From assembly GCF_000152985.1 (NCBI RefSeq), contig NZ_CH672395.1:2796461-2860460 (forward strand): a stretch of 64,000 bases of DNA, read 5' to 3'. Positions 1 through 64,000 of the stretch are shown here, in pieces. Below the pieces are notes generated by a model, which made no database searches, was not told the DNA's origin, and was given only the letters and a program-made list of their open reading frames with translations. The first letter of the stretch is position 1. Every line of letters begins with the position of its first letter. The position numbers were made by a program, and so were the translations under genes. This DNA is from Leeuwenhoekiella blandensis MED217 (GTDB taxonomy: Bacteria; Bacteroidota; Bacteroidia; Flavobacteriales; Flavobacteriaceae).

Positions 1-53
1 TGAATTCCTCATAGTTTATTTGGGCAACTTTACTATCTTTAAGTCGGGCGAAA

Positions 54-69
54 TCCCGATGCTTCGGGA
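54..69. repeat. Short inverted repeat
   Basis: A 6-bp stem (tcccga / tcggga) encloses a 4-nt loop just upstream of the first gene. It resembles the hairpin sequence inside the third copy of the intergenic element near 33.83 kb, so it may be a remnant of the same interspersed family. No function can be read from it. Confidence 0.4.
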
Positions 70-105
70 CTAGTTGGATTTTTTTGTAAAACCGTTGTGC
101 ACAAT

Positions 106-495
106 ATGCAAAACCTCAAGATGATTAATCAAACTTTCCTATTAGGACTTTTCATTCTGAGCCTGAATTCCTGTACGGAATCGATAAAAAAAACTTCAAA
201 ATTCATTTATGAGATAGAAGAAAGTAGCGTGCAATTAAAAATCTTGAATGGAAATGACTATCTGACTTATAATACTCCTATCAGAGTAGATTTTGAATGG
301 AAAAATATTGAACCAGAAACAGTTTCGATCTACGGAGCAGGAATAAAGCTTCTGAGAATAAAGAATGAAGTCACTCAAACTGAAATAAATATAGAAAGGC
401 ATCACTTGATCTCAGATACCTTGGATATCAAGTTGAGTTTTGAGCTTAATGGTCAAAAAACTAGCACTTATTTTAATATTCCTGTAAAAAATTAA
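106..495 (+). CDS. Hypothetical lipoprotein
   Basis: This small exported protein is not one I recognise. From the ATG at 106 it has about 129 residues. A hydrophobic stretch ends in a lipobox (LNSC, lipidated Cys about residue 23), so it is probably membrane anchored. An upstream GTG at 97 and an ATG at 121 are alternative starts; 106 is preferred because it supplies the Lys of the signal n-region. The mature part alternates hydrophobic and polar residues like a single beta-sandwich domain and has no catalytic motif. The gene is AT-rich and stands alone before a protease gene. Confidence 0.6.
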   Translation: MQNLKMINQTFLLGLFILSLNSCTESIKKTSKFIYEIEESSVQLKILNGNDYLTYNTPIRVDFEWKNIEPETVSIYGAGIKLLRIKNEVTQTEINIERHHLISDTLDIKLSFELNGQKTSTYFNIPVKN

Positions 496-607
496 AAACT
501 AGTTCTCCTCCTAACATCTAGTTGCATCACTCCCTTTCTTCAGCTACTTTTAATAAATAAACAATACCAAAAAAAGCCACACGCATTTAATCTCCAAGAT
601 GAAGTAG

Positions 608-1319
608 ATGATAGGAATTTTAGTCTTAATTAGCATTTCTTGGTTGTTGCTCTATCTTGTTGAAAAAAAAGAGCATTCTGGCATTGGGCGTGCTTCCGCC
701 GGGTAAACGTTTAAAACAATTGGGCTTAGGTTTTTTGGTTACCGCGATACTTTGCGTGCTTGTACAGTATTTAGAAGCCTATCTAAAAAGCTCGTCTTGG
801 ATCTTGAATGAAAAGATCACTTCTGGCATTGTCCTAAAATCCTTGTGGTGGGATTTTAAATCGGTATTGACTGAAGAACTCCTATTTCGTGGAGCCTTGT
901 TATACCTGCTTATCCAAAAAATAGGCTCCAAGAAAAGTATCCTAATTTCTGCAATCGCCTTTGGCATATATCACTGGTTCTCCTACGGAGTGTTTGGAAA
1001 TCTAATAGCAATGCTTTTCGTTTTTATCGGAACCGGATTGATGGGATATGCCTGGGCTTGGGCATTTGCAAAAACCAGATCAATGCTGTTAGGTTTCGGC
1101 TTACATTTGGGATGGAATGTCACTTACAATACCCTATTCTCTAAAGGTCCCTTAGGCGAACTCGTTTTCCTTTCAAAAGGTGAAACGGAATTAACCGATT
1201 GGGCTTCATTGCTCAATTTTACAAGTGGGTTAATTCTCGTCCCCATCATTGTCCTGTTGTTTATACGTTACGGTATTAAAAAAGAAGCGGTGCAAGAGGA
1301 CTCTGAGGCAAATCTTTAA
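608..1319 (+). CDS. CPBP family intramembrane protease, N-terminus frameshifted
   Basis: This is a member of the CPBP (CAAX protease and bacteriocin-processing, Abi) family of membrane metalloproteases. The open frame from a TTG at 657 encodes 220 residues. It contains the family motif EExxxR (E73, E74, R78) and two conserved histidines (H106 and H150, the latter in HLGWN) within several hydrophobic helices. The first helix lies in another frame: an ATG at 608 encodes MIGILVLISISWLLLYLVEK, which continues into the 657 frame only if the A8 run at 663-670 loses one A. The gene is therefore either frameshifted, length-variable at the A run, or carries a base error. The substrate is unknown; some family members process peptides or act in bacteriocin immunity. 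Confidence 0.8.
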
Positions 1320-1336
1320 ATTGATAATCAAAACTC

Positions 1337-1888
1337 ATGAAAAACATCAAGTATACCTTAATACTAATTGCCGTTTTTATCCTATCTGCTTGTATGCAAC
1401 CGGTAAGTGCGCAGGAAAATGTGTTTATAAAGGAGTATATAGAGCGGCTAGAACAATCAAAGGCCTACTTAATTCTTGTAGCCGAAACGATGCCCGAAGC
1501 GCAATACAAATTCAGAGCAACTGCAGAATCTATGAGTTTTGAAGAGCATTTGATGCATATAGCTTGGGCGATGGACTGGCATAGTCAATCTTTAATTGGT
1601 GGCCGCAAGGCACGCGATTGGAACACCGACACCACACTGAAAGTTGACAACAAATCAAAAAAAGAAATGATCGCTACGATCGCAGAGACTTTTGATACCA
1701 CCATCCATTTCATTGCTAACCTAGATCTCGATATTCTTGATGAAAGACTGGACTACTTTGGAGCAAACCGAACGAAACGACAAATTTTACTCTTACTTGC
1801 AGATCACATCACACACCATAGGGCGCAAATGCTTGTTAATATGCGCCTCAACAAAATCCAACCGCCTCGGTATGTGCTGTATCAGTAA
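1337..1888 (+). CDS. Exported DinB-like protein
   Basis: This 183-residue protein has the DinB/YfiT four-helix fold. Visible features are a first helix region with HLMHIAW and a late DHITHHRAQ segment, whose histidines match the usual metal-binding triad. DinB family members include metal-dependent thiol transferases and many proteins of unknown role. Unusually for the family it has a signal peptide, with both a lipobox-like LSAC (Cys about 19) and a possible cleavage after SAQ, so it acts in the envelope. It starts 17 nt after the CPBP gene and may be co-transcribed with it. The substrate is unknown. Confidence 0.8.
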   Translation: MKNIKYTLILIAVFILSACMQPVSAQENVFIKEYIERLEQSKAYLILVAETMPEAQYKFRATAESMSFEEHLMHIAWAMDWHSQSLIGGRKARDWNTDTTLKVDNKSKKEMIATIAETFDTTIHFIANLDLDILDERLDYFGANRTKRQILLLLADHITHHRAQMLVNMRLNKIQPPRYVLYQ

Positions 1889-1943
1889 AGCTTAAATTAA
1901 TAAAACTACTTTCCTGTGCTCTTGAATTCAAGTAAACTACCTT

Positions 1944-1987
1944 AGGGCAAGCCTGGGAGTATTAAACCCTTTGGCGGCGCCAATAAA
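1944..1987 (+). repeat. Intergenic element, copy 1
   Basis: A 44-nt segment beginning agggcaagcct and containing agtattaaaccctttggcg recurs near 10.37 kb and, with an internal insertion, at 33.78-33.88 kb. All three copies lie directly before an intrinsic terminator. The 3' part contains a short palindrome (ttggcg-g-cgccaa) that could form a small hairpin. The function is unknown. Confidence 0.7.
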
Positions 1988-2015
1988 AAATCCGTGATCT
2001 TAGACCACGGATTTT
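1987..2015. terminator. Bidirectional intrinsic terminator
   Basis: A 10-bp stem (aaaatccgtg / cacggatttt) surrounds a 9-nt loop, with A and T tracts at its ends. It lies between the convergent DinB-like and fucosidase genes and can serve both. Confidence 0.8.
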
Positions 2016-2027
2016 CTTCGTTCTAAA

Positions 2028-3395
2028 TTATTTTAGAAAGAGCTCGATCACCGGGATCTCCACATCGGGTTTGGTTACCGGCAGTACGAGGTTGATATCA
2101 TTCTCACCAAACTCTTGCTCGATCATCCAATGACTGTAAGGCTCGGTCAGTTCGATTTCTGAAGCATCGTGTAAAAACTGTGCATATTTGATCTTGTACT
2201 TAAAATCCTTCAATAAGAGATTCTTTGTAGGATAGTTAAGCAAGTGCAGATACAATCGCTTACTTTTAGGATTGTAGGTTAACACGGTATTAGGTGGTGC
2301 CGTAAATCCTTCGGGAGCTTGAGTACACTCATAAATAGCACGGCTGTTATAGGCCATCCACTCCCCCATTTCGGCTAAAGCTTTATCTACTCGAGGATCA
2401 AAAGCTCCACGCCCCGTGGGTCCTACATTAAGCAGTACGTTTCCGCCTTTGCTTACCGACTCGATCAATAAGGTAAGCAACTGCCGTTTGTTTTTCCAGG
2501 TGTATTCATCGCGGTAATACCCCCAAGACCCGGAGAAGGTTTGGCAGGTTTCCCAAGCAACGCGCTCCCCGTTATACTCCAACCACTTCTCTACAGTAAA
2601 CTGCTCTGGCGTGGTAAAGTCCCAACCGCCTTCATATTCTTTGAGATCCGCACGGTCATTCACAATGATCTCAGGCTGAAGCTCACGCACCATTTTCATC
2701 AGTCCGGCAGAATCCCAATCTTCGGCAAACTTCCCATGCGGATTAGGGAATGAATAATCGAGCCACAGCAGATCGATCTTTCCATACTTGGTAAGGATCT
2801 CTCGTACGTGATTTTTCAAATATTCCCTGTAGATGTCCATATCGCGACCCTTATTGAGTTTTGCATAGTCTTCTTCATTTTCCGGACTTAGCGGATGGTT
2901 ACGATCTATGGTATACTCCGGATGATGCCAGTCTAGCAACGAATAATAAAAGCCCACTTTTAGACCTTCTGCTCTAAATGCATCTACCCACTCTTGAATC
3001 GCGTCTTTCCCGTATGGGGTATTGGTAATCTTATAATCGGTATATTCAGAATCAAAAAGTGTGAAGCCTTCGTGATGTTTTGTAGTAATCACGGCATATT
3101 TCATACCGGCAGCTTTTGCCTTTTTAGCCCAAACCTTAGGATCATACAAATCAGGATTGAAAAGCTCAAAATACTTCTCATATTCTTCAACACTCATTTT
3201 TTCTTTGCGCATCACCCACTCGTGACGTGCCGCCTGAGAGTATAACCCAAAGTGAATGAACATCCCAAAACGGGCATCGGTCCACCACTGCATACGCTCT
3301 TTTTTCTGTGCCGGGGTCTCCTCCCAAATTTTCTCTTGGCCAAAAACATTGAGGCTTTGGCAAACAATCAATAGAATTAGTAGTTTTTTAATCAT
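2028..3395 (-). CDS. Alpha-L-fucosidase, GH29
   Basis: This exported exo-glycosidase is predicted to remove alpha-L-fucose from fucosylated glycans. The 455 residues begin with a signal peptide (about residues 1-20, cleavage after VFGQ). The GH29 N-terminal signature RFGMFIHFGLYS follows near residues 42-53, then TKHHEGF (H107, H108) and LLWLDYSF, where D213 fits the catalytic nucleophile. Length and motif order fit a GH29 catalytic domain without an added binding module. The gene stands alone, with no SusC/SusD pair nearby, and its 3' end faces the DinB-like gene across a shared terminator. Confidence 0.93.
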   Translation of the reverse strand: MIKKLLILLIVCQSLNVFGQEKIWEETPAQKKERMQWWTDARFGMFIHFGLYSQAARHEWVMRKEKMSVEEYEKYFELFNPDLYDPKVWAKKAKAAGMKYAVITTKHHEGFTLFDSEYTDYKITNTPYGKDAIQEWVDAFRAEGLKVGFYYSLLDWHHPEYTIDRNHPLSPENEEDYAKLNKGRDMDIYREYLKNHVREILTKYGKIDLLWLDYSFPNPHGKFAEDWDSAGLMKMVRELQPEIIVNDRADLKEYEGGWDFTTPEQFTVEKWLEYNGERVAWETCQTFSGSWGYYRDEYTWKNKRQLLTLLIESVSKGGNVLLNVGPTGRGAFDPRVDKALAEMGEWMAYNSRAIYECTQAPEGFTAPPNTVLTYNPKSKRLYLHLLNYPTKNLLLKDFKYKIKYAQFLHDASEIELTEPYSHWMIEQEFGENDINLVLPVTKPDVEIPVIELFLK

Positions 3396-3619
3396 AATTT
3401 CTGTTAATATTCATAAGTAAATATAACAATTAATGCTTCAATATGAATAAATAGAAGCTCTTCAAATACGTGTAGTAGTAGCTTCCGCATTAGAAGCTCA
3501 AAACAACAAGCACACTTTTATCTAAGTATCAAAGAGTTATCTTAAAGAAAAACAACACCCGCCACGTGTAACAAATTCTTCCGTTTATAAACTTATAGGC
3601 TATAACAAGACTTAACCCA

Positions 3620-4663
3620 ATGGCTTCAAAGCGTACAACAACCATCATCAGAATTTTACTTTTTACAGCAACGCTCATTTCGTTATACTTTGTCCCCTGG
3701 CCTATTGTTACGGCGTGGATCAAACCTTTGCCAGACACGATTCAGGAACAAGTTGATAAAGCGCCAGACTATGGTTTTGATGGTATTATCGTTTATGTAG
3801 ATCAAGCAGGAAAAGCCCCAGCCTGGTATACCGCCGGTACGCACAGCAGAGAAACTCAAGAACCGGCACGCCCCGATGCGCTGTTTAAGATTGCCAGTGT
3901 AAGTAAATTGTATACGGCTTTGGCTGTTACTAAACTTGTGAGTAGCGGAAAACTGGACCTTGACCAGACGCTTGCACACTACTTCCCCGAGTTGGCAGAT
4001 CGTATTGAATATGCAGATCAAATAACGCTAAGCATGATGGTAAAACATCGTAGTGGTATTCCTAATTTCACAGATACCTATATGTATTGGGCAAATCCTA
4101 AAGACAATAACGAAGAGCGGCTGGCTTTAATATTAGACCAACCGGCAGCTTTTGCTCCCGATACCCAATACGCATACAGCAACACCAATTATTTGCTGCT
4201 TCACGAACTCATTAAAAAAGTAACAGGTCAAACTTCTTTTTACACCATAAAAAAGGAAATTCTTGAGCCTTTAAACCTCAACAACACCTATGGTTCTATA
4301 CACGATGTGGAGCTCGACCGCGTGATGAGCGGTTATTATGTAGGCTATGAACAAGATCTAAAAACCGATGACAACGATCTTATGCTGGCTACCGCGCAGG
4401 ATTTAGGTAACTTTATACGTGCCCTCAATGACGGATCGGCTTTTAAAGATGCTGAAGAAAAAGCCTTATATTCCTCTATTTATAAATTTGAGCATACAGG
4501 ATTGATTCCGGGGTATCAGAGTATTGCCAAGTATCACAACGAGCTGGATGCGGTGGTCATTCAGTTCACCAATACCGTAGATTTTGAAGGCTATAACTGG
4601 AATCTTTCAGAAGTGATGTATAGTCGTATTGTCAAGATTTTGAAAAAGAAAACTTCAAATTAA
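3620..4663 (+). CDS. Serine hydrolase of the beta-lactamase fold
   Basis: This is a class C beta-lactamase/penicillin-binding-protein-like hydrolase of 347 residues. The serine motif SxxK is at S93-V-S-K96, the second motif YSN at about 186-188, and an HTG triad occurs in the C-terminal third, all in the expected order. An N-terminal hydrophobic segment (about 10-30) is a signal anchor, placing the catalytic domain outside the cytoplasm. Relatives include D-aminopeptidases, esterases and peptidoglycan-acting enzymes, and sequence alone does not choose among them. The DUF418 gene follows after 38 nt, so the two may be co-transcribed. Confidence 0.87.
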   Translation: MASKRTTTIIRILLFTATLISLYFVPWPIVTAWIKPLPDTIQEQVDKAPDYGFDGIIVYVDQAGKAPAWYTAGTHSRETQEPARPDALFKIASVSKLYTALAVTKLVSSGKLDLDQTLAHYFPELADRIEYADQITLSMMVKHRSGIPNFTDTYMYWANPKDNNEERLALILDQPAAFAPDTQYAYSNTNYLLLHELIKKVTGQTSFYTIKKEILEPLNLNNTYGSIHDVELDRVMSGYYVGYEQDLKTDDNDLMLATAQDLGNFIRALNDGSAFKDAEEKALYSSIYKFEHTGLIPGYQSIAKYHNELDAVVIQFTNTVDFEGYNWNLSEVMYSRIVKILKKKTSN

Positions 4664-4701
4664 AACCTGTACTTTTAAGACTTAAATATGCCCTTTTAAA
4701 T

Positions 4702-5898
4702 TTGAGCCTTACTCCTGTCAAACCTAAATCCCGTATAGACCTGCTCGATGTATATCGTGGTTTTGCGGTATTTGGGATTTTTGTGGTGAACAGTGTCATT
4801 ATGCATTCCACATTTGTGAATCAAGACGCTTATCTTGCTCAGTTTACGAGTTGGTATGATCGTGGTACACAGCAGCTTTTGCAGTTGTTTTTCTACACCA
4901 AGTTCTTTCCTATTTTCTCCTTGCTTTTTGGTTTGGGGATCGCGATGCAAATCCTCAAACGCCGTCAAGAACATCAACCGGTTGCAGGCTTTCTAGGCCG
5001 TAGAATGGGTTTTCTTTTTCTATTTGGAGCAGCACACATCATTTTTTTGTGGTCTGGCGATGTCATACACCTTTACGCCCTGCTCGGGATGTTTGCGGTA
5101 GTATGCATAAAAGCTTCTAATAAGGTTTTGCTCTGGTCCTCGCTGCTCTTGCTTTGTTTTCCGTTTTACGATCTTCTGTTGGGGTGGTTATTCAACAGCA
5201 TTCATTTTGATCCTTATGTTTACCTCGAGGGTTTTGACGGTGAGCGCATCAATCAAATCATTACAGAAGGCGCGTACACCCAAGGGCTCGTATTGCGCTT
5301 GCGAGAATACGTGGTAAATCTCCCGATGCTTTATGGTTTTCTGGCACCTATTGCATTGGCGATGTTCCTTCTAGGCGTGTACTTAGGTAAGAACAAGCTG
5401 GTTTATGATCTGAAATCCTTTATACTGAAGCTCAAAAAACCGGCGCTCCTTATTGCTGTAATTACCAATGTCTATAGAATCCTTTTTCTTACGCTGTTCA
5501 CTTCTTTAGATCTCTATAAAACCGAAGGCTTCCGTTCAGCATTTATCAAAATGATGGTGATTTGCGACGTGGCTATGGGCCTGTTTTATTTATGGGTTTT
5601 AGGTTGGCTGTGGTACATGACGCCTTTTCAAAAACTACTGCACCCGCTGAAGTACGTCGGCCAAATGGCCTTAACCAATTATATTTTACAGAGCGCTATA
5701 GGCTTATTCCTGTTTTCTTCAGTGGGATTAGGTTGGTATGAGCAGTTAAGTCCAACACAAGTAGCATTGCTCGCTGTGAGTGTATTTATAGTACAAGTAT
5801 TCTTCAGTAAACTTTGGCTTAGCTATTTTAAATACGGACCTTTAGAATGGTTTTGGCGTTGTCTCAGCTACAAAACCCTACTCAAGATCAAACGCTAG
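4702..5898 (+). CDS. DUF418 family membrane protein
   Basis: This polytopic membrane protein of 398 residues is of the DUF418 (YeiB-like) type. It has the usual N-terminal pattern RIDLLDVYRGFAVFGIFVVN, many hydrophobic helices, and a C-terminal segment ending GPLEWFWRCLSY that is typical of DUF418. The start is a TTG, because the nearest upstream ATG (4688) runs into a stop and no in-frame ATG precedes the conserved motif. The function is not established; the family is related to acyltransferase-like membrane proteins. It lies 38 nt after the serine hydrolase gene. Confidence 0.88.
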   Translation: MSLTPVKPKSRIDLLDVYRGFAVFGIFVVNSVIMHSTFVNQDAYLAQFTSWYDRGTQQLLQLFFYTKFFPIFSLLFGLGIAMQILKRRQEHQPVAGFLGRRMGFLFLFGAAHIIFLWSGDVIHLYALLGMFAVVCIKASNKVLLWSSLLLLCFPFYDLLLGWLFNSIHFDPYVYLEGFDGERINQIITEGAYTQGLVLRLREYVVNLPMLYGFLAPIALAMFLLGVYLGKNKLVYDLKSFILKLKKPALLIAVITNVYRILFLTLFTSLDLYKTEGFRSAFIKMMVICDVAMGLFYLWVLGWLWYMTPFQKLLHPLKYVGQMALTNYILQSAIGLFLFSSVGLGWYEQLSPTQVALLAVSVFIVQVFFSKLWLSYFKYGPLEWFWRCLSYKTLLKIKR

Positions 5899-6035
5899 AA
5901 AGCATAAGCGATTCATTCCTAGGTACAAATTGAGACCTATGCAATACTAAAAAGAAGCTGAAAACTGAAGTCCTTTAAAAAGTAATCCTCATCAAGTTTG
6001 AATATATTTATAGCCAGATCAGAAACTACCTTGTG

Positions 6036-7046
6036 ATGAACATTAAAATTAAAACCTTCTTACTCAGTTGTATATTTGTCTGGAGTTGTACAAACACCGA
6101 AACTCCCGAAAAGCAAAACAAAAAAACAGATTTGCAGCTTTTGGCACTCCAGGCTCAGGTAAAAACGATAACCAGTTTTACAATACAGCCGGCAAATCCT
6201 GAAGCAACTCAAATGCTGGAACCGGTAAAAACAAGACATATGGAGTTTAATGAAGCGGGATACCTCACGCTATCACATGAATTTAGAGGCAACCCTACTC
6301 CATTTGCCACCAATGACTACACCTATAATGCAAAAGGGCTAGTCGCTGCACGAAAGGAAACCCGTCATTACAACGAACCTATTACAACGAATTATGCTTA
6401 CGCGTATAATGAAGTAGATAGTTTAACACAAATGGAAGTTGATAACGGATTCAATCAATGGACATATTACACACAACGAGACGCTAAAAATCGTCCTATT
6501 CTGAAGCAGGTGATTCAGGCTGATACTGTAGCCTCCCTGCATAAAATGACCTACGACACGCAAGGCAATCTGACCAGAGAAGAAAGCTATTATACTGAAA
6601 CGCATCCTGATAAGTTTATTTCCAGAACCTTTAACGAGAACGGACAAAAAGTGAAGGAAGTAATTACCGATTTCAAAGACACCGGAGATACACTTCACTA
6701 TACCAATCACTTCTTTTATAAGGATGATCAGCTTAGCCGTGAAGAACGTAATAAAACTTCAGACAGTGTCTTTACTGAAATCACCTATACCTATCATCCT
6801 AATGGTAAACTACAGCAGGAAATCATAATGCCCAAAGGCGCTGAGAACTATGCGATAATCATACAGAAATACAACACCCACGGAGACATTACCTATCACG
6901 CAAGTAATTTTAATTCTGATCCTAAAAAGGATATTTTCACCACTCAATACACCTACGACACCCACGAGAACTGGACCGAAAAAACAAACTACAAGAACGA
7001 TACGATCGTCTCAAAAACTACGCGGGATATCACATACTATGAGTAA
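6036..7046 (+). CDS. Lipoprotein with YD/RHS-like repeats
   Basis: This 336-residue lipoprotein of unknown function has a signal sequence ending in VWSC (lipidated Cys 18). The mature part repeats a roughly 20-25 residue unit built around N-x-x-G and Y-x-Y (for example YTYNAKGLV, MTYDTQGNL, YTYHPNGKL, YTYDTHENW), as in YD/RHS-like repeats that form beta-strand wraps. The ATG at 6036 is preferred over a GTG one codon earlier because it begins a standard n-region. No toxin or polymorphic C-terminal domain follows, so it is not a full RHS protein. It could be a surface or periplasmic structural protein. Confidence 0.72.
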   Translation: MNIKIKTFLLSCIFVWSCTNTETPEKQNKKTDLQLLALQAQVKTITSFTIQPANPEATQMLEPVKTRHMEFNEAGYLTLSHEFRGNPTPFATNDYTYNAKGLVAARKETRHYNEPITTNYAYAYNEVDSLTQMEVDNGFNQWTYYTQRDAKNRPILKQVIQADTVASLHKMTYDTQGNLTREESYYTETHPDKFISRTFNENGQKVKEVITDFKDTGDTLHYTNHFFYKDDQLSREERNKTSDSVFTEITYTYHPNGKLQQEIIMPKGAENYAIIIQKYNTHGDITYHASNFNSDPKKDIFTTQYTYDTHENWTEKTNYKNDTIVSKTTRDITYYE

Positions 7047-7102
7047 ATCTGGCATTATAGATCTTGATTGTCTTAGGCTTGACCTTTAATACCGAATTCT
7101 TG

Positions 7103-7939
7103 ATGCAAGAACAAAACTACTCCCACAAAGGTTGGTTGAACATCTTAGCCTTCATCATTCCGTATCTGGTGGTGGTTGGGCTGTTTCAATATACCGGGAT
7201 GCTCATTGCCGGGATGAATGTGGAAAGCTCCGCGCCTCGTGATTTTGACCAGCGACTCATCATTAAAAGCTTTGACCTTATTGGTACCTGTGTCGTTCTG
7301 TTTCTGTTCATGACCTTTGTAGATAAGAAACCTTTTAAGGCTTTAGGCTTTTCCATTAGCCACAGGTCTAAGGAGATTGGCTTTGGTTTGGTTCTAGGAC
7401 TATTAATTATGCTTACTGGATATTCGGTTTTACTTGGCTTGAACGAGATCAGTTTTGTTCGTATCCGGTTTGACGGAATGCAATTACTTAAATCTGTTGT
7501 GTTTTTTATTTTGGTGGCCTTTATAGAAGAAATGCTTTTTAGAGGCTACATCCTGCGTAACCTGATGCTTTCTATGAATAAATACATTGCACTTTTGGGG
7601 AGTTCGCTGGTCTTTGCCTTGATGCATGCCTTCAATCCTAATGCAAGTATGTTTGCGCTTTTCAACATATTTCTTGCAGGGATTCTTTTAGGGCTTTCGT
7701 ATGTGCATACTAAAAACCTTTGGTTTCCCATTGCTTTGCATTTCAGCTGGAATTTCTTCCAATCGGTTTTTGGTTTCAACGTGAGCGGTCAGGGATTTTA
7801 TTCGGTAGTTCAATTTAAGATCAATACCGACAGTTCCTTAAACGGCGGAGCTTTCGGCTTTGAAGGCTCTTGGCTTTCGGTTGTGATTCAAGTATTAGCA
7901 ATCATCGGGATCGCAATACATTTTAAAGCAAAAAGGTAA
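7103..7939 (+). CDS. CPBP family intramembrane protease
   Basis: This is an intact second CPBP-family protease of about 278 residues with roughly eight hydrophobic segments. The signature EEMLFRG is at about E142-E143-xxx-R147, followed by H175 (FALMHAFNP) and H213 (ALHFSWNF), the expected catalytic and metal-binding set. The ATG at 7103 is chosen over an upstream TTG at 7064 because it directly precedes the first membrane segment with a soluble n-region. It may act in membrane protein processing or peptide immunity; the substrate is unknown. Unlike the homologue at 0.6 kb it shows no frame disruption. Confidence 0.88.
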   Translation: MQEQNYSHKGWLNILAFIIPYLVVVGLFQYTGMLIAGMNVESSAPRDFDQRLIIKSFDLIGTCVVLFLFMTFVDKKPFKALGFSISHRSKEIGFGLVLGLLIMLTGYSVLLGLNEISFVRIRFDGMQLLKSVVFFILVAFIEEMLFRGYILRNLMLSMNKYIALLGSSLVFALMHAFNPNASMFALFNIFLAGILLGLSYVHTKNLWFPIALHFSWNFFQSVFGFNVSGQGFYSVVQFKINTDSSLNGGAFGFEGSWLSVVIQVLAIIGIAIHFKAKR

Positions 7940-7983
7940 AACCTTATTTGTTTTAATTATATTTAAAAGTAATACGCCAGCTT

Positions 7984-8862
7984 ATGACTATTCTAAAATA
8001 TGCACTTATCTTATCTCTAATTCTTTTTCACGGTAGGGCCTTTGCTCAAACCTCTTCCACCCAAAAAGTAGAGATCGCCTATATGATTACACCTTCAGCA
8101 AAGACTAAAAAAATAAAATTTAGATGTCTGGTCCCAAGGGATATCCCCAACATCCAAAAGATAAAGAACATCAAATATTCTATTGCACCCACATCAATTA
8201 TTGAAGAGGGAGATAGCAGGTATGCAAATTTTCTCTTTACCGGTATACACAAGCCCATTTCGCTAAAAATTAAGTATACAATTGCTCTTGAAGAAACTGA
8301 TCTAGCACATCCCAACAAACTAGAACTAAAACAATCTACACCTTTAGATTCCTTCTTGATCGAAGAACGTTTTATTGAATTATCAGATCCCTTAATTGCT
8401 TCCACAGCTCAGAAATTAAAAGATAATGACACTTTGGGAACAGTGAAAAATATTTATCAATTTGTATCAAAAAAGCTAAAATATGGAGGCTTTAATACGG
8501 CAGACATTGGCGCTGCAAAAGCTTTGCGTCAAAAAGAAGGCGACTGTACTGAATTTACAGATCTTTTTGTAGCTCTATGCCGTATTAATGGAATTCCAGC
8601 CCGTGTAATAGATGGATATAAAGCTGATTATAATAACACACCTTTACACTCATGGCCTGAGGCTTATATCAAAGAATATGGCTGGATACGTTTTGATCCC
8701 ACTCCCGGTAATGCGATTGACTTTACCAAACTTAGACCTACTTATATTCAACTAAGTACGCTTAGGAATAATCCAAAACTCAACAACGGTCATTTTTGGA
8801 GTTATACCTATTGGGGTGAAAAAATAAGTGTAAACGAGAAGATTAGCATCACCAGCCTTTAG
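7984..8862 (+). CDS. Secreted transglutaminase-like protein
   Basis: This 292-residue exported protein (signal peptide about 1-22, cleavage after AFAQ) has a C-terminal transglutaminase-like papain-fold domain. The catalytic triad is visible as C188 in EGDCTEF, H222 in LHSWPEAY and D238 in RFDPTPG. In bacteria such domains usually act as proteases or peptide hydrolases rather than cross-linking enzymes. The N-terminal half (about 25-130) looks like a beta domain found with many transglutaminase-like proteins. It is AT-rich and stands alone on the plus strand between the CPBP and helicase genes. Confidence 0.87.
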   Translation: MTILKYALILSLILFHGRAFAQTSSTQKVEIAYMITPSAKTKKIKFRCLVPRDIPNIQKIKNIKYSIAPTSIIEEGDSRYANFLFTGIHKPISLKIKYTIALEETDLAHPNKLELKQSTPLDSFLIEERFIELSDPLIASTAQKLKDNDTLGTVKNIYQFVSKKLKYGGFNTADIGAAKALRQKEGDCTEFTDLFVALCRINGIPARVIDGYKADYNNTPLHSWPEAYIKEYGWIRFDPTPGNAIDFTKLRPTYIQLSTLRNNPKLNNGHFWSYTYWGEKISVNEKISITSL

Positions 8863-9009
8863 CACATTTAACTGGATCCCACACCACAATGCTAAAGCTC
8901 TTTTTTATTAAATCGAGCCCAATCTCCGATATTCAAACTAATCAAGATAGATTTACTGGCTGAGGATGTATTTAAATTTCAAATTTCCATAGAGCAACAA
9001 GATAAACCC

Positions 9010-9017
9010 TATCTTTG
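9010..9017 (+). promoter_or_regulatory. Bacteroidota -7 promoter box
   Basis: TATCTTTG matches the Bacteroidota sigma-A -7 consensus TAnnTTTG. It lies 16 nt before the helicase ATG, giving a very short leader. A clear -33 TTTG was not found at the usual spacing. Confidence 0.55.
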
Positions 9018-9033
9018 CTGCTTATTATACTAT

Positions 9034-10362
9034 ATGACATTTAAAGAATTAGGTCTAATTGACCCTATCCTCAAGGCTTTAGCCGATAAAGGATACACCC
9101 ACCCTACTCCAATTCAGCGACAAGCGATTCCAATACTTTTAAAAGGAAAAGATCTTCTGGGATCTGCACAGACCGGTACGGGTAAAACAGCTGCTTTTAC
9201 CATTCCTATTCTTCAACAGATTTATGACAAGGTTGGTTCAGGCAAAGGAAAGCGCAAGCTTAAAGCACTCATCGTGACGCCTACACGCGAACTCGCGATT
9301 CAAATTGAAGACAACGTAAAAGAATACAGCAAATACACAGGAATCCAAAGTACCGTGATCTTTGGCGGAGTCAAACAAGCGTCGCAGGTACAAGCGATGC
9401 GTAAGGGTGTTGATGTGCTTACCGCTACGCCGGGACGCTTATTAGACCTGGTAAAACAAGGATTTATAGATCTGGGCACTATTGAATATTTGGTGCTTGA
9501 TGAAGCCGATCAAATGCTTGATATGGGCTTTATTCACGATATTAAAAAAATACTCAAACTCGTACCGCACAAAAGGCAATCGCTTTTCTTTTCGGCCACG
9601 ATGCCTAAAGAGATCATCGATCTTTCTAAGCTTATTTTGGGCGATTTTGAAAAAGTAAGCATCGCTCCAGAAAAACCGACTGCAGAGCGCGTAGATCAGG
9701 CGGTATATTTTGTAAGTAAAAAGAATAAAGCAAAATTACTGAAGCACCTTATCGATACCGAGAAGCCCGAAACCTTGCTCGTGTTTTCGCGTACGAAACA
9801 CGGTGCCAATAAGATCGTAAAGGTGCTGGATAAAGCCGGCATTCAGGCTGCAGCCATTCACGGGAATAAGTCGCAAGCTGCGCGTCAAAAAGCGCTCAAT
9901 GCCTTTAAAGAAGGGAAGCTTCACGTACTGGTCGCTACCGATATTGCAGCACGAGGAATCGACGTTTCAGAACTTGAGCTCGTTATTCAATACGATCTGC
10001 CTAATGTGCCTGAAACGTATGTGCATCGCATTGGTCGTACCGGACGCGCTAAAGCCAGCGGTATAGCAATTTCATTCTGTGCTACAGATGAACGCGCATA
10101 TTTAAAGGATATTGAAAAGCTCATCAAGCAAAAAATACACGTGATTGAAGAACATCCGTTTTTAAGCGATGAAGCTTCAGAAGCGGGCCAGCTTGCTGCA
10201 AACAACGAGCAAGAGCAACCCAAACGCAACAACCGTAATCGCTCTAGAAACCGCAACCGTAACAGGAATCGAAACACTAATAAAAATAGCAGCAACAGAC
10301 CTAAAAAGCAAACCGCGGGAAGGCCTAACAAACGTTTCAACTCAAAACCAAAGTCAGAGTAA
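9034..10362 (+). CDS. DEAD-box ATP-dependent RNA helicase (RhlE-type)
   Basis: This is a cytoplasmic RNA helicase of 442 residues. Motifs in order: Q motif near 22-29, Walker A AQTGTGKT (45-52), PTREL, DEAD (156-159), SAT (187-189), ARGID, and HRIGRTGR (331-338). After the helicase core (about residue 375) comes a low-complexity basic tail rich in Arg and Asn, like other RhlE-type enzymes that bind RNA nonspecifically. Likely roles are ribosome assembly or RNA turnover in the cold. It is a single gene with its own promoter box and a terminator downstream. Confidence 0.95.
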   Translation: MTFKELGLIDPILKALADKGYTHPTPIQRQAIPILLKGKDLLGSAQTGTGKTAAFTIPILQQIYDKVGSGKGKRKLKALIVTPTRELAIQIEDNVKEYSKYTGIQSTVIFGGVKQASQVQAMRKGVDVLTATPGRLLDLVKQGFIDLGTIEYLVLDEADQMLDMGFIHDIKKILKLVPHKRQSLFFSATMPKEIIDLSKLILGDFEKVSIAPEKPTAERVDQAVYFVSKKNKAKLLKHLIDTEKPETLLVFSRTKHGANKIVKVLDKAGIQAAAIHGNKSQAARQKALNAFKEGKLHVLVATDIAARGIDVSELELVIQYDLPNVPETYVHRIGRTGRAKASGIAISFCATDERAYLKDIEKLIKQKIHVIEEHPFLSDEASEAGQLAANNEQEQPKRNNRNRSRNRNRNRNRNTNKNSSNRPKKQTAGRPNKRFNSKPKSE

Positions 10363-10367
10363 ACTAT

Positions 10368-10411
10368 AGGGCAAGCCTCAAAGTAGTAAACCTTTTGGCG
10401 CTGCCAATAAA
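10368..10411 (+). repeat. Intergenic element, copy 2
   Basis: This second copy begins agggcaagcct and continues through taaaccttttggcgctgccaa. It starts only 6 nt after the helicase stop codon and precedes the terminator. The small palindrome is retained with a changed centre (ttggc-gct-gccaa), so the stem is conserved while the loop varies. Confidence 0.68.
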
Positions 10412-10428
10412 CATTCGGTTTATATTTT

Positions 10429-10467
10429 AAAAAATCCGCTACGCTTAAGCTGCAGCGGATTTTTTTT
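10429..10467 (+). terminator. Intrinsic terminator after the helicase gene
   Basis: The stem aatccgct / agcggatt surrounds a 13-nt loop and is followed by an eight-T run. Confidence 0.85.
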
Positions 10468-10571
10468 AGGATCCTACCCAAAAACGCTCCACCTAAATTC
10501 TAACGATTATTTAACAGCAAATACGGTGTTTTCTGGAGTACCTTTAATCGTAAAATAAAGGATCATTTATT

Positions 10572-11057
10572 ATGAAAAAATACCTTGTATTAAGCGTTTT
10601 TGCTACAATACTCTTTACCTCTTGTGATGACACCCGCAAAGCCTTACACGATGATTATCTTGAGTTTGTGATGCACACAGATAGTCTAGAAGTGGTACAC
10701 GAGGCGATGGTGGTTTCTCACGAAGCGGTAAGAGCCGATACCCGCACCTTAAGTGAAAAATTAAAAGATGTAGAGGAGACAGATTCTGTGGCGATGGCAG
10801 ATGTTCAAAAACATCAGATGTTGCTAAAGCAGCAAAATGAAACCTTAGCAAAGCTGAAAGGAATTATTGAAAGTCACGCAGAACTCAAAGACTACTTTAT
10901 GTCAGACAGTATTTCTGTAGCACAAATGGAGCAGCAACTGCTGGATATGGAAGCCAATAACGAAGAGATCGCTGCACGTTTAAACCAGATCAAAACACAA
11001 TTGAAAACGATCGAAGCAGAACAGGAAATCTTAAAAAATCAAGAACCTGAAAATTAA
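10572..11057 (+). CDS. Coiled-coil lipoprotein
   Basis: This 161-residue lipoprotein (signal sequence ending LFTSC, Cys 18) is strongly helical after the lipobox. It has heptad-like spacing of Leu, Met, Val and Ile and many Glu, Gln and Lys residues, indicating a long coiled coil of about 120 residues. No enzymatic motif is seen. It probably acts as a periplasmic structural or stress-related protein, but the role is unknown. It is a single gene with a strong terminator just downstream. Confidence 0.75.
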   Translation: MKKYLVLSVFATILFTSCDDTRKALHDDYLEFVMHTDSLEVVHEAMVVSHEAVRADTRTLSEKLKDVEETDSVAMADVQKHQMLLKQQNETLAKLKGIIESHAELKDYFMSDSISVAQMEQQLLDMEANNEEIAARLNQIKTQLKTIEAEQEILKNQEPEN

Positions 11058-11111
11058 CTCAACCATTTTCAGAAGCATTTCAGTACACTGACACTGTTTT
11101 ATTTAAGAGAT

Positions 11112-11148
11112 AAAAGTCCGTTGAAAAACGCATTCAACGGACTTTTTT
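11112..11148 (+). terminator. Intrinsic terminator
   Basis: A 13-bp stem (aaaagtccgttga / tcaacggactttt) with a T tract follows the coiled-coil lipoprotein gene. Confidence 0.88.
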
Positions 11149-11236
11149 ATGGGTTGTACACGATTTTAAAGGCTTAGCATACAAGTTTTTAGTAACTTGA
11201 AGCACTTATTTTGTTCAATCCCAGCAGTATAAATAC

Positions 11237-13936
11237 ATGAATAAAAAATACGCTTTCGTTTTCATTATCAGTTTCTTAATTGGTGCTAAGTCCTTTGCTC
11301 AAAGTGACACCAAAGATCCCAAAGCCTGGACGCCTGAAGACATTGTTTACACCGAGTCGATGCGCGCTCCGGTATTTTCACCAGACGGAAATATGGTGGT
11401 CTGGAGTAAAAGTAAAGCGGTAAAGAAAAAAGATCGCTTTGTTGCTAATCTTTATTTGACACGTTTGGGTATTCAAGAAGACGGTAAGTTCCTTACTACG
11501 CAACTCACACAAGGCGACGAGAATGACTACAGTCCTATTTTTTCAAAAGACAGCAAGGCGCTTTATTTTTTGAGTTCGCGCGATAAAGGCAAAAAACTTT
11601 GGAAACTTAGCCTTTACGGGGGCGAAGCCGAAGAAATACATGAGTTTGATAACGGGATTTCAAGCATTCAGCTTAAAGATAGAAACACCTTATTCTTCAC
11701 CTCTAAAAATGGAAAAACGCTCTACGATGTGGAAGCCGAAGAAAAAGAAGACAATGTGCAGGTGATTGAAGATTCACTCCACTGGCAACCGAGTCATATT
11801 TATGCTTTTGATCTTAAAGACAAAAAGATCACTCGAATTACCGACAACACAAAACCCATACGTGGCTACCAACTTTCGCACGACGGAAACTGGCTGTACT
11901 ACAGCATCACCCGCAGTTTAAGTTACGGCGCCGATGCGCAGAAAGATCCCTTCAGCTATCTTGTTGACCTTAAAACAGGCGACAAAAAGCAGATCTTAAA
12001 AGACTTTGAATTTCCTATTTACAGTGTACAATTCTCTGCAGATGATAGCGGATTTTATTTCGGCACCGGATTTTCTTCAGACCCCGAATGGAATGGCGCC
12101 GGGATTATAGAATTATACTATTATGATATCGCTTCAGCAAAAGCGACTAAGGTAGATCTGGATTGGGAACTTGGTATTGGCGGCGGCTATACAGTGGCCG
12201 GGAATGACGTGATCGTTTCCCTGGCCAACAAAGCCACAATGAAGTTGGCCTATTACACCAAAAAAGGGACGAGCTGGTCGCGTTCTGAAATGGATTTTGA
12301 TGACAAGAACGAGCACGTAAGTCTCAATGCAATTGCAGACGATGCTTCAAAAATCGTTTACACCTACTCTACCGCTTCAAAACTTCCGCTGTACTTCGTT
12401 GCAGACCTTAAAAAAAATAAAGTAAGTAACGAGGAAACCTTTATCGCGCTCAATAAAAAGCTTGAAAAGAAATATATGCCGAAAAGCGAAATCATGACCT
12501 GGACGGGCTATAACGGTGATGAAGTAACCGGAATTTTATACTATCCTAACGATTATGAGGAAGGGAAAAAATATCCATTAATGCTCAATATTCATGGTGG
12601 GCCGTCAAGTCAGGATACCGACGAATGGTCGGGCAGTTGGGCATATTATCCATCGATCCTAACGCAGAAGAATATGTTTGTCTTGATGCCCAATTATCAC
12701 GGCTCAAGCAATCATGGTTTAGAATATGTCGAGGCGATCAAGGGCAATTATTACGAACCGGAGCTAGAAGATATCACCAAGGGAATCGATAAACTCGTTG
12801 CTGAAGGGAAAGTAGATCGCGATCAAATGGGAACTATGGGTTGGTCTAACGGGGCGATCCTAACGACAATGCTTACGGTCAAATATCCTGATATGTTTAA
12901 GGTCGCGGCTCCCGGTGCCGGCGATGTGAACTGGACCTCAGATTTTGGAACCTGCCAGTTTGGGGTGAGTTTTGACCAGAGTTATTTTGGCGGTGCGCCT
13001 TGGGACGATACCAACGGCAAAACCTATAACGAGAATTACCTCATCAAATCGCCACTTTTTGAGATTGAAAAAATTAAAACCCCAACCATAATTTTCCACG
13101 GAAGCGAAGACCGCGCAGTACCTCGCGATCAGGGTTGGGAGTATTACCGCGGCTTACAGCAGGTGGGCAAAACGCCGGTGAAATTTTTATGGTTCCCGGG
13201 GCAACCTCACGGTTTAGGAAAGATCACGCATCAGCTGCGCAAAATGAAAGAAGAGATCGCCTGGATCGACACCTATCTTTTTGATAAAAAACCTACAGAA
13301 AACGAAGCCTTTAAAGAGGACAGTCCGCTGGCGGAAATTTTCAAGCTTGAAGAAGCGAAACAACAGAACGGATTATATGGAGTTTTAAATAAAGGAATAC
13401 TGATTCCCGAAACCGTTCAGGTGAAAGAAGATTCCATCAGTTTAGGTCGTTTTGAAGTTACTAATGCACAGTTTAAGACATTCAAAGAAGCTTTCTCTTT
13501 TGATGCCGGAAAAGACAATTATCCGGCTGTAGTTTCCAAAACAGAAGCCGAAGACTATGTAACTTGGCTTTCAGCACAAACCGGAAAAACCTATCGCCTT
13601 CCCAATGCTAAAGAAGCTGAAAAACTTCAGCAAAAAGCAGCCGAAAGCGCCAAAGGACAAAACAACCTGAATACTTGGGCAGGATACGATCTTACCGCTG
13701 ATGATGCTGCGATGCTAAGTCAAAAAGTAAACAGTTTAACCTATTCTCTTTTAAAGCCGGTGGGTTCTAATAAAAGTGTAAAAGTTGGCGAAGCAATACT
13801 CTATGATTTGGGAGGAAATGTTGCCGAATACAGCAACACAGGAACTTATGATTATAGTGCGTATGATTTCGCAGATCCTTACGATCAAAAACCCGTAAAG
13901 AGTGAACACGTAGGCTTTAGAGTAGTAAAAGAATAA
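11237..13936 (+). CDS. Secreted S9 peptidase fused to a SUMF1/FGE-like domain
   Basis: This 899-residue exported protein combines an S9 (prolyl oligopeptidase/DPP4-like) serine peptidase with a C-terminal formylglycine-enzyme-like domain. A signal peptide ends at SFAQ (about 22). A beta-propeller of WD40-like (PD40) repeats spans about 40-400. The alpha/beta-hydrolase domain (about 415-685) has catalytic S537 in GWSNG, D625 in GSEDRAV and H658 in QPHGLG. From about 718 onward, signatures of the sulfatase-modifying-factor fold appear: GRFEVTNAQFKTF, AEDYVTWLSAQTGKTYRLP, LGGNVAEY and HVGFRVVKE. The Cys residues of true formylglycine-generating enzymes are not evident, so the domain is probably a binding module. 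The tricorn gene follows after 33 nt, suggesting an operon for extracellular peptide breakdown. Confidence 0.93.
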   Translation: MNKKYAFVFIISFLIGAKSFAQSDTKDPKAWTPEDIVYTESMRAPVFSPDGNMVVWSKSKAVKKKDRFVANLYLTRLGIQEDGKFLTTQLTQGDENDYSPIFSKDSKALYFLSSRDKGKKLWKLSLYGGEAEEIHEFDNGISSIQLKDRNTLFFTSKNGKTLYDVEAEEKEDNVQVIEDSLHWQPSHIYAFDLKDKKITRITDNTKPIRGYQLSHDGNWLYYSITRSLSYGADAQKDPFSYLVDLKTGDKKQILKDFEFPIYSVQFSADDSGFYFGTGFSSDPEWNGAGIIELYYYDIASAKATKVDLDWELGIGGGYTVAGNDVIVSLANKATMKLAYYTKKGTSWSRSEMDFDDKNEHVSLNAIADDASKIVYTYSTASKLPLYFVADLKKNKVSNEETFIALNKKLEKKYMPKSEIMTWTGYNGDEVTGILYYPNDYEEGKKYPLMLNIHGGPSSQDTDEWSGSWAYYPSILTQKNMFVLMPNYHGSSNHGLEYVEAIKGNYYEPELEDITKGIDKLVAEGKVDRDQMGTMGWSNGAILTTMLTVKYPDMFKVAAPGAGDVNWTSDFGTCQFGVSFDQSYFGGAPWDDTNGKTYNENYLIKSPLFEIEKIKTPTIIFHGSEDRAVPRDQGWEYYRGLQQVGKTPVKFLWFPGQPHGLGKITHQLRKMKEEIAWIDTYLFDKKPTENEAFKEDSPLAEIFKLEEAKQQNGLYGVLNKGILIPETVQVKEDSISLGRFEVTNAQFKTFKEAFSFDAGKDNYPAVVSKTEAEDYVTWLSAQTGKTYRLPNAKEAEKLQQKAAESAKGQNNLNTWAGYDLTADDAAMLSQKVNSLTYSLLKPVGSNKSVKVGEAILYDLGGNVAEYSNTGTYDYSAYDFADPYDQKPVKSEHVGFRVVKE

Positions 13937-13969
13937 TCAATCCAGAATTTTTAGAAAATCAGTCAAAAT

Positions 13970-16900
13970 ATGAAAATCAATAATCACATGTTAAGCCTTA
14001 TTGCAGCTACGCTTTCTGTTACCGCAATGGCACAAATCAATCAGACCGACACCCGACTTATGGATGCGCCGGCAATTAGCAACACGCATATCGCATTTAT
14101 CTATGCCGAAGATCTCTGGGTGGCCAATCGCGATGGTTCACAACCCCGCAGATTGACTATTGATGAAGGTGTAGAATCAAATCCCATATTCTCACCAGAC
14201 GGAAAAACCATCGCCTTCAGTGCAGAGTATGATGGCAATATGGATATTTTCAGCGTGCCGGTAACCGGTGGTGTTCCTACCCGCTTGACCTTCCACCCTT
14301 ATCCGGATATTGCGCGTGATTTTACGCCAGACGGAAAAAGTGTAGTTTTCGCCTCGCAGCGTACCTTGTTTACCAATCGCTATACTTCGTTGTTTACGGT
14401 GCCTTTGAGTGGTGGCCCGGTTTCCGAATTGGAGATCCCAAATGCATATTGGGCGAGTTATTCTGAAGATGGAAAATACATCGCATATACGCCAATTCCT
14501 GATCGTTTCAACCAATGGAAACATTACCGTGGCGGAACACAAACCCGTATTTACATCTACGACACCGCAACCCAAGAAGTGGTAGAAATCCCAAAACCGG
14601 CAGCAGGAAGCAACGATGCGCAACCCGAATTTATAGGAAATAGCGTGTATTTTAGAAGCGATCGCGATGGTGAATTCAACCTCTATGCCTATGATCTGGC
14701 TTCAAAACAAGTGAGTAAGTTGACCGACTTTAAAGATTTTGGTCTGGAAGATTTAGAAGCAAGCAGCGATGGGATGCTGATTTTAGAGCAAGCCGGATAC
14801 TTGCACACCTTTAATCCTTCAACCAAGCAGCTTACCAACCTTAAAATCGGTATCGCAACTGATTTATTAGAGCTACGTCCACGCTTTGTAAGCGGGAGTT
14901 ATTACGTGCGTAGCGGTGGTATTTCACCTTCAGGAGCGCGTGTGGTGGCCGATTTTAGAGGAGAAATTGTAACGCTTCCTTCAGAAAAAGGAGATATGGT
15001 GAATCTCACTCAAACTCCCGGAGTTCACGAGACTTTCCCAGCATGGTCGCCAGACAGCAAGCATATTGCTTATTTTTCTGATGCCAGCGGCGAGTATGCG
15101 CTGCATATAAAAGATCAAAACAGCACCGATGCTGCCAAAGCGATCGCTCTTGATGGCACCGGATTTTATGCGCACCTACACTGGTCTCCCGATAGTGAAA
15201 AAATCGCTTATGTAGATAACGGTAGAAACCTATACATCACCACGGTAGCAACAGGAAAAACCCAAAAAGTAGCTCAGGATGTATTATATCAACCTGGCGA
15301 GTACCGGGATTTATTCGGAAGCTGGTCTGCTGATGGAAATTGGCTCGCCTACACCTTGATCACCAATACCAACTTTGAACAGGCGTATGTGTATTCGCTT
15401 AGCGAAAACAAATCTTATCCTATTTCTGACGGCCTGTCTAACGTGACCGAACCTACCTTTGACCCTAGCGGAAAGTACCTGTATCTCACCGCTTCTACCG
15501 ATGCCGGTCCGGTGGTGAATTGGTTTGACCAGTCTAACCAAGATATGACTTCGTCTAATGCTTTGTATTTAATCACGCTTCAAAAGGAGGTAAAATCGCC
15601 TTTTGCCAAGGAAAATGATGTTGAAAAAATCGCCGAAGCTGAAGAAGAACAAAAGGAAGATAAGAAAGAAGAAGGTGTACCGACTTTAAAAATTGACTGG
15701 GACGGTATTATGGATCGTATGGTTTCGGTCCCGGTAGGCACTGGGAATTTTATGTCGCTTGCTGCTCCTAAAGAAGGGATGCTGTATTACATTTCGTATC
15801 CGTCCTATGATGCTCCTGCAATGCTACATCTGTACAATTTAGGCGAACAAAAAGACGAAGAACTCTTTGAAGTGGATGCTTTTGAAATTTCTGCGAACGG
15901 AGAGAAAATGTTTTATTACGCTAATGGAAGCTGGTTTGTTTCTGACACCGGGAAAAAATCAGATTTAGGTCCGTTGGCTTTTGATGCGATCAAGGTTAAG
16001 ATCGACCCTAAACAAGAATGGGAAAACATATTTAATGAAGCCTGGCGCGTAAACCGCGATTACTTCTACGACCCGGGAATGCACGGTGTAGACTGGGATG
16101 CGATGAAAGAAAAATACAGCGTATTCCTTCCTGATGTTCCTGCAAAAAGTGATCTCTACCGCGTGATGAGTTGGATGTTTGCCGAGCTTTCAGTTGGGCA
16201 TCATCGCTTTGATTACCGAGGCGATTCTCGCGTAGAAAAAGAGAACATCAACGGTGGCTTACTGGGTGCTGATTTTGAGATCAAGAACAACCGTTACCAG
16301 ATCACTAAAATCTACGGTGGTCTCAATTGGAATCCAGATCTGCGTTCCCCACTTACCGAACCCGGTGTAAATGCCAGCGAAGGCGATTATATCATTAAGG
16401 TAAACGGAAAAGAAGTAACCGGTGAAGATAACCTCTACCGCTTTTTTGAAAATAAAGCCGGAGCTATTGTGACCCTTACCTTGTCTAGCAATGCCAATGG
16501 AAGCAACGCCCATAACGAAGAAGTAACCACGATCGCTTCAGAACGTGCGTTGCGCAATCGCGATTGGGTAGAAGGCAACATTAAGAAAGTGAACGAAGCC
16601 ACAGACGGCCAGGTAGCTTATGTCTATGTACCGAATACAGCAACAGCGGGCCACGAGTATTTTAAACGCTATTTCTATCCGCAGGCAGATAAAAAGGCCA
16701 TCATTGTTGATGAGCGCTTTAATGGTGGTGGTCAACTGGCAGATTATGTGATCGACCTGTTAAACAAACCGATGCAGAGTTATTGGAATTTCAGATATGG
16801 TAAGGATATGAAAGCACCAAGCGCTTCTATTCAGGGACCTAAGGTGATGCTTATTGATGAAACGGCAGGTTCAGGAGGAGATTATTTACCCTATTTATTC

Positions 16901-17212
16901 CGAAGAAATAACTTGGGAACGCTGGTAGGAAAACGCACCTGGGGCGGACTCGTGGGAGTCTTAGGATATCCGGAATTCATTGATGGCGGTTATGTGACTG
17001 CGCCTAACGTGGCCTTTTACAATGAAGAAGGCTTCGGAATTGAAAATGTAGGAACACCACCAGATGTTGAAGTAGAGCAAACTCCAAAAGATGTCATCGC
17101 CGGTAAAGACCCACAGTTGGAAAAAGCGATCGAGATCATCTTACAACAGCTTGAAGAAAATCCGCCGAAGTCGCTTACCACTCCGGAATATCCGGATAAA
17201 ACCAAAAATTAA
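13970..17212 (+). CDS. Secreted tricorn protease homologue (S41)
   Basis: This 1080-residue exported peptidase has the tricorn layout. A signal peptide ends at AMAQ (about 22). Two WD40-like propellers with repeats of the PIFSPDGKTIAFSA type occupy about 35-650, with an acidic linker near 555-565. A core follows with helical C1, PDZ (about 765-860) and C2 protease domains. H744/H745 in LSVGHH and S968 in TAGSGGD fit the catalytic His and nucleophilic Ser of tricorn. Tricorn enzymes degrade oligopeptides; with a signal peptide this one works in the periplasm or outside. It lies in the same transcription unit as the S9 peptidase and is followed by a strong terminator. Confidence 0.93.
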   Translation: MKINNHMLSLIAATLSVTAMAQINQTDTRLMDAPAISNTHIAFIYAEDLWVANRDGSQPRRLTIDEGVESNPIFSPDGKTIAFSAEYDGNMDIFSVPVTGGVPTRLTFHPYPDIARDFTPDGKSVVFASQRTLFTNRYTSLFTVPLSGGPVSELEIPNAYWASYSEDGKYIAYTPIPDRFNQWKHYRGGTQTRIYIYDTATQEVVEIPKPAAGSNDAQPEFIGNSVYFRSDRDGEFNLYAYDLASKQVSKLTDFKDFGLEDLEASSDGMLILEQAGYLHTFNPSTKQLTNLKIGIATDLLELRPRFVSGSYYVRSGGISPSGARVVADFRGEIVTLPSEKGDMVNLTQTPGVHETFPAWSPDSKHIAYFSDASGEYALHIKDQNSTDAAKAIALDGTGFYAHLHWSPDSEKIAYVDNGRNLYITTVATGKTQKVAQDVLYQPGEYRDLFGSWSADGNWLAYTLITNTNFEQAYVYSLSENKSYPISDGLSNVTEPTFDPSGKYLYLTASTDAGPVVNWFDQSNQDMTSSNALYLITLQKEVKSPFAKENDVEKIAEAEEEQKEDKKEEGVPTLKIDWDGIMDRMVSVPVGTGNFMSLAAPKEGMLYYISYPSYDAPAMLHLYNLGEQKDEELFEVDAFEISANGEKMFYYANGSWFVSDTGKKSDLGPLAFDAIKVKIDPKQEWENIFNEAWRVNRDYFYDPGMHGVDWDAMKEKYSVFLPDVPAKSDLYRVMSWMFAELSVGHHRFDYRGDSRVEKENINGGLLGADFEIKNNRYQITKIYGGLNWNPDLRSPLTEPGVNASEGDYIIKVNGKEVTGEDNLYRFFENKAGAIVTLTLSSNANGSNAHNEEVTTIASERALRNRDWVEGNIKKVNEATDGQVAYVYVPNTATAGHEYFKRYFYPQADKKAIIVDERFNGGGQLADYVIDLLNKPMQSYWNFRYGKDMKAPSASIQGPKVMLIDETAGSGGDYLPYLFRRNNLGTLVGKRTWGGLVGVLGYPEFIDGGYVTAPNVAFYNEEGFGIENVGTPPDVEVEQTPKDVIAGKDPQLEKAIEIILQQLEENPPKSLTTPEYPDKTKN

Positions 17213-17227
17213 ATTCATGATCGAATG

Positions 17228-17268
17228 AAAAAAGTGTCTTAAACTTAAGTTTAAGACACTTTTTTTTT
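17228..17268. terminator. Terminator, near-perfect palindrome
   Basis: A 38-nt perfect inverted repeat (17228-17265, centre aaacttaagttt) with A and T tracts on both sides ends the peptidase operon. The arms meet without a spacer, so the loop is formed by the central bases. Confidence 0.85.
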
Positions 17269-17392
17269 GCTTTTCACATAAAAACCAACCTCAATTTGTA
17301 AAAGCATAAAAAACAGCCTATTGCAATAAAAATTCACTTGTACTTTCAAATTTTACATCGATTTCTTTTTATCTTAGATTTCCCAAATCATT

Positions 17393-18166
17393 ATGAAAAT
17401 GAGTAGATTATTACTTCTAATCGTACTGTGTTTTTGCAGTACGATTTCCACTCGTGCACAAGTAGGCATAGGTACTACAGATCCTAAAAATGACTTGCAT
17501 ATTGAAGGTGGCTTGCGCATAACCGATACGCCGGCGGGTGTTGATAATGATGCTTCCCAGCGCGTCCTGGCCACTGATGAAAATGGAGATGTGGTTACAG
17601 TAGATCGAGATCAAATCCTAAAAGATGTAAAGTTTCCTGAAATTGTCTTCAGTGCTAAATACGGTACTACAGATCCTTTTATTCCATTTTTTAACAGCTG
17701 TAATCCGTGCAACGCAGGCCAACAGTTACGTTTAAATTTAGTGAGTCCAAAAATTGCATACCAAAAAACCAGTGCTATCCAGGTGATAGATCCTTCCGGA
17801 ACCAACGGTGATGAATATTTTAGAATTACAGAAGACGGTTATTATACTTTTGAGATTCAAACGTCAATAACTTTGAATCAAGCCCTGAAGTATTATATCA
17901 ATTTTTATATGCAGAATAATAAAGCAGATACTACTACTGAAACTGACATTTTAAGAATATACGCCGGAATTCCGGCAGGAGGAGAACCTGCCAATCAAAA
18001 TATAGGAGCTCCCATTACCTTTAAAGATGTTAAATATTATAGTGCAGGTGATGAAGTCTATTTTGCATTTCAACCCGCTTTTTATATCAATGCTATCATC
18101 GCCAATGGAAGACCTACCGGTGCTTCCTATGCTGCGCAACTTACCGTGATGCGATTTACCGACTAA
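17393..18166 (+). CDS. Exported protein with VGIGTT N-terminal motif
   Basis: This 257-residue secreted protein has a signal peptide (about 1-23, cleavage after RAQ). The mature start contains QVGIGTTDPKNDLHIEGG, a motif common at the start of flavobacterial exported proteins, often followed by tail-fibre-like or C1q-like beta domains. The C-terminal part (about 85-257) is rich in beta strands and ends with QLTVMRFTD; a SCNPC pair near residues 101-105 could form a disulfide. I do not see the C-terminal sorting signal of the type IX secretion system. A surface adhesin-like role is possible but unproven. Confidence 0.68.
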   Translation: MKMSRLLLLIVLCFCSTISTRAQVGIGTTDPKNDLHIEGGLRITDTPAGVDNDASQRVLATDENGDVVTVDRDQILKDVKFPEIVFSAKYGTTDPFIPFFNSCNPCNAGQQLRLNLVSPKIAYQKTSAIQVIDPSGTNGDEYFRITEDGYYTFEIQTSITLNQALKYYINFYMQNNKADTTTETDILRIYAGIPAGGEPANQNIGAPITFKDVKYYSAGDEVYFAFQPAFYINAIIANGRPTGASYAAQLTVMRFTD

Positions 18167-18238
18167 TTTTGGCTGTTAGATTTAGCTTTAGAAACAATTG
18201 TGCTTATCTTTCTCATTGAAATCTAAAAATTCTGTTCA

Positions 18239-18850
18239 ATGCTTAAGCAATTTCTAGGCGTACTGATGCTCTGCTTCATTTTTGGTAAAACCGTATCGGC
18301 TCAAACTTCTTACGAAGCCGAAATCCTTCAGTTTCAAAACGACTTAAATGCTGAATATAAAAATCCGGAAGAATCGCCCTTAACTCCACAAGAGCAAAAG
18401 GAATTTAAAGGACATAGCTTCTACCCTATCGATTCGACCTATCGGGTTATGGCGCAATTTCGAAAAATAGAAGATCCGGAAGAAATTCAATTTCCAACCT
18501 CATCAGGTGCCATTAAAACCTATGATACCTATGCCCTTGCTACTTTTGAACTGAAAGGGAATACCTATCAATTACCCATATATCAAAGTCACGTGCTACG
18601 CCAAATGGAGGAATATAAAGACTATCTCTTTTTACCGTTTACCGATTATACCAGCGGTGTGGAAACCTACGGCGCCGGTCGATATATAGATCTCAGAATC
18701 CCCGAAGGAAATACAATTGTGATTGATTTCAACAAAGCCTACAATCCCTTTTGTGCGTATAGCCCTAATTATTCGTGTCCCATTCCGCCGGAAGCCAATG
18801 ATCTAAAACTTGAAGTAAAAGCAGGAATACGAGGACCTGAAGAGCATTAA
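18239..18850 (+). CDS. DUF1684 domain protein, exported
   Basis: This 203-residue exported protein (signal peptide about 1-22, cleavage after SAQ) is of the DUF1684 type. The typical order is visible: an N-terminal helix ending in LTPQEQKEFKG, FYPIDSTYRV, YGAGRYIDLRIP, and the C-terminal FNKAYNPFCAYSPNYSCPIPP. The family is widespread in Bacteroidota and its biochemical role is unknown. It converges on the EutBC gene, whose stop codon lies 9 nt beyond its own, so little room remains for separate terminators. Confidence 0.87.
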   Translation: MLKQFLGVLMLCFIFGKTVSAQTSYEAEILQFQNDLNAEYKNPEESPLTPQEQKEFKGHSFYPIDSTYRVMAQFRKIEDPEEIQFPTSSGAIKTYDTYALATFELKGNTYQLPIYQSHVLRQMEEYKDYLFLPFTDYTSGVETYGAGRYIDLRIPEGNTIVIDFNKAYNPFCAYSPNYSCPIPPEANDLKLEVKAGIRGPEEH

Positions 18851-18859
18851 GTCTTTCGT

Positions 18860-21199
18860 TTAAGCACTCTTCATGGCTTCTAATTCTTTGACGTCTTTGG
18901 CTAAAAGCGTTTTTAGGATCGCGACGGTTTGTTTGGCGGCTTCTTCCGGTTGCAGCGCCGTATCAGAGATCCCGGAAACTACGCGTGAGATATCGTGATC
19001 TACCCAACGCTTTTTTGACCAACTGGCTGCCGGAGCGGCGGTGAGATACGCAGAGAAGTTATGATGCCCGCTCCCGGGGCGTTCCCCGATGATATGAACA
19101 ATTGCTTTGTTCCCGGCAAAATTATCGGCTCCAAACAAATGTTCGCCACAGGCATAACCCGCACGCACCCTACCGTGGGTGATCACCAGATTTTTAGCAC
19201 TCGTAGTATAGCCTTCGTTATGGAGTTGGTCTTTTAGTGTATTCAAAAATGGAAGTAAATGACCATCATCCATCAAAGCTCGGGCGTTGAGTCCGTCTGA
19301 AATGATGATTTGAACATCAGGAATCTGATTCCAACTTTGGCGCAGTTCTTTCAGTTTTCGGGTGGCGTCGAATGACAGTTCTTCCCCACTTTCCGGGTGA
19401 TATACATAATCTTTTCGATCTTCTGACCGGGTTTTGATCAATAAAGCCTGCGCTATTGAAGCTGCAAAAGATGCATCCATTGGCGTCCATAAACTTTCCT
19501 TAGCGTCTTCATACAGCTTTTTAACTTCGGCTTCTAATGCCGGATCCAAATCCCAAACATGTTCCCCAAAACCTTCAGCGATCGCTACTCCCCGATCTCG
19601 AATTTCTTTTAAGGTATTTTCGGCTTCCTGATAAATTTCAGATTTGCTGCGCGTATCGCCTTGGGCTTGCTTAAACTTATAATACACCCATTTGGGATCA
19701 CCAAAATGCGCTGTAGGTTTTCCTTCGGCATCTATAACTTCTAGCTTTTTAAAGAACTCCCACATCGCATCATTGATCTTGTAACCAAACTTTTCGCGAA
19801 TGCGCACATGGTCTGCAAAAGAGGTAGTGAGATAACTCAGCATCGGGTCGTTTTTTGTGGGCAGCGCCATCAAATAAGCAGGATTTGCAGGCATAACTTG
19901 TTCTATACACCAACTCAAATCTTCTAATGAAACATCCATATGCAAGGTGGAACAAATATCAAGGCCAATCGTTAGGCCATGCAATTTGCCCATAACCGTA
20001 TCTTCAAGACAGCAGCGTACGAGTTGTTCTTTGGTCTTAAAAACTTCAGGGCCGATAAATCCCGCAACATCATTTACGTGTACCCACGGCTGTGCACCTT
20101 CCTGGTTTTGTGCTTTCAATTGTTCTTGAAGTGCTCTCACAAAACCATATTTGCGCGACTCATGCAACACCATATCAAATCCTGATCCGTGGCCGTTGGT
20201 AAAATCGGCACCTTGCCCGGTTTCGGCATACAAACCGTAACGCCCGTTGCGCTGCCGGGTATACTCTTGCATTTTATCAAGGCTCACGTCAAAGGTTTTA
20301 TTGGCCGCAACCGTACCTGCCAAACTTTGAAACCAGATTCCCGTTGTACCGGGATGCTTTGCTTCTACTTCTGCCTGCACATCAATATGCGATAGCACAC
20401 AGTTAGACAACGTATCTTCTAACTCAAAAGTGGTTAAAATATCATAAAGCGCCGCTTCTATTTTTGCCACGGAAACCGGATCGCTAGACACCGGATTGGT
20501 CCCAAGTACCAAATCTCCCACCGCATACGACCAGGCATCAAAAACCTGCCAGATAATATCATCGGTATTATCGGTTGGGGAATTGGGCTGAACACGAGCA
20601 CTTAGATAACCTTTACTACCGATTTGACTTCCCGCCAGCGGGTTGAAAACCTTTTGACCTACAAGAATAAGTTCGTCATTAGACATCAACTTAACCACGC
20701 AACCGATCACATCACTGCTCAAAGCCGGCATAATGCGTTTGACCTCAGCTTCCGCTTGTTCTAGAATAAAGGTTTTAAGGTCTAAAATGCTAAAAGATTC
20801 CAATTCGGGAGGAGCAGTCGCTGTGGTTTCTCGCACCAAATCATACAAGGCATCCTGAAAAATCAGGTGTTTATCTATAGAAGCAATTTTGGTATTCCCT
20901 AACAATTCACGGGCTGTCGCTCTACTCGCATCATCTGCCGCAGCAAGTCCCAAAGTCAAATCACCTTCTTTAAATGCGTTAGCGGCACCTATGATCTTTC
21001 GATAAAGATCTGTATCGATCTTGCCTTGATTGCGCTGCAAATACGCAAAGATATCCTCGCCCTTCTTGGCAGGTTGAAGTTGAACCCGTTTTAGCGGTTC
21101 GCCATCATCCCCAATAAAATTACATCCGCTGAATAAAAGTGTTGCCGTGCTCATAAGTCCCATCTGAATTAAAAAATGCTTTCTAGAAATTGCTTCCAT
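18860..21199 (-). CDS. Fused ethanolamine ammonia-lyase EutB-EutC with lipoprotein signal
   Basis: This is an adenosylcobalamin-dependent ethanolamine ammonia-lyase with both subunits in one 779-residue chain. The EutB-like part (about 45-515) keeps residues known from E. coli EutB active sites: R202 and Q204 in SARVQPN, N235 in GTNPV, F290 in WFQS, E326 in AETGQG and D414 in GLDICS. The EutC-like part (about 545-770) has IIISDGLNA, HGRVRAGYACGE and IIGERPGSG. Separate subunits are about 450 and 295 residues, so the fusion is complete. The N-terminus has a Tat-like SRKHFL, a hydrophobic stretch and the lipobox FSGC (C26), predicting export and lipid anchoring, which is unusual for a B12 enzyme. 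No eutA, permease or microcompartment gene lies nearby. Confidence 0.92.
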   Translation of the reverse strand: MEAISRKHFLIQMGLMSTATLLFSGCNFIGDDGEPLKRVQLQPAKKGEDIFAYLQRNQGKIDTDLYRKIIGAANAFKEGDLTLGLAAADDASRATARELLGNTKIASIDKHLIFQDALYDLVRETTATAPPELESFSILDLKTFILEQAEAEVKRIMPALSSDVIGCVVKLMSNDELILVGQKVFNPLAGSQIGSKGYLSARVQPNSPTDNTDDIIWQVFDAWSYAVGDLVLGTNPVSSDPVSVAKIEAALYDILTTFELEDTLSNCVLSHIDVQAEVEAKHPGTTGIWFQSLAGTVAANKTFDVSLDKMQEYTRQRNGRYGLYAETGQGADFTNGHGSGFDMVLHESRKYGFVRALQEQLKAQNQEGAQPWVHVNDVAGFIGPEVFKTKEQLVRCCLEDTVMGKLHGLTIGLDICSTLHMDVSLEDLSWCIEQVMPANPAYLMALPTKNDPMLSYLTTSFADHVRIREKFGYKINDAMWEFFKKLEVIDAEGKPTAHFGDPKWVYYKFKQAQGDTRSKSEIYQEAENTLKEIRDRGVAIAEGFGEHVWDLDPALEAEVKKLYEDAKESLWTPMDASFAASIAQALLIKTRSEDRKDYVYHPESGEELSFDATRKLKELRQSWNQIPDVQIIISDGLNARALMDDGHLLPFLNTLKDQLHNEGYTTSAKNLVITHGRVRAGYACGEHLFGADNFAGNKAIVHIIGERPGSGHHNFSAYLTAAPAASWSKKRWVDHDISRVVSGISDTALQPEEAAKQTVAILKTLLAKDVKELEAMKSA

Positions 21200-21383
21200 A
21201 GTGTTCCCTGTCTTCTCTTAAAGTTAGAAAAAAAGCTTCCGCAGTTTGTTGCCAAAGCGTTAAATCAAACTGATTTTATGGATTTTACAAAATACCAAGC
21301 CTAAAATGAGATTATAGAAACCGAAGCTTCACTTTAGCAAAACAACTAAGACAAACAGTAAAGTCTTTACCCTTTGGCAAAAC

Positions 21384-21420
21384 AAAAAAAGCCCTGAAAT
21401 CCTACGGACTTCAGGGCTGC
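21384..21420 (-). terminator. Intrinsic terminator after the M1 peptidase gene
   Basis: The stem agccctgaa / ttcagggct is followed on the minus strand by a T run. It separates the arabinan-type cluster from the EutBC gene, which is therefore probably expressed independently. Confidence 0.85.
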
Positions 21421-21440
21421 TATTTTAAATATCAATAAGC

Positions 21441-23111
21441 TTATAATTCTTTGACTAAAACTACATTGAGGTAATACATTTTTTCAATACGATCTGGCGT
21501 TAACAGGTATTGATTTTTCATCGTAATATCTACCGCTTTCCAGGTATTCGCTACCGGAAATATTTTCAGCTCTTCGTGCGTTCCAACCAGACTTAAGGGC
21601 AAATCAAAGCCTTCAATACAGTTGACATAGCGGTATTTGATTTGACTATTTTCAGCATCTACAAAAAGTTCTAAAGTTGGAATCTCGGTCGTAGTCAAAT
21701 ACTGCTCAAAAACTTTAGAATAATCAAAGTCGGCTTTGCGCGAAATATAATCCTGTACCTCACTACCATCAACGGTTTTATTATGAAAAGTCTGATTCAA
21801 CCCGGCCAAAATGTTTCTGAACAATTGATCGTTATTGATGCTGTGTCGAATGCTGTGTAGCATATTTCCGCCTTTAGGATACATATCGCCACTTCCCTGA
21901 GCATTTACACCATACGCGGGAATAATAGGCGTTTTATTGCCAATCCCTTGTCGAATACCGTAATTATATTCATTTGCAGCTTCAGGACCGTAATTATAAT
22001 CTATAAATAAGGTCTCGCTGTAATTGGTAAAGCTTTCGTGAACATACATATCTGCGAGGTCGTTTGTGGTGATGTTGTTGCCAAACCACTCGTGACCGCT
22101 TTCGTGAATGATGATAAAATCCCAGGTCAAACCCAGTCCGGTGCCTGAGCCGTCACGACCGCGATAACCGCCGGCATAGTAATTTCCGTAAGAAACCGCC
22201 GATTGATGCTCCATACCGGTATTGTCTACTTCTATCAGCTTGTAACCATCCTCATAAAACGGATACGGCCCAAACCAATACTCAAAGGCATTCAACATAT
22301 TATGCACTTCTTTAGGCATATACTCTTTGGCTTTTTCCAGGTTATAATCCAGCACCCAATAATTGAGATCAAGATCGCCTTTTACACCCGGATGTACCTC
22401 TTTAAAATTCTCGTAATGCCCGATATACGGAATGATCGTATAATTACTTATCGGGTTTTCAACACCCCATTTATAACTCGTAGTACTATCTTGATGTTCG
22501 GTTTTATCCAGTAAGCGACCGTTAGCCACGGCAGTCAACGCATCAGGAACACGCATCGTTAATGAAGCACCACGATCGGGTTCGTCGCTTTGATGATCTT
22601 TATTGGGATACCAGATAGAAGCGCCCAAACCTTGACACGTAACGGTCATCAATGGTCTGCCTTCTGCGTCTTTAGAAAAAGACCAGCCACCATCCCACGG
22701 TGGTCGTACCGCCACGTGCGGATTTCCACTGAAAAAGATTTTTACGGTATGCTCAGAATCTAATTCCTGCGGAAGTGTATTGACCCAATACACATTACCT
22801 TCTCTTTTAAATTGTAGTTCGGTTGCATCGTCAAAAAGAATGCGGTCGATCACCAGCGGTTCTTGCAAATCGATCTGCATCACATCAGGATGTTTTTCCT
22901 GAACCACTTTATAGGTGATTTGATTTGCCCCGGAAGTAAACTGCTTATCATAATCGGGTTGCACCTCAATATCGTAGCGCATCACATCCCACCACGCCCG
23001 CTGTGGAGTAATGCTTCCGCGTAAACTATCGGCTCTTGTAAATTCTTGTGCAGCAACAGAAAGACTCAAAATAAGTCCCAAGACTGTCAGCAAATTGACT
23101 TTTCTATTCAA
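21441..23111 (-). CDS. Secreted M1 family aminopeptidase
   Basis: This zinc aminopeptidase of the gluzincin M1 family is exported (signal peptide ending VAAQ, about 22). The 556 residues contain the exopeptidase-type motif GMEHQS (299-304), the zinc motif HESGH (336-340) and the third ligand E359 in VHESFTNYSE. The long C-terminal helical domain of classical M1 enzymes is missing, as in shorter bacterial M1 relatives. It starts 3 nt after the DUF5695 gene on the same strand, so it is very likely in the same operon, an odd partner for glycoside-related genes. Confidence 0.9.
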   Translation of the reverse strand: MNRKVNLLTVLGLILSLSVAAQEFTRADSLRGSITPQRAWWDVMRYDIEVQPDYDKQFTSGANQITYKVVQEKHPDVMQIDLQEPLVIDRILFDDATELQFKREGNVYWVNTLPQELDSEHTVKIFFSGNPHVAVRPPWDGGWSFSKDAEGRPLMTVTCQGLGASIWYPNKDHQSDEPDRGASLTMRVPDALTAVANGRLLDKTEHQDSTTSYKWGVENPISNYTIIPYIGHYENFKEVHPGVKGDLDLNYWVLDYNLEKAKEYMPKEVHNMLNAFEYWFGPYPFYEDGYKLIEVDNTGMEHQSAVSYGNYYAGGYRGRDGSGTGLGLTWDFIIIHESGHEWFGNNITTNDLADMYVHESFTNYSETLFIDYNYGPEAANEYNYGIRQGIGNKTPIIPAYGVNAQGSGDMYPKGGNMLHSIRHSINNDQLFRNILAGLNQTFHNKTVDGSEVQDYISRKADFDYSKVFEQYLTTTEIPTLELFVDAENSQIKYRYVNCIEGFDLPLSLVGTHEELKIFPVANTWKAVDITMKNQYLLTPDRIEKMYYLNVVLVKEL

Positions 23112-23114
23112 TGT

Positions 23115-25811
23115 TTAGTGTTTTAGGGTAAGTGTGATCGGTTTTGCCTGAAGCGGAATTTTATATGCACCGCGCACCTTCTCATAATCTAGTGCATATT
23201 CTTCCGGAAGGTTTACATAAGCAAACGGTGTGATTTCCGTTTTAGGCGCTAGCCTAAGTTGAACCTCTTTCGTTTTCTTATCAAAGCTAACTTGTTGAAC
23301 TGCTCCGGCATCTAAAGTGATCCACAAGGCTAACGGCTGAACAAACACCGCATTTTTAGCAGCGGTCGTTAATTGCATTGTAACCGAATTCTTTTCTTCT
23401 GTAAGATTTCCGCCGAAGGCCAAATAGCCCAATTCTGCATCTTCAACCAAATACGCCGAAGAATTGATCGCGTAACCATAGAAATTAGAACCGTAATCGC
23501 CAGACAGGTAATCGATCTCTAGCGTTGAAGGCCAACTGTGAAAAGCTGCCGCTCCAAAACCATCTTCCGTAATATTAGAAACCGCGCCTAGCAAGCCGCC
23601 GTAGCCCACTTTCAACAAATGCAAATCCTCAGGATTTTCCCGATAATTGTCCAATACAGGAATTGCATTAAGTCCGGAACCGTAATGATGAATCTGGCGC
23701 TCTACACGCGATAGTTTACCACCATAAAGAAAATCCCAATAACGGCGAGCATTCCCATTATACGCCCAGTGCGGCATTGTAGGCATATAGGCTAAAATAG
23801 CGCTCAAAGTCACCGCAGCTTTGGCGTCGTACCCAAAATAATCAGACCACATATACACCTCTTCCTGACCGGTAGAATCCCACGGCATCTCACTACCAAA
23901 AGGATAGGCCAGCGACTCCCAATGATCGGCACGTTTTTTCATTTCGGCTTCAAGCTTGGTAGCTTCTTCTGTGAGTTGCTCGCGTTTTAAATCTTTGAGT
24001 ACGTGCAGAAAAATACTTCCTTCCATCTGACCAAACTGCGCATAATACGGAGCCTGAGTAGTCATCGCCAATGTGGTTTGATACGCCTGTTCCAGATACC
24101 ATTTCCAGTCTTTTTGAGTGACCAGATTATCATAATAGCGTGACAAGCGGTAGAGCGTCCAATAGGCAGCAACCACGTGCGGATAGTTGTACGATCTACC
24201 GGGATCTGCAGCTCCTTCTTTATTCCAGGCTGCCCAGGTATTCCAATTTATCGTGTCGTTATACGTGCCTGCCGGAAATTCTTCCGGTTCATAATACAAC
24301 ACACTTTTACGCACGCCATATTTATGTTCGCCCTCAGCATTTTGTAACACGCCCCAAACGGTTTGGTTTACAAAATCTTCTAGTTTTGAAACCTGTTCTT
24401 GATCGGGCTGAAGGTATTGTTTCATCATTCCGCCTAACCAGCTTCCGGCGCCACCTTCATCGCTCAAACCGGCGATCCAAACCCTTCCGTCTTGCGTCAC
24501 CTGTCGCTTGTTCTGATAATCATACGAAATCAATGAAGGTGCTCTGTTGAACAGATCTTCATCGTCATCAAACCATTGATTATCGAACAAGAAATTCCCA
24601 AAGTCAGCAACCAATTCACTTTCAGGCTTAATAACTTTATAGTTGATGCTTTGTGTTTTTCCATTCGTGTACTTGATTTCGACACGCGCTCTTCCCCACT
24701 GATTTCCGGTAACGGTGTACACATCATACGCATTCCTATCTGCTTCTTTCTCAACCGAAAGTGCACCTTCAGGAGTCACCTTGATACTACTTACATCAGA
24801 ATTATATTTTAAAAATAATTTTCCCTGTACATCCTGCGGAAGCACATAGCCCGGAACACCAACAGCCACCGGCATATCTTTTTCCGTCAGTTGTTGTTGT
24901 ACTTTTTTGATTTCCGGAGCAAGTGTCAATCGTACTGAAAATGTTTTGAGTTCGCCTGGTTTTAAGAAACCTGACGTTGGCGTATTCCATTGCTTTACAC
25001 CTTCCCATTCGTCTGAAGCATAAGCCTTGCTATTGGCCATCCACTCGTGAAAACCTTCAAACACAATGCTGCGTGGCGAAGGATCGTCAAGCAACGGGCG
25101 ATAGGCTTCAAATGGCATATTGTTCTCAGGAAGAACAAGTAAAGTTTTGCCTTTTCCGTCTAAGCGTTTTACTTCGAGATAGCCTGCATCAAGCCCGATA
25201 TATGGATCGAAAAATACATTTTTAGCATGCGCTTCTTCCAGCGAATTTCCTTCTAAAATATTGTTGAAGATCATCGGGATCCCCAGCGCGCCCAACTCGA
25301 CAGGTTGATCGGTTTTATTCTGAAAATCAAACGCCAAAATCAAGTCGCCGTCGGCTTCGGTATAATAGCGTGTAATACCAAGCGGAAGCTCTTCCGGCAA
25401 CGTATTGGCTAAATTGGCAGCAGCCAAAGCGCCTTCTTTAGCTATCGCTTCCACAGGTTTTCTGGCAGTCGCGGTTGAGACCGTATTCCAATCTTCTGAA
25501 CCATCCAGGCGGTATCTAAAATTGATATCTCCCAAATGGTAGAGTCCGTTGCCGGCTCTGATCTCCAAGCGGTCTCCAGGAGTAAAATCAAATTCAGGAT
25601 CTGATTTTGGAGCCAAGGAAGCCACCGTTTGCGAAGCCTTGACCAACTTGAGTATAAATTGATCGGTTTCTAAGGTTTCAAAGCCTGATTCAAGACCTAA
25701 AGTCGCTTCTCGCTCTTTGACTTTATCCCAATATTCCTGGGCTTGTGCACCTGCTGTAATGCCTATAAAAAGAAGGGTAAATACCCTTAATGCTTTTTTA
25801 TACGTGTTCAT
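23115..25811 (-). CDS. DUF5695 domain protein, probable glycoside-active enzyme
   Basis: This 898-residue exported protein (signal peptide ending AQAQ, about 25) matches what I recall of DUF5695 proteins: an N-terminal beta domain with LETDQFILKLVKASQTVASL and FDFTPGDRLEIRAGNGLYHLGD, followed by a helical region with many Trp and Tyr (about 430-720) that resembles an (alpha/alpha)6 barrel. No verified catalytic residues can be named. It lies 12 nt downstream of the GH51 gene on the same strand, so a role in degrading arabinose-containing glycans is plausible but inferred from context. Confidence 0.75.
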   Translation of the reverse strand: MNTYKKALRVFTLLFIGITAGAQAQEYWDKVKEREATLGLESGFETLETDQFILKLVKASQTVASLAPKSDPEFDFTPGDRLEIRAGNGLYHLGDINFRYRLDGSEDWNTVSTATARKPVEAIAKEGALAAANLANTLPEELPLGITRYYTEADGDLILAFDFQNKTDQPVELGALGIPMIFNNILEGNSLEEAHAKNVFFDPYIGLDAGYLEVKRLDGKGKTLLVLPENNMPFEAYRPLLDDPSPRSIVFEGFHEWMANSKAYASDEWEGVKQWNTPTSGFLKPGELKTFSVRLTLAPEIKKVQQQLTEKDMPVAVGVPGYVLPQDVQGKLFLKYNSDVSSIKVTPEGALSVEKEADRNAYDVYTVTGNQWGRARVEIKYTNGKTQSINYKVIKPESELVADFGNFLFDNQWFDDDEDLFNRAPSLISYDYQNKRQVTQDGRVWIAGLSDEGGAGSWLGGMMKQYLQPDQEQVSKLEDFVNQTVWGVLQNAEGEHKYGVRKSVLYYEPEEFPAGTYNDTINWNTWAAWNKEGAADPGRSYNYPHVVAAYWTLYRLSRYYDNLVTQKDWKWYLEQAYQTTLAMTTQAPYYAQFGQMEGSIFLHVLKDLKREQLTEEATKLEAEMKKRADHWESLAYPFGSEMPWDSTGQEEVYMWSDYFGYDAKAAVTLSAILAYMPTMPHWAYNGNARRYWDFLYGGKLSRVERQIHHYGSGLNAIPVLDNYRENPEDLHLLKVGYGGLLGAVSNITEDGFGAAAFHSWPSTLEIDYLSGDYGSNFYGYAINSSAYLVEDAELGYLAFGGNLTEEKNSVTMQLTTAAKNAVFVQPLALWITLDAGAVQQVSFDKKTKEVQLRLAPKTEITPFAYVNLPEEYALDYEKVRGAYKIPLQAKPITLTLKH

Positions 25812-25823
25812 ATACGTTGATTT

Positions 25824-28163
25824 CTAATTTAATTTGAATTTATAGATTCCTGCCGACTCCTTAGCGACCTGTAAGCTGTTATGCTCCAACTCAAAAGAAG
25901 TTTCTTCGAGGTAGATACTGTTTTTATGTGTAACATCATTATACACCATATCGTTGGCTCCTGTGATCACAAAAGCTGTTCCTTGCGTTGGAATATTTTC
26001 AGTAATAAAGTCAAGCGCTAAGTGATACTCCTGATGCGTAGCATTGATAACCGAAAGTGTTAAATATGTTCCGTCTTCGGTTAATGTAGCCGCAACATCT
26101 AAAGGCTCTGGAGCACCCGAAACCGCAACAGGAATAGTACCGAATTCTTTTCGGTACGTTTTTAAGACTAATCCGGTTCCCTCAAGCCAGCTGTCAGTAG
26201 GTGTTGTTTTTATCGCTCCGATCACATTCACCGTTTGCGCATAATTGGCCATATAATACATCTCAGACTGGCGTGAGAATTCATTCAATCCTGCGGCAAT
26301 TCCTAAAGCATCGCGCAAGAAATAACGCGTTCCCAACAATCCAAACTCGTGCGGACCGTACCAATAATTCCATTCATCAAGTGCGATCTTGATATCACGA
26401 TCTGCGATTCCCGGAATTTCCCTGCGAGCCCTACGGTGTTCTTCTGCGATTTCTCTAATCGCATCCGGCATTTGCTTTACATGCGTGAGCAAACCGCCTG
26501 CATGCCAATCCTGACGGTAAAAATGCTCGCTGATGTAGGTCATATTTTCAGCTGTATTTTGATACATCATATCATTCCATTCCCCGGGATAACCTACGGC
26601 GATGAGATCTATATCGGGATCTACTGCCCACATTGCTTCGGCTACTTTGTTATGCTTTTTCACATACTCTTCAATTGGCATATGGCCTAATTGCCAGTCG
26701 CCAAACATCTCGTTTCCTACCGCCCAAAGTTGAACATTATACGGCTCAGGATGACCATTTGCCGCGCGTCGTTTTCCCATAGGTGTAGTAGCTGCACCGT
26801 TAAAATACTCTACTTCGTTTGCTGCCAATGCTGCATCACCCAAACCGGTGTTCACGGCAATATTGGCTTCAGCATCTAGTATTTTGCAGAGTTGCATAAA
26901 CTCGTGAATACCCACATCGTTATATTCTAAGCCATTCCAGGCGCGCTCATATCGTGTAGGGCGTGCATCGGGATTGCCTATACCATCTTTCCAATCATAA
27001 CCCGAGACAAAATTTCCACCAGGCCAGCGGTAAATTGGGGAATCTAATTCTTTCAACAATGCGATCACATCCGGGCGAAAACCTTCAATATTATCCTCCG
27101 GCATTAAGGAAATTGCGGCGAGCGTGACTTTCCCGGTGCCACTAAAAGATACATTCAGCTTGGCAAGATCTCCAAAATTTGATTTCGGTTTCAGTTTAAA
27201 TTCTTTAGTAATAAAGTCTGTACTTTCTGAATTGATTAAACCTATAGTAGTTGATGAATTGGCGGTTTCTAAACCAATTTTGACGCCCGTAACACCGTTG
27301 TCAGCTTTGTAAACAATACGACCGATATAAGATTTATCGGCGTATAATGAAATAGAGTCCTGATAAATAAGAACTGAATCATTTTTGACATTAAAAACCG
27401 GTAAAGCCATTTCTGAAAAACCGTTTTCGGCATCTAATGTGATTCTGGTTGTATCTACGCTCGTCGCCCAGGGAGAATTACTGGTTCCCGGTTTATGATA
27501 AAATTTACGGTCGGTTAGCATTTCAGCCCATAAGCCACCATAGATAGATTTACCCATATGCTCGATGAACTGGCCGTAGATATACGGCGACATCGGTTCC
27601 TTTTGCGCTTCCAGATCGATGCTAACTTTAGGTTCTAGGGTTTCTGCTGAAAGTTCTTCAAGCTTGATATCCTTAAAATAGGCAGTTCCTGAAGCAGGCG
27701 CGTTTTTCCCTAAAAGACATTCAATAATAAAACTATCGTCTCCTTCAGTATTAAACGTCATTTCGACCGGTGTCCAGGCAGTAGTACCTGTAAAAACAGT
27801 ATCTGTTTTAGAAGAAAATTTACCTAAACCAAATCCCGCTCCGGCATTGGGTTTATCTGTCGAGACATTTTCAGTTTTTACAAATCCGCTGACTTTATAT
27901 TGTGCGTAGGGCTTTACATTTACTTTCTTAAAAACGCGTCCCATCTGCAAGCTGTCGTGATTGATCACCAAAACTCTGGCATCGGTATCCTTGAACGTAC
28001 TGTCTGAATAATTCTCTTGATTGCTCCAATATTCTGTTTCCCATCCGGCTTCTTTAAACGTTGAACTGGCATCAGGAGATAGATCGATAAGGCTTGGCTC
28101 TTGCTTTGTCTGGCAAGAAAGAAACAAGCTCAAGCCAATAAGAGCGAGTGTATATTTAATCAT
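25824..28163 (-). CDS. Alpha-L-arabinofuranosidase, GH51, lipoprotein
   Basis: This exo-enzyme is predicted to release L-arabinofuranose from arabinan or arabinoxylan. The 779 residues start with a lipoprotein signal (LFLSC, Cys 17). A carbohydrate-binding-like beta domain (about 30-170) precedes the GH51 catalytic part, which opens with SPYIYGQFIEHMGKSIYGG. The acid/base is E485 in AVGNEMFGDW and the nucleophile E597 in ALDEWNYW; RWPGGNFVSGYDW and a C-terminal beta domain are also present. It is the first gene of a minus-strand unit with the DUF5695 and M1 genes, and it diverges from an AraC-type regulator across a 336-nt intergenic region. Confidence 0.94.
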   Translation of the reverse strand: MIKYTLALIGLSLFLSCQTKQEPSLIDLSPDASSTFKEAGWETEYWSNQENYSDSTFKDTDARVLVINHDSLQMGRVFKKVNVKPYAQYKVSGFVKTENVSTDKPNAGAGFGLGKFSSKTDTVFTGTTAWTPVEMTFNTEGDDSFIIECLLGKNAPASGTAYFKDIKLEELSAETLEPKVSIDLEAQKEPMSPYIYGQFIEHMGKSIYGGLWAEMLTDRKFYHKPGTSNSPWATSVDTTRITLDAENGFSEMALPVFNVKNDSVLIYQDSISLYADKSYIGRIVYKADNGVTGVKIGLETANSSTTIGLINSESTDFITKEFKLKPKSNFGDLAKLNVSFSGTGKVTLAAISLMPEDNIEGFRPDVIALLKELDSPIYRWPGGNFVSGYDWKDGIGNPDARPTRYERAWNGLEYNDVGIHEFMQLCKILDAEANIAVNTGLGDAALAANEVEYFNGAATTPMGKRRAANGHPEPYNVQLWAVGNEMFGDWQLGHMPIEEYVKKHNKVAEAMWAVDPDIDLIAVGYPGEWNDMMYQNTAENMTYISEHFYRQDWHAGGLLTHVKQMPDAIREIAEEHRRARREIPGIADRDIKIALDEWNYWYGPHEFGLLGTRYFLRDALGIAAGLNEFSRQSEMYYMANYAQTVNVIGAIKTTPTDSWLEGTGLVLKTYRKEFGTIPVAVSGAPEPLDVAATLTEDGTYLTLSVINATHQEYHLALDFITENIPTQGTAFVITGANDMVYNDVTHKNSIYLEETSFELEHNSLQVAKESAGIYKFKLN

Positions 28164-28499
28164 AAATCGAAATTTAACAGATATGGCATTGGTAAGTTTG
28201 CTTTGCTAACCAATTCAAATGCTTAAAATAACACAATTGAAAATGAAATCGTTTTGTTAAAGTTACCAAAAGATAATAGCATATTAACTCTATAAATGTA
28301 ACTAATACACCTTTGCCGATAATCAAGTATCAACCCTAGTAAAACCAGATTATTAAATCGATTTATCTCAAATTTAAAATTGTAAATGTTAAAAGTACAC
28401 GTTTTATGATCTATATCTAACCTATATTAATACGATATTACCCCTAGACTTGACTTGAACTATAATTTTATGTCAATTTTATAGCAGATTTAAGCACAA
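28164..28499. other. Divergent AT-rich regulatory region
   Basis: This 336-nt stretch separates the GH51 operon from the araC-like gene and should hold both promoters and the regulator's sites. On the minus strand, TAAATTTG near 28366-28373 matches a Bacteroidota -7 box, but no good -33 element was found. No coding sequence or clear repeat is visible. Confidence 0.45.
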
Positions 28500-29345
28500 A
28501 TGAAAGTTCTCCCCTTTAAAATACCGAAACCTGGTAAAGAAGCCTTGGTCTATCAAGAAGACCACGAACTCAAATTTTACGATAAGTTACATGAGCACGA
28601 AGAGATTCAGATCAGTTACATTGCTAAAGGATCAGGCAGCCTCCTCTTGGGTGATACGATCAATGAGTATCGCGAAGGCGATATATTGGTCATTGGCGAA
28701 CACGTTCCGCACGTTTTTAGAAGCGATAATACTGCTACCGACAAATCGGTGATGTACACGCTGTTTTTTACTAAACATTCTTTTGGTAAGGAGTTTTTTA
28801 AACTCACCGAAATGTCAGGTATTGACAGTTTTTTCAATGAGGCAGAAAACGGAATGAAAATCACCTCGAATACCGATTTACTGATCAATAAATTCTCCAA
28901 GCTTAAAAATCAAAGTCGTATAGAGCGTCTTGCTTCATTTTTACAGATTCTTGATTTAATCCAGCAGTCTGAAAAAACACCTTTATCCTCTTTTGTCTAT
29001 CATAAAAAATATACCGATGTTGAAGGTAAACGTATGAGCGACGTGTATCAATACACCTTAGATCATTTTCAGGAGAACATCACCCTCGATATGATCGCGG
29101 AGGTCGCAAATATGACCAAAAATGCCTTCTGCCGATATTTTAAAAGACGTACCAACAAAACCTATTTACAGTTTTTGATCGAGCTGCGTATAGAGCATGC
29201 TTGTAAATTGTTGTATAAAGAAAGAGAGCTTTCGGTAGCTGCGATATCAGAGCTTTGTGGTTTTCAGAATATCGCTAATTTCAACCGAAAATTTAAAGAG
29301 TTAAAACACACCACGCCGTCAAAATATCGGTTACAGGTTGCTTAA
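28500..29345 (+). CDS. AraC-family transcriptional regulator with cupin sensor
   Basis: This 281-residue transcription factor has an N-terminal cupin domain (about 20-120; HEHEEIQISYIAKGSGSLLL and EGDILVIGEHVPHVF) and a C-terminal AraC/XylS double helix-turn-helix (about 180-281; NMTKNAFCRYFKRRTNKTYL and ISELCGFQNIANFNRKFKEL). The cupin probably senses a sugar. It is divergent from the GH51 operon and is the obvious candidate to control it, though the ligand and sites are inferred. Its TAA stop shares the four bases TTAA with the stop of the convergent M23 gene. Confidence 0.92.
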   Translation: MKVLPFKIPKPGKEALVYQEDHELKFYDKLHEHEEIQISYIAKGSGSLLLGDTINEYREGDILVIGEHVPHVFRSDNTATDKSVMYTLFFTKHSFGKEFFKLTEMSGIDSFFNEAENGMKITSNTDLLINKFSKLKNQSRIERLASFLQILDLIQQSEKTPLSSFVYHKKYTDVEGKRMSDVYQYTLDHFQENITLDMIAEVANMTKNAFCRYFKRRTNKTYLQFLIELRIEHACKLLYKERELSVAAISELCGFQNIANFNRKFKELKHTTPSKYRLQVA

Positions 29346-30034
29346 TTGATCTTGAGCAAAAGATTAGGATCGGGGCAGTTTGCTCTATAAAAATCAAGGT
29401 TCTTTAAGGTAGACACTCCGGGATAATCGCCGTGATTGCCTTGCAGTTCTTTTATAAGCTGAAAATGCAAATGCGGCCCGTAATCTCCATTTTCATCGGG
29501 CGTACCTAAGTGCGCGATCGTTTGCCCTGCTGCAATAGCCTGCCCCACTTTAAGTGATTCTAAGGAGGTTCTTGAAAGATGCCCATATAAGGTATAAAAA
29601 TGCAAGTCTTCAAAGTGATGCTCTAATACCACACAAGGCCCGTAATCGCCATAGTTGGTATTGTCTTTAAAGCTATGCACGCTACCCGCTACCGGAGCCA
29701 GAACGGGAGTTCCTGCCGCACTCCACACATCGATTCCTAAATGGATATTCCGTTTTAGATCGGGATTGTCATTGTGAAAATACAAGCTGCGATCGTAAAT
29801 ACTGCGCTGTTCCAGATAGCCTCCGTAAGCCACACGACCGCCGGTTTTTGCCAGATAGGTATTGATATAGTGCTGAATGGCTTCCGCAGAACTCGTATCT
29901 ACTTCCTCTAAAATTTTATTAGTAACCGACAGGTCTAAAAATCGGTAATCTGAAGCCGTATACATACTATCGATCACCGGGGTAAAGCCGGTAGTAAGTG
30001 TTGCAATTCGGTCTAAAAAAAGCGCGTGTTCCAT
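29342..30034 (-). CDS. M23 family metallopeptidase
   Basis: This 230-residue LytM-type zinc peptidase, probably acting on peptidoglycan, has the metal-site motifs H98-x3-D102 (HLGID) and H188-L-H190 (GPHLHF), with a supporting GHLSR motif between them. I see no signal peptide, membrane anchor or LysM domain, which is atypical for an M23 protein with an envelope role. An N-terminal extension of about 90 residues precedes the catalytic domain. Its stop overlaps the AraC gene stop by four bases, so the two convergent genes have no terminator between them. Confidence 0.88.
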   Translation of the reverse strand: MEHALFLDRIATLTTGFTPVIDSMYTASDYRFLDLSVTNKILEEVDTSSAEAIQHYINTYLAKTGGRVAYGGYLEQRSIYDRSLYFHNDNPDLKRNIHLGIDVWSAAGTPVLAPVAGSVHSFKDNTNYGDYGPCVVLEHHFEDLHFYTLYGHLSRTSLESLKVGQAIAAGQTIAHLGTPDENGDYGPHLHFQLIKELQGNHGDYPGVSTLKNLDFYRANCPDPNLLLKIN

Positions 30035-30068
30035 CGCGCCAAAAATACAATTCTGCCCGCAGTAAAAA

Positions 30069-30102
30069 ACAAAAAAGTCCGTTTTGGCAGAAACGGACTT
30101 TT
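30069..30102. terminator. Intrinsic terminator after the sigma operon
   Basis: A 12-bp stem (aaaagtccgttt / aaacggactttt) has an A tract on the left, which gives a T tract for minus-strand transcription. It ends the sigma/anti-sigma/exported protein operon. Confidence 0.85.
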
Positions 30103-30124
30103 CAAATAATTAAAACTAAAAAAC

Positions 30125-31843
30125 TCAATTAAGCACGACATCACTATACTTAGAAGATATCGCTATAATACTGTCTGTATTTCTTGATTTATAAAAGCCG
30201 TTAACCATACTGCTGTTATAGCCTTCCATAACTTTGGCTTCTATTTTCCGAGGATAATTTAGACGGCTGCGAACGCCGTTAAAATTAAAATGGAACGGAG
30301 TCTCCGGCAGGTTAAGCACCACATCACTGTTTTCTACACTAATGTTTAAGGTCTTAAAGTTCTTACCCAGTTTAGGTATTGAAAGTTCGCCAAAGCTTCC
30401 TGTGATCACCGCTGCGTCTTCAAGCTCATTGATCACGATGCTACTCGCTCTGGAGTCTACGTTAATGCTTTTTGCTTTATCGATCACACAGTTTTTAAGA
30501 TAGCTGGCGCGCAGGGTTCCATAATCCCACATCGCCACATCCACCGGACTATACGCAACATTGATCAATGTTTTTTCACCAGAGATCGTATTGGCCATAA
30601 AATCACCGTGAGCCAAGGTTACCCGGGCGTTTGTAGCCTCAGAGATCTTGATGTCTCCGTGGCGTACATTAAGATCTAATTGTGCTTTTTTAGGCATACG
30701 CACGACGATCTTACGTGTGAATGATCCTTTCGGTTTTACAGCAGCTCCCGCCGGATTACCGGTGTAGGTATAGGTCATTTGGGTGCTTACATTACCATTT
30801 GCATCTGTAGTAACTGTTTTTTGAAGACTTCCGCCTTGAGCTTCGGCCATTTGTTCTAATTTCTTGGCAAAGTCATTACTCCAGCCCTGCATCGCTTTTT
30901 CAACATTTTGTCCTAAAGCCGCCATATCGCTTTCTATGGCACGACCAAAAGTAGCTCCTAAAGCTTCAGTCGAACCGCCGAGTTGCTTACCAAAACGTGC
31001 TCCCCACGCTTTCATATCTGCACTAAACTCATCGCCCCAGGCTTCAATCGCAGCACGCCACTGATCTACTTGAGCGACACTTACATCTGTACCGTATTTT
31101 TTATTCATCGCAGCCACATAGGCTTTTTTGTCGCGATTAAAAGCATTACTGTCAAAATTCAGATCTTTCCCAAAAGGAGATTTGGGCATTCCTAATAGAC
31201 TGCTTCCGGCAAGGCCTTGTCCTGCGGCAACCCGCTTTTTATTATTCTGTTCCCATTTCTTCATCACCACGTCAAAATCTTCTCCTAGATTCTGCTCGAT
31301 CTTGCGCTTGTATTGCTCCAGGTATTTGGCTCCGTCGCGTTTATAGGCTTGGTAATCAAAAGCGATCGCGTTCATTCCTTTATAAAACTCTGCAGGAATC
31401 TGAGCTCCCGAAAACTGCTGAAGCACCGGAGAAAGCATATTTTGCATCACCGGCTGCATCATTTGCATAGACGAGGTGATCAAGTCATTAACACCACGCA
31501 CCGGTGCATTGCCCATAGCCAAGTTAACTGTTGATGGTGCTCCGCGGCTTACAATACGCACCGCTTTGCTGTTGCCCTGTACACTGATTTGCCAGCCTTT
31601 TAAAAGTTGGTCTATTTCTTCCTCGCTTAGATCTTCAGATTCAATGATCGCAGCGACCTCAACTTCATCTTTATTCCAATCTTCAAAAACAATATCTGCG
31701 TACTGCGATTCGGTAAGTATAGCGACATCGGCAGCGGTATCAAACCGTTCGGTAAGTTTGGTACTTTTGGTTTGTGCTTGAGCCTGCGGAATAAAAACCA
31801 ATACCGCCAGTAAGAAAGCACAAGGCTTCATTATCCTAATCAT
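30125..31843 (-). CDS. Exported beta-repeat (GIN/DUF4097-like) protein with helical middle
   Basis: This exported protein has about 572 residues from the ATG at 31843, which directly precedes the signal peptide (cleavage after AQAQ). The longer frame reaching 31897 would overlap the upstream gene and lacks a signal at its end. A middle region (about 120-350) is helical and rich in Ala, Gln, Asp and Met, with many WxxxF and MxxWG spacings. The C-terminal part (about 385-570) alternates short strands with the HGDIKIS, SSIVINEL and NSDVVLNLP pattern of GIN/DUF4097-type beta-solenoids. It is the third gene of an ECF sigma operon, so it may be an envelope-stress target or partner of the anti-sigma protein. 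The fold call is tentative. Confidence 0.68.
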   Translation of the reverse strand: MIRIMKPCAFLLAVLVFIPQAQAQTKSTKLTERFDTAADVAILTESQYADIVFEDWNKDEVEVAAIIESEDLSEEEIDQLLKGWQISVQGNSKAVRIVSRGAPSTVNLAMGNAPVRGVNDLITSSMQMMQPVMQNMLSPVLQQFSGAQIPAEFYKGMNAIAFDYQAYKRDGAKYLEQYKRKIEQNLGEDFDVVMKKWEQNNKKRVAAGQGLAGSSLLGMPKSPFGKDLNFDSNAFNRDKKAYVAAMNKKYGTDVSVAQVDQWRAAIEAWGDEFSADMKAWGARFGKQLGGSTEALGATFGRAIESDMAALGQNVEKAMQGWSNDFAKKLEQMAEAQGGSLQKTVTTDANGNVSTQMTYTYTGNPAGAAVKPKGSFTRKIVVRMPKKAQLDLNVRHGDIKISEATNARVTLAHGDFMANTISGEKTLINVAYSPVDVAMWDYGTLRASYLKNCVIDKAKSINVDSRASSIVINELEDAAVITGSFGELSIPKLGKNFKTLNISVENSDVVLNLPETPFHFNFNGVRSRLNYPRKIEAKVMEGYNSSMVNGFYKSRNTDSIIAISSKYSDVVLN

Positions 31844-31847
31844 AAAT

Positions 31848-32447
31848 TTATAAGGTGTTGGTCTGAATCTCATTATTTTGAGACTCTTGTAATTCATTTA
31901 ATTTTTCTTTGAGCTTGGTAAGCAGGTCTAAGCGAAACTGTAGATTATCGATCAAGGCTTGAATGTTTTGATCATTAACTCCTGTAGCTACTAAATCTGC
32001 ATTAAGCCTGTCATATTCTTGGTTAAGCTCTTCAAGCTGTCCCATAAAAGCATCTACGATCGCTTTATTATCTTCTGTCACGTTAAGCTGTGCCAACTCC
32101 ATATGAATGCTCGCCAGGTAACGATCTTCTATCTGCTTATATTCTGGTGAAAAATCACTCAGCTGTACTTTGGTAGGTTTCGCATTTGCTACTGCATGCA
32201 CTTCTGTAGGCTGATCTGCCTGTGCCCCGCTACTCAACGGATTGTTCAAAAGCAAACCGCTAATGGCGATCACCACAACCAGTACGGCAGCAATTTTCAT
32301 CCAGAGATAACCTTCTGCTTTGGCTTTTTCTGCCTTACCAAAATGAGCATCAAGACGCGCATTAAAGCGTGCTTCATGACCCCGTTTAAGCCCCTCATCA
32401 GGAATGCTTAAATCATTTTTAAACAATTCTCTAATATCCTGTGCCAT
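31848..32447 (-). CDS. Anti-sigma-factor-like membrane protein
   Basis: This 199-residue protein has a cytoplasmic N-terminal segment (about 1-45), one membrane helix (about 50-66, KIAAVLVVVIAISGLLL) and a helical periplasmic part rich in Leu, Gln and Asn. Its start overlaps the end of the ECF sigma gene by 17 nt and the exported protein follows after 4 nt. The layout is typical of an anti-sigma factor that holds the sigma factor at the membrane, but no zinc-binding anti-sigma motif is seen, so the role rests mainly on context. Confidence 0.72.
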   Translation of the reverse strand: MAQDIRELFKNDLSIPDEGLKRGHEARFNARLDAHFGKAEKAKAEGYLWMKIAAVLVVVIAISGLLLNNPLSSGAQADQPTEVHAVANAKPTKVQLSDFSPEYKQIEDRYLASIHMELAQLNVTEDNKAIVDAFMGQLEELNQEYDRLNADLVATGVNDQNIQALIDNLQFRLDLLTKLKEKLNELQESQNNEIQTNTL

Positions 32448-32976
32448 GATATTTTGTTTTAAGTTTTTCTTGCAATTTTTTCTTTCCGCGATGCACCAGC
32501 GTACGCGAAGCGACCTCGGTAATTTCTAAGATTTCTGATATTTCCTGATGGTCATAGCCTTCTACCAAAAAGAGCATCACGGCATAGCGGTACCGCTCTG
32601 GCAATTCTTCGATAGCTTCTTTGATCTGATCAAGCGTAATCCCATCATCTACAGACCAGTCATTATGCTCATCTACCGTACCTAAAACCTGCTCGTTGAT
32701 CGCGACCAACTCGAGTTTTTTGGCCTTCAACATATCGATACTTTTATTGATCACGATACGCTTTAACCACGCCCCAAAGGTCACTTCACCATTGTACTGA
32801 TGCATTTTTGTAAACGCTTTTACAAAACCCTCCTGCATGGCTTCTTCGGCTTCAAAAGAATTCTTTAAAAACCTAAAAGCAACATAATACATGCCTTCGC
32901 TATACTTATTGTAAAGTTGCATCTGTGCACGCCGGTCGTTTTGCTTACATCGTTCAAGTATTTCGGTAATTTGCAA
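32431..32976 (-). CDS. ECF RNA polymerase sigma factor
   Basis: This sigma-70 family extracytoplasmic-function sigma factor has 181 residues. Region 2 (about 20-90) includes YVAFRFLKNSFEAEEAMQEG and FGAWLKRIVINKSIDML; region 4 (about 125-175) includes the helix-turn-helix LVEGYDHQEISEILEITEV. It would direct RNA polymerase to its own promoters when released from the anti-sigma-like protein encoded next. It is the first gene of a three-gene minus-strand operon. The inducing signal is unknown, and a self-regulated promoter is expected upstream of 32976. Confidence 0.93.
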   Translation of the reverse strand: MQITEILERCKQNDRRAQMQLYNKYSEGMYYVAFRFLKNSFEAEEAMQEGFVKAFTKMHQYNGEVTFGAWLKRIVINKSIDMLKAKKLELVAINEQVLGTVDEHNDWSVDDGITLDQIKEAIEELPERYRYAVMLFLVEGYDHQEISEILEITEVASRTLVHRGKKKLQEKLKTKYHGTGY

Positions 32977-33111
32977 AATGGTAAATGGTTAGTTGCTAAT
33001 TCCTTTTCTAAAGACGAAGCTTTTTCGTCTGCGTTGCAAAATTGTGATTAAATATTTTAGATAAACTATAAGTGGCAGGTTATTTGATTCTAAAACTGAA
33101 AATAGAATAAC

Positions 33112-33768
33112 ATGAAGTCACTTTATTTTCTGATGCTCATACCGTTATTAGGAGTGTTTTCCTGTTCTCATAACATAGAGGATATTCCTGAAGTTTCTCA
33201 AGATCTCGAGACCTTGTATTTTCCAAATGAAGAACGTTTTAACGCTTCTTCTAACGAAAACATTCTAATCGATCTAAATGATTTCAAAACATACGCCGAA
33301 TTAATCGCAGAAATGGACAAAAATGCCTGTGATGGAAGAGGCAATATTCTAAGTTTTACAGAAAAAAATAGGCTACTAAAAATCCTTGTTTTTAAAAACT
33401 GTAGTAAGCAAACTTTATTTGGATGCTATGGGCGAGTAGATCTATTTGATTTTCAAAATGACTCTTTAAGATCGAACTTTGAAACCAATGTTTCAGCAGA
33501 TCTATTCCCTTCAAAAGTCCGGGAGACCTTAGATACCCAAATTAATGCTCCGTATTTCAATAAAGATGAATTAAAGAGGATTTTAATAAGTATTGACTAC
33601 GCTACTGATAGAAAAAACACTTCAATAGAAAATTTAAAAAATACATTGCGCCTTATTACAACTACAATGACTCAAGTTCAGGAAACATATCAATTAGATA
33701 TTCCTTATTATTTAGAAATTGACAAAACCAATATCACCCCGCCGCCTCCATTTTTTAAAGAATTTTAA
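33112..33768 (+). CDS. Hypothetical lipoprotein
   Basis: This 218-residue lipoprotein of unknown function has a signal sequence ending in GVFSC (Cys 18). It is AT-rich compared with its neighbours. Two Cys residues near the middle (KNCSKQTLFGCYG) may pair. The C-terminus is proline-rich (PPPPFFKEF). No domain is recognised. It is divergent from the sigma operon and is followed by the third copy of the intergenic element and a terminator. Confidence 0.62.
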   Translation: MKSLYFLMLIPLLGVFSCSHNIEDIPEVSQDLETLYFPNEERFNASSNENILIDLNDFKTYAELIAEMDKNACDGRGNILSFTEKNRLLKILVFKNCSKQTLFGCYGRVDLFDFQNDSLRSNFETNVSADLFPSKVRETLDTQINAPYFNKDELKRILISIDYATDRKNTSIENLKNTLRLITTTMTQVQETYQLDIPYYLEIDKTNITPPPPFFKEF

Positions 33769-33781
33769 AACTAAAAAACTC

Positions 33782-33877
33782 AGGGCAAGCCCGAGCATTG
33801 TTTAGCAACGAATTTTCAATTTCAGAACATTCCGATAGCTATCAGTACGAAGTATTAAACCCTTTGGCGGTGCAAAA
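33782..33877 (+). repeat. Intergenic element, copy 3, with internal insertion
   Basis: Both ends match copies 1 and 2: agggcaagcc at 33782 and agtattaaaccctttggcg from 33851. About 59 nt of extra sequence lies between them, including the imperfect palindrome ccgatagctatc near 33832. This longer form may be the ancestral one, with copies 1 and 2 internally deleted. It sits directly before a terminator. Confidence 0.62.
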
Positions 33878-33904
33878 AAAAACCCGCTCATAGAGCGGGT
33901 TTTA
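33874..33904. terminator. Bidirectional intrinsic terminator
   Basis: The stem aaacccgctc / gagcgggttt has an A tract on the left and a T tract on the right, between the convergent lipoprotein and ohr genes. Confidence 0.85.
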
Positions 33905-33924
33905 ATTTTAAGAAACGCCTTAAA

Positions 33925-34350
33925 CTACTCGTCTAAAAGTAAGTTTAAGGTCACATCAATATTATCCATTGTAGCGCGAGAATACGGGCAAACCTCGTGA
34001 GCCTCGTTTACAAGCTCTTCCCCTTCTTCTACGTCTACAGTAGGCAGGTAACAATCCAATACCACTGCAAGCTGAAACATATCTTCTTCATTCTTGCCTA
34101 TTTTTACAGTTGCAGTCACCGTGTAAGCACCAAGATCTACTTTTTTCTCACGAGCAACGTGTGCCAGTGCGCTACCAAAACACGCAGAATAACCTGCTGC
34201 AAAAAGTTGCTCAGGATTCGTCCCGTCACCACCGGCGCCGCCTAAGCCTTTAGGTACACTGAGATCAAAGTCTAATGTGCCGTCATCGGTTGAAACACTG
34301 CTGTCACGACCACCTGTGGCGGTAGCCTTTGCCTTATATAAAGCTTTCAT
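33925..34350 (-). CDS. ohr: Organic hydroperoxide resistance protein (OsmC/Ohr)
   Basis: This cytoplasmic thiol peroxidase is predicted to reduce organic hydroperoxides. With the ATG at 34350 it has about 141 residues, the usual Ohr length; the frame upstream (to 34407) lacks family similarity. The two active-site cysteines are C57 in SACFGSAL and C121 in VCPYSRAT, and the N-terminal MKALYKAKATATGGRDS is typical of Ohr rather than OsmC. No OhrR-type regulator gene is seen nearby. Confidence 0.92.
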   Translation of the reverse strand: MKALYKAKATATGGRDSSVSTDDGTLDFDLSVPKGLGGAGGDGTNPEQLFAAGYSACFGSALAHVAREKKVDLGAYTVTATVKIGKNEEDMFQLAVVLDCYLPTVDVEEGEELVNEAHEVCPYSRATMDNIDVTLNLLLDE

Positions 34351-34526
34351 AATAAAATTTTCGTTGATTAATATTTTGAATATACCATTCCTATTTTGAG
34401 GAATCAACGCGAGATTCTTAAAGATTTCACAAAAATGCGAGCAAGCCGATACATTCCAATATTTTTCAGTTGTATTTCTTCTTCAATTAGCTTTTCCCGT
34501 ACCTTTAAGTTTTCAGAACTATTCCA

Positions 34527-35564
34527 TTGAAATCTTCAAAACCTAAACATATCGATTCCGCTGCCGCGAAAAAACTCATCGCAAAGCGCAAACAAAGCAT
34601 TCCTACCGAAGCATTGATCCAAGGTATTCTTAAAGGTGACACCACAGCCTTGAGCAGAGCGATCACGCTTATTGAAAGCAATGCGGTCGCCAATCAGCAA
34701 GAAGCTCAAACAATTCTTGAACAGTGTTTACCACAAGCGAAACCTGCAGTGCGTTTGGGAATTACCGGAGTTCCCGGTGTAGGAAAAAGCACCTTTATTG
34801 AAGCTCTAGGAATGCGCGCCATCGATCAAGGAAAAAAAGTAGCGGTACTGGCCATAGACCCCAGCAGCAGCATTGCGCACGGAAGCATTCTGGGCGATAA
34901 AACCCGAATGGAACGATTAGCAGCACACCCCAAAGCATTTATACGCCCGTCTCCGGCAGGCGACGCCTTGGGCGGTGTGTCCCGTAAAACACGGGAAACC
35001 ATAAGTCTGTGCGAAGCAGCAGGTTTTGATTTGATTATTATTGAAACCGTAGGCGTAGGCCAAAGTGAAACTGCCGTGCATCACATGACCGATTTTTTCC
35101 TGCTCCTCAAACTGGCAGGCGCCGGAGATGAACTGCAAGGCATCAAACGCGGCATTATGGAGATGGCAGACGCCATCATCATCAACAAAGCAGACGGGAC
35201 GAATGAAACTGCAGCAAAGCAGGCACAAAGCGAATTCTCAAAAGCGCTGCATCTATACCGGGCCAAAACCAGCGGCTGGCAACCTCAGGTGCTGCTGTGT
35301 AGTGCGCTGGAAGAAACCGGGATTGCAGCCATTTGGGAAATGCTCAACGCCTATATCAAAGCGGTAAAAGCGAACGGTTTTTTTGAAGAAAATCGAAAAC
35401 ATCAAAACAACTATTGGCTACAAGCAAGCATAGAACAGGCGTTAAAAGATCAGTTTTATGCAAATGACAAGGTCAAAGCCCAAGTGCCTCAACTCTTACA
35501 AAAGATCAATGAGGGGAAACTTACTGCGTTTCAGGCGGCACAAAGCTTACTTGACTTGCGCTAA
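34527..35564 (+). CDS. meaB: Methylmalonyl-CoA mutase-associated GTPase MeaB
   Basis: This G3E-family GTPase (ArgK/MeaB) acts as a chaperone for adenosylcobalamin-dependent methylmalonyl-CoA mutase, gating cofactor loading and protecting the mutase. The 345 residues contain Walker A GVPGVGKST (81-89), an AIDPSSS motif (109-115), ETVGVGQSE (173-181) and NKADG (220-224). The start is a TTG at 34527; the frame has a stop at 34506 and no closer ATG. The mutase genes are not in this window. Its stop codon overlaps the convergent small membrane protein gene by four bases. Confidence 0.93.
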   Translation: MKSSKPKHIDSAAAKKLIAKRKQSIPTEALIQGILKGDTTALSRAITLIESNAVANQQEAQTILEQCLPQAKPAVRLGITGVPGVGKSTFIEALGMRAIDQGKKVAVLAIDPSSSIAHGSILGDKTRMERLAAHPKAFIRPSPAGDALGGVSRKTRETISLCEAAGFDLIIIETVGVGQSETAVHHMTDFFLLLKLAGAGDELQGIKRGIMEMADAIIINKADGTNETAAKQAQSEFSKALHLYRAKTSGWQPQVLLCSALEETGIAAIWEMLNAYIKAVKANGFFEENRKHQNNYWLQASIEQALKDQFYANDKVKAQVPQLLQKINEGKLTAFQAAQSLLDLR

Positions 35565-35824
35565 CGTGTTAACCGCGCATAGCGTTTTTCGTTCTTTCGG
35601 TATTTCAGGAATCCCACGACGATTCCTAAGATCAAGCCTATCGCTCCAAAGAGTACAAAATCCATTTGGTCAAACATCGATCCGCTAAAGTAGGTAATCA
35701 CCAATTTGTAGGTCAATGCGCCTAAAATTACCTGCAGCACGATCCCCAAAATAAACTGAAATTTCCCTTCTCGTTTTTCCTTCCAGTCTTTTACAAACTT
35801 GCGGTCTTTCTCATCCAATCGCAT
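35561..35824 (-). CDS. Small two-helix membrane protein
   Basis: This 87-residue protein has a charged N-terminus (about 1-22), two hydrophobic helices (about 24-46 and 55-75) and a basic tail. No known family is recognised. It is the last gene of a minus-strand group after the epimerase gene (12 nt from its stop), so it may be co-transcribed with it. It ends in a four-base overlap with meaB. Confidence 0.65.
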   Translation of the reverse strand: MRLDEKDRKFVKDWKEKREGKFQFILGIVLQVILGALTYKLVITYFSGSMFDQMDFVLFGAIGLILGIVVGFLKYRKNEKRYARLTR

Positions 35825-35835
35825 AGCGCTTTCCT

Positions 35836-36780
35836 TTAGTCTACAAATTCTTTCTTATACCAGTCGATTTGCTTTTGCAAACCTTCTTTTAAAGTGGTTG
35901 AAGGATTATAGTCGAGTAAGCGTCGGGCTTTGTCGATATTGGCTTTGGTAAACATTTGATCTCCGCCACGTCTGGGCACAATATCTTTTCTAATCTGAGT
36001 ATCCAGAAGTTCTTCAACGATCGCGATCCCTTCGCCTGTGGTGTGTTCCTGTTCGGTTCCCAGATTGATCACTTCACCATCAACAATGGCTTCTTTTCCG
36101 ATCACACTTACCACACCATCAATGATATCGTCAACAAAGGTAAAGCTGCGCACGTGGGCCTCACTACCTTCAAACAACGGAAATTCGTGATGGAAAAATC
36201 CGCAACCTATGAGTTTGGTATACAGTTTTTCGGGACGTTCCCTCGGCCCATACACCGAAAATAAACGTAGGGAACAGGTTTTCATTTTTTGCTCTCTGGT
36301 TTTAGATAACACGATCTGTTCTGCAGCGAGTTTGGTCACCCCGTAAAAAGAAGCGGGTTCAGGAGCTGCATCTTCGGTCAAGGTTGCGCGTAAACCGTAA
36401 ATAGACGAAGTAGAAATATTGGTAAAAAGTTTCAGCCCTTCGCATTGCAATGCAAAATCGATCAGGTTTTTGGTAGCGACCAAATTATTCATCAAATAAT
36501 CTTCAAAACTTGAGGTCGCTGCAATACCGGGCTGTGCTGCAAAATGAAAGATATAATTAAAATCTGTAGGAAGTTTTTCAAAATCTTTAGGCTCTCGCAG
36601 ATCTACCATTTCCATAGGGATTCCTGCTTCCTTCAGGTCTTTGGCATTTCGGTCTTTGAGATCGGGACTGTAATAGGGCGAGAAATTATCGATACCCACA
36701 ACGTCAAAATTCAATTTCTTCAAGCGTTCGGCACAATGCGAACCTATAAAACCGGCGGCACCGGTTACCAATACTTTCAT
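35836..36780 (-). CDS. NAD-dependent epimerase/dehydratase
   Basis: This short-chain dehydrogenase-type nucleotide-sugar epimerase, most like UDP-glucuronate 4-epimerase, has 314 residues from the ATG at 36780. The NAD-binding GAAGFIG lies at about 7-13 and the catalytic YxxxK in SFYGVTKLAAEQ. FRLFSVYGPRERPEK-like sequence (LRLFSVYGPRERPE) fits the sugar-nucleotide family. An upstream in-frame start at 36831 would run into the PAP2 gene and is not used. It probably supplies a sugar for surface polysaccharide. It follows the PAP2 phosphatase gene by one base. Confidence 0.87.
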   Translation of the reverse strand: MKVLVTGAAGFIGSHCAERLKKLNFDVVGIDNFSPYYSPDLKDRNAKDLKEAGIPMEMVDLREPKDFEKLPTDFNYIFHFAAQPGIAATSSFEDYLMNNLVATKNLIDFALQCEGLKLFTNISTSSIYGLRATLTEDAAPEPASFYGVTKLAAEQIVLSKTREQKMKTCSLRLFSVYGPRERPEKLYTKLIGCGFFHHEFPLFEGSEAHVRSFTFVDDIIDGVVSVIGKEAIVDGEVINLGTEQEHTTGEGIAIVEELLDTQIRKDIVPRRGGDQMFTKANIDKARRLLDYNPSTTLKEGLQKQIDWYKKEFVD

Positions 36781-36781
36781 A

Positions 36782-37354
36782 TTAATATGTTTCTTTAAAT
36801 AGTTTGGCAAAGCCAAAACGGTGCAGCGCATACACCAGCAGAGCGATGAGCGCTCCTATGATGATCCCTGTCAATACATCTCCGGGATAATGCACGCCCA
36901 CATAAATGCGGCTATAGCCTACAAGCAGTGCCCACACCAAGAGTACAGGAAATATCCATTTATATTTTGATTTTAAGATCAAGCCCACAAAAACCGCCAA
37001 AGCCATCGAGCTCGCTGCGTGTGCCGAAAAATACCCATAACTCCCGCAACGTACAGCGATAAATCGCGCCTGCTCCATTACACCTTCCTGACGACACGGC
37101 CGTAAGCGCTCAAAACCGTGTTTGAATACATTGGCCAGCTGATCTGTTGCAGTAATGAGCAAGGCTACAGCGACTAAGCTGTACAGCGTTCCTTTTAAAC
37201 CGAACTTTTTATAAATGAGAAAAAGTAAAAAGGCATACAGCGGAATACTCGACCATTTATTGGTCAAAAACAACCAGAAAGGATCCCAGGTCTCTGTTCC
37301 CAAATTATTGAGAAAGAGAAAGACTTCGTGATCCAGTTCCTTCAACGTATTCAT
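36782..37354 (-). CDS. PAP2 superfamily membrane phosphatase
   Basis: This 190-residue membrane protein has the three PAP2 signature regions: KHGFERLRPCR, GYFSAHAASSMA and SRIYVGVHYPGDVLTG. They sit between hydrophobic helices, so a lipid phosphate or undecaprenyl pyrophosphate phosphatase role is likely. It follows a small acidic protein gene with no gap and precedes the epimerase gene, which suggests a link to envelope polysaccharide assembly. The exact lipid substrate is not shown by sequence. Confidence 0.9.
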   Translation of the reverse strand: MNTLKELDHEVFLFLNNLGTETWDPFWLFLTNKWSSIPLYAFLLFLIYKKFGLKGTLYSLVAVALLITATDQLANVFKHGFERLRPCRQEGVMEQARFIAVRCGSYGYFSAHAASSMALAVFVGLILKSKYKWIFPVLLVWALLVGYSRIYVGVHYPGDVLTGIIIGALIALLVYALHRFGFAKLFKETY

Positions 37355-37585
37355 TTAATCGTCTTCGTAGCGCGCTACTTCTCTATCGTAAAAATCGGTA
37401 GCTGCTTGAATTAAACCTTCGGCTTCGGTAGCCAGTTCTTCCTCATCGTTTTTATCAAAATCCTCCAACCATTCTACATCATCGGTTTTTAAATCGATTA
37501 TAAAACGTGGAAAATCGGTATGTATTACAAAAATCGATTCGGGATAATCGGTATTATCACCCAATATAAACTTAGGAAGTTCCAT
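37355..37585 (-). CDS. Small acidic protein
   Basis: This 76-residue cytoplasmic protein is very acidic, with a beta-like first half (IFVIHTDFPRFIIDLKTDDVEW) and a helical, Glu-rich second half ending EVARYEDD. I recall no named family. Its stop codon directly abuts the PAP2 start, so the two are probably co-translated. No catalytic motif is visible. Confidence 0.68.
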   Translation of the reverse strand: MELPKFILGDNTDYPESIFVIHTDFPRFIIDLKTDDVEWLEDFDKNDEEELATEAEGLIQAATDFYDREVARYEDD

Positions 37586-37779
37586 AATTAAACGTTTAAA
37601 GGTTCATCACCCGTAAAAAGGCTACGAAGATACGCATTCAAAATCGTTTATTGGCTTTAGAAGCACAACGGTATTTATAGACTACAAAAGTACACCAGCC
37701 CTTTAAATTTTCTGCTTGAAGTGATTTGAAGTTTTATACCGTATCTTCGTGCGCGATTCTATTAAACCCTGAAAACGCT

Positions 37780-39225
37780 ATGCAACCCACAACAATTCTG
37801 CTTCTAATTGCTGGCTATTTTATCACGCTAATGCTCATCTCCTACTTCACCGGAAAAGGTGGATCAAACGAAGAATTCTTCAAAGCGAGTAAGCAGTCGC
37901 CGTGGTATCTGGTAGCATTTGGGATGATAGGCGCCTCACTCTCGGGCGTGACCTTTATTTCGGTGCCGGGTTGGGTTGAAGCTTCTCAGTTCAGTTATTT
38001 TCAGGTGGTTTTAGGGTATACCGTGGGGTATGCGGTCATCAGTCTCGTCCTGCTTCCGCTCTACTACCGTTTGAATTTAACTTCGATCTATACCTATCTC
38101 GAAGGACGTTTTGGAACCGCCTCTTATAAAACCGGGGCGTCGTTCTTTTTGCTAAGTCGCGTAGTTGGTGCGAGTTTTAGATTATACCTCGTGGCTAATG
38201 TGCTACAACTGCTGGTTTTTGACAGCATGCAAGTTCCGTTTTGGGTGACCGTGACCATCACGATTTTGCTCATCTGGCTCTATACCTTTAGAAGTGGAAT
38301 CAAAACTATTGTATGGACAGACACGCTGCAAACCTTGTTTATGCTTACCGCCTTGGGCGTGGCGATCTATTTTGTATCGACCGACCTGGGATTAAGCGCA
38401 GGATCTCTTTTTAATTTTATTGCGGAAAGCGATCTATCGCAAATGTTCTTTTTTGACGATTGGAAAAGCGAAGATTTCTTCTTTAAGCAATTCATCAGCG
38501 GGGCCTTTATTGCCATTGTGATGACCGGTCTCGATCAGGATATGATGCAAAAAAACCTCACTTGCCGAAGCCTGAAAGATGCTCAGAAAAATATGTTTTG
38601 GTTCACGATCGTACTCACCGTGGTGAATTTTATATTCCTCGCACTTGGCGTATTGCTCACCGTGTATGCACAAAAAAACGGGATCGAAGCTTCAAAAGAC
38701 GACCTCTTCCCGTACATCGCTACAAAAAGCGGCCTAGGCTTTGGTATTGCCATCTGTTTCATTTTAGGCTTGATCGCTGCAGCTTATTCTAGTGCAGACA
38801 GCGCACTGACCTCGCTCACGACTTCCTTTAGCATCGATATTTTAGGGATCGAGAAAAAGTATGATCAGGCAAAGCAAATTGCAATTCGTAAAAAAATACA
38901 CGTTGCCGCATCCTTGCTTTTGATCCTGGTTATCATAGGCTTTAAATACCTGATCGCCGATGAAAGCGTCATCGCCAGATTGTTTGTTTTTGCAGGGTAT
39001 ACCTACGGGCCTTTGTTAGGCTTATACGCCTTCGGTTTATTTACGAAATGGCAGGTAAAAGACAAGCTGGTTCCAATTGCGGCAGTCGCTTCGCCGATTT
39101 TAGGATATACCATAAGTCAGTTGACCTTGACCTACCTCAATTTTGAATTTGGTTTCTTTATCTTGATCTTAAACGGACTCCTGACCTTTTTGGGCTTAGT
39201 AGCTATTCGTACTCAAAAGCACTAA
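37780..39225 (+). CDS. Sodium:solute symporter (SSS family)
   Basis: This polytopic transporter has about 481 residues and 13 or so hydrophobic helices from the ATG at 37780, which begins the first helix; the longer frame from 37726 adds 18 unlikely residues. SSS features include FFKASKQSPWYLVAFGMIGASLSG near the N-terminus (in part SPWYLVAFGMIGASLSGVTF), GLDQDMMQKNL in the middle and AAYSSADSALTSLTT later. It is expected to use the sodium gradient; the solute is unknown. Its last 30 nt overlap the 3' end of the convergent CoA-binding protein gene. Confidence 0.9.
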   Translation: MQPTTILLLIAGYFITLMLISYFTGKGGSNEEFFKASKQSPWYLVAFGMIGASLSGVTFISVPGWVEASQFSYFQVVLGYTVGYAVISLVLLPLYYRLNLTSIYTYLEGRFGTASYKTGASFFLLSRVVGASFRLYLVANVLQLLVFDSMQVPFWVTVTITILLIWLYTFRSGIKTIVWTDTLQTLFMLTALGVAIYFVSTDLGLSAGSLFNFIAESDLSQMFFFDDWKSEDFFFKQFISGAFIAIVMTGLDQDMMQKNLTCRSLKDAQKNMFWFTIVLTVVNFIFLALGVLLTVYAQKNGIEASKDDLFPYIATKSGLGFGIAICFILGLIAAAYSSADSALTSLTTSFSIDILGIEKKYDQAKQIAIRKKIHVAASLLLILVIIGFKYLIADESVIARLFVFAGYTYGPLLGLYAFGLFTKWQVKDKLVPIAAVASPILGYTISQLTLTYLNFEFGFFILILNGLLTFLGLVAIRTQKH

Positions 39226-39561
39226 GGTACAGGCAGGATCCACTTCAATACTTGCTTCTTGCAGTAGTTTATAAAACTCCGGATTTTCGGTTCCGGGATT
39301 AAAGATCACGCGTTTGGGTTGCAGTCCTATGATATAGTCGTAATACGCTTGCTGACGCTGTGCATTGAGATACAACGTAACCGTGTCAATAGACTCATAC
39401 TCCGGCATACCTATGTCTATGGATACTCCGGCGACTTCTCCCGCCCTTAAACCGATCGCCACAACAGGTTGATTATTCTTTACCAGTTTATGTATCGCCA
39501 TATACGAGTAGCGTATAGGTTTTAGAGAGGCGCCAAGCACCAGCGTTTTCTTTGCTTTCAT
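39196..39561 (-). CDS. CoA-binding (Rossmann) protein
   Basis: This 121-residue protein is of the CoA_binding_2 type, a single Rossmann-like domain related to the CoA-binding part of succinyl-CoA synthetase. Visible features are KTLVLGASLKPIRYSYMA at the N-terminus, GMPEYESIDTVTLYL and FNPGTENPEF. Its role is unclear; some homologues bind CoA as regulatory modules. It overlaps the symporter gene by 30 nt in opposite orientation, and both reading frames keep family-specific sequence in the overlap. Confidence 0.85.
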   Translation of the reverse strand: MKAKKTLVLGASLKPIRYSYMAIHKLVKNNQPVVAIGLRAGEVAGVSIDIGMPEYESIDTVTLYLNAQRQQAYYDYIIGLQPKRVIFNPGTENPEFYKLLQEASIEVDPACTLVLLSTNSY

Positions 39562-40050
39562 AAATCAAAGTTAAAGGTTTCCTGCAGCTGTAACAATATC
39601 TTTTTTATACGGTCTATGTAATAGAAGTCGACTTCCAAGTTTGAATCGTTTATAAATTAGTTTTGATGGTTAGTGTTAATTTCTAGCGTTCAAGCTTGAA
39701 AACCCGAGGTTTAGCGGTCTCGGGTTTTCTTTTTTTAAACTTCCTCATATTCTAACCCTGATTTTTCCGCAGTAAAAAACAATTGAACTCGGGACACTTC
39801 CGGACTTAAGTTGAACAAATTTTCTGCAAAGTATCGAAATAATATGCACCTCTACAACTTCAATAAACCACTTACATTCAGTCGAATGAAAACATTTAAA
39901 TTAGTTATTCAAAAATAAAGGTAACTTTTACTGTAACAGATTTGATACACGTTCGTCTTTTAATAAACCGCTAATCACGGGGTACTTTGGTTTTGCTAGT
40001 ATGCATTACAAAGTATTATGTTTTATCAATCAACAAAAATTCGAACAGTT
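39562..40050. other. Long AT-rich leader region with orphan terminator
   Basis: This 489-nt stretch separates the divergent CoA-binding protein and TonB-dependent receptor genes. It has no credible coding sequence. A candidate short RNA unit ending in a strong hairpin lies at about 39658-39736, and the remaining AT-rich part should hold the receptor promoter. Confidence 0.5.
39658..39736 (+). ncRNA. Candidate small RNA ending in an orphan terminator
   Basis: TAGTTTTG at 39658-39665 fits the -7 box TAnnTTTG. It is followed, without a gene, by a 12-nt palindrome (ttcaagcttgaa near 39689) and a strong hairpin aaaacccgag / ctcgggtttt (39699-39728) with a T-rich tail. No gene ends just upstream on the plus strand: the symporter gene stops 470 nt earlier and a minus-strand gene lies between. 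The transcript would be about 60 nt. The call rests on signals only. Confidence 0.35.
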
Positions 40051-42495
40051 ATGAAACTTAACCAAGGGCTTCTATGCCTTATGCTCACCCTTTGTACCAC
40101 TCTGCTTTTTGCGCAGCCTAAGCCCAATGAAGTAGTGACCGGCTCGGTAACCGGAGTGGTGATGGATGCCGACCTTAACCAACCTATTCCCTACGCCACC
40201 GTAGTGATCAATGCAGGTGAAAAAACCGTAACCGGTGGTATCACCAACGACGATGGTGTTTTTGAGATCAACAAGATCCCAGAAGGTATTTACTCCCTGA
40301 GAGTACAGTTTATGGGGTATGAAGCCTTTGAACGCGACCTGAAGATCGACCGCGAGCACCGTACCAACGATATGGGTAAACTCAATTTAAGTGCGGTTCC
40401 CGCAGAATTAGACGCTGTGAACATTGTCGCAGAACGCACCACAATCGAGCAAAAAATCGACCGTAAGGTGATTAATGTAGGGAAAGATTTGACCACTGCC
40501 GGAGCTTCAGCAGCAGATATTATGAATAACATTCCGTCGGTGAATCTCGATCAGCAATCCGGGGCGCTTACGCTACGCGGAAACAGCAACGTGCAAGTGA
40601 TGGTTGACGGAAAATTATCTAATATTCCTGCAGATCAATTATTAAAACAGCTTCCGTCTAACTCGATCAAAAAGATCGAATTGATCACCAATCCTTCCGC
40701 CAAATACAACCCTGACGGAATGAGCGGGATCATCAATATTGTATTACACAAGAACGTGAATATTGGCTTTAACGGTGACGTAAGTGCCGGTCTGGCTTAT
40801 GAGAAAAATCCGCAGTTTAACAGTGGTTTGAATTTGAACTACCGCAACGGTAAATTCAACCTGTATTCTAATTACAGCAACAGCATCGCAAAACGTGCGA
40901 ATTATGGGACGATCTATCGCGAAGGCGATAATTCAACACAATTTTTTGATATGCTGAACGACCAGAATTCACACCTGCTTAAAGTGGGTCTTGACGTGTA
41001 CCTTAATGATAAGAATACGCTTTCGGTATTCACTTCTCAAAACAGCTTTAAAGGCGCTCCCGGCGGAAACATCAACATTGTTTATGCCGATGATATGAGC
41101 CGCAATCTGATGCAGGATTTTGGCGCAGATATGGATAATTACTCGCAGCAGTACAACTTTGACTACAAGCTTGATTTTGAAAAAGAAGGGCACAACATCG
41201 AGTTTGAAGCCGATTACAATACGTTTGACGCAGACGAAGACACCTTCTTTGACTTTACCGGCGCAACACCACTTGCAGACTATGAAGATTTTGTAGATAC
41301 CAAGCGCGATCGCACTACCTTAAATTTAGATTATGTAAATCCGCTGTCTGAAAGTGAAAAACTGGAAGTTGGTTTACAAGCGATCTTGTTCAACACCGAT
41401 ATTGGCTACAGCAGTACCGGACAATCTTACAATGCAGCAGGCAATCTGGTTCCTACGCCTAACACACTTTTTGACTACAGCAGAGATATTTATTCGGCAT
41501 ATGTAACCTATGGAAAGAACTATGAGAAATGGTCATATCAAGCCGGTGTGCGAGCAGAGCAGGTAAATGTGGTTGCAGATACCAATAGTGTGCGTGCGTT
41601 TACCAACGATTATTTTGAGTTGTATCCCTCGGCTTATGTAACTTTTAATCCTTCGGAAAAAAATCAGTATCAGGTAAGTTACAGCCGAAGAATTGACCGT
41701 CCCGGTGTTGGGCAGGTAAATCCTATTAGAGAATGGAGTTCGCCGCTGGTAACTCAATACGGAAATGTGAATTTACGTCCGCAGTTTACCAATTCGTTAG
41801 AAGCAAATTACACGCGATCGCTGGGGAAAGGAAGCATTACTGCCGGTGTGTTTTACCGCATCATCGAAGATCAGATCAATCAGGCGGTTTATGTAGACCG
41901 GTTCAATCTGGATCGTGCAGTCTTGACCAATGACAACTTCGACTCGACGACTGCCTACGGTTTTGAAGTAAGTGCCAATTATAAGCCGTTCAGTTGGTGG
42001 AGTGTAAACGCGAGTTTTGACCTGTTCAGTCAGACACAAACCGGAATTTCAGAAGCTTTAGACACCGATATCGACAATCCAACGGTTGATGATATTATTT
42101 TAACCGAACGCGAAGTGACCAACTCGGTGTTTAACACCCGCGTCATCAACAACTTTACAGCGACCAAGAAGCTCACCTTTACCGCTTTTGCAATGTTCAG
42201 AGGCCCGGGACAAAACATTCAGTTTAGCAATAAGTCGATGTTTATGACCAATGTTGGTGCGCGTTACAGCCTTTTTGAAGGTAAAGGAACCATCAGCTTG
42301 AACTACAATGATATCTTCAATACGATGAAAGCCCGCTTTACTGCTGTGAGCCCGTATGCGCTTGAAGGTCAATTCAATTGGGAAAGCAACACGGTTTATG
42401 TTGGATTCAACTACCGTTTTGGTGACAGTAAGTTTAGAGCCAAAAAACGCAAGAACCGCGACGATAATGAGGCAGATGGCGGCGGTTTATTTTAA
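40051..42495 (+). CDS. TonB-dependent receptor / outer membrane beta-barrel protein
   Basis: This outer membrane protein has about 814 residues from the ATG at 40051, which directly precedes a signal peptide (cleavage after FAQ); an ATG at 40018 is an alternative. A carboxypeptidase-regulatory-like beta domain (about 30-115; GVVMDADLNQPIPYATVVIN) is followed by a plug (about 130-230; LRGNSNVQVMVDGKLSNIPA and GMSGIINIVLHKN) and a large barrel of the outer-membrane beta-barrel type 3 family, ending VYVGFNYRFGDSKFRAKKRK with a basic, acidic and Gly tail. There is no adjacent SusD-like gene, so it is probably not a glycan SusC. The ligand is unknown. Confidence 0.92.
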   Translation: MKLNQGLLCLMLTLCTTLLFAQPKPNEVVTGSVTGVVMDADLNQPIPYATVVINAGEKTVTGGITNDDGVFEINKIPEGIYSLRVQFMGYEAFERDLKIDREHRTNDMGKLNLSAVPAELDAVNIVAERTTIEQKIDRKVINVGKDLTTAGASAADIMNNIPSVNLDQQSGALTLRGNSNVQVMVDGKLSNIPADQLLKQLPSNSIKKIELITNPSAKYNPDGMSGIINIVLHKNVNIGFNGDVSAGLAYEKNPQFNSGLNLNYRNGKFNLYSNYSNSIAKRANYGTIYREGDNSTQFFDMLNDQNSHLLKVGLDVYLNDKNTLSVFTSQNSFKGAPGGNINIVYADDMSRNLMQDFGADMDNYSQQYNFDYKLDFEKEGHNIEFEADYNTFDADEDTFFDFTGATPLADYEDFVDTKRDRTTLNLDYVNPLSESEKLEVGLQAILFNTDIGYSSTGQSYNAAGNLVPTPNTLFDYSRDIYSAYVTYGKNYEKWSYQAGVRAEQVNVVADTNSVRAFTNDYFELYPSAYVTFNPSEKNQYQVSYSRRIDRPGVGQVNPIREWSSPLVTQYGNVNLRPQFTNSLEANYTRSLGKGSITAGVFYRIIEDQINQAVYVDRFNLDRAVLTNDNFDSTTAYGFEVSANYKPFSWWSVNASFDLFSQTQTGISEALDTDIDNPTVDDIILTEREVTNSVFNTRVINNFTATKKLTFTAFAMFRGPGQNIQFSNKSMFMTNVGARYSLFEGKGTISLNYNDIFNTMKARFTAVSPYALEGQFNWESNTVYVGFNYRFGDSKFRAKKRKNRDDNEADGGGLF

Positions 42496-42634
42496 CATAA
42501 TTTTAATTTTTTTACTATAATTGTAACAATAATGGGTTTTCACAAACTTATTATCAACTGACCTGTTAAAATCTACGGTTATTGTTTATTAGAGTTAGCC
42601 TTCTACAAACATAAATAACCATTTAATAGGTATA

Positions 42635-42664
42635 AAAAAACCCGGAGCGCTTGCTCCGGGTTTT
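42635..42664. terminator. Bidirectional intrinsic terminator
   Basis: The stem aaaacccggagc / gctccgggtttt lies between the convergent TonB-dependent receptor and ytxJ genes, with A and T tracts on both sides. Confidence 0.87.
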
Positions 42665-42685
42665 GCTTTTTAAATAGTTGAAGGT

Positions 42686-43078
42686 CTATAACTTATCGGC
42701 CAGACTTGCGGCATCTATCGCGCCGTGAGACGTATGATAGGTGGCTGCTCCGTTCTTGATCAATAACAATTGCGGACTCTCATGCTGCACATTGAATTTT
42801 GTTGCGATGGCGTTACTGATGTCGCGATGCGCTTTAAGATCCAGAAAATAAGGTTCTAGCTGCTTTTTATCATAAGCGTAAGCTTTTTCAAAACTACGCA
42901 GCGCCATGCGGCTGATGCCGCAAGTGGTACTGTGTTTAAAAATAACCACCGGTACAGCTTTAGAGCGCTCAGCGATCTCGTCAAGCTGCTCCAGGCGCTC
43001 GAGCGGTATCCAGTTCATTTCTTTTATCTCTTCCTTCGCAATATCTCGCTGACTTTTAAACAGATCAAAAAGTCCCAT
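42686..43078 (-). CDS. ytxJ: Bacillithiol-system redox protein YtxJ
   Basis: This 130-residue thioredoxin-fold protein has a single-Cys site (C53) in FKHSTTCGISRMAL, the YtxJ signature, followed by FLDLKAHRDISNAIA and ESPQLLLIKNG. Such monothiol proteins are thought to remove bacillithiol from modified proteins. The protein is cytoplasmic with no signal peptide. The gene stands alone, divergent from clpB across 203 nt, a pairing consistent with stress response but not shown to be functional. Confidence 0.9.
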   Translation of the reverse strand: MGLFDLFKSQRDIAKEEIKEMNWIPLERLEQLDEIAERSKAVPVVIFKHSTTCGISRMALRSFEKAYAYDKKQLEPYFLDLKAHRDISNAIATKFNVQHESPQLLLIKNGAATYHTSHGAIDAASLADKL

Positions 43079-43281
43079 AATCTAATTCTTTTTAAGGTTT
43101 GTTAACGCTTGTAAACTCAAGTCGTTTGTAAATTTAAGGAAACTTAATCGGCTTTTGTATTAAGAAAATCCAAAGCACCATAACCGACAAAAAGACAGCT
43201 TAAAACTAAGAAAGACTGACTAAACGTCGGTTTTAACATTTGGTACAGCTATTGCCTTATCAACATCGAAATACAAACACG

Positions 43282-45885
43282 ATGAACTTTAATAATTTTA
43301 CCATAAAATCACAAGAAGCCGTACAGCAAGCCCAGGCGCTTGCTCAAGGGTACGGCCATCAGCAGATCGAGAATGAGCATATTTTTAAAGCCATTCTTGA
43401 AGTTGATGAGAACGTTACTCCGTTTCTACTCCAGAAACTGGATGTGAATGTAAATCTGTTGAAGCAGATTTTGGAGAGCACGCTTACCAGTTTTCCTAAA
43501 GTAAGCGGCGGCGATATTATGCTTTCTCGTGAAGCCGGTAAAACGGTAACCGAAGCCAGCAACATCGCCAAAAAAATGAACGATGAGTATGTTTCTTTAG
43601 AGCATTTGATCCTGGCGATCTTTAAATCGAGCAGCAAGATCGCACAGATCTTAAAAGACCAAGGCGTTACCGAAAAACACCTGAAAGCTGCCATTGAAGA
43701 ATTGCGCAAAGGCGACCGCGTGACTTCGCAAAGTGCTGAAGAAACCTATAATTCGCTAAGCAAATACGCCAAAAACCTCAACCAACTTGCCCGCGACGGG
43801 AAGCTCGATCCGGTGATTGGCCGTGATGAAGAGATACGCAGAATTCTGCAAATCCTTTCACGTCGAACTAAGAACAACCCGATTTTGGTCGGTGAACCCG
43901 GTACCGGTAAAACCGCGATCGCCGAAGGTCTCGCCCACCGAATCATCGACGGCGATGTACCAGAAAACCTTCAGGAAAAGCAGATCTGGGCGCTGGATAT
44001 GGGAGCCTTGATCGCAGGTGCAAAATATAAAGGTGAGTTTGAAGAGCGTCTGAAAGCCGTGATCAAAGAAGTAACTACCAGTGCCGGTGATATCGTCTTG
44101 TTTATAGACGAGATCCACACCCTTGTAGGTGCCGGTGGCGGTCAGGGTGCGATGGATGCTGCAAACATCTTAAAGCCTGCTTTGGCTCGTGGAGAATTAC
44201 GTGCCATAGGTGCAACCACACTCGACGAGTATCAAAAATACTTTGAACAGGATAAAGCTTTAGAGCGACGCTTCCAGAAAGTGAGTGTTTTTGAGCCGGA
44301 TACCGAGTCTGCGATTTCCATCTTACGTGGGATCAAAGAAAAGTATGAGACCCACCACAAGGTGCGCATCAAAGACAACGCGATCATTGCAGCGGTAGAG
44401 CTTTCGCAACGCTATATCACCAACCGCTTTTTACCCGATAAGGCGATCGACCTGATGGACGAGGCGGCTTCAAAAATGCGTATGGAGATCAACTCCAAGC
44501 CCGAAGAGCTTGATGTACTCGACCGTAAGATTATGCAACTCGAGATCGAGATCGAGGCGATCAAACGCGAGCAGGATGAGAATAAACTCAAGTCCTTACG
44601 CGCCGATCTTGCCAATCTTAAAGAAGAACGCAACGAGATCAACGCCAAGTGGAAGAGCGAAAAAGATGTGGTAGACAACATCCAGAACGCCAAGCAGGAT
44701 ATAGAGAACTTTAAGCTGGAAGCCGAGCGTGCCGAGCGCGAAGGCAATTATGGTCTGGTAGCCGAGTTACGCTACGGTAAGATCAAACAGGCACAGGAAG
44801 AGCTGGAAAAATTGCAGGAGCAACTGGCGGCACAAGCCGATAACAGCCTTATTAAAGAGGAAGTGACCAGCGAAGACATCGCCGAAGTGGTAGCCAAATG
44901 GACGGGAATCCCCGTGACCAAAATGCTGCAAAGCGAGCGCGAGAAATTGCTGCACCTGGAGGGCGAACTGCACAAACGTGTAGTAGGCCAGGAAGAAGCG
45001 ATCATCGCCGTGAGTGATGCGGTGCGCAGAAGCCGCGCCGGCCTGCAGGATCAAAAAAGACCTATAGGTTCGTTCTTATTCCTCGGGACCACCGGGGTGG
45101 GTAAAACCGAACTCGCAAAAGCACTGGCAGAATACCTGTTTGACGATGAGAACAACATCACCCGTATAGATATGAGTGAATACCAGGAGCGTCACAGCGT
45201 GAGCCGTCTGGTAGGCGCGCCTCCGGGATATGTGGGTTATGATGAAGGCGGGCAGTTGACCGAAGCCGTACGTCGCAAGCCCTACAGTGTGATCTTGCTT
45301 GACGAGATCGAGAAAGCACACCCAGACACTTTTAATATCCTGTTACAGGTGCTTGATGAAGGTAGACTTACAGACAATAAAGGCCGCCTTGCCGACTTCA
45401 AGAACACCATCATCATTATGACCTCAAATATGGGAAGTCATATCATACAGGAGAAATTTGAGACCATCAAAGATCCTGAGACCGCGATGGAAGGTGCAAA
45501 AACCGAAGTGCTGGGGATGTTGAAACAAACCATACGTCCTGAGTTTATAAACCGTATAGACGATATCGTGATGTTTACCCCGCTTACGCGAAAAGACATC
45601 GAGCAGGTCGTGAGTTTACAACTCAAAGGCGTGACCCGTATGTTGGCTAAACAAGGCATCACGCTAGATGCTACGGCCGAAGCCATCAAGTTTTTGGCAG
45701 ACCGCGGTTTTCAACCGGAGTTTGGGGCTCGTCCTGTAAAACGTACCATACAGAAAGAAGTGTTGAACAAACTGTCTAAAGAGATCTTAGGCGGCAAGGT
45801 CACCACAGACAGTATCATCTTACTGGATGCGTTTGATGACGAACTCGTGTTTCGCAATCAAAGCGATCTGGTAGAAAATGACTGA
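43282..45885 (+). CDS. clpB: ATP-dependent disaggregase ClpB
   Basis: This Hsp100 chaperone dissolves protein aggregates together with DnaK. From the ATG at 43282 it has 867 residues, the normal ClpB length; the in-frame start at 43240 adds 14 residues without family similarity. It contains the N-terminal repeat domain (about 1-145), AAA+ domain 1 with GEPGTGKT (204-211), the coiled-coil middle domain (about 405-530) that distinguishes ClpB from ClpA/ClpC, and AAA+ domain 2 with GTTGVGKT (602-609). No ClpP-binding tripeptide loop is expected. A terminator follows. Confidence 0.97.
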
Positions 45886-45907
45886 AGAGCATTGCTCGTA
45901 TAAACCC

Positions 45908-45939
45908 AAAGCGACATCGTATTGATGTCGCTTTTTTTT
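45908..45939 (+). terminator. Intrinsic terminator after clpB
   Basis: An 11-bp stem (aaagcgacatc / gatgtcgcttt) is followed by a T run. Confidence 0.88.
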
Positions 45940-46062
45940 GTTTTATGCTGACGCGAAAGTAATCACATTTCGTTGATAAATTATTAATAACAATATTGAC
46001 TGTGTGGTAGTTGCGTGTTTTTAATTGGGTAGTTTTATGGTAACTAATCATATTTTATCTGT

Positions 46063-47472
46063 ATGAATATAAAGCATCCTGATTTAGAAATACCAGCCAC
46101 AAACCCATTTGCAAACTGTAAACTGGAAAGAGAAAAATATGCTGATATTCTAACCAATATTGTTAACTCCTACTCTAACGGTTTTGTCCTAGCTATCAAT
46201 AACAAATGGGGTACAGGAAAAACGACATTTGTAAAAATGTGGCAACAAAAACTCATTAACGAAGGCCATAAATCAATTTATTTTAATGCCTGGGAAAATG
46301 ACTTTGAAAATAACCCATTAACTGCTATAATGGGTGAATTGAAGTCGTTAACTAAATCTGCAAATAATCAAAAGTTTAAATCTACGCTTAAAAAGGCGGC
46401 TATTATGTCTAAGCATATTGGCCCTGCAATTGTTCAATCCATTGCTGATAAATACGTTGACACAAAGACTATAAAGGAAGCTATTACAGAAATCACCAAG
46501 GGCCTTACTGATATATTTGAAAATGAGGTGAATGATTATGTAGACAGAAAAAATAGTATTAATGAGTTTAAGACAAGTCTTGCAGATTTTATAGTTGACG
46601 CATACAATGGTAAACCTTTCATCTTTATTATTGATGAATTGGATAGGTGTAGACCTAATTATGCTGTCTCAATACTTGAACAAATCAAACATTTTTTTTC
46701 GGTACCAAATATAATCTTCGTTTTATCGATTGATAAAAATCAATTAGGAAGTGCTGTAAAAGGTGTGTATGGTAGTGACTCCTTAAATTCAGAAGAGTAC
46801 TTACGAAAGTTTATTGACTTAGAATATTCGATCCCAGAACCAAATAAAGATTTATTCTATAAATACTTATTTGAACACTTTAAGTTTAAAGACTTTTTTG
46901 ATTCTCCGGAAAGAAAGCAGTTGAGAGAATTACAAAATGATTCAAATTATTTTTTGAAGGTAACCGACTTGATATTTACAAACAAAAATCTGACTTTGAG
47001 ACAGCAAGAAAAAATTTTTAGTCTAGCTAGAATTTCCTTGCGTAGTTTTAACTCAAACTCTTACGTAATACCTGAAATATTATTGTTTTTATCTTATTTA
47101 AAAATTGATAGAAGGTCGTTTTTTGATGATCTAAAGTTTAAAAAACTAAATATTCATGAGTTACAGGAAAATTTTTTAAAAACAGTTATATCAAATAAAA
47201 CAGAGAAAACTGAGAATGCACTTATTTTATTAGAAGCACATCTAATTAATTTTTATAACAATTACTTACATTTAAATTATTACCAAAATAATCTTTTTAA
47301 GTTTAATGAAGAGACAGGTAGTAATGAGCTCTTGATTAATTGTGTAATTTGTAAAGACAAAAACAACAGTTTGCTTAGAATCCTTGAAAATCTCTCTAAT
47401 TCTAGAGAAGGAGGTTTAGACTTAGGATATTTCATTAATAGAATTGATTTAATGAAAGAATTAACCATCTAG
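46063..47472 (+). CDS. KAP family P-loop NTPase
   Basis: This predicted ATPase of 469 residues is of the KAP (Kidins220/ARMS and PifA) family. Walker A is NNKWGTGKTTF (46-56, K53) and Walker B FIFIIDELDRCRP (186-198, D191, E192), followed by the family's IKHFFSVPNIIFVLSIDKNQL. An insertion between the two motifs, where many KAP proteins have membrane helices, is here polar and helical, so the protein looks soluble. KAP relatives include PifA, which excludes phage T7 in F-plasmid strains. The gene is strikingly AT-rich against clpB, has no operon partner, and is followed by REP-like palindromes. A phage-defence role is plausible but not shown. Confidence 0.87.
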   Translation: MNIKHPDLEIPATNPFANCKLEREKYADILTNIVNSYSNGFVLAINNKWGTGKTTFVKMWQQKLINEGHKSIYFNAWENDFENNPLTAIMGELKSLTKSANNQKFKSTLKKAAIMSKHIGPAIVQSIADKYVDTKTIKEAITEITKGLTDIFENEVNDYVDRKNSINEFKTSLADFIVDAYNGKPFIFIIDELDRCRPNYAVSILEQIKHFFSVPNIIFVLSIDKNQLGSAVKGVYGSDSLNSEEYLRKFIDLEYSIPEPNKDLFYKYLFEHFKFKDFFDSPERKQLRELQNDSNYFLKVTDLIFTNKNLTLRQQEKIFSLARISLRSFNSNSYVIPEILLFLSYLKIDRRSFFDDLKFKKLNIHELQENFLKTVISNKTEKTENALILLEAHLINFYNNYLHLNYYQNNLFKFNEETGSNELLINCVICKDKNNSLLRILENLSNSREGGLDLGYFINRIDLMKELTI

Positions 47473-47547
47473 CATTTCTCATAATCACAAGATTATATCG
47501 TCCCCACATTGCCACACGATAAAAAATTATAAGAAGCTAGAATAATC

Positions 47548-47575
47548 CCTGCGTGATGCAATCGCGCAGGAGCAA
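47548..47575 (-). repeat. REP-like palindrome, minus orientation
   Basis: The arms cctgcgtgat / atcgcgcagg surround gca and are followed by agcaa. A close copy lies at 48342-48374. Read on the minus strand it begins ttgctcctgcgcgattgcat, related to the plus-orientation units. Confidence 0.7.
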
Positions 47576-47631
47576 CATAAAAAAATAAACCCATCTCGAG
47601 TTACCCTCTTGTTACCGCGCTGCCTGTCCCA

Positions 47632-47658
47632 ATGCATATAGGGAATGGTATCGCGTGG
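47632..47658 (+). repeat. REP-like unit, 27 nt identical to 48235-48261
   Basis: It begins atgcatatagggaatg and ends gtatcgcgtgg. The 27 bases are identical to those at 48235-48261, and the 25 or so bases upstream (ctgttaccg-like, then cctg-ccc) are also similar, giving a repeat of about 50 nt. Confidence 0.75.
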
Positions 47659-47800
47659 GAAGATCCTACCCACTACCTTCAGGGTCATTTCCCGTAAAAA
47701 AATAAGAGCGATTTCCTTTTCAAAAAGGGTCAACCGCTCTGATAATGTGATGCATAGCCTCGTTAAGTTTGTATCAAACGAATCCAAAAAAACTTAAGTT

Positions 47801-48055
47801 ATGCCACATTATGCACAAGGAACTTCAGGATGGACCAAATTAAACGGCTATCAAGCGCTTTGGGATCCTAAGATCGATATGGGGAAATTCTATTTTACCA
47901 CCTTTCAAGGGAAACGCGAAGAAACGCCATATATGACCGCAGAAAATTTTGCCCGCGTCATCGACATCCTAAGAAATGAAACGCCGGTTTATGGTAACGC
48001 CAGCACCGGCTCGGTCACCACCCAAGCTGAAGAAGTGGGTGAAGAAGAAAGTTAG
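47801..48055 (+). CDS. Small protein of unknown function
   Basis: This 84-residue protein is not one I recognise. It starts with MPHYAQGTSGWTKLNGYQAL, has a short beta-rich centre (GKFYFTTFQGKREETPYMTAENFARVID, residues about 29-56) and an acidic, Glu-rich tail. Its base composition is balanced, codon use is regular, and it has its own terminator 45 nt downstream, so it looks like a genuine gene rather than a repeat by-product. It is isolated between REP-like units and not coupled to the KAP gene, which ends 328 nt earlier. Confidence 0.65.
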   Translation: MPHYAQGTSGWTKLNGYQALWDPKIDMGKFYFTTFQGKREETPYMTAENFARVIDILRNETPVYGNASTGSVTTQAEEVGEEES

Positions 48056-48099
48056 TCTTCAAAACATTCAGAGAACTGCTAACAACCAACCAGAACGCA

Positions 48100-48135
48100 G
48101 CAACGCCTATATCTTTTGATGTAGGCGTTGTTTTT
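48100..48135 (+). terminator. Intrinsic terminator after the small gene
   Basis: The stem caacgccta / taggcgttg is followed by a five-T run. Confidence 0.82.
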
Positions 48136-48165
48136 GTTGCCGCACGATTGTATCGCGTGGTAAAA
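48136..48165 (+). repeat. REP-like palindrome
   Basis: The arms ccgcacgat / atcgcgtgg surround tgt, with ttg before and taaaa after. It is placed directly after the terminator's T run. Confidence 0.7.
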
Positions 48166-48234
48166 CCAAAAATAATCCTCTTTACTAAATCTAAACTTAG
48201 GTTCGGTTCCTCTGTTACCGAACTTCCTGCCCCT

Positions 48235-48261
48235 ATGCATATAGGGAATGGTATCGCGTGG
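48235..48261 (+). repeat. REP-like unit, 27 nt identical to 47632-47658
   Basis: Its 27 bases are identical to the first copy. The bases outside differ, which marks the unit's right end at cgcgtgg. Confidence 0.75.
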
Positions 48262-48341
48262 TAAAGACCAACAAAGTTTAATCCTGACTTTTACATTAAC
48301 ACTACCTAAGATGTTCAAAAAGATACCGAAATCGCTAATAA

Positions 48342-48374
48342 CCTCTGCGCGGCGATGCAATCGCGCAGGAGCAA
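48342..48374 (-). repeat. REP-like palindrome, minus orientation
   Basis: It contains gatgcaatcgcgcaggagca as in the unit at 47548-47575, with a longer left arm (cctctgcgcg). Confidence 0.7.
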
Positions 48375-48444
48375 TAGAAAGTTAGAAAATTTACATTTGA
48401 GGAGTAGATATTGTTGTCGCGTTTCCCTATTATGGCGCTGCCCA

Positions 48445-48471
48445 GTTGCCGCGCAATTGTATCGCGTGGTA
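48445..48471 (+). repeat. REP-like palindrome
   Basis: It begins gttgccgcgcaattg and ends tatcgcgtggta. It pairs with the minus-orientation unit about 70 nt upstream in a BIME-like arrangement. Confidence 0.7.
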
Positions 48472-48507
48472 TTCCACTAACTAAACCGACTAAGAACGCA
48501 CAATTTA

Positions 48508-49971
48508 CTACTCCTCCATTCCTTCATAAACATTTAGTTCTAGCGCTTCATAGCGTTCTGCTAAAGCCTTCAGGTTAACGGATTCTTGATGCTTTAAATG
48601 CGTGTCAAAAAAACCGGCGACCAATTGAGTGATGATTTCCATTCCCAGTTCGGGATCGATGCTTCCACTTCCGGAGAGCGAGGGCACAGGAATCATAAAA
48701 GGAATATCCATAAAATTAGGATGTCCCGATCCTAAGATTTTGGATTCATAAAAAACCGAAGTGCTTTTTTTATGATAAATATGTGCATTGAGATCCTCGT
48801 GTTCCGGCGGCCAATCTGCCGAAACGTATAAAAAAGGTTTCTGAAAAACTGTATCGATCTTTTTGCCCCATTGTATTCCATCTAAATTAGCACCTGCTTT
48901 AATGCGATCATCTACGAGTGCCAACCTGCCTGCAGCGCCCCCTCCTACCGAATGTCCTAAAACGCCCACGGCATCCAGTTGTAAATGTCCTTTCAAAGCT
49001 CCGTTAGCATTCCACCTCGGCAATAGCTTTAAAACACTTTGCATATCGGCCACCCAACGCGCTTGAATAGCGCCTTCAAAATAATCTTGAACCGCTTCCT
49101 GTACAATGGGATGCCGCTGCTCAAAAGTTAATCCATTAGCAAAAGCCTCCTGAATGGGTGTGATGGTTTGCATCGCATCCTTTGCAAGACGTTGCTGATA
49201 TTCATAATCAAAATAGGCATGTTCACCATTTGGAAAGACCGCACCCAGACTTTCATAGGTATGATTCATATTGATCACCACATAGCCTTGACTGGCCAAT
49301 TCGCTGAGCAAAGCGTAATAGCCCGTAGCTTTGGAGCCATACCCGTGAGAAAACAGCAACACGGGAAAGCTGCCCTCTGCAATGCTGCCTTCAGGATAAA
49401 CATAGGTTTGTATATGGTCTAAATAATTCAGTGCTGAAGCAGGCAAGCCGTACTTCGTCGCAAAACCGGCTCTACTGGCATCATCTACGTAAGCTTCCGG
49501 CGTAGTAGTTGCTGCCTTGGGAGCTGCCGGATACCAGATCTTCACCATAAACTTACGCCGATCTTCAGGCGTTGCAGTGATAGGTTCGTCTCTGGCTGTC
49601 TGCACAAGTACGGTATCGGTTCCCACGGCATAAGCACCACTGGGCTGCGGCAAATCAAAAACAGGAAGCACTACCGGCAAAACCCAGGCGACACCCAGTA
49701 AAATACCGTAACCTAAGCCTCTTAAAACAGCCAGCACCGAAAACCGAAAAGCTTGTGTGGCGTCGGTTAACAGAATACGTGCCGTTAAAATAAGTACTAA
49801 AACATAAGCCGGCAACAACTGCCAGCGATAGCCTTCGAGCACAAGCTGAAGCACAACTAGTGCAGCAAGTACTCCGAGAATAAGTACGAGTGGTATACGC
49901 CGTGCAAGAGGCTTCCATATAAAAGGCAACCCCGTAAGCACGAGCAGTAATACAATTTCAAAAAAACGCAT
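48508..49971 (-). CDS. Alpha/beta hydrolase, PAF-acetylhydrolase-like, with membrane N-terminus
   Basis: This 487-residue protein has three or four hydrophobic helices (about 4-100) and then an alpha/beta-hydrolase domain. The fold resembles bacterial relatives of platelet-activating-factor acetylhydrolase: oxyanion region LLFSHGYGSKATG (about 206-217), nucleophile S341 in LGHSVGGGAAG, D364 in ANLDG and H417 in GSGHPNF. A lipase or esterase activity at the membrane surface is likely, with unknown substrate. The gene lies between two groups of REP-like repeats but shows normal composition and an intact frame. Confidence 0.86.
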   Translation of the reverse strand: MRFFEIVLLLVLTGLPFIWKPLARRIPLVLILGVLAALVVLQLVLEGYRWQLLPAYVLVLILTARILLTDATQAFRFSVLAVLRGLGYGILLGVAWVLPVVLPVFDLPQPSGAYAVGTDTVLVQTARDEPITATPEDRRKFMVKIWYPAAPKAATTTPEAYVDDASRAGFATKYGLPASALNYLDHIQTYVYPEGSIAEGSFPVLLFSHGYGSKATGYYALLSELASQGYVVINMNHTYESLGAVFPNGEHAYFDYEYQQRLAKDAMQTITPIQEAFANGLTFEQRHPIVQEAVQDYFEGAIQARWVADMQSVLKLLPRWNANGALKGHLQLDAVGVLGHSVGGGAAGRLALVDDRIKAGANLDGIQWGKKIDTVFQKPFLYVSADWPPEHEDLNAHIYHKKSTSVFYESKILGSGHPNFMDIPFMIPVPSLSGSGSIDPELGMEIITQLVAGFFDTHLKHQESVNLKALAERYEALELNVYEGMEE

Positions 49972-50090
49972 AGTTTTGGTTTTAAATTACAGACTATAAA
50001 ACTACCTGATCCCTTTAAGGATTGCGAGGTAGAATCCCTAAGCGATCGGGTTATCTGTCGCTCAAAACCCGCAGTTAAGAAAAACGCACA

Positions 50091-50120
50091 GCGTATAGGG
50101 AATTGCATCGCGTGGTAAAA
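50091..50120 (+). repeat. REP-like unit, diverged outlier
   Basis: The sequence gcgtatagggaattgcatcg followed by cgtggtaaaa is a diverged member of the family at 47.6-48.5 kb, on the far side of the hydrolase gene. Confidence 0.62.
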
Positions 50121-50216
50121 ACTTAAACTTCATTTTGCGTATATTAACACAGCAGTTCCAAACTGCGCTAAACTACTTTAAAGCTTCAAAGCAGTTGCCA
50201 AGCTCCCCAGGCATTA

Positions 50217-50271
50217 GTTTACCCGTCGTTCATTCGTAGTTCACCCGAGGTTCACCCGTACTTCACGCGTA
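50217..50271 (+). repeat. Degenerate 11-bp tandem repeat, five units
   Basis: The five consecutive units are gtttacccgtc, gttcattcgta, gttcacccgag, gttcacccgta and cttcacgcgta. The shared pattern is gttcacccgta. It is not a CRISPR, because there are no spacers. The function is unknown. Confidence 0.7.
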
Positions 50272-50398
50272 GCAAAAGCATACCTAAGCTATGGTAGCGG
50301 TATGGTTACAGCCAGTAAACCTTTAAGGATGGATAAAGGAACAAGCAGACTATAGCCATAAGCCTTCTGAATCTCCCTATACAAAAGTCGTAAAACAT

Positions 50399-50430
50399 AA
50401 AAAGCTACCTCCGGTAAGAAGTAGCTTTTT
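50399..50430 (-). terminator. Intrinsic terminator of the molybdenum hydroxylase operon
   Basis: The stem aaaaagctac / gtagcttttt lies 20 nt beyond the stop codon of the large subunit gene, with a T tract on the minus strand. Confidence 0.83.
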
Positions 50431-50450
50431 AAAATTATGGAATAAAACCA

Positions 50451-52640
50451 TCAACCTAAGATCTGCGTTTCCTGCTCCAGGATCATATATGGCTGGCGGT
50501 AGTAACGCTTGCTTGTAGCTTTATACAAAGCACTCGCCAGAGCTCCTGCAACCGGAGGCAAACCGGGTTCGCCCAACCCTGTGGGTGCGATCTGGTTCTC
50601 TGCAAAGAACACTTCGATCTCCAGCGGAGCTTCGTTGTTTCTGATCAAGCGGTAGCGGTCAAAGTTCTGTTGCTCCGGCGCCCCGTCTTTAAAGGTTAAC
50701 TGACTGTACATCACGTGACCTAGACCATCTATGATTCCGCCTTCAATTTGATTTAATGCGCCTTCTTTATTGATCACAATCCCGCAATCAACAGCACACC
50801 ATACCTTTTTTACCTGTGGATTTCCACGATCATCCATCACGAGGTCGATCACCTGTGCTACATACGAATTGTGGCAGTAGTAGGCCGAAACACCGCGGTA
50901 AACTCCGTCTAGTTCTGCGCCCCAATTACTCTTCTCACGCACGAGTTTTAAAACTCCGGCATAACGCTCGGCATCATAATCATTGCGCTCTCCAACGGGA
51001 TTGGCGATCGCGTTATCAAAAAGCTCCAATCTAAAATCAATAGGATCTTTACCTGCTGCTTCAGCAACCTCATCGATAAAGGATTGCTCTGCTCCAGCGG
51101 TAAAATTAGAACGCGGCGCACGCCAGGCTCCTGTTGAAATATTGGTATCAATACCAAAGTTCTCTGCGCGATAATTGGCTAAGGTACCCGCCGGATAGCG
51201 ATTGGCAAACACCGGACTTGACGGAATACCGCTCCCCTGCACTTCAAAAGCGGTCAGGTTTTTATCGGCATCCAGTGCGGCTTTATATTTTAAAGTATAC
51301 GAAGGACGATAGGTTCCCTGAGTCATATCATCTTCCCGGGTGTAAATGAGTTTTACCGGAGCTCCTAGTTTCTGCGAAATAGCTGCAGCCTCAAGACCGA
51401 AGTTCCCGTACAATCTGCGACCAAATCCACCTCCCATACGGGTCATATCTACGTGAATGTTGTCTTCAGGAATGTTAAGCATTGCAGCAGCTGAACCGCG
51501 TAAAGCTTCCGGCGTTTGAATAGGACCGATCAAGCGCGCTGAATCTGCTTTAACATCTGCAAAAAAGTTCATCGGCTCAAGTGTGTTGTGTGCCAAAAAT
51601 GAACCAAAATACGTGCGTTCGATCACGGTATCGGCATTGGCAAAAGCTGCATCAGGATCTCCATCTTGACGGGCTACTTCTCCCTTTCCTTCAAACACAG
51701 AAGCAAATTGCTCCAAATGTGCTGCAGAACTTTCAGCAGCAGATACGCGTTCCCATTCGGCTTTTACCGCTTTTTTAGCCTGCATCACCTGCCAGGTGCT
51801 GTCACCCACGACTACGATGAGTTCGTTAAATGCATTCACATCTGCCCAACTGGGTTTTTCTAATGAAGTATTTATTGTAAAAATGTCTTTGATCCCCGGC
51901 ATCGCTTTCGCTTCGGCAGCATCAAAACTTTTTAGTTGCATTCCAAAAGCAGGCGCGTGGATGAGCATCACAATGGCGGCGCCGTCTTCCATATAATCTA
52001 AACCGAACAAAGGTTTTCCCGTAGCGATCTTAAAACCGTCTACGTTTTTAACCGCGGTCCCAATAAGTTTAAAGTCTTTAGGTTCTTTCAGCTTCACTTC
52101 TTCAGGAAGTTCGATACTGATGGCATCACTGATCAAATCTTTATACGCGATGCTTTTATTGGTAGGCAAGTGCTTTACCATACCCGCCTCGGTCACCAGA
52201 TCTTCTGCAGGAATATTCCACAGGTTTGCAGCGGCGCTCACAAAAAGGTACCGCGCGGTAGCCCCGGCCATACGCAATCCGTTCCAACCGACGCGAATAG
52301 ACTGACTTCCACCGGCGATTTGACGACTAAATTTTTTAGTATCCAGAGGCGCTTGTTCTACGCTAACCTGATCCCAGGCCACGTCCAACTCCTCGGCTAC
52401 AATAAGCGGCATCGAGGTTTTCACATTTTGACCGATCTCAGGATTGGGCGAAAAAATAGTCACCGTCCCGTCTTCATTCATTTTGATGTAAGCATTGAGG
52501 TCAAAGGCAGCCTCAGCCGGAGTAGTCGAATCTTGTGCCAAACCTGAAAACCAACTGAACTGCAACATCAGTCCTGCGCCCCCGGCTGCAGAAACTTTTA
52601 AAAACGATCTACGGTTGTGTTTTGTCTTGATAAGTGCCAT
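50451..52640 (-). CDS. Molybdopterin-binding subunit, xanthine dehydrogenase family
   Basis: This catalytic subunit of a molybdenum hydroxylase has 729 residues and resembles the large subunit of isoquinoline 1-oxidoreductase and related periplasmic aldehyde oxidoreductases. The N-terminus has a Tat signal with NRRSFLK, so the folded complex is exported. Molybdopterin-contact regions such as TRMGGGFGRRLYGNF and TGAWRAPRSNF are visible, and the catalytic Glu is probably E691 in GLGEPGLPP. It follows the 2Fe-2S subunit gene by 6 nt. The substrate is unknown; no FAD subunit or accessory XdhC gene is nearby. Confidence 0.92.
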   Translation of the reverse strand: MALIKTKHNRRSFLKVSAAGGAGLMLQFSWFSGLAQDSTTPAEAAFDLNAYIKMNEDGTVTIFSPNPEIGQNVKTSMPLIVAEELDVAWDQVSVEQAPLDTKKFSRQIAGGSQSIRVGWNGLRMAGATARYLFVSAAANLWNIPAEDLVTEAGMVKHLPTNKSIAYKDLISDAISIELPEEVKLKEPKDFKLIGTAVKNVDGFKIATGKPLFGLDYMEDGAAIVMLIHAPAFGMQLKSFDAAEAKAMPGIKDIFTINTSLEKPSWADVNAFNELIVVVGDSTWQVMQAKKAVKAEWERVSAAESSAAHLEQFASVFEGKGEVARQDGDPDAAFANADTVIERTYFGSFLAHNTLEPMNFFADVKADSARLIGPIQTPEALRGSAAAMLNIPEDNIHVDMTRMGGGFGRRLYGNFGLEAAAISQKLGAPVKLIYTREDDMTQGTYRPSYTLKYKAALDADKNLTAFEVQGSGIPSSPVFANRYPAGTLANYRAENFGIDTNISTGAWRAPRSNFTAGAEQSFIDEVAEAAGKDPIDFRLELFDNAIANPVGERNDYDAERYAGVLKLVREKSNWGAELDGVYRGVSAYYCHNSYVAQVIDLVMDDRGNPQVKKVWCAVDCGIVINKEGALNQIEGGIIDGLGHVMYSQLTFKDGAPEQQNFDRYRLIRNNEAPLEIEVFFAENQIAPTGLGEPGLPPVAGALASALYKATSKRYYRQPYMILEQETQILG

Positions 52641-52646
52641 AATCGA

Positions 52647-53111
52647 TTATTTTTTTGTTGCTGCCAGTGCGACAGCTTTATTGATTCGTGTATAGGTTCC
52701 GCATCGGCAGAGATTACCGCTCATCGCGTTTTTGATCTCGTCTTCAGAAGGATTCGCATTGCGATTGAGCAAGGCTGCTGCGCTCATAATTTGTCCTGCC
52801 TGGCAGTACCCGCATTGCGGCACATCAACTTCGATCCAGGCCTGCTGCACAGGATGCTCACCGCTTTCGGAAAGTCCTTCTATCGTGGTGATCTTCATCG
52901 AAGCGTTTGCGATGGCGCTCACAGGGAGCGAACACGAGCGTACGGCATTACCGTTAAGGTGAATGGTACACGCACCACACTGGCCTATACCACAGCCATA
53001 TTTGGTTCCTACCATATTTAGATGATCCCGCAAGACCCAAAGCACCGGGGTATCTGCAGCAACATCAACCTGATGTTCTTTCTCGTTAATGTACAAACTA
53101 TACTGTGGCAT
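52647..53111 (-). CDS. 2Fe-2S subunit of the molybdenum hydroxylase
   Basis: This 154-residue electron-transfer subunit has two 2Fe-2S clusters. A plant-type cluster is bound by C40, C45, C48 and C60 ([10 protein letters not shown], then SC), and a second by C100, C103, C135 and C137 (QCGYC and LCRCG). It has no signal peptide and is expected to be exported with the Tat-bearing large subunit. Both genes form an operon. Electrons probably go on to an outside acceptor such as a cytochrome, which is not encoded here. Confidence 0.93.
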
Positions 53112-53311
53112 AGCATTATGATTTTAATGAAACGTCTGTTTTTAAGCGTTATAGCAAAACGCACTGCTCTAAAGTTAACTAATTTTAACGATCACTCCTT
53201 ACACTTTTCAAACCAAATGCGGGATTGCCTCCGCTTAAAAATTAGCATTTCCTTACAATTTGAGCTGATTCGTTCCGTGACTAAAAGGCTACTTTTACCT
53301 GAAAATTGACA

Positions 53312-54496
53312 ATGCCGAGAACATTACGTCTTCTTTTATGTACACTGGGTCTTTTGCTTATGGGGTTACAACTGCAAGCACAGGAGACCACAATTCCCAA
53401 TGAAACTCCCAAGAAAGGGTTTATTTCCCGCTACCTCAACAGGGTGTTTAATGATACCGTATCTAAGGAAAAACCACAATTCCTGATCTATCCGGTGTTA
53501 GGTATACGACCTGAAACGGGTCTGGAATTTGCCGTGGCGCCACTCTTTGTGTTTTATGCCAATGAGGATATCAACAACCGTCTTAGTGAGATCAACACCT
53601 ATGCATTTTTTACCTTCAACGGGCAGTATGGAATACGCATCAATCACGCTGTCTATTCTGATCAGGACAAATGGTTTTTCTTAGGTGATCTTGATGCAGA
53701 ACGCTTTCCGCTAAAATATTACGGGATAGGCAATGATGTTCCTAAAGACAATATCGCATTAGTAGATGCGACGCAAATTCAGATTAAAGAACGGGTATTA
53801 CGCAAGGTGGTAAAAAACTTTTATGTAGGTCTCGAGACCGACTTTAGAAGTCTGTCTAACGTTTCTTTTGAAGCTCCCGAAGACAGCGATGAAGCTCTGG
53901 ACATTGAGCTTCCCTTTGGTGCCGAAGGAACGACCAGCTTTGGTATGGGTGCCGGTCTGGTTTACGACGCCCGTCACAATGTATTGAATGAGCGGAATGC
54001 TTTTTTTAGCGAATTGGCTTACCTCAATTACAACCCATTCTGGAAAAGCGATGTAGAATATCAAACCATCACGACAGACAATCGTTTTTTTACGCCTATA
54101 GGTAAACGGGATGTGCTGGCGGCTCAGGTTATTGGTCAGTTTAGCTTTGGTGGTGATGTTCCATTTAACCAACTTTCGTACTTAGGTGGAGAAAGTATTA
54201 TGCGCGGTTATTTTAGTGGAAGGTTTAGAGACCGCAATCAGATCGCTGCACAAATAGAATACCGTTTTCTACCGCTTAAACTCGGTTTTACAGACCGTTT
54301 AGGAGCGACTGTTTTTACCGGTGTAGGCGAAGTTTTTGACGATTGGAACGAACTGGAGATGAACAAGATCAAATGGTCTGCCGGTGCCGGTGCCCGTTTC
54401 TTGATCTTTAGAGAAAAAGATATTTTTATTCGCTTTGATTATGCCTTTACCAGAGACGGAAGTAATTTTTACCTAAGCATAGGTGAAGCCTTTTAG
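53312..54496 (+). CDS. BamA/TamA-like outer membrane barrel protein
   Basis: This outer membrane protein has 394 residues from the ATG at 53312, preferred over a TTG two codons earlier. A signal peptide (cleavage after LQAQ) precedes a surface-antigen-type barrel with SYLGGESIMRGYFSGRFRDRNQ, which includes the RGY motif of the BamA family, and a C-terminal FDYAFTRDGSNFYLSIGEAF ending in Phe as expected for barrel insertion. There are no recognisable POTRA domains, so it is not BamA itself. The role is unknown. Confidence 0.86.
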   Translation: MPRTLRLLLCTLGLLLMGLQLQAQETTIPNETPKKGFISRYLNRVFNDTVSKEKPQFLIYPVLGIRPETGLEFAVAPLFVFYANEDINNRLSEINTYAFFTFNGQYGIRINHAVYSDQDKWFFLGDLDAERFPLKYYGIGNDVPKDNIALVDATQIQIKERVLRKVVKNFYVGLETDFRSLSNVSFEAPEDSDEALDIELPFGAEGTTSFGMGAGLVYDARHNVLNERNAFFSELAYLNYNPFWKSDVEYQTITTDNRFFTPIGKRDVLAAQVIGQFSFGGDVPFNQLSYLGGESIMRGYFSGRFRDRNQIAAQIEYRFLPLKLGFTDRLGATVFTGVGEVFDDWNELEMNKIKWSAGAGARFLIFREKDIFIRFDYAFTRDGSNFYLSIGEAF

Positions 54497-54532
54497 GACG
54501 TCATTTCATTGCATTAAAACCTTGAATTTGGG

Positions 54533-56098
54533 CTAGAGGCGATATCTAAAAAGCGCCTTACGGATTTCTTCTTGCAGTTTATTTTCGGGGGCTTTGCGCT
54601 GCAATTCATAAGCACGTTCCGCACGTTCTGTTTCAGGATCATCGTTTAGGCTTAGATCTAAGGACAATGCCCCGTAGCTTAAATACTTCTCATAATCCGG
54701 TGTTTCGGTTGTTTCTACATAATGACGCAATTCAGTTAGCGGCTTACCTGCCATTTGCGCTACCGTATCCCAAAATTCTTCTTCGGTATAACCGCGTTGT
54801 TGTTCCCGATAGTAAGTAGTATACATTTCGCGCATCACATCGTCTAGAGACTTTTCATTTGCACTCTCGTGACGAATGGCAAGATCAAGCAAAAGTCCGA
54901 GCATTGGGCCTTTATGATAATAGGAGATCGTAGTGGCATCGGTAATGGCGTCAGTATTCAAGAAGTGATTCCACACATCATAACTGGAGCGTTCTAAAGA
55001 CATATGTTCTTTTCCCTCCTTATTTTCGATCGCCTTAAAATGGCTGCTTAAATACTTCAGTAGCTCGGCTTCACTGATCAATCCTGCATCGCGCATAATG
55101 AGATATTCGTAATACACGGTAAAGCCTTCAGCCACCCAAAGCATCGTTGTGTAATTTTCTTTGCTGTAATCAAAAGGTCCTAATTCAATAGGTCGCAAAG
55201 CTTTTACATTATATAGATGAAAATACTCGTGGGTGATAAAATTGAGAAACGCCTTATAATCGGCATCGGTTTTAAAATCAAAACTTCCGTAGGTAAATAC
55301 CGCTTGCGAATTGGCATGCTCGAGTCCGCCGCCGCCGGGTTCCATCATAATAAACGCATATTCCTCAAAAGGAATGTGCTGCATCAAATAGGTTGTGCGT
55401 AAAATGATCTTTCGCAAATCACCCACAAACTGTTGCTCATTCAAACCTTTGGGAGTTGCAATGGTCAGACTAAAGTCTTTGCCCAATTGCTGAAACGCGA
55501 TCATTTTTTGATTTCCGAGGTAAAACGGACTGTCATAAAGCACATCTGCCGATACGGCGTAAAAGGTATTTTGGTTTACTTTTTCGAGTCCCGTAGCGAT
55601 GTTTTCCCAAGCTTCAGGAAGTTGAAAGCTTACCAAAATGGGTGCTTCCTTTCGCCCTTCAGGAAACATAAATATATCGGTGTTCGCGAGAAAAGCCCGA
55701 CTATCCTTCACATTAGATTCTGCTACCGAAGTACGATTAGCATAAACCCTGTAGGTTACCTCTAATTCGGTATTTTTAGGATGTGTGATCGTCCATTTGT
55801 TTTTAGAAGTTTTCTTCCAGGCTATCGCAACACCTTCAGAAGCTTGCACCTCAAAATCAATAATATGCGCAGGGTTATCGAGAATCATATAATATCCCGG
55901 AGTCCAAACCGGCAAAACGAGTGTGGTTTCGGTAGTATCCTGCTGGTCCAGATGCAACTCCACTGCAACATAATGCGCTTCCGCCTGAGGAAAGGATAGT
56001 TGATACTGCATTTGTGGATCGCCCTTCTGCGCAAAAAGAGTTTCTGCAAACAAAAACAATACAAGTAAAGCATATGCTCTGCAAACCATAATATTCAA
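54533..56098 (-). CDS. M61 family metallopeptidase
   Basis: This exported (signal peptide ending LFAQ, about 24) peptidase of the glycyl-aminopeptidase M61 type has 521 residues. An N-terminal beta domain with the M61 pattern PVWTPGYYMILD (about 63-74) precedes the zinc site HEYFH (290-294) and E324 in WVAEGFTVYYE. The PDZ domain found at the C-terminus of many M61 proteins is absent. It converges on the barrel protein gene and stands alone. Confidence 0.9.
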   Translation of the reverse strand: MNIMVCRAYALLVLFLFAETLFAQKGDPQMQYQLSFPQAEAHYVAVELHLDQQDTTETTLVLPVWTPGYYMILDNPAHIIDFEVQASEGVAIAWKKTSKNKWTITHPKNTELEVTYRVYANRTSVAESNVKDSRAFLANTDIFMFPEGRKEAPILVSFQLPEAWENIATGLEKVNQNTFYAVSADVLYDSPFYLGNQKMIAFQQLGKDFSLTIATPKGLNEQQFVGDLRKIILRTTYLMQHIPFEEYAFIMMEPGGGGLEHANSQAVFTYGSFDFKTDADYKAFLNFITHEYFHLYNVKALRPIELGPFDYSKENYTTMLWVAEGFTVYYEYLIMRDAGLISEAELLKYLSSHFKAIENKEGKEHMSLERSSYDVWNHFLNTDAITDATTISYYHKGPMLGLLLDLAIRHESANEKSLDDVMREMYTTYYREQQRGYTEEEFWDTVAQMAGKPLTELRHYVETTETPDYEKYLSYGALSLDLSLNDDPETERAERAYELQRKAPENKLQEEIRKALFRYRL

Positions 56099-56281
56099 TT
56101 TTTATATCCTTAGGAAAATTACAGATTGCAGATTGAAAAACGCGAACTCCTTACGGTCTATTATTCGCAAGTGCTGATACGATATTAACCGCTTCACCCC
56201 ATTTATTCAAAACATCCACCACGCTTAGTTTACTTATTTTTAAACATTTAAAGACTATATTTAGAGCGTCAATCAAACCAT

Positions 56282-57346
56282 ATGAAAGCCTTTATCTTCC
56301 TACTCCCTATGCTGTGTATTGCTTTTACGAGTACTTCCTGCACCCAAAAGAAAACAAAAAAAACAGACGCAGCTGCTCTTACTGAATTGATACAACCACT
56401 GACATCTGATACGTTGAAATTCACCTCAGGAGTTCGTGCGATCTTTCAGGATTCAAATGGGAATTATTGGCTAGGAAGTCACAACGAAGGCTTGGTAGTT
56501 TATAACGGTACGCGCTTTAGCTACTTTACCACGGCAAATGGTTTGGCCGAGAATCAAATCCGCAGCATTCAGGAAGATGCGCAAGGCAATATCTGGCTGG
56601 GCACCGCAGACGGCGTAAGTAAATTCAACGGTACACACTTTACAAATTACACTACCGAAACAGGTTTTCCAGAACCTGTTGCTAAAGCTTCTTCAAAAAA
56701 CCTATGGTTTAATGCCGGGAATCTGCCGGGCGTTAACTGGTGGGATGGGCAACAGCTGAATTACGTACCCTTTCCTAAACCAATTTCTGACGATCTTGAA
56801 AATTCTTATGCAATTACCGGGATTTCAAAAGACAACCAAGGCCAGGTCTGGTTTGGTACCTATGCCGGATTATTCGTCTTTGATGGGCAAAACCTACTAC
56901 CGGTTGAGAAGATCAAAAAGGCACTACTTCCTGAAGATTACATTCATATAAGAAGCGTGTTTGCCGACTCTAAAGGGCGTATTTGGGTAGGCAATAACGG
57001 GATTGGCGTTTTATTGATCGATGGAGACACTGTTATCAATTTTTCAGAAGAAAACGGACTCATACATCCCGAAAGTTCCAGAAGAGGGGCACATTCTCCA
57101 GCCGGTACTTTAGAGCACGTTTTTTCAATTGCTGAAGATGCTCACGGAAACATTTGGTTTGGAGATCGGGACACCGGCGCCTGGAGTTATGATGGAAAAT
57201 CAGTAAAACATCATTCCATAAACAATACTCTAGATTCCATAATGATCTGGAGCATTTACAAAGACACTACAAACCGACTTCTTTTTGGGTTATACAATGG
57301 TGAAGTTTATGCCTTTAACGGGATGCGTTTTGATAAGGTGTTTTGA
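56282..57346 (+). CDS. Beta-propeller lipoprotein with two-component-regulator repeats
   Basis: This 354-residue lipoprotein (Cys 20, lipobox STSC) consists of repeats of the Reg_prop (two-component regulator propeller) type: QDSNGNYWLGSHNEGLVVYNG, DAQGNIWLGTADGVSKFNG, DNQGQVWFGTYAGLFVFDG, DSKGRIWVGNNGIGVLLIDG and DAHGNIWFGDRD, arranged as one propeller. Such propellers usually sit in hybrid two-component sensors of Bacteroidota; here no kinase or DNA-binding domain follows. It may sense ligands or mediate protein contacts. Confidence 0.85.
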   Translation: MKAFIFLLPMLCIAFTSTSCTQKKTKKTDAAALTELIQPLTSDTLKFTSGVRAIFQDSNGNYWLGSHNEGLVVYNGTRFSYFTTANGLAENQIRSIQEDAQGNIWLGTADGVSKFNGTHFTNYTTETGFPEPVAKASSKNLWFNAGNLPGVNWWDGQQLNYVPFPKPISDDLENSYAITGISKDNQGQVWFGTYAGLFVFDGQNLLPVEKIKKALLPEDYIHIRSVFADSKGRIWVGNNGIGVLLIDGDTVINFSEENGLIHPESSRRGAHSPAGTLEHVFSIAEDAHGNIWFGDRDTGAWSYDGKSVKHHSINNTLDSIMIWSIYKDTTNRLLFGLYNGEVYAFNGMRFDKVF

Positions 57347-57454
57347 AAAAGCTTCCTTTTCATGAACCCTTAGAATTACTCAAAAGTTACAATCCCTTTT
57401 ACCTCTCAATTTTCGTAACTTCACGCTTCCTCCTACGCGATTAAATCTAAGCCC

Positions 57455-58672
57455 ATGAAAATCTTGCATACGGCCGACTGGCATATTGGCAAAAAGCTGC
57501 ACAAACACTATTTATACACCGATTTTGAACGCTTTATCTCTTGGCTGATTGCAATTATTCAAGAGGAAAACATCGAACTCGTTTTGGTTTCCGGAGATGT
57601 TTTTGACCTCGCTAATCCTTCTGCTGAAGCACGCAAACAATACTACAAAGCTTTAAAACAGTTGAGCAATCTCAATTGTAAACTCATCATTACCGGTGGA
57701 AATCACGATTCACCGTCGATGCTCGATGCGCCTCGCGAAATACTCGAAGCATTAAATGTACATATCCTTGGCGGAATGCCGGAAAATCTGGAAGACTGCT
57801 TGATTCCCGTTCAAGGAAAACAGGATAATGACAAGCTTGTCGTTGCTGCAATTCCGTTTTTACGGGATGGAGATATTCGTGCGGCAGAATCTGGCGTTAC
57901 CTATGAAAACCGCATTGAAGCCATTAGAAAAGGAATTGAAGCCGTCTTTACGCAAGCGGCAGAAACTTGCAAGCAAAAATTCCCCGGACTACCGGTGATC
58001 GCTATGGGGCATTTGTATGCAGCAGGCATTGAGCCTTCAGAGAGTGAACGCGACATACAGATCGGTAATCAGGCTGCTTTTCAGGCGAGTCAGTTTGGGG
58101 AGTATTTTAGCTATGTAGCGCTGGGGCATATTCATAAACCCCAACGCGTAAGCGCAGCAATTCCCGCTTTTTATAGTGGTTCACCTTTACCACTTTCCTT
58201 CAGCGAGCGTACCGATGAAAAACGGGTGTTGATCTTAAATACTTCAACGGGTTTTGAACCTAAAAGTGTTGCGATTCCTACGTTTAGAAAGCTGAACAAA
58301 GTGAGCGGCGATCTGGAACGTATACAAAGCAAATTGCAAACGCTGACTCCTGAAGGTGAACTCACCAACCTCATCGAAGTGGAGTTGATCGAAGAGAACT
58401 TTGATGCCCATCGTATTGCACAACTCGACACGCTGGTTACCGAATTTGACACTCCGGGACTCGAGATCGTCAAGCATCGCGCGACCTTTAAAAACCGACT
58501 AAAAGCAACCGGAAAATTGTTTGACGCCCAGCAACATTTGGAAGACCTAAAACCGCTGGAAGTATTTACCAAAATGCTCGAGCAAAACTCGTATGATGAA
58601 GAAACCAAGACGCAAGTAACTTTAGCGTTTCAAGAACTTGTAGAACACCTCAATACCGCAGATCCCGCTTAA
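57455..58672 (+). CDS. sbcD: Exonuclease subunit SbcD
   Basis: This Mre11-like nuclease subunit has 405 residues. The metallophosphoesterase motifs are in order: TADWHIGK (7-14), SGDVFDLA, GGNHDSPS, MGHLYAAG and LGHIHKPQ. With SbcC it cuts hairpins and DNA ends that arise from palindromes and stalled forks. It precedes sbcC by one base, which implies coupled translation. Confidence 0.96.
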   Translation: MKILHTADWHIGKKLHKHYLYTDFERFISWLIAIIQEENIELVLVSGDVFDLANPSAEARKQYYKALKQLSNLNCKLIITGGNHDSPSMLDAPREILEALNVHILGGMPENLEDCLIPVQGKQDNDKLVVAAIPFLRDGDIRAAESGVTYENRIEAIRKGIEAVFTQAAETCKQKFPGLPVIAMGHLYAAGIEPSESERDIQIGNQAAFQASQFGEYFSYVALGHIHKPQRVSAAIPAFYSGSPLPLSFSERTDEKRVLILNTSTGFEPKSVAIPTFRKLNKVSGDLERIQSKLQTLTPEGELTNLIEVELIEENFDAHRIAQLDTLVTEFDTPGLEIVKHRATFKNRLKATGKLFDAQQHLEDLKPLEVFTKMLEQNSYDEETKTQVTLAFQELVEHLNTADPA

Positions 58673-58673
58673 C

Positions 58674-61600
58674 ATGAAGATATTAAAAATTGCTTTTAAA
58701 AACATCAATTCGCTACGCGGAGAGTACGAGATCGACTTTACCCAAGAACCCTTTTTGCAAAACAGTCTTTTTGCGATCACAGGCCCAACCGGTAGCGGAA
58801 AAACCACGATTCTTGATGTGATCTCCCTGGCGTTATTCAATCACGTGCCACGTTTAGGGAAGATGAGTACGAACGAGGTGCTCAAAAAAGGAGCTATTCT
58901 TACCCGCAATCAGGAAGACGCAAATGCGCAAATTACCTATCAATGCAATCAAGGGATTTTTACCTCGCGCTGGGAAATTTCGACCAACCGAAATGGTAAT
59001 CTGCGCGATTATCATATGGAGCTCATAAACACAGTAAGCAACGAAATTCTCGATTTAAAAAAGTCGGATGTGCCGGGAAAAAATGAGGAGCTGATCGGTT
59101 TGAATTATGATCAGTTTATCAAGTCTGTTGTATTGGCGCAGGGCGAGTTTGCTAAATTTTTACAAGTGCCCAAAAAGGAACGTGGCGCGCTTCTTGAGAA
59201 GATCACGGGCACTGATATCTATCGCAGAATTGGGATAGAAGTGTTTCTTCGGAATAAAGAGCGTGCTAAGGAAATTGATGCTAAACGCGCTAAAATTGAG
59301 ACTTTCAGGGAGCAATTGTTGGAAGAAGATTCGTTCGCAGCAAAGCAAAAAGAAGCTGAAACTTTAGCCGAGAGGCAAAAGGAATTAAAGCAATCGATCG
59401 AACAATTTACCAAAGAGATCGAGCTTAAAAAGAAACTGCAAGTCGAAGAAGGCGAACTGCAAAAAACACAGAAAGAATTAAGCGAAGTGGTCTCGCTTCA
59501 GGAAAACTTCGAAAAAGAAAAAGGAGATGCACTGAAGCATCACGAAGCAATTCAACTTTTTGCAGAAGAACTCAATCATTGGCAAAGTTTGCAGGAAAAG
59601 CAAAAAGAAAAGCAAACCGAAATCACTAGGGCTACGGAAGCTTTAGAAGCTGCAAAAACCCGACGAGAGCGCTTAACGCAACAACTTAGCGAGCAATTCA
59701 AACTTACGGTCACGCCAACTGATTTTCCGGAAAAAATGGAACGTTATAAAGCGGAAGTCCGTGCCTTGATCGATGAGCGCAATGCCTTGCGCACCGCTTT
59801 CGAAACCAGTAAAAATCCGTTGCAAACGGCAGCTAGGGAGTTCGATTTACGTTTAGACCTAAAAGATCTCAAGGGTTTTGAAACTGCTTTACAGGAGAAA
59901 TTTACGAAGACTAAATCTGCATATGCAGATTTAGAGAACCGCTTTGACCTCAAAAATGCTTCGGTAGCAGAACGTCTGGCAGCAATTCAATCTAAGCTGA
60001 AAAACATCCGCGCAGCTGAAAAAGCGCATACGGCTTTAAGCACTTTAGAAACCCAACGCAAAGAACGCAGCAAAGAACACGTTGCTCTGCAAAAGCAACA
60101 AGCCCCTCTACCGGAAGAGATCAAACAGCTGAAACAGCAGATCGAGCTAAAAGAAGCTCAGCACACCGCTAAGCAAAAAACTCTGGAAGTAGCGCAGCTA
60201 CAAAAACAACTTGAGGATTACCGCAAAGACCTACAAAATAATGAACCTTGTCCGCTTTGTGGTTCCCTTGATCATCCTTTCGCAGCCCATATTCCGCAAG
60301 AAGAAAACGGACTCAAAGCTGCGGTGCTTCAATTAGAACACGAATTAAAAACGCTGAACAAAGAACTCGCGACTAAAGAAAGTTCGCTTCAGCAATTAAC
60401 GCAACAAACACAACAGCTCGAACAGCGTATAAAAGTTCTCGATGAAGAACTGAGTGCTCAGCAAACCACTTTTGATGCCCAATTTAAAAACCTGATGCAA
60501 ACCAAAGGTAACGCCACGTTTAACGAATTGGAGCTCCAACTGGAACAGCAAGAACAGGAATTAAATTCCGCTGAAAAACTTCAGCAAAACATCAAAACAC
60601 TTGGGCAAATTGAGCAGCAAACAAGCGATTTAAAAGCGCTCTTGGCCAAAGGCAAAAAAATAGCAGCGTCCATTTCCGCAGTGTATTCTGGTAAAGATTT
60701 TGAGCAAGACGTCAGTCAGTTGGAAACCTCCTGGAATCGTAACGAGCAAACAGCAAAGCAGCAAGAACAGCTGCTCAATGCAGCTAAAGAAGCAGAACGT
60801 GATCTTGCAAAAAAATTAGAAAGTCTCACGGTTAGCCTGCTAGATCAATTGAAAGAGAAAGGCTATGATGCTATTGAAGATGCATTGCAAATGCGCTTGA
60901 ATGCTGCAACGGCTCAAACCTGGAAGCACGAACTAGAACAGATCAAACAAGATGCTTTACGTCTAAAAACCCTGCGCAATAAGCTCATTGAAGAAATTCA
61001 AATCTTAAAAGATACCGTGGGCGAAACACCGCTTGAAGCGCTTCAAGAGGAACATCAGAAACAAACAGAAGCGCATCAACAAAATGAACATTCAGCTTCC
61101 GTTTTATCTCGCCAACTATTAAATCACAAGGACAATCTGGAGCAGATTAGAAAACTTCAAAAACAGATCGATCAAGAATTAGAATCGTCTAAGCATTGGC
61201 AAGTGTTGTTTGATCTAATCGGAGATTCAAAAGGAGATAAATTCAACAATTTTGCCCAGGATTTAACGCTGCAACAACTGCTGCAACTGGCTAACAAACG
61301 TCTAATGCGCCTTACCGACCGTTATCAAATAGACCAACCGGCTGAGGATGAAGATGACAGTCTGGTTGCGATTGATGAGCATATGGGCGGGCAACGCCGC
61401 TCGATCAAAACGCTGAGCGGTGGTGAGACTTTTATTCTAAGTCTGGCACTGGCCTTAGCACTATCTGATCTAGCATCCCGCAATATCGAGATCAACAGCT
61501 TATTTATTGATGAAGGTTTTGGTACCCTCGACCCCGAAACCCTTGACCAAACACTAGATACACTTGAAGTTTTGCAAGCCGAATCCTCAAAAATGATCGG

Positions 61601-61697
61601 CGTGATCAGTCACGTAGACAGTTTAAAAGAGCGTATTGCAACGCAAATTCAACTTACACAAAACGGGCAGGGTTATAGCAGTTTAAAGGTGGTTTGA
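58674..61697 (+). CDS. sbcC: DNA repair ATPase subunit SbcC
   Basis: This Rad50-like SMC-type ATPase has 1007 residues. Walker A is GPTGSGKTT (37-45), the zinc hook is CPLC (C526, C529) at the centre of two long coiled coils rich in Glu, Gln and Lys, and the signature LSGGET (914-919) with a Walker B region SLFIDEGFGTLDP follows. It forms the SbcCD complex with the upstream gene product. The last 15 codons have a diverged duplicate 570 nt downstream, beyond a small membrane-protein gene. Confidence 0.97.
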   Translation: MKILKIAFKNINSLRGEYEIDFTQEPFLQNSLFAITGPTGSGKTTILDVISLALFNHVPRLGKMSTNEVLKKGAILTRNQEDANAQITYQCNQGIFTSRWEISTNRNGNLRDYHMELINTVSNEILDLKKSDVPGKNEELIGLNYDQFIKSVVLAQGEFAKFLQVPKKERGALLEKITGTDIYRRIGIEVFLRNKERAKEIDAKRAKIETFREQLLEEDSFAAKQKEAETLAERQKELKQSIEQFTKEIELKKKLQVEEGELQKTQKELSEVVSLQENFEKEKGDALKHHEAIQLFAEELNHWQSLQEKQKEKQTEITRATEALEAAKTRRERLTQQLSEQFKLTVTPTDFPEKMERYKAEVRALIDERNALRTAFETSKNPLQTAAREFDLRLDLKDLKGFETALQEKFTKTKSAYADLENRFDLKNASVAERLAAIQSKLKNIRAAEKAHTALSTLETQRKERSKEHVALQKQQAPLPEEIKQLKQQIELKEAQHTAKQKTLEVAQLQKQLEDYRKDLQNNEPCPLCGSLDHPFAAHIPQEENGLKAAVLQLEHELKTLNKELATKESSLQQLTQQTQQLEQRIKVLDEELSAQQTTFDAQFKNLMQTKGNATFNELELQLEQQEQELNSAEKLQQNIKTLGQIEQQTSDLKALLAKGKKIAASISAVYSGKDFEQDVSQLETSWNRNEQTAKQQEQLLNAAKEAERDLAKKLESLTVSLLDQLKEKGYDAIEDALQMRLNAATAQTWKHELEQIKQDALRLKTLRNKLIEEIQILKDTVGETPLEALQEEHQKQTEAHQQNEHSASVLSRQLLNHKDNLEQIRKLQKQIDQELESSKHWQVLFDLIGDSKGDKFNNFAQDLTLQQLLQLANKRLMRLTDRYQIDQPAEDEDDSLVAIDEHMGGQRRSIKTLSGGETFILSLALALALSDLASRNIEINSLFIDEGFGTLDPETLDQTLDTLEVLQAESSKMIGVISHVDSLKERIATQIQLTQNGQGYSSLKVV

Positions 61698-61719
61698 TCA
61701 ATCTTTTAATACGATAAAT

Positions 61720-62199
61720 ATGAATGAGCAATTAGATATTATAACATTTCATCACAAGCAAACCCCATTAATAATAAGGTTCTTTCTAGGATTATTAGTG
61801 CTAGTCTGCGCGCTTATTCCGATAGTTGCTTTGAGCGTGGTAATTCTCAATCGTAAAGGTCTGCATATAGGTGTGTTTTTTATCTTCTTTCTTTTTTGGG
61901 GACTAGGATTTATGATGCTACGCAGCTATTTATGGAATTCTTTTGGAAAAGAAACTCTTTATCTTCAAAAAAATAAAATTATATACTTGGCAGATTATAA
62001 ATACTTCAGGGATGCTCGACAGGAAATTGAGATTGAAGGTTTAGAAGCAGAAATTGTTTATAGTGAAACAATAAATGGATCAGGAACTCTTCGACTAACT
62101 AATGAGAAAACAACAATTGAGACGGTTTTAGAAACTTCAACAGAAATTCTATTGAATGAAATATACAAAATAGAGACTACTTATTTACCAGATTCTTAA
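61720..62199 (+). CDS. Small membrane protein, probably acquired
   Basis: This 159-residue protein of unknown function has two adjacent hydrophobic segments (about 20-42 and 50-68) followed by a charged C-terminal domain of beta character (KYFRDARQEIEIEG, ETINGSGTLRL). It resembles small bacterial pleckstrin-like membrane proteins in layout only. The gene is AT-rich, starts 22 nt after sbcC and is followed by a diverged copy of the sbcC 3' end, so it lies inside what appears to be a recombination insertion. Confidence 0.65.
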   Translation: MNEQLDIITFHHKQTPLIIRFFLGLLVLVCALIPIVALSVVILNRKGLHIGVFFIFFLFWGLGFMMLRSYLWNSFGKETLYLQKNKIIYLADYKYFRDARQEIEIEGLEAEIVYSETINGSGTLRLTNEKTTIETVLETSTEILLNEIYKIETTYLPDS

Positions 62200-62219
62200 T
62201 CTACATCTAACTAATTAAT

Positions 62220-62264
62220 CTTACGCAAAATGGGCAGGGTTATAGCAGTTTGAAAATCGTATAA
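62220..62264 (+). pseudogene. Duplicate of the last 15 codons of sbcC
   Basis: The 45 nt encode LTQNGQGYSSLKIV plus stop, against LTQNGQGYSSLKVV plus stop at 61653-61697. The differences are nearly all synonymous (ACA/ACG, AAC/AAT, TTA/TTG, AAG/AAA, GTT/GTA, plus one Val/Ile and TGA/TAA). The copy was therefore under coding selection while diverging and comes from a different sbcC allele. It has no start and is not translated as a gene. Confidence 0.85.
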
Positions 62265-62298
62265 TCCTATATAAATTGGTTATCATAGCATAGGCTAA

Positions 62299-62319
62299 AG
62301 CTTCCGTATGAAGCTCTTT
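62299..62319 (+). terminator. Possible weak terminator
   Basis: agcttc / gaagct form a 6-bp stem with a five-base loop, followed by ctctttt. This is downstream of the sbcC remnant and may end the sbcDC transcript. Confidence 0.35.
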
Positions 62320-62369
62320 TAAGCCTTGATAAATCCTAACTTTACGTTAGAATTTTAAGAGAAAAAACT

Positions 62370-62762
62370 ATGAATTTTCATACCCGAAAATGGATCAAAC
62401 CGCAAGATCTTAATCCCAATCGTTCGCTCTTTGGAGGCCGACTTTTAGAATGGATCGACGAAGAGGCGGCGCTTTACGCCATCATACAATTAGAGAATCC
62501 GCGAACGGTTACTAAATATATCAGTGAAATAGATTTTAAATCTAGTGCTCGCGAAGGGGATATTGTCGAAATTGGTATCGAACCGGTAAAATTTGGTACC
62601 GCTTCCCTGACCTTAAAATGTGAGGTACGTAACAAAATGACGCGCGAGACCATCATCACCATCGATAAGATCGTGATGGTAGGCTTAGATGAAAACGGAA
62701 ACGCCAAACCCCACGGAAAAACAAAAGTAGAATACGTAAAAGACCGTTTGGAGGATAAATAG
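62370..62762 (+). CDS. Acyl-CoA thioesterase, hotdog fold
   Basis: This 130-residue cytoplasmic protein is of the YciA/acyl-CoA thioesterase type. The family motif is PNRSLFGGRLLEWIDEEAALYA (from about residue 15), where the helix carries the conserved Asp-Glu pair; EIDFKSSAREGDIVEIG and a C-terminal DKIVMVGLDENG follow. It hydrolyses acyl-CoA, with chain preference unknown. The gene has its own transcription unit, with a hairpin after its end. Confidence 0.92.
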   Translation: MNFHTRKWIKPQDLNPNRSLFGGRLLEWIDEEAALYAIIQLENPRTVTKYISEIDFKSSAREGDIVEIGIEPVKFGTASLTLKCEVRNKMTRETIITIDKIVMVGLDENGNAKPHGKTKVEYVKDRLEDK

Positions 62763-62790
62763 ATTTATAAATGGCAAACAACTGAAACAA

Positions 62791-62820
62791 GAAAGAGACC
62801 ACAAATGTGGTCTCTTTCTG
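62791..62820. terminator. Hairpin between convergent genes
   Basis: A 13-bp stem (gaaagagaccaca / tgtggtctctttc) with a two-base loop lies between the thioesterase and lipoprotein genes. The T tract is poor, so termination may depend mostly on the stem. Confidence 0.65.
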
Positions 62821-62852
62821 TACTATTTCTGTATTATATCTCTTAGTATAAA

Positions 62853-63431
62853 TTAGCTTCTTGAATAGATCACATCAGCCTCTTGAATTTTTTGTGGCAA
62901 GTCGCTCATCGTGTTATAATATGCATCTTTATTATTGAATACACGGTCTGGACGCTCTCCTACGATGATATATTTTACACTCATATCAGGAGCATTTAAG
63001 TTTACCTGATCTTGAATACGCATGGTTTGATCTTCGATATCGGTTCCAAGATCCTCAAGATTGGCAATTACATATAGCATCTTATTGCTAGCACGTACTT
63101 CCTGAATTTCAAGATCTTTTTCGGTATCGGTGATTTCAGCTTCTACGACAAGGCTTTGTTCAACATTTTCCTCATCGGGCATATCTACGTCTATGGTAGG
63201 TACTTCAACCTCTTCTTCTTCCATCACAACCACAACTTTAGGCACTTCTACCGTTTCTGTTTTGGTGCTGATGTCTACATCTGCCCATTCGATATCATAT
63301 TCGGGTAACTCACCTGCTTCAGTTTCTACATCAACATCGACTTCAGGCAATTCTGCTGAATCTTTTTTGTTGATATCACAGCTTGTAAATAGTGCTAATG
63401 CTAATCCTATTGGTAAAATAATTCTTTTCAT
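62853..63431 (-). CDS. Acidic, repetitive lipoprotein
   Basis: This lipoprotein of about 192 residues (signal ending LFTSC, Cys 18) starts at the ATG at 63431, chosen over one three codons earlier for its basic n-region. The mature N-terminal half is very rich in Val, Asp and Glu with repeats of the PEVDVDVE, VEVPTIDVDMP type; the C-terminal half (about 105-192) looks like a folded domain of strands and helices. No family is recognised. A periplasmic role is likely but the function is unknown. Confidence 0.68.
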   Translation of the reverse strand: MKRIILPIGLALALFTSCDINKKDSAELPEVDVDVETEAGELPEYDIEWADVDISTKTETVEVPKVVVVMEEEEVEVPTIDVDMPDEENVEQSLVVEAEITDTEKDLEIQEVRASNKMLYVIANLEDLGTDIEDQTMRIQDQVNLNAPDMSVKYIIVGERPDRVFNNKDAYYNTMSDLPQKIQEADVIYSRS

Positions 63432-63748
63432 AGTTATCATTTATTGGTTAGTAACTGAACGCAATTTAAAGGGTAGCTTTCCGCAGCTCCGTTAAAAGCT
63501 TCTCAATTGATACGTTATTAACCTTGATAAGGTTAAATGTTAAAGGATTTAAGCAAATAAGCATAAGGCAGATTAAAAATTCACCTGATAATTCAAAAAA
63601 AGCGTGAAATACTGCTAACAAATGCATACAAATGGGCAATTACCGGTAATTGTTTCTAATTGCATTTCGATAATTTAGCAGCAAATCGTCAAAACCGGCC
63701 TTTTTTGCAGGGCTTCAAACTTTGACTTTTAAAAAATTAATTCAATTT
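63432..63748. other. Divergent promoter region, AT-rich
   Basis: This 317-nt stretch separates the lipoprotein and aminopeptidase genes and should hold both promoters. I found no coding sequence, terminator or repeat in it. A 121-codon plus-strand frame enters from the lipoprotein gene and is an antisense by-product. Confidence 0.5.
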
Positions 63749-64000
63749 ATGTTTCCTAAAAACACCTACGTCAATAGACGAAATACCCTAAAACAAACGC
63801 TTAAAAGTGGCATCATCCTCTTTCCCGGCAATGGAGAAAGCTCGATGAATTATGCCGATAACTGGTATCCTTTTAAACAGGATAGCAGCTTTTTATATTA
63901 TACGGGGATCGATCATATTCCTGATCTGTATTTCCTGATCAACATCGATACCGGCGAAGAGATCCTCTTCGGAAACAATGCTACTCCGGAAGAAAAAGTT
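63749..64000 (+). CDS. Xaa-Pro aminopeptidase, N-terminal part
   Basis: This gene is cut by the window end; 84 codons are visible. They begin MFPKNTYVNRRNTLKQTL and continue with FPGNGESSMNYADNWYPF and DSSFLYYTGI, the typical AMP_N domain of aminopeptidase P (M24 family), which precedes the metal-binding catalytic domain. It would remove N-terminal residues ahead of proline. The catalytic residues lie outside the window. Confidence 0.87.
   Translation, partial: MFPKNTYVNRRNTLKQTLKSGIILFPGNGESSMNYADNWYPFKQDSSFLYYTGIDHIPDLYFLINIDTGEEILFGNNATPEEKV

Follow-up and report, generated by a model that had tools for sequence, protein, structure and literature searches.

The window, a 64,000-nucleotide stretch of the Leeuwenhoekiella blandensis MED217 genome, carries on its minus strand a single 779-aa open reading frame in which both subunits of ethanolamine ammonia-lyase (EAL), EutB and EutC, are joined. 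The frame has an ATG start and the same coordinates as in an earlier sequence-only reading, and this fused gene (eutBC) is present in one copy in its own genome. The gene, its parts and its upstream neighbourhood are arranged as follows.

18860..21199, minus strand: fused EutB-EutC gene, 779 aa, predicted exported-type ethanolamine ammonia-lyase (open reading frame, Pfam, NCBIfam, phmmer and alignment)
21122..21199, minus strand: putative signal sequence, residues 1-26, with Tat-like SRKHFL (residues 5-10), a weak h-region and lipobox-like LFSGC ending in Cys26 (sequence reading)
19709..21001, minus strand: EutB domain, residues 67-497 (Pfam; Foldseek match to 3abo_A)
19547..19693, minus strand: linker, residues 503-551, modelled as mostly helical (AlphaFold2 helices 502-512 and 519-535)
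18896..19546, minus strand: EutC domain, residues 552-768 (Pfam; alignment; Foldseek match to 3abo_B)
21390..21418, minus strand: terminator-like hairpin of 13 pairs with a T run, between the upstream M1 peptidase gene and eutBC
21441-23111, minus strand: secreted-looking M1 peptidase family protein, upstream of eutBC

The fusion claimed by the sequence-only reading is borne out by the presence of both Pfam domains in the one frame. The EutB domain scores 438.6 bits against PF06751 (cut-off 25), and this part of the protein also exceeds the cut-off of the NCBIfam model PRK15067 (576.2 against 554 bits). The EutC domain scores 122.6 bits against PF05985 (cut-off 25.8) and falls below the cut-off of the NCBIfam equivalog PRK05465 (88.7 against 230 bits); in the alignment, the counterpart of most of the E. 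coli EutC N-terminal region is absent. Among relatives of solved structure, phmmer ranked E. coli and Listeria EutB first and E. coli EutC next. A single-chain AlphaFold2 model, built from a 34-row alignment, had a mean pLDDT of 84.8 and a pTM of 0.83, with pLDDT <50 at residues 1-35. When this model was searched with Foldseek, EAL chains ranked best (3abo_A, Listeria EutB chains and EutC chains, 3abo_B among the latter), followed by diol and glycerol dehydratases; by target length, the TM-scores were 0.88 against 3abo_A, at 30% identity, and 0.72 against 3abo_B. Sequence and predicted fold both point to membership of the EAL family.

Nine positions of E. coli EutB, which we take to be active-site residues, were compared across 34 fused sequences, rows <700 aa being left out. 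R160, Q162, N193, S247 and F258 correspond to R202, Q204, N235, S292 and F303 of the window protein, and E287, F329, D362 and M392 to E326, F381, D414 and M444; all nine are identical in 34/34 rows, in agreement with the earlier claim that the active-site residues are retained. The EutC motifs SDG, GRV and GERPG are likewise kept in this alignment. Outside it, M392 is replaced by I in 7/7 rhizobial loci (L133-L139), the sole change there among the nine positions, and F258 is replaced by I in a distant fused relative, L120.

The N-terminus of the window protein reads MEAISRKHFLIQMGLMSTATLLFSGC. The start appears well fixed, because a stop codon lies six codons upstream, with only one ATG ahead of the signal, and later start-type codons are found only at residues 13 and 16, both within the signal, and at residue 54. 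The sequence-only reading had named a true start further downstream, removing the signal, as a threat to its interpretation; a start at residue 54 would come at the cost of Y53, which is invariant in alignment A1. Tat signals consist of an S/T-R-R-x-F-L-K type motif ahead of a weakly hydrophobic h-region. Here the motif is SRKHFL, the h-region has a value of 1.42 and TatC is encoded in the same genome; since the arginine pair is replaced by RK, use of Tat by this protein is unproven. The h-region is closed by a cysteine in a lipobox-like LFSGC, and a phenylalanine at -3 of the cysteine is also found in 5/30 neighbouring lipoprotein-like N-termini, near-duplicates included.

Export-like N-termini recur across the fused relatives. 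A census was made of 59 non-redundant fused sequences, after removal of the duplicates L010, L013, L022, L079 and L109, with classes assigned by eye and the listed motifs and the sum of 59 confirmed in a later check. It comprised 27 sequences with RR, 17 with RK (the window protein included), three with a single arginine, nine Sec-like and three without a signal. An export-like N-terminus was therefore read in 56/59, in a set that may lean towards signal-bearers, as KHFLIQMG, from the signal itself, was among the six patterns of the contig-scan query; searches with the whole protein gave 20 fused-type genomes, 18 with a signal and two without (L077 and L080), the third signal-less sequence, L120, being additional. 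The strict Tat-like pattern, which fits the window protein, was present in 41/59 fused sequences, against 5/293 neighbouring ORFs (at least 150 aa, first 60 residues), and xR[RK]x[FVL]x in 44/59. The single-arginine sequences (L005, SRDEFL; L017, SRNQFL; L021, TRTDFL) keep the lipobox. The Sec-like ones are L035, L037, L101, L102, L104-L107 and L110, of which L035 is labelled Deltaproteobacteria and was placed in Myxococcota. A cysteine in the lipobox place is found in 13/59, all labelled Bacteroidota and 12 of the 13 RK or single-arginine, a count that leaves out three further matches to a lipobox pattern, namely L025 (doubtful, its LSGC lying far past the h-region) and, placed elsewhere than at an h-region end, those in L078 and L120. 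Median h-region hydrophobicity was 1.69 for RR, 1.49 for RK, 1.56 for single-arginine and 2.88 (range 1.03-3.19) for Sec-like sequences, such that the window protein lies with the RR and RK groups and under the Sec-like median. No automatic value was obtained for L011, L030, L080 and L120. The signals of L004 and L058 are weak, because neither contains a charge-free stretch of 13 residues. Seven rhizobial plasmid loci carry TRRDLL, SRRDLL or SRRELL signals, with two from Sinorhizobium meliloti sharing one N-terminus.

The search for other fusions with a similar signal, as proposed in the sequence-only reading, strengthened its case for export. Its description of an exported lipoprotein holds in part: the N-terminus is export-like and lipobox-like in the window protein, and a clear lipobox is confined to the 13 sequences above. 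Similarly, the Tat-like motif it reported is present, with the qualification that it is of the RK type and that lipoprotein-like relatives have a single arginine. Relatives lacking any signal, which it had considered fatal to its view, do occur, as a minority of three. On these N-termini, an export-like signal is a trait of the fused family, the type of signal varying while the predicted export is kept.

By contrast, no export signal followed the likely start in any of the 30 comparison EutBs that could be used, which are either split or fused in another way (31 'classic' rows less the mis-located L116). An automatic value was obtained for 13 of the 31, and the rest were read by eye. In 17/30 the nearest ATG lies 14-18 residues ahead of the start of the match to the window protein, near residues 64-69 of the latter; one, L047, has a mildly hydrophobic stretch, but this is upstream of the likely ATG. 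The 30 include L087, L089, L117 and L118, signal-less frames of 705-798 aa that match EutB, with EutC matches located in equally long frames, at ~30% identity; these are apparently independent fusions.

A scan of genome contigs matched 64 stretches, 36 of which are relatives. The 59 fused sequences come from Bacteroidota, Planctomycetota and Desulfobacterota, with the rhizobial plasmid loci in addition. Counts in family and phylum samples indicate that the fused type is uncommon but wide. In the host's own family, 8/199 genomes matched, six with the fused type (its own included) and two with split genes; an EutB-family search of its phylum matched 13/395 genomes, two of fused type (440.6 and 461.9 bits) with the remaining 11 ordinary (700.9-732.9 bits). 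For the Pirellula-labelled locus L039, 19/246 genomes of its phylum matched, nine fused-type, and for the Desulfobacterales-labelled locus L037 the figure was 20/247, 11 fused-type. Among plasmid records, 25/72,556 matched at E <= 1e-100, all named Sinorhizobium, Ensifer or Pararhizobium, with signals read in seven of these 25.

Some individual loci merit description. The S. meliloti symbiotic megaplasmid pSymA (CP140920.1) carries an exported-type fusion annotated eutB (L136:9971-12319), with adhP and a phosphoketolase gene some genes upstream of it. At L135, another rhizobial locus, the frame is shorter (697 aa) and is matched in two pieces. The signal-less L120 (G914:C277), 38% identical to the window protein, shares a genome with the signal-bearing L106 (G914:C182), forming a natural pair for comparison of inside with outside. 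Stretches resembling eutB were also found in the phage-labelled records OR850921.1, OR846652.1, CAKLQH020000029.1, CAKLQF020000030.1 and MT836776.1, perhaps representing host DNA.

In a quick tree of 86 EutB rows the fused family was split from ordinary EutBs (SH-aLRT 99), and this branch had support of 100/100 in a careful tree that omitted 16 of these rows, L120 among them. The fused members from Bacteroidota form one clade (100/99, with 47 of the 59 fused rows used). The quick tree also united 53 signal-bearing rows (SH-aLRT 99) with L077 and L080 outside, as a single origin of the signal would have it; this idea was set aside, as the careful trees nest both signal-less sequences among the signal-bearers (87/81 in the tree with 47 fused rows). 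A constraint keeping the signal-bearers together was not rejected (p-AU 0.191).

Across 45 compared sources, several of them near-duplicates, the fused gene has no recurrent eut neighbour, and no neighbour indicating its role was found. The only neighbour recurring beyond one genus is the M1 peptidase, which was taken as no proof of a link. A secreted-looking M1 peptidase in an Echinicola locus (L014:9490-11178, minus strand) is 50% identical to that of the window, and identities between the Leeuwenhoekiella (window, L002/L010, L034) and Echinicola (L014, L015, L018) proteins are 48-50%; none lies near the fused gene in the Echinicola locus L020, and L029 has a remote M1 relative. In Leeuwenhoekiella the peptidase gene adjoins eutBC on the same strand, and in L014 and L015 it is two genes off on the other strand. 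The hairpin between the two genes suggests a separate transcript for eutBC, with four terminator-like sites found in the 64-kb stretch against 3.2 expected by shuffling. No riboswitch reached the gathering score in the window, L010 or L034. Beyond the peptidase (23115-28163, minus strand), a DUF5695 protein (1318 bits) lies beside a protein that has an alpha-L-arabinofuranosidase C-terminal domain and a lipobox-like N-terminus; with an AraC-type regulator at 28500-29345, this resembles a small glycan-use cluster.

The sequence-only reading had also stated that eutA and transport genes are missing, and this stands. In the window's own genome the EutA model has a single match, over 99/475 profile positions, to a protein that is FtsA, and neither EutH nor the TIGR00908 permease was found there. 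EutA-model matches occur in 10/13 relatives' genomes; seven of the candidates (L060, L064, L066-L070) are FtsA by Pfam, four (L061-L063, L065) are FtsA-like by their N-termini and L071 is below the cut-off. EutH was found in 0/16 genomes, the window's own included, and TIGR00908 was above its cut-off in 1/16, with weaker matches in eight more. Little weight attaches to the absence of EutH and TIGR00908, since the split-EutBC genomes G100 and G196 of the same family also lack both. A microcompartment-type eut system is marked by eutA, eutH and an EutC N-terminal extension bearing an encapsulation peptide; in the window's own genome the EutA model finds only FtsA, EutH has no match and the N-terminal part of EutC is missing.

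It had been concluded from these absences that cofactor loading and reactivation must differ, which goes too far. An Acinetobacter baumannii EAL supported Salmonella growth without EutA (PMC9426561), and the fused EutBC of Pelobacter carbinolicus also occurs without eutA (PMC3543383). Reactivation by EutA requires ATP (PMC5821096). In a survey of 14 genomes, TatC exceeded its cut-off in 13, the 14th giving a fragment, and a methylmalonyl-CoA mutase family protein was found in 12. A PduO-type adenosyltransferase was present in 13/14, a search for that type finding none in the Sec-like representative G588. Accordingly, a cell with the window's genome can make adenosylcobalamin (AdoCbl) inside, and the folded enzyme could leave by Tat.

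We consider it likely that the window protein is a one-chain, AdoCbl-dependent EAL that has been moved out of the cytoplasm. This reading builds on the fusion, the conserved catalytic-site positions, the family-wide export-like N-termini and the predicted fold, and extends from there to an export route, lipidation, location, loading order, substrate and physiological role that are all proposals. In this genus the enzyme would probably be held in the cell envelope by a lipid anchor at Cys26, with the fusion setting both subunits behind a single signal. Where the signal is of the Tat type, the protein most likely folds and receives its AdoCbl in the cytoplasm before leaving as a folded holoenzyme; members of the Sec-like branch would need to take up AdoCbl outside. 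Ethanolamine freed outside from phosphatidylethanolamine would then be converted to acetaldehyde and ammonia outside the cytoplasm, and ammonia, with diffusible acetaldehyde, would enter in place of the amine, such that no ethanolamine importer would be needed. The wider proposal of an AdoCbl radical enzyme family that is extracytoplasmic in at least four bacterial phyla, as a folded holoenzyme in the Tat lineages and as an apo-enzyme loaded outside in the Sec-like lineage, is one that we favour slightly. Points counted against the explanation are that EutA-type reactivation by ATP is not expected outside the cytoplasm, that AdoCbl is light-sensitive, and that no riboswitch at gathering score (window, L010 and L034) and no neighbour pointing to the role was found, alongside the RK motif, the three signal-less relatives, the weak L004 and L058 signals and the missing PduO type in G588.

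A variant of this explanation, whose odds overlap with its own and to which we assign a distinctly smaller probability, is that the protein is an ordinary lipoprotein exported by Sec, with the apo-enzyme folding outside and acquiring AdoCbl from the environment or from corrinoid-binding proteins at the surface. Surface B12-binding lipoproteins are reported in Bacteroidota (PMC6143338, PMC8941943), and the RK motif of the window protein, the lipoboxes behind a single arginine in L005, L017 and L021 and the nine Sec-like fused sequences all fit this route. It is countered by the low h-region hydrophobicity, resembling that of the RR group, and by the prevalence of xR[RK]x[FVL]x. Furthermore, multi-domain cofactor enzymes are the usual cargo of Tat.

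Exposure at the surface through a Bacteroidota lipoprotein export signal (LES) is unlikely. Reported LES motifs are position-dependent, being Q-K-D-D-E (+2 to +6) and C-X-K-(D/E)2-X in Capnocytophaga and SDDFE in F. johnsoniae (PMC5080379). Acidic residues do follow Cys26 (CNFIGDDGE), but they begin at +6, such that the +2 to +6 acidic motif of these organisms is not matched, and relatives do not conserve the stretch; the genus's own LES motif may differ. We find it improbable that the protein is an exported enzyme of EAL fold that acts on another vicinal amino alcohol or mainly binds corrinoid: identity to E. coli EutB is ~30%, and changes near the active site are common in the fused rows (C249A 32/34, N367L 34/34, L396T 34/34, D398N 32/34), but the nine catalytic-site positions are unchanged, and a mere binder would not need them. 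Little credence can be given to a cytoplasmic or inner-membrane-tethered enzyme whose hydrophobic N-terminus is no working export signal, as, although known EALs act inside the cell and the three signal-less fused relatives suggest that the enzyme needs none, a mere tether fails to explain why the N-terminus stays export-like while shifting between lipobox, Tat-like and Sec-like kinds, and split EutBs have no such stretch.

If an EAL does act outside the cytoplasm, as we prefer to read the locus, AdoCbl radical chemistry tolerates the periplasm or cell surface, folded cofactor-bearing enzymes of a new class join the cargo of Tat and there is an extracytoplasmic path from membrane-lipid ethanolamine to ammonia. 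To our knowledge, AdoCbl radical enzymes are regarded as working in the cytoplasm or in microcompartments, since it is within the cell, at the expense of ATP, that the cofactor is produced and renewed; conservation of a predicted export signal in distant bacterial groups suggests that this chemistry can run outside the cytoplasm. The S. meliloti member makes the family testable in a standard laboratory organism. Within the literature searched, most subscription journals being outside its scope, no exported EAL, no exported AdoCbl radical enzyme and no paper joining EAL with twin-arginine export was found.

Several known systems share parts of what is proposed. E. coli EutBC (3abo) resembles the window protein in predicted fold, in catalytic-site positions and in having both subunits, whereas the latter is fused, ~30% identical, bears an export-like signal, lacks most of the EutC N-terminal extension and is encoded without a surrounding eut operon. 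In Pelobacter carbinolicus, Pcar_0491 and Pcar_0467 are fused EutBC genes in a genome that, like that of the window, has no eutA; compared by description, they lie among putative uptake and cobalamin genes, with no signal on the lyase mentioned in the available text (PMC3543383). A. baumannii EutBC, also compared by description, functions with neither EutA nor a metabolosome, as the window protein would, and the accessible part of its report mentions no export (PMC9426561). The Bacteroidota B12-binding proteins BtuG and BtuH reportedly meet corrinoid outside the cytoplasm, but serve in its binding and uptake without catalysis. Respiratory reductive dehalogenases have a fold other than that of EAL and use no adenosyl radical chemistry. 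They differ further in combining [4Fe-4S] with cobalamin, and are similar as cobalamin enzymes with a Tat signal that are transported across the membrane (PMC7565698), as proposed here. Fused EutBC, EAL without eutA and Tat-borne cobalamin enzymes are therefore already in print, and it is the predicted exported form of EAL that is new.
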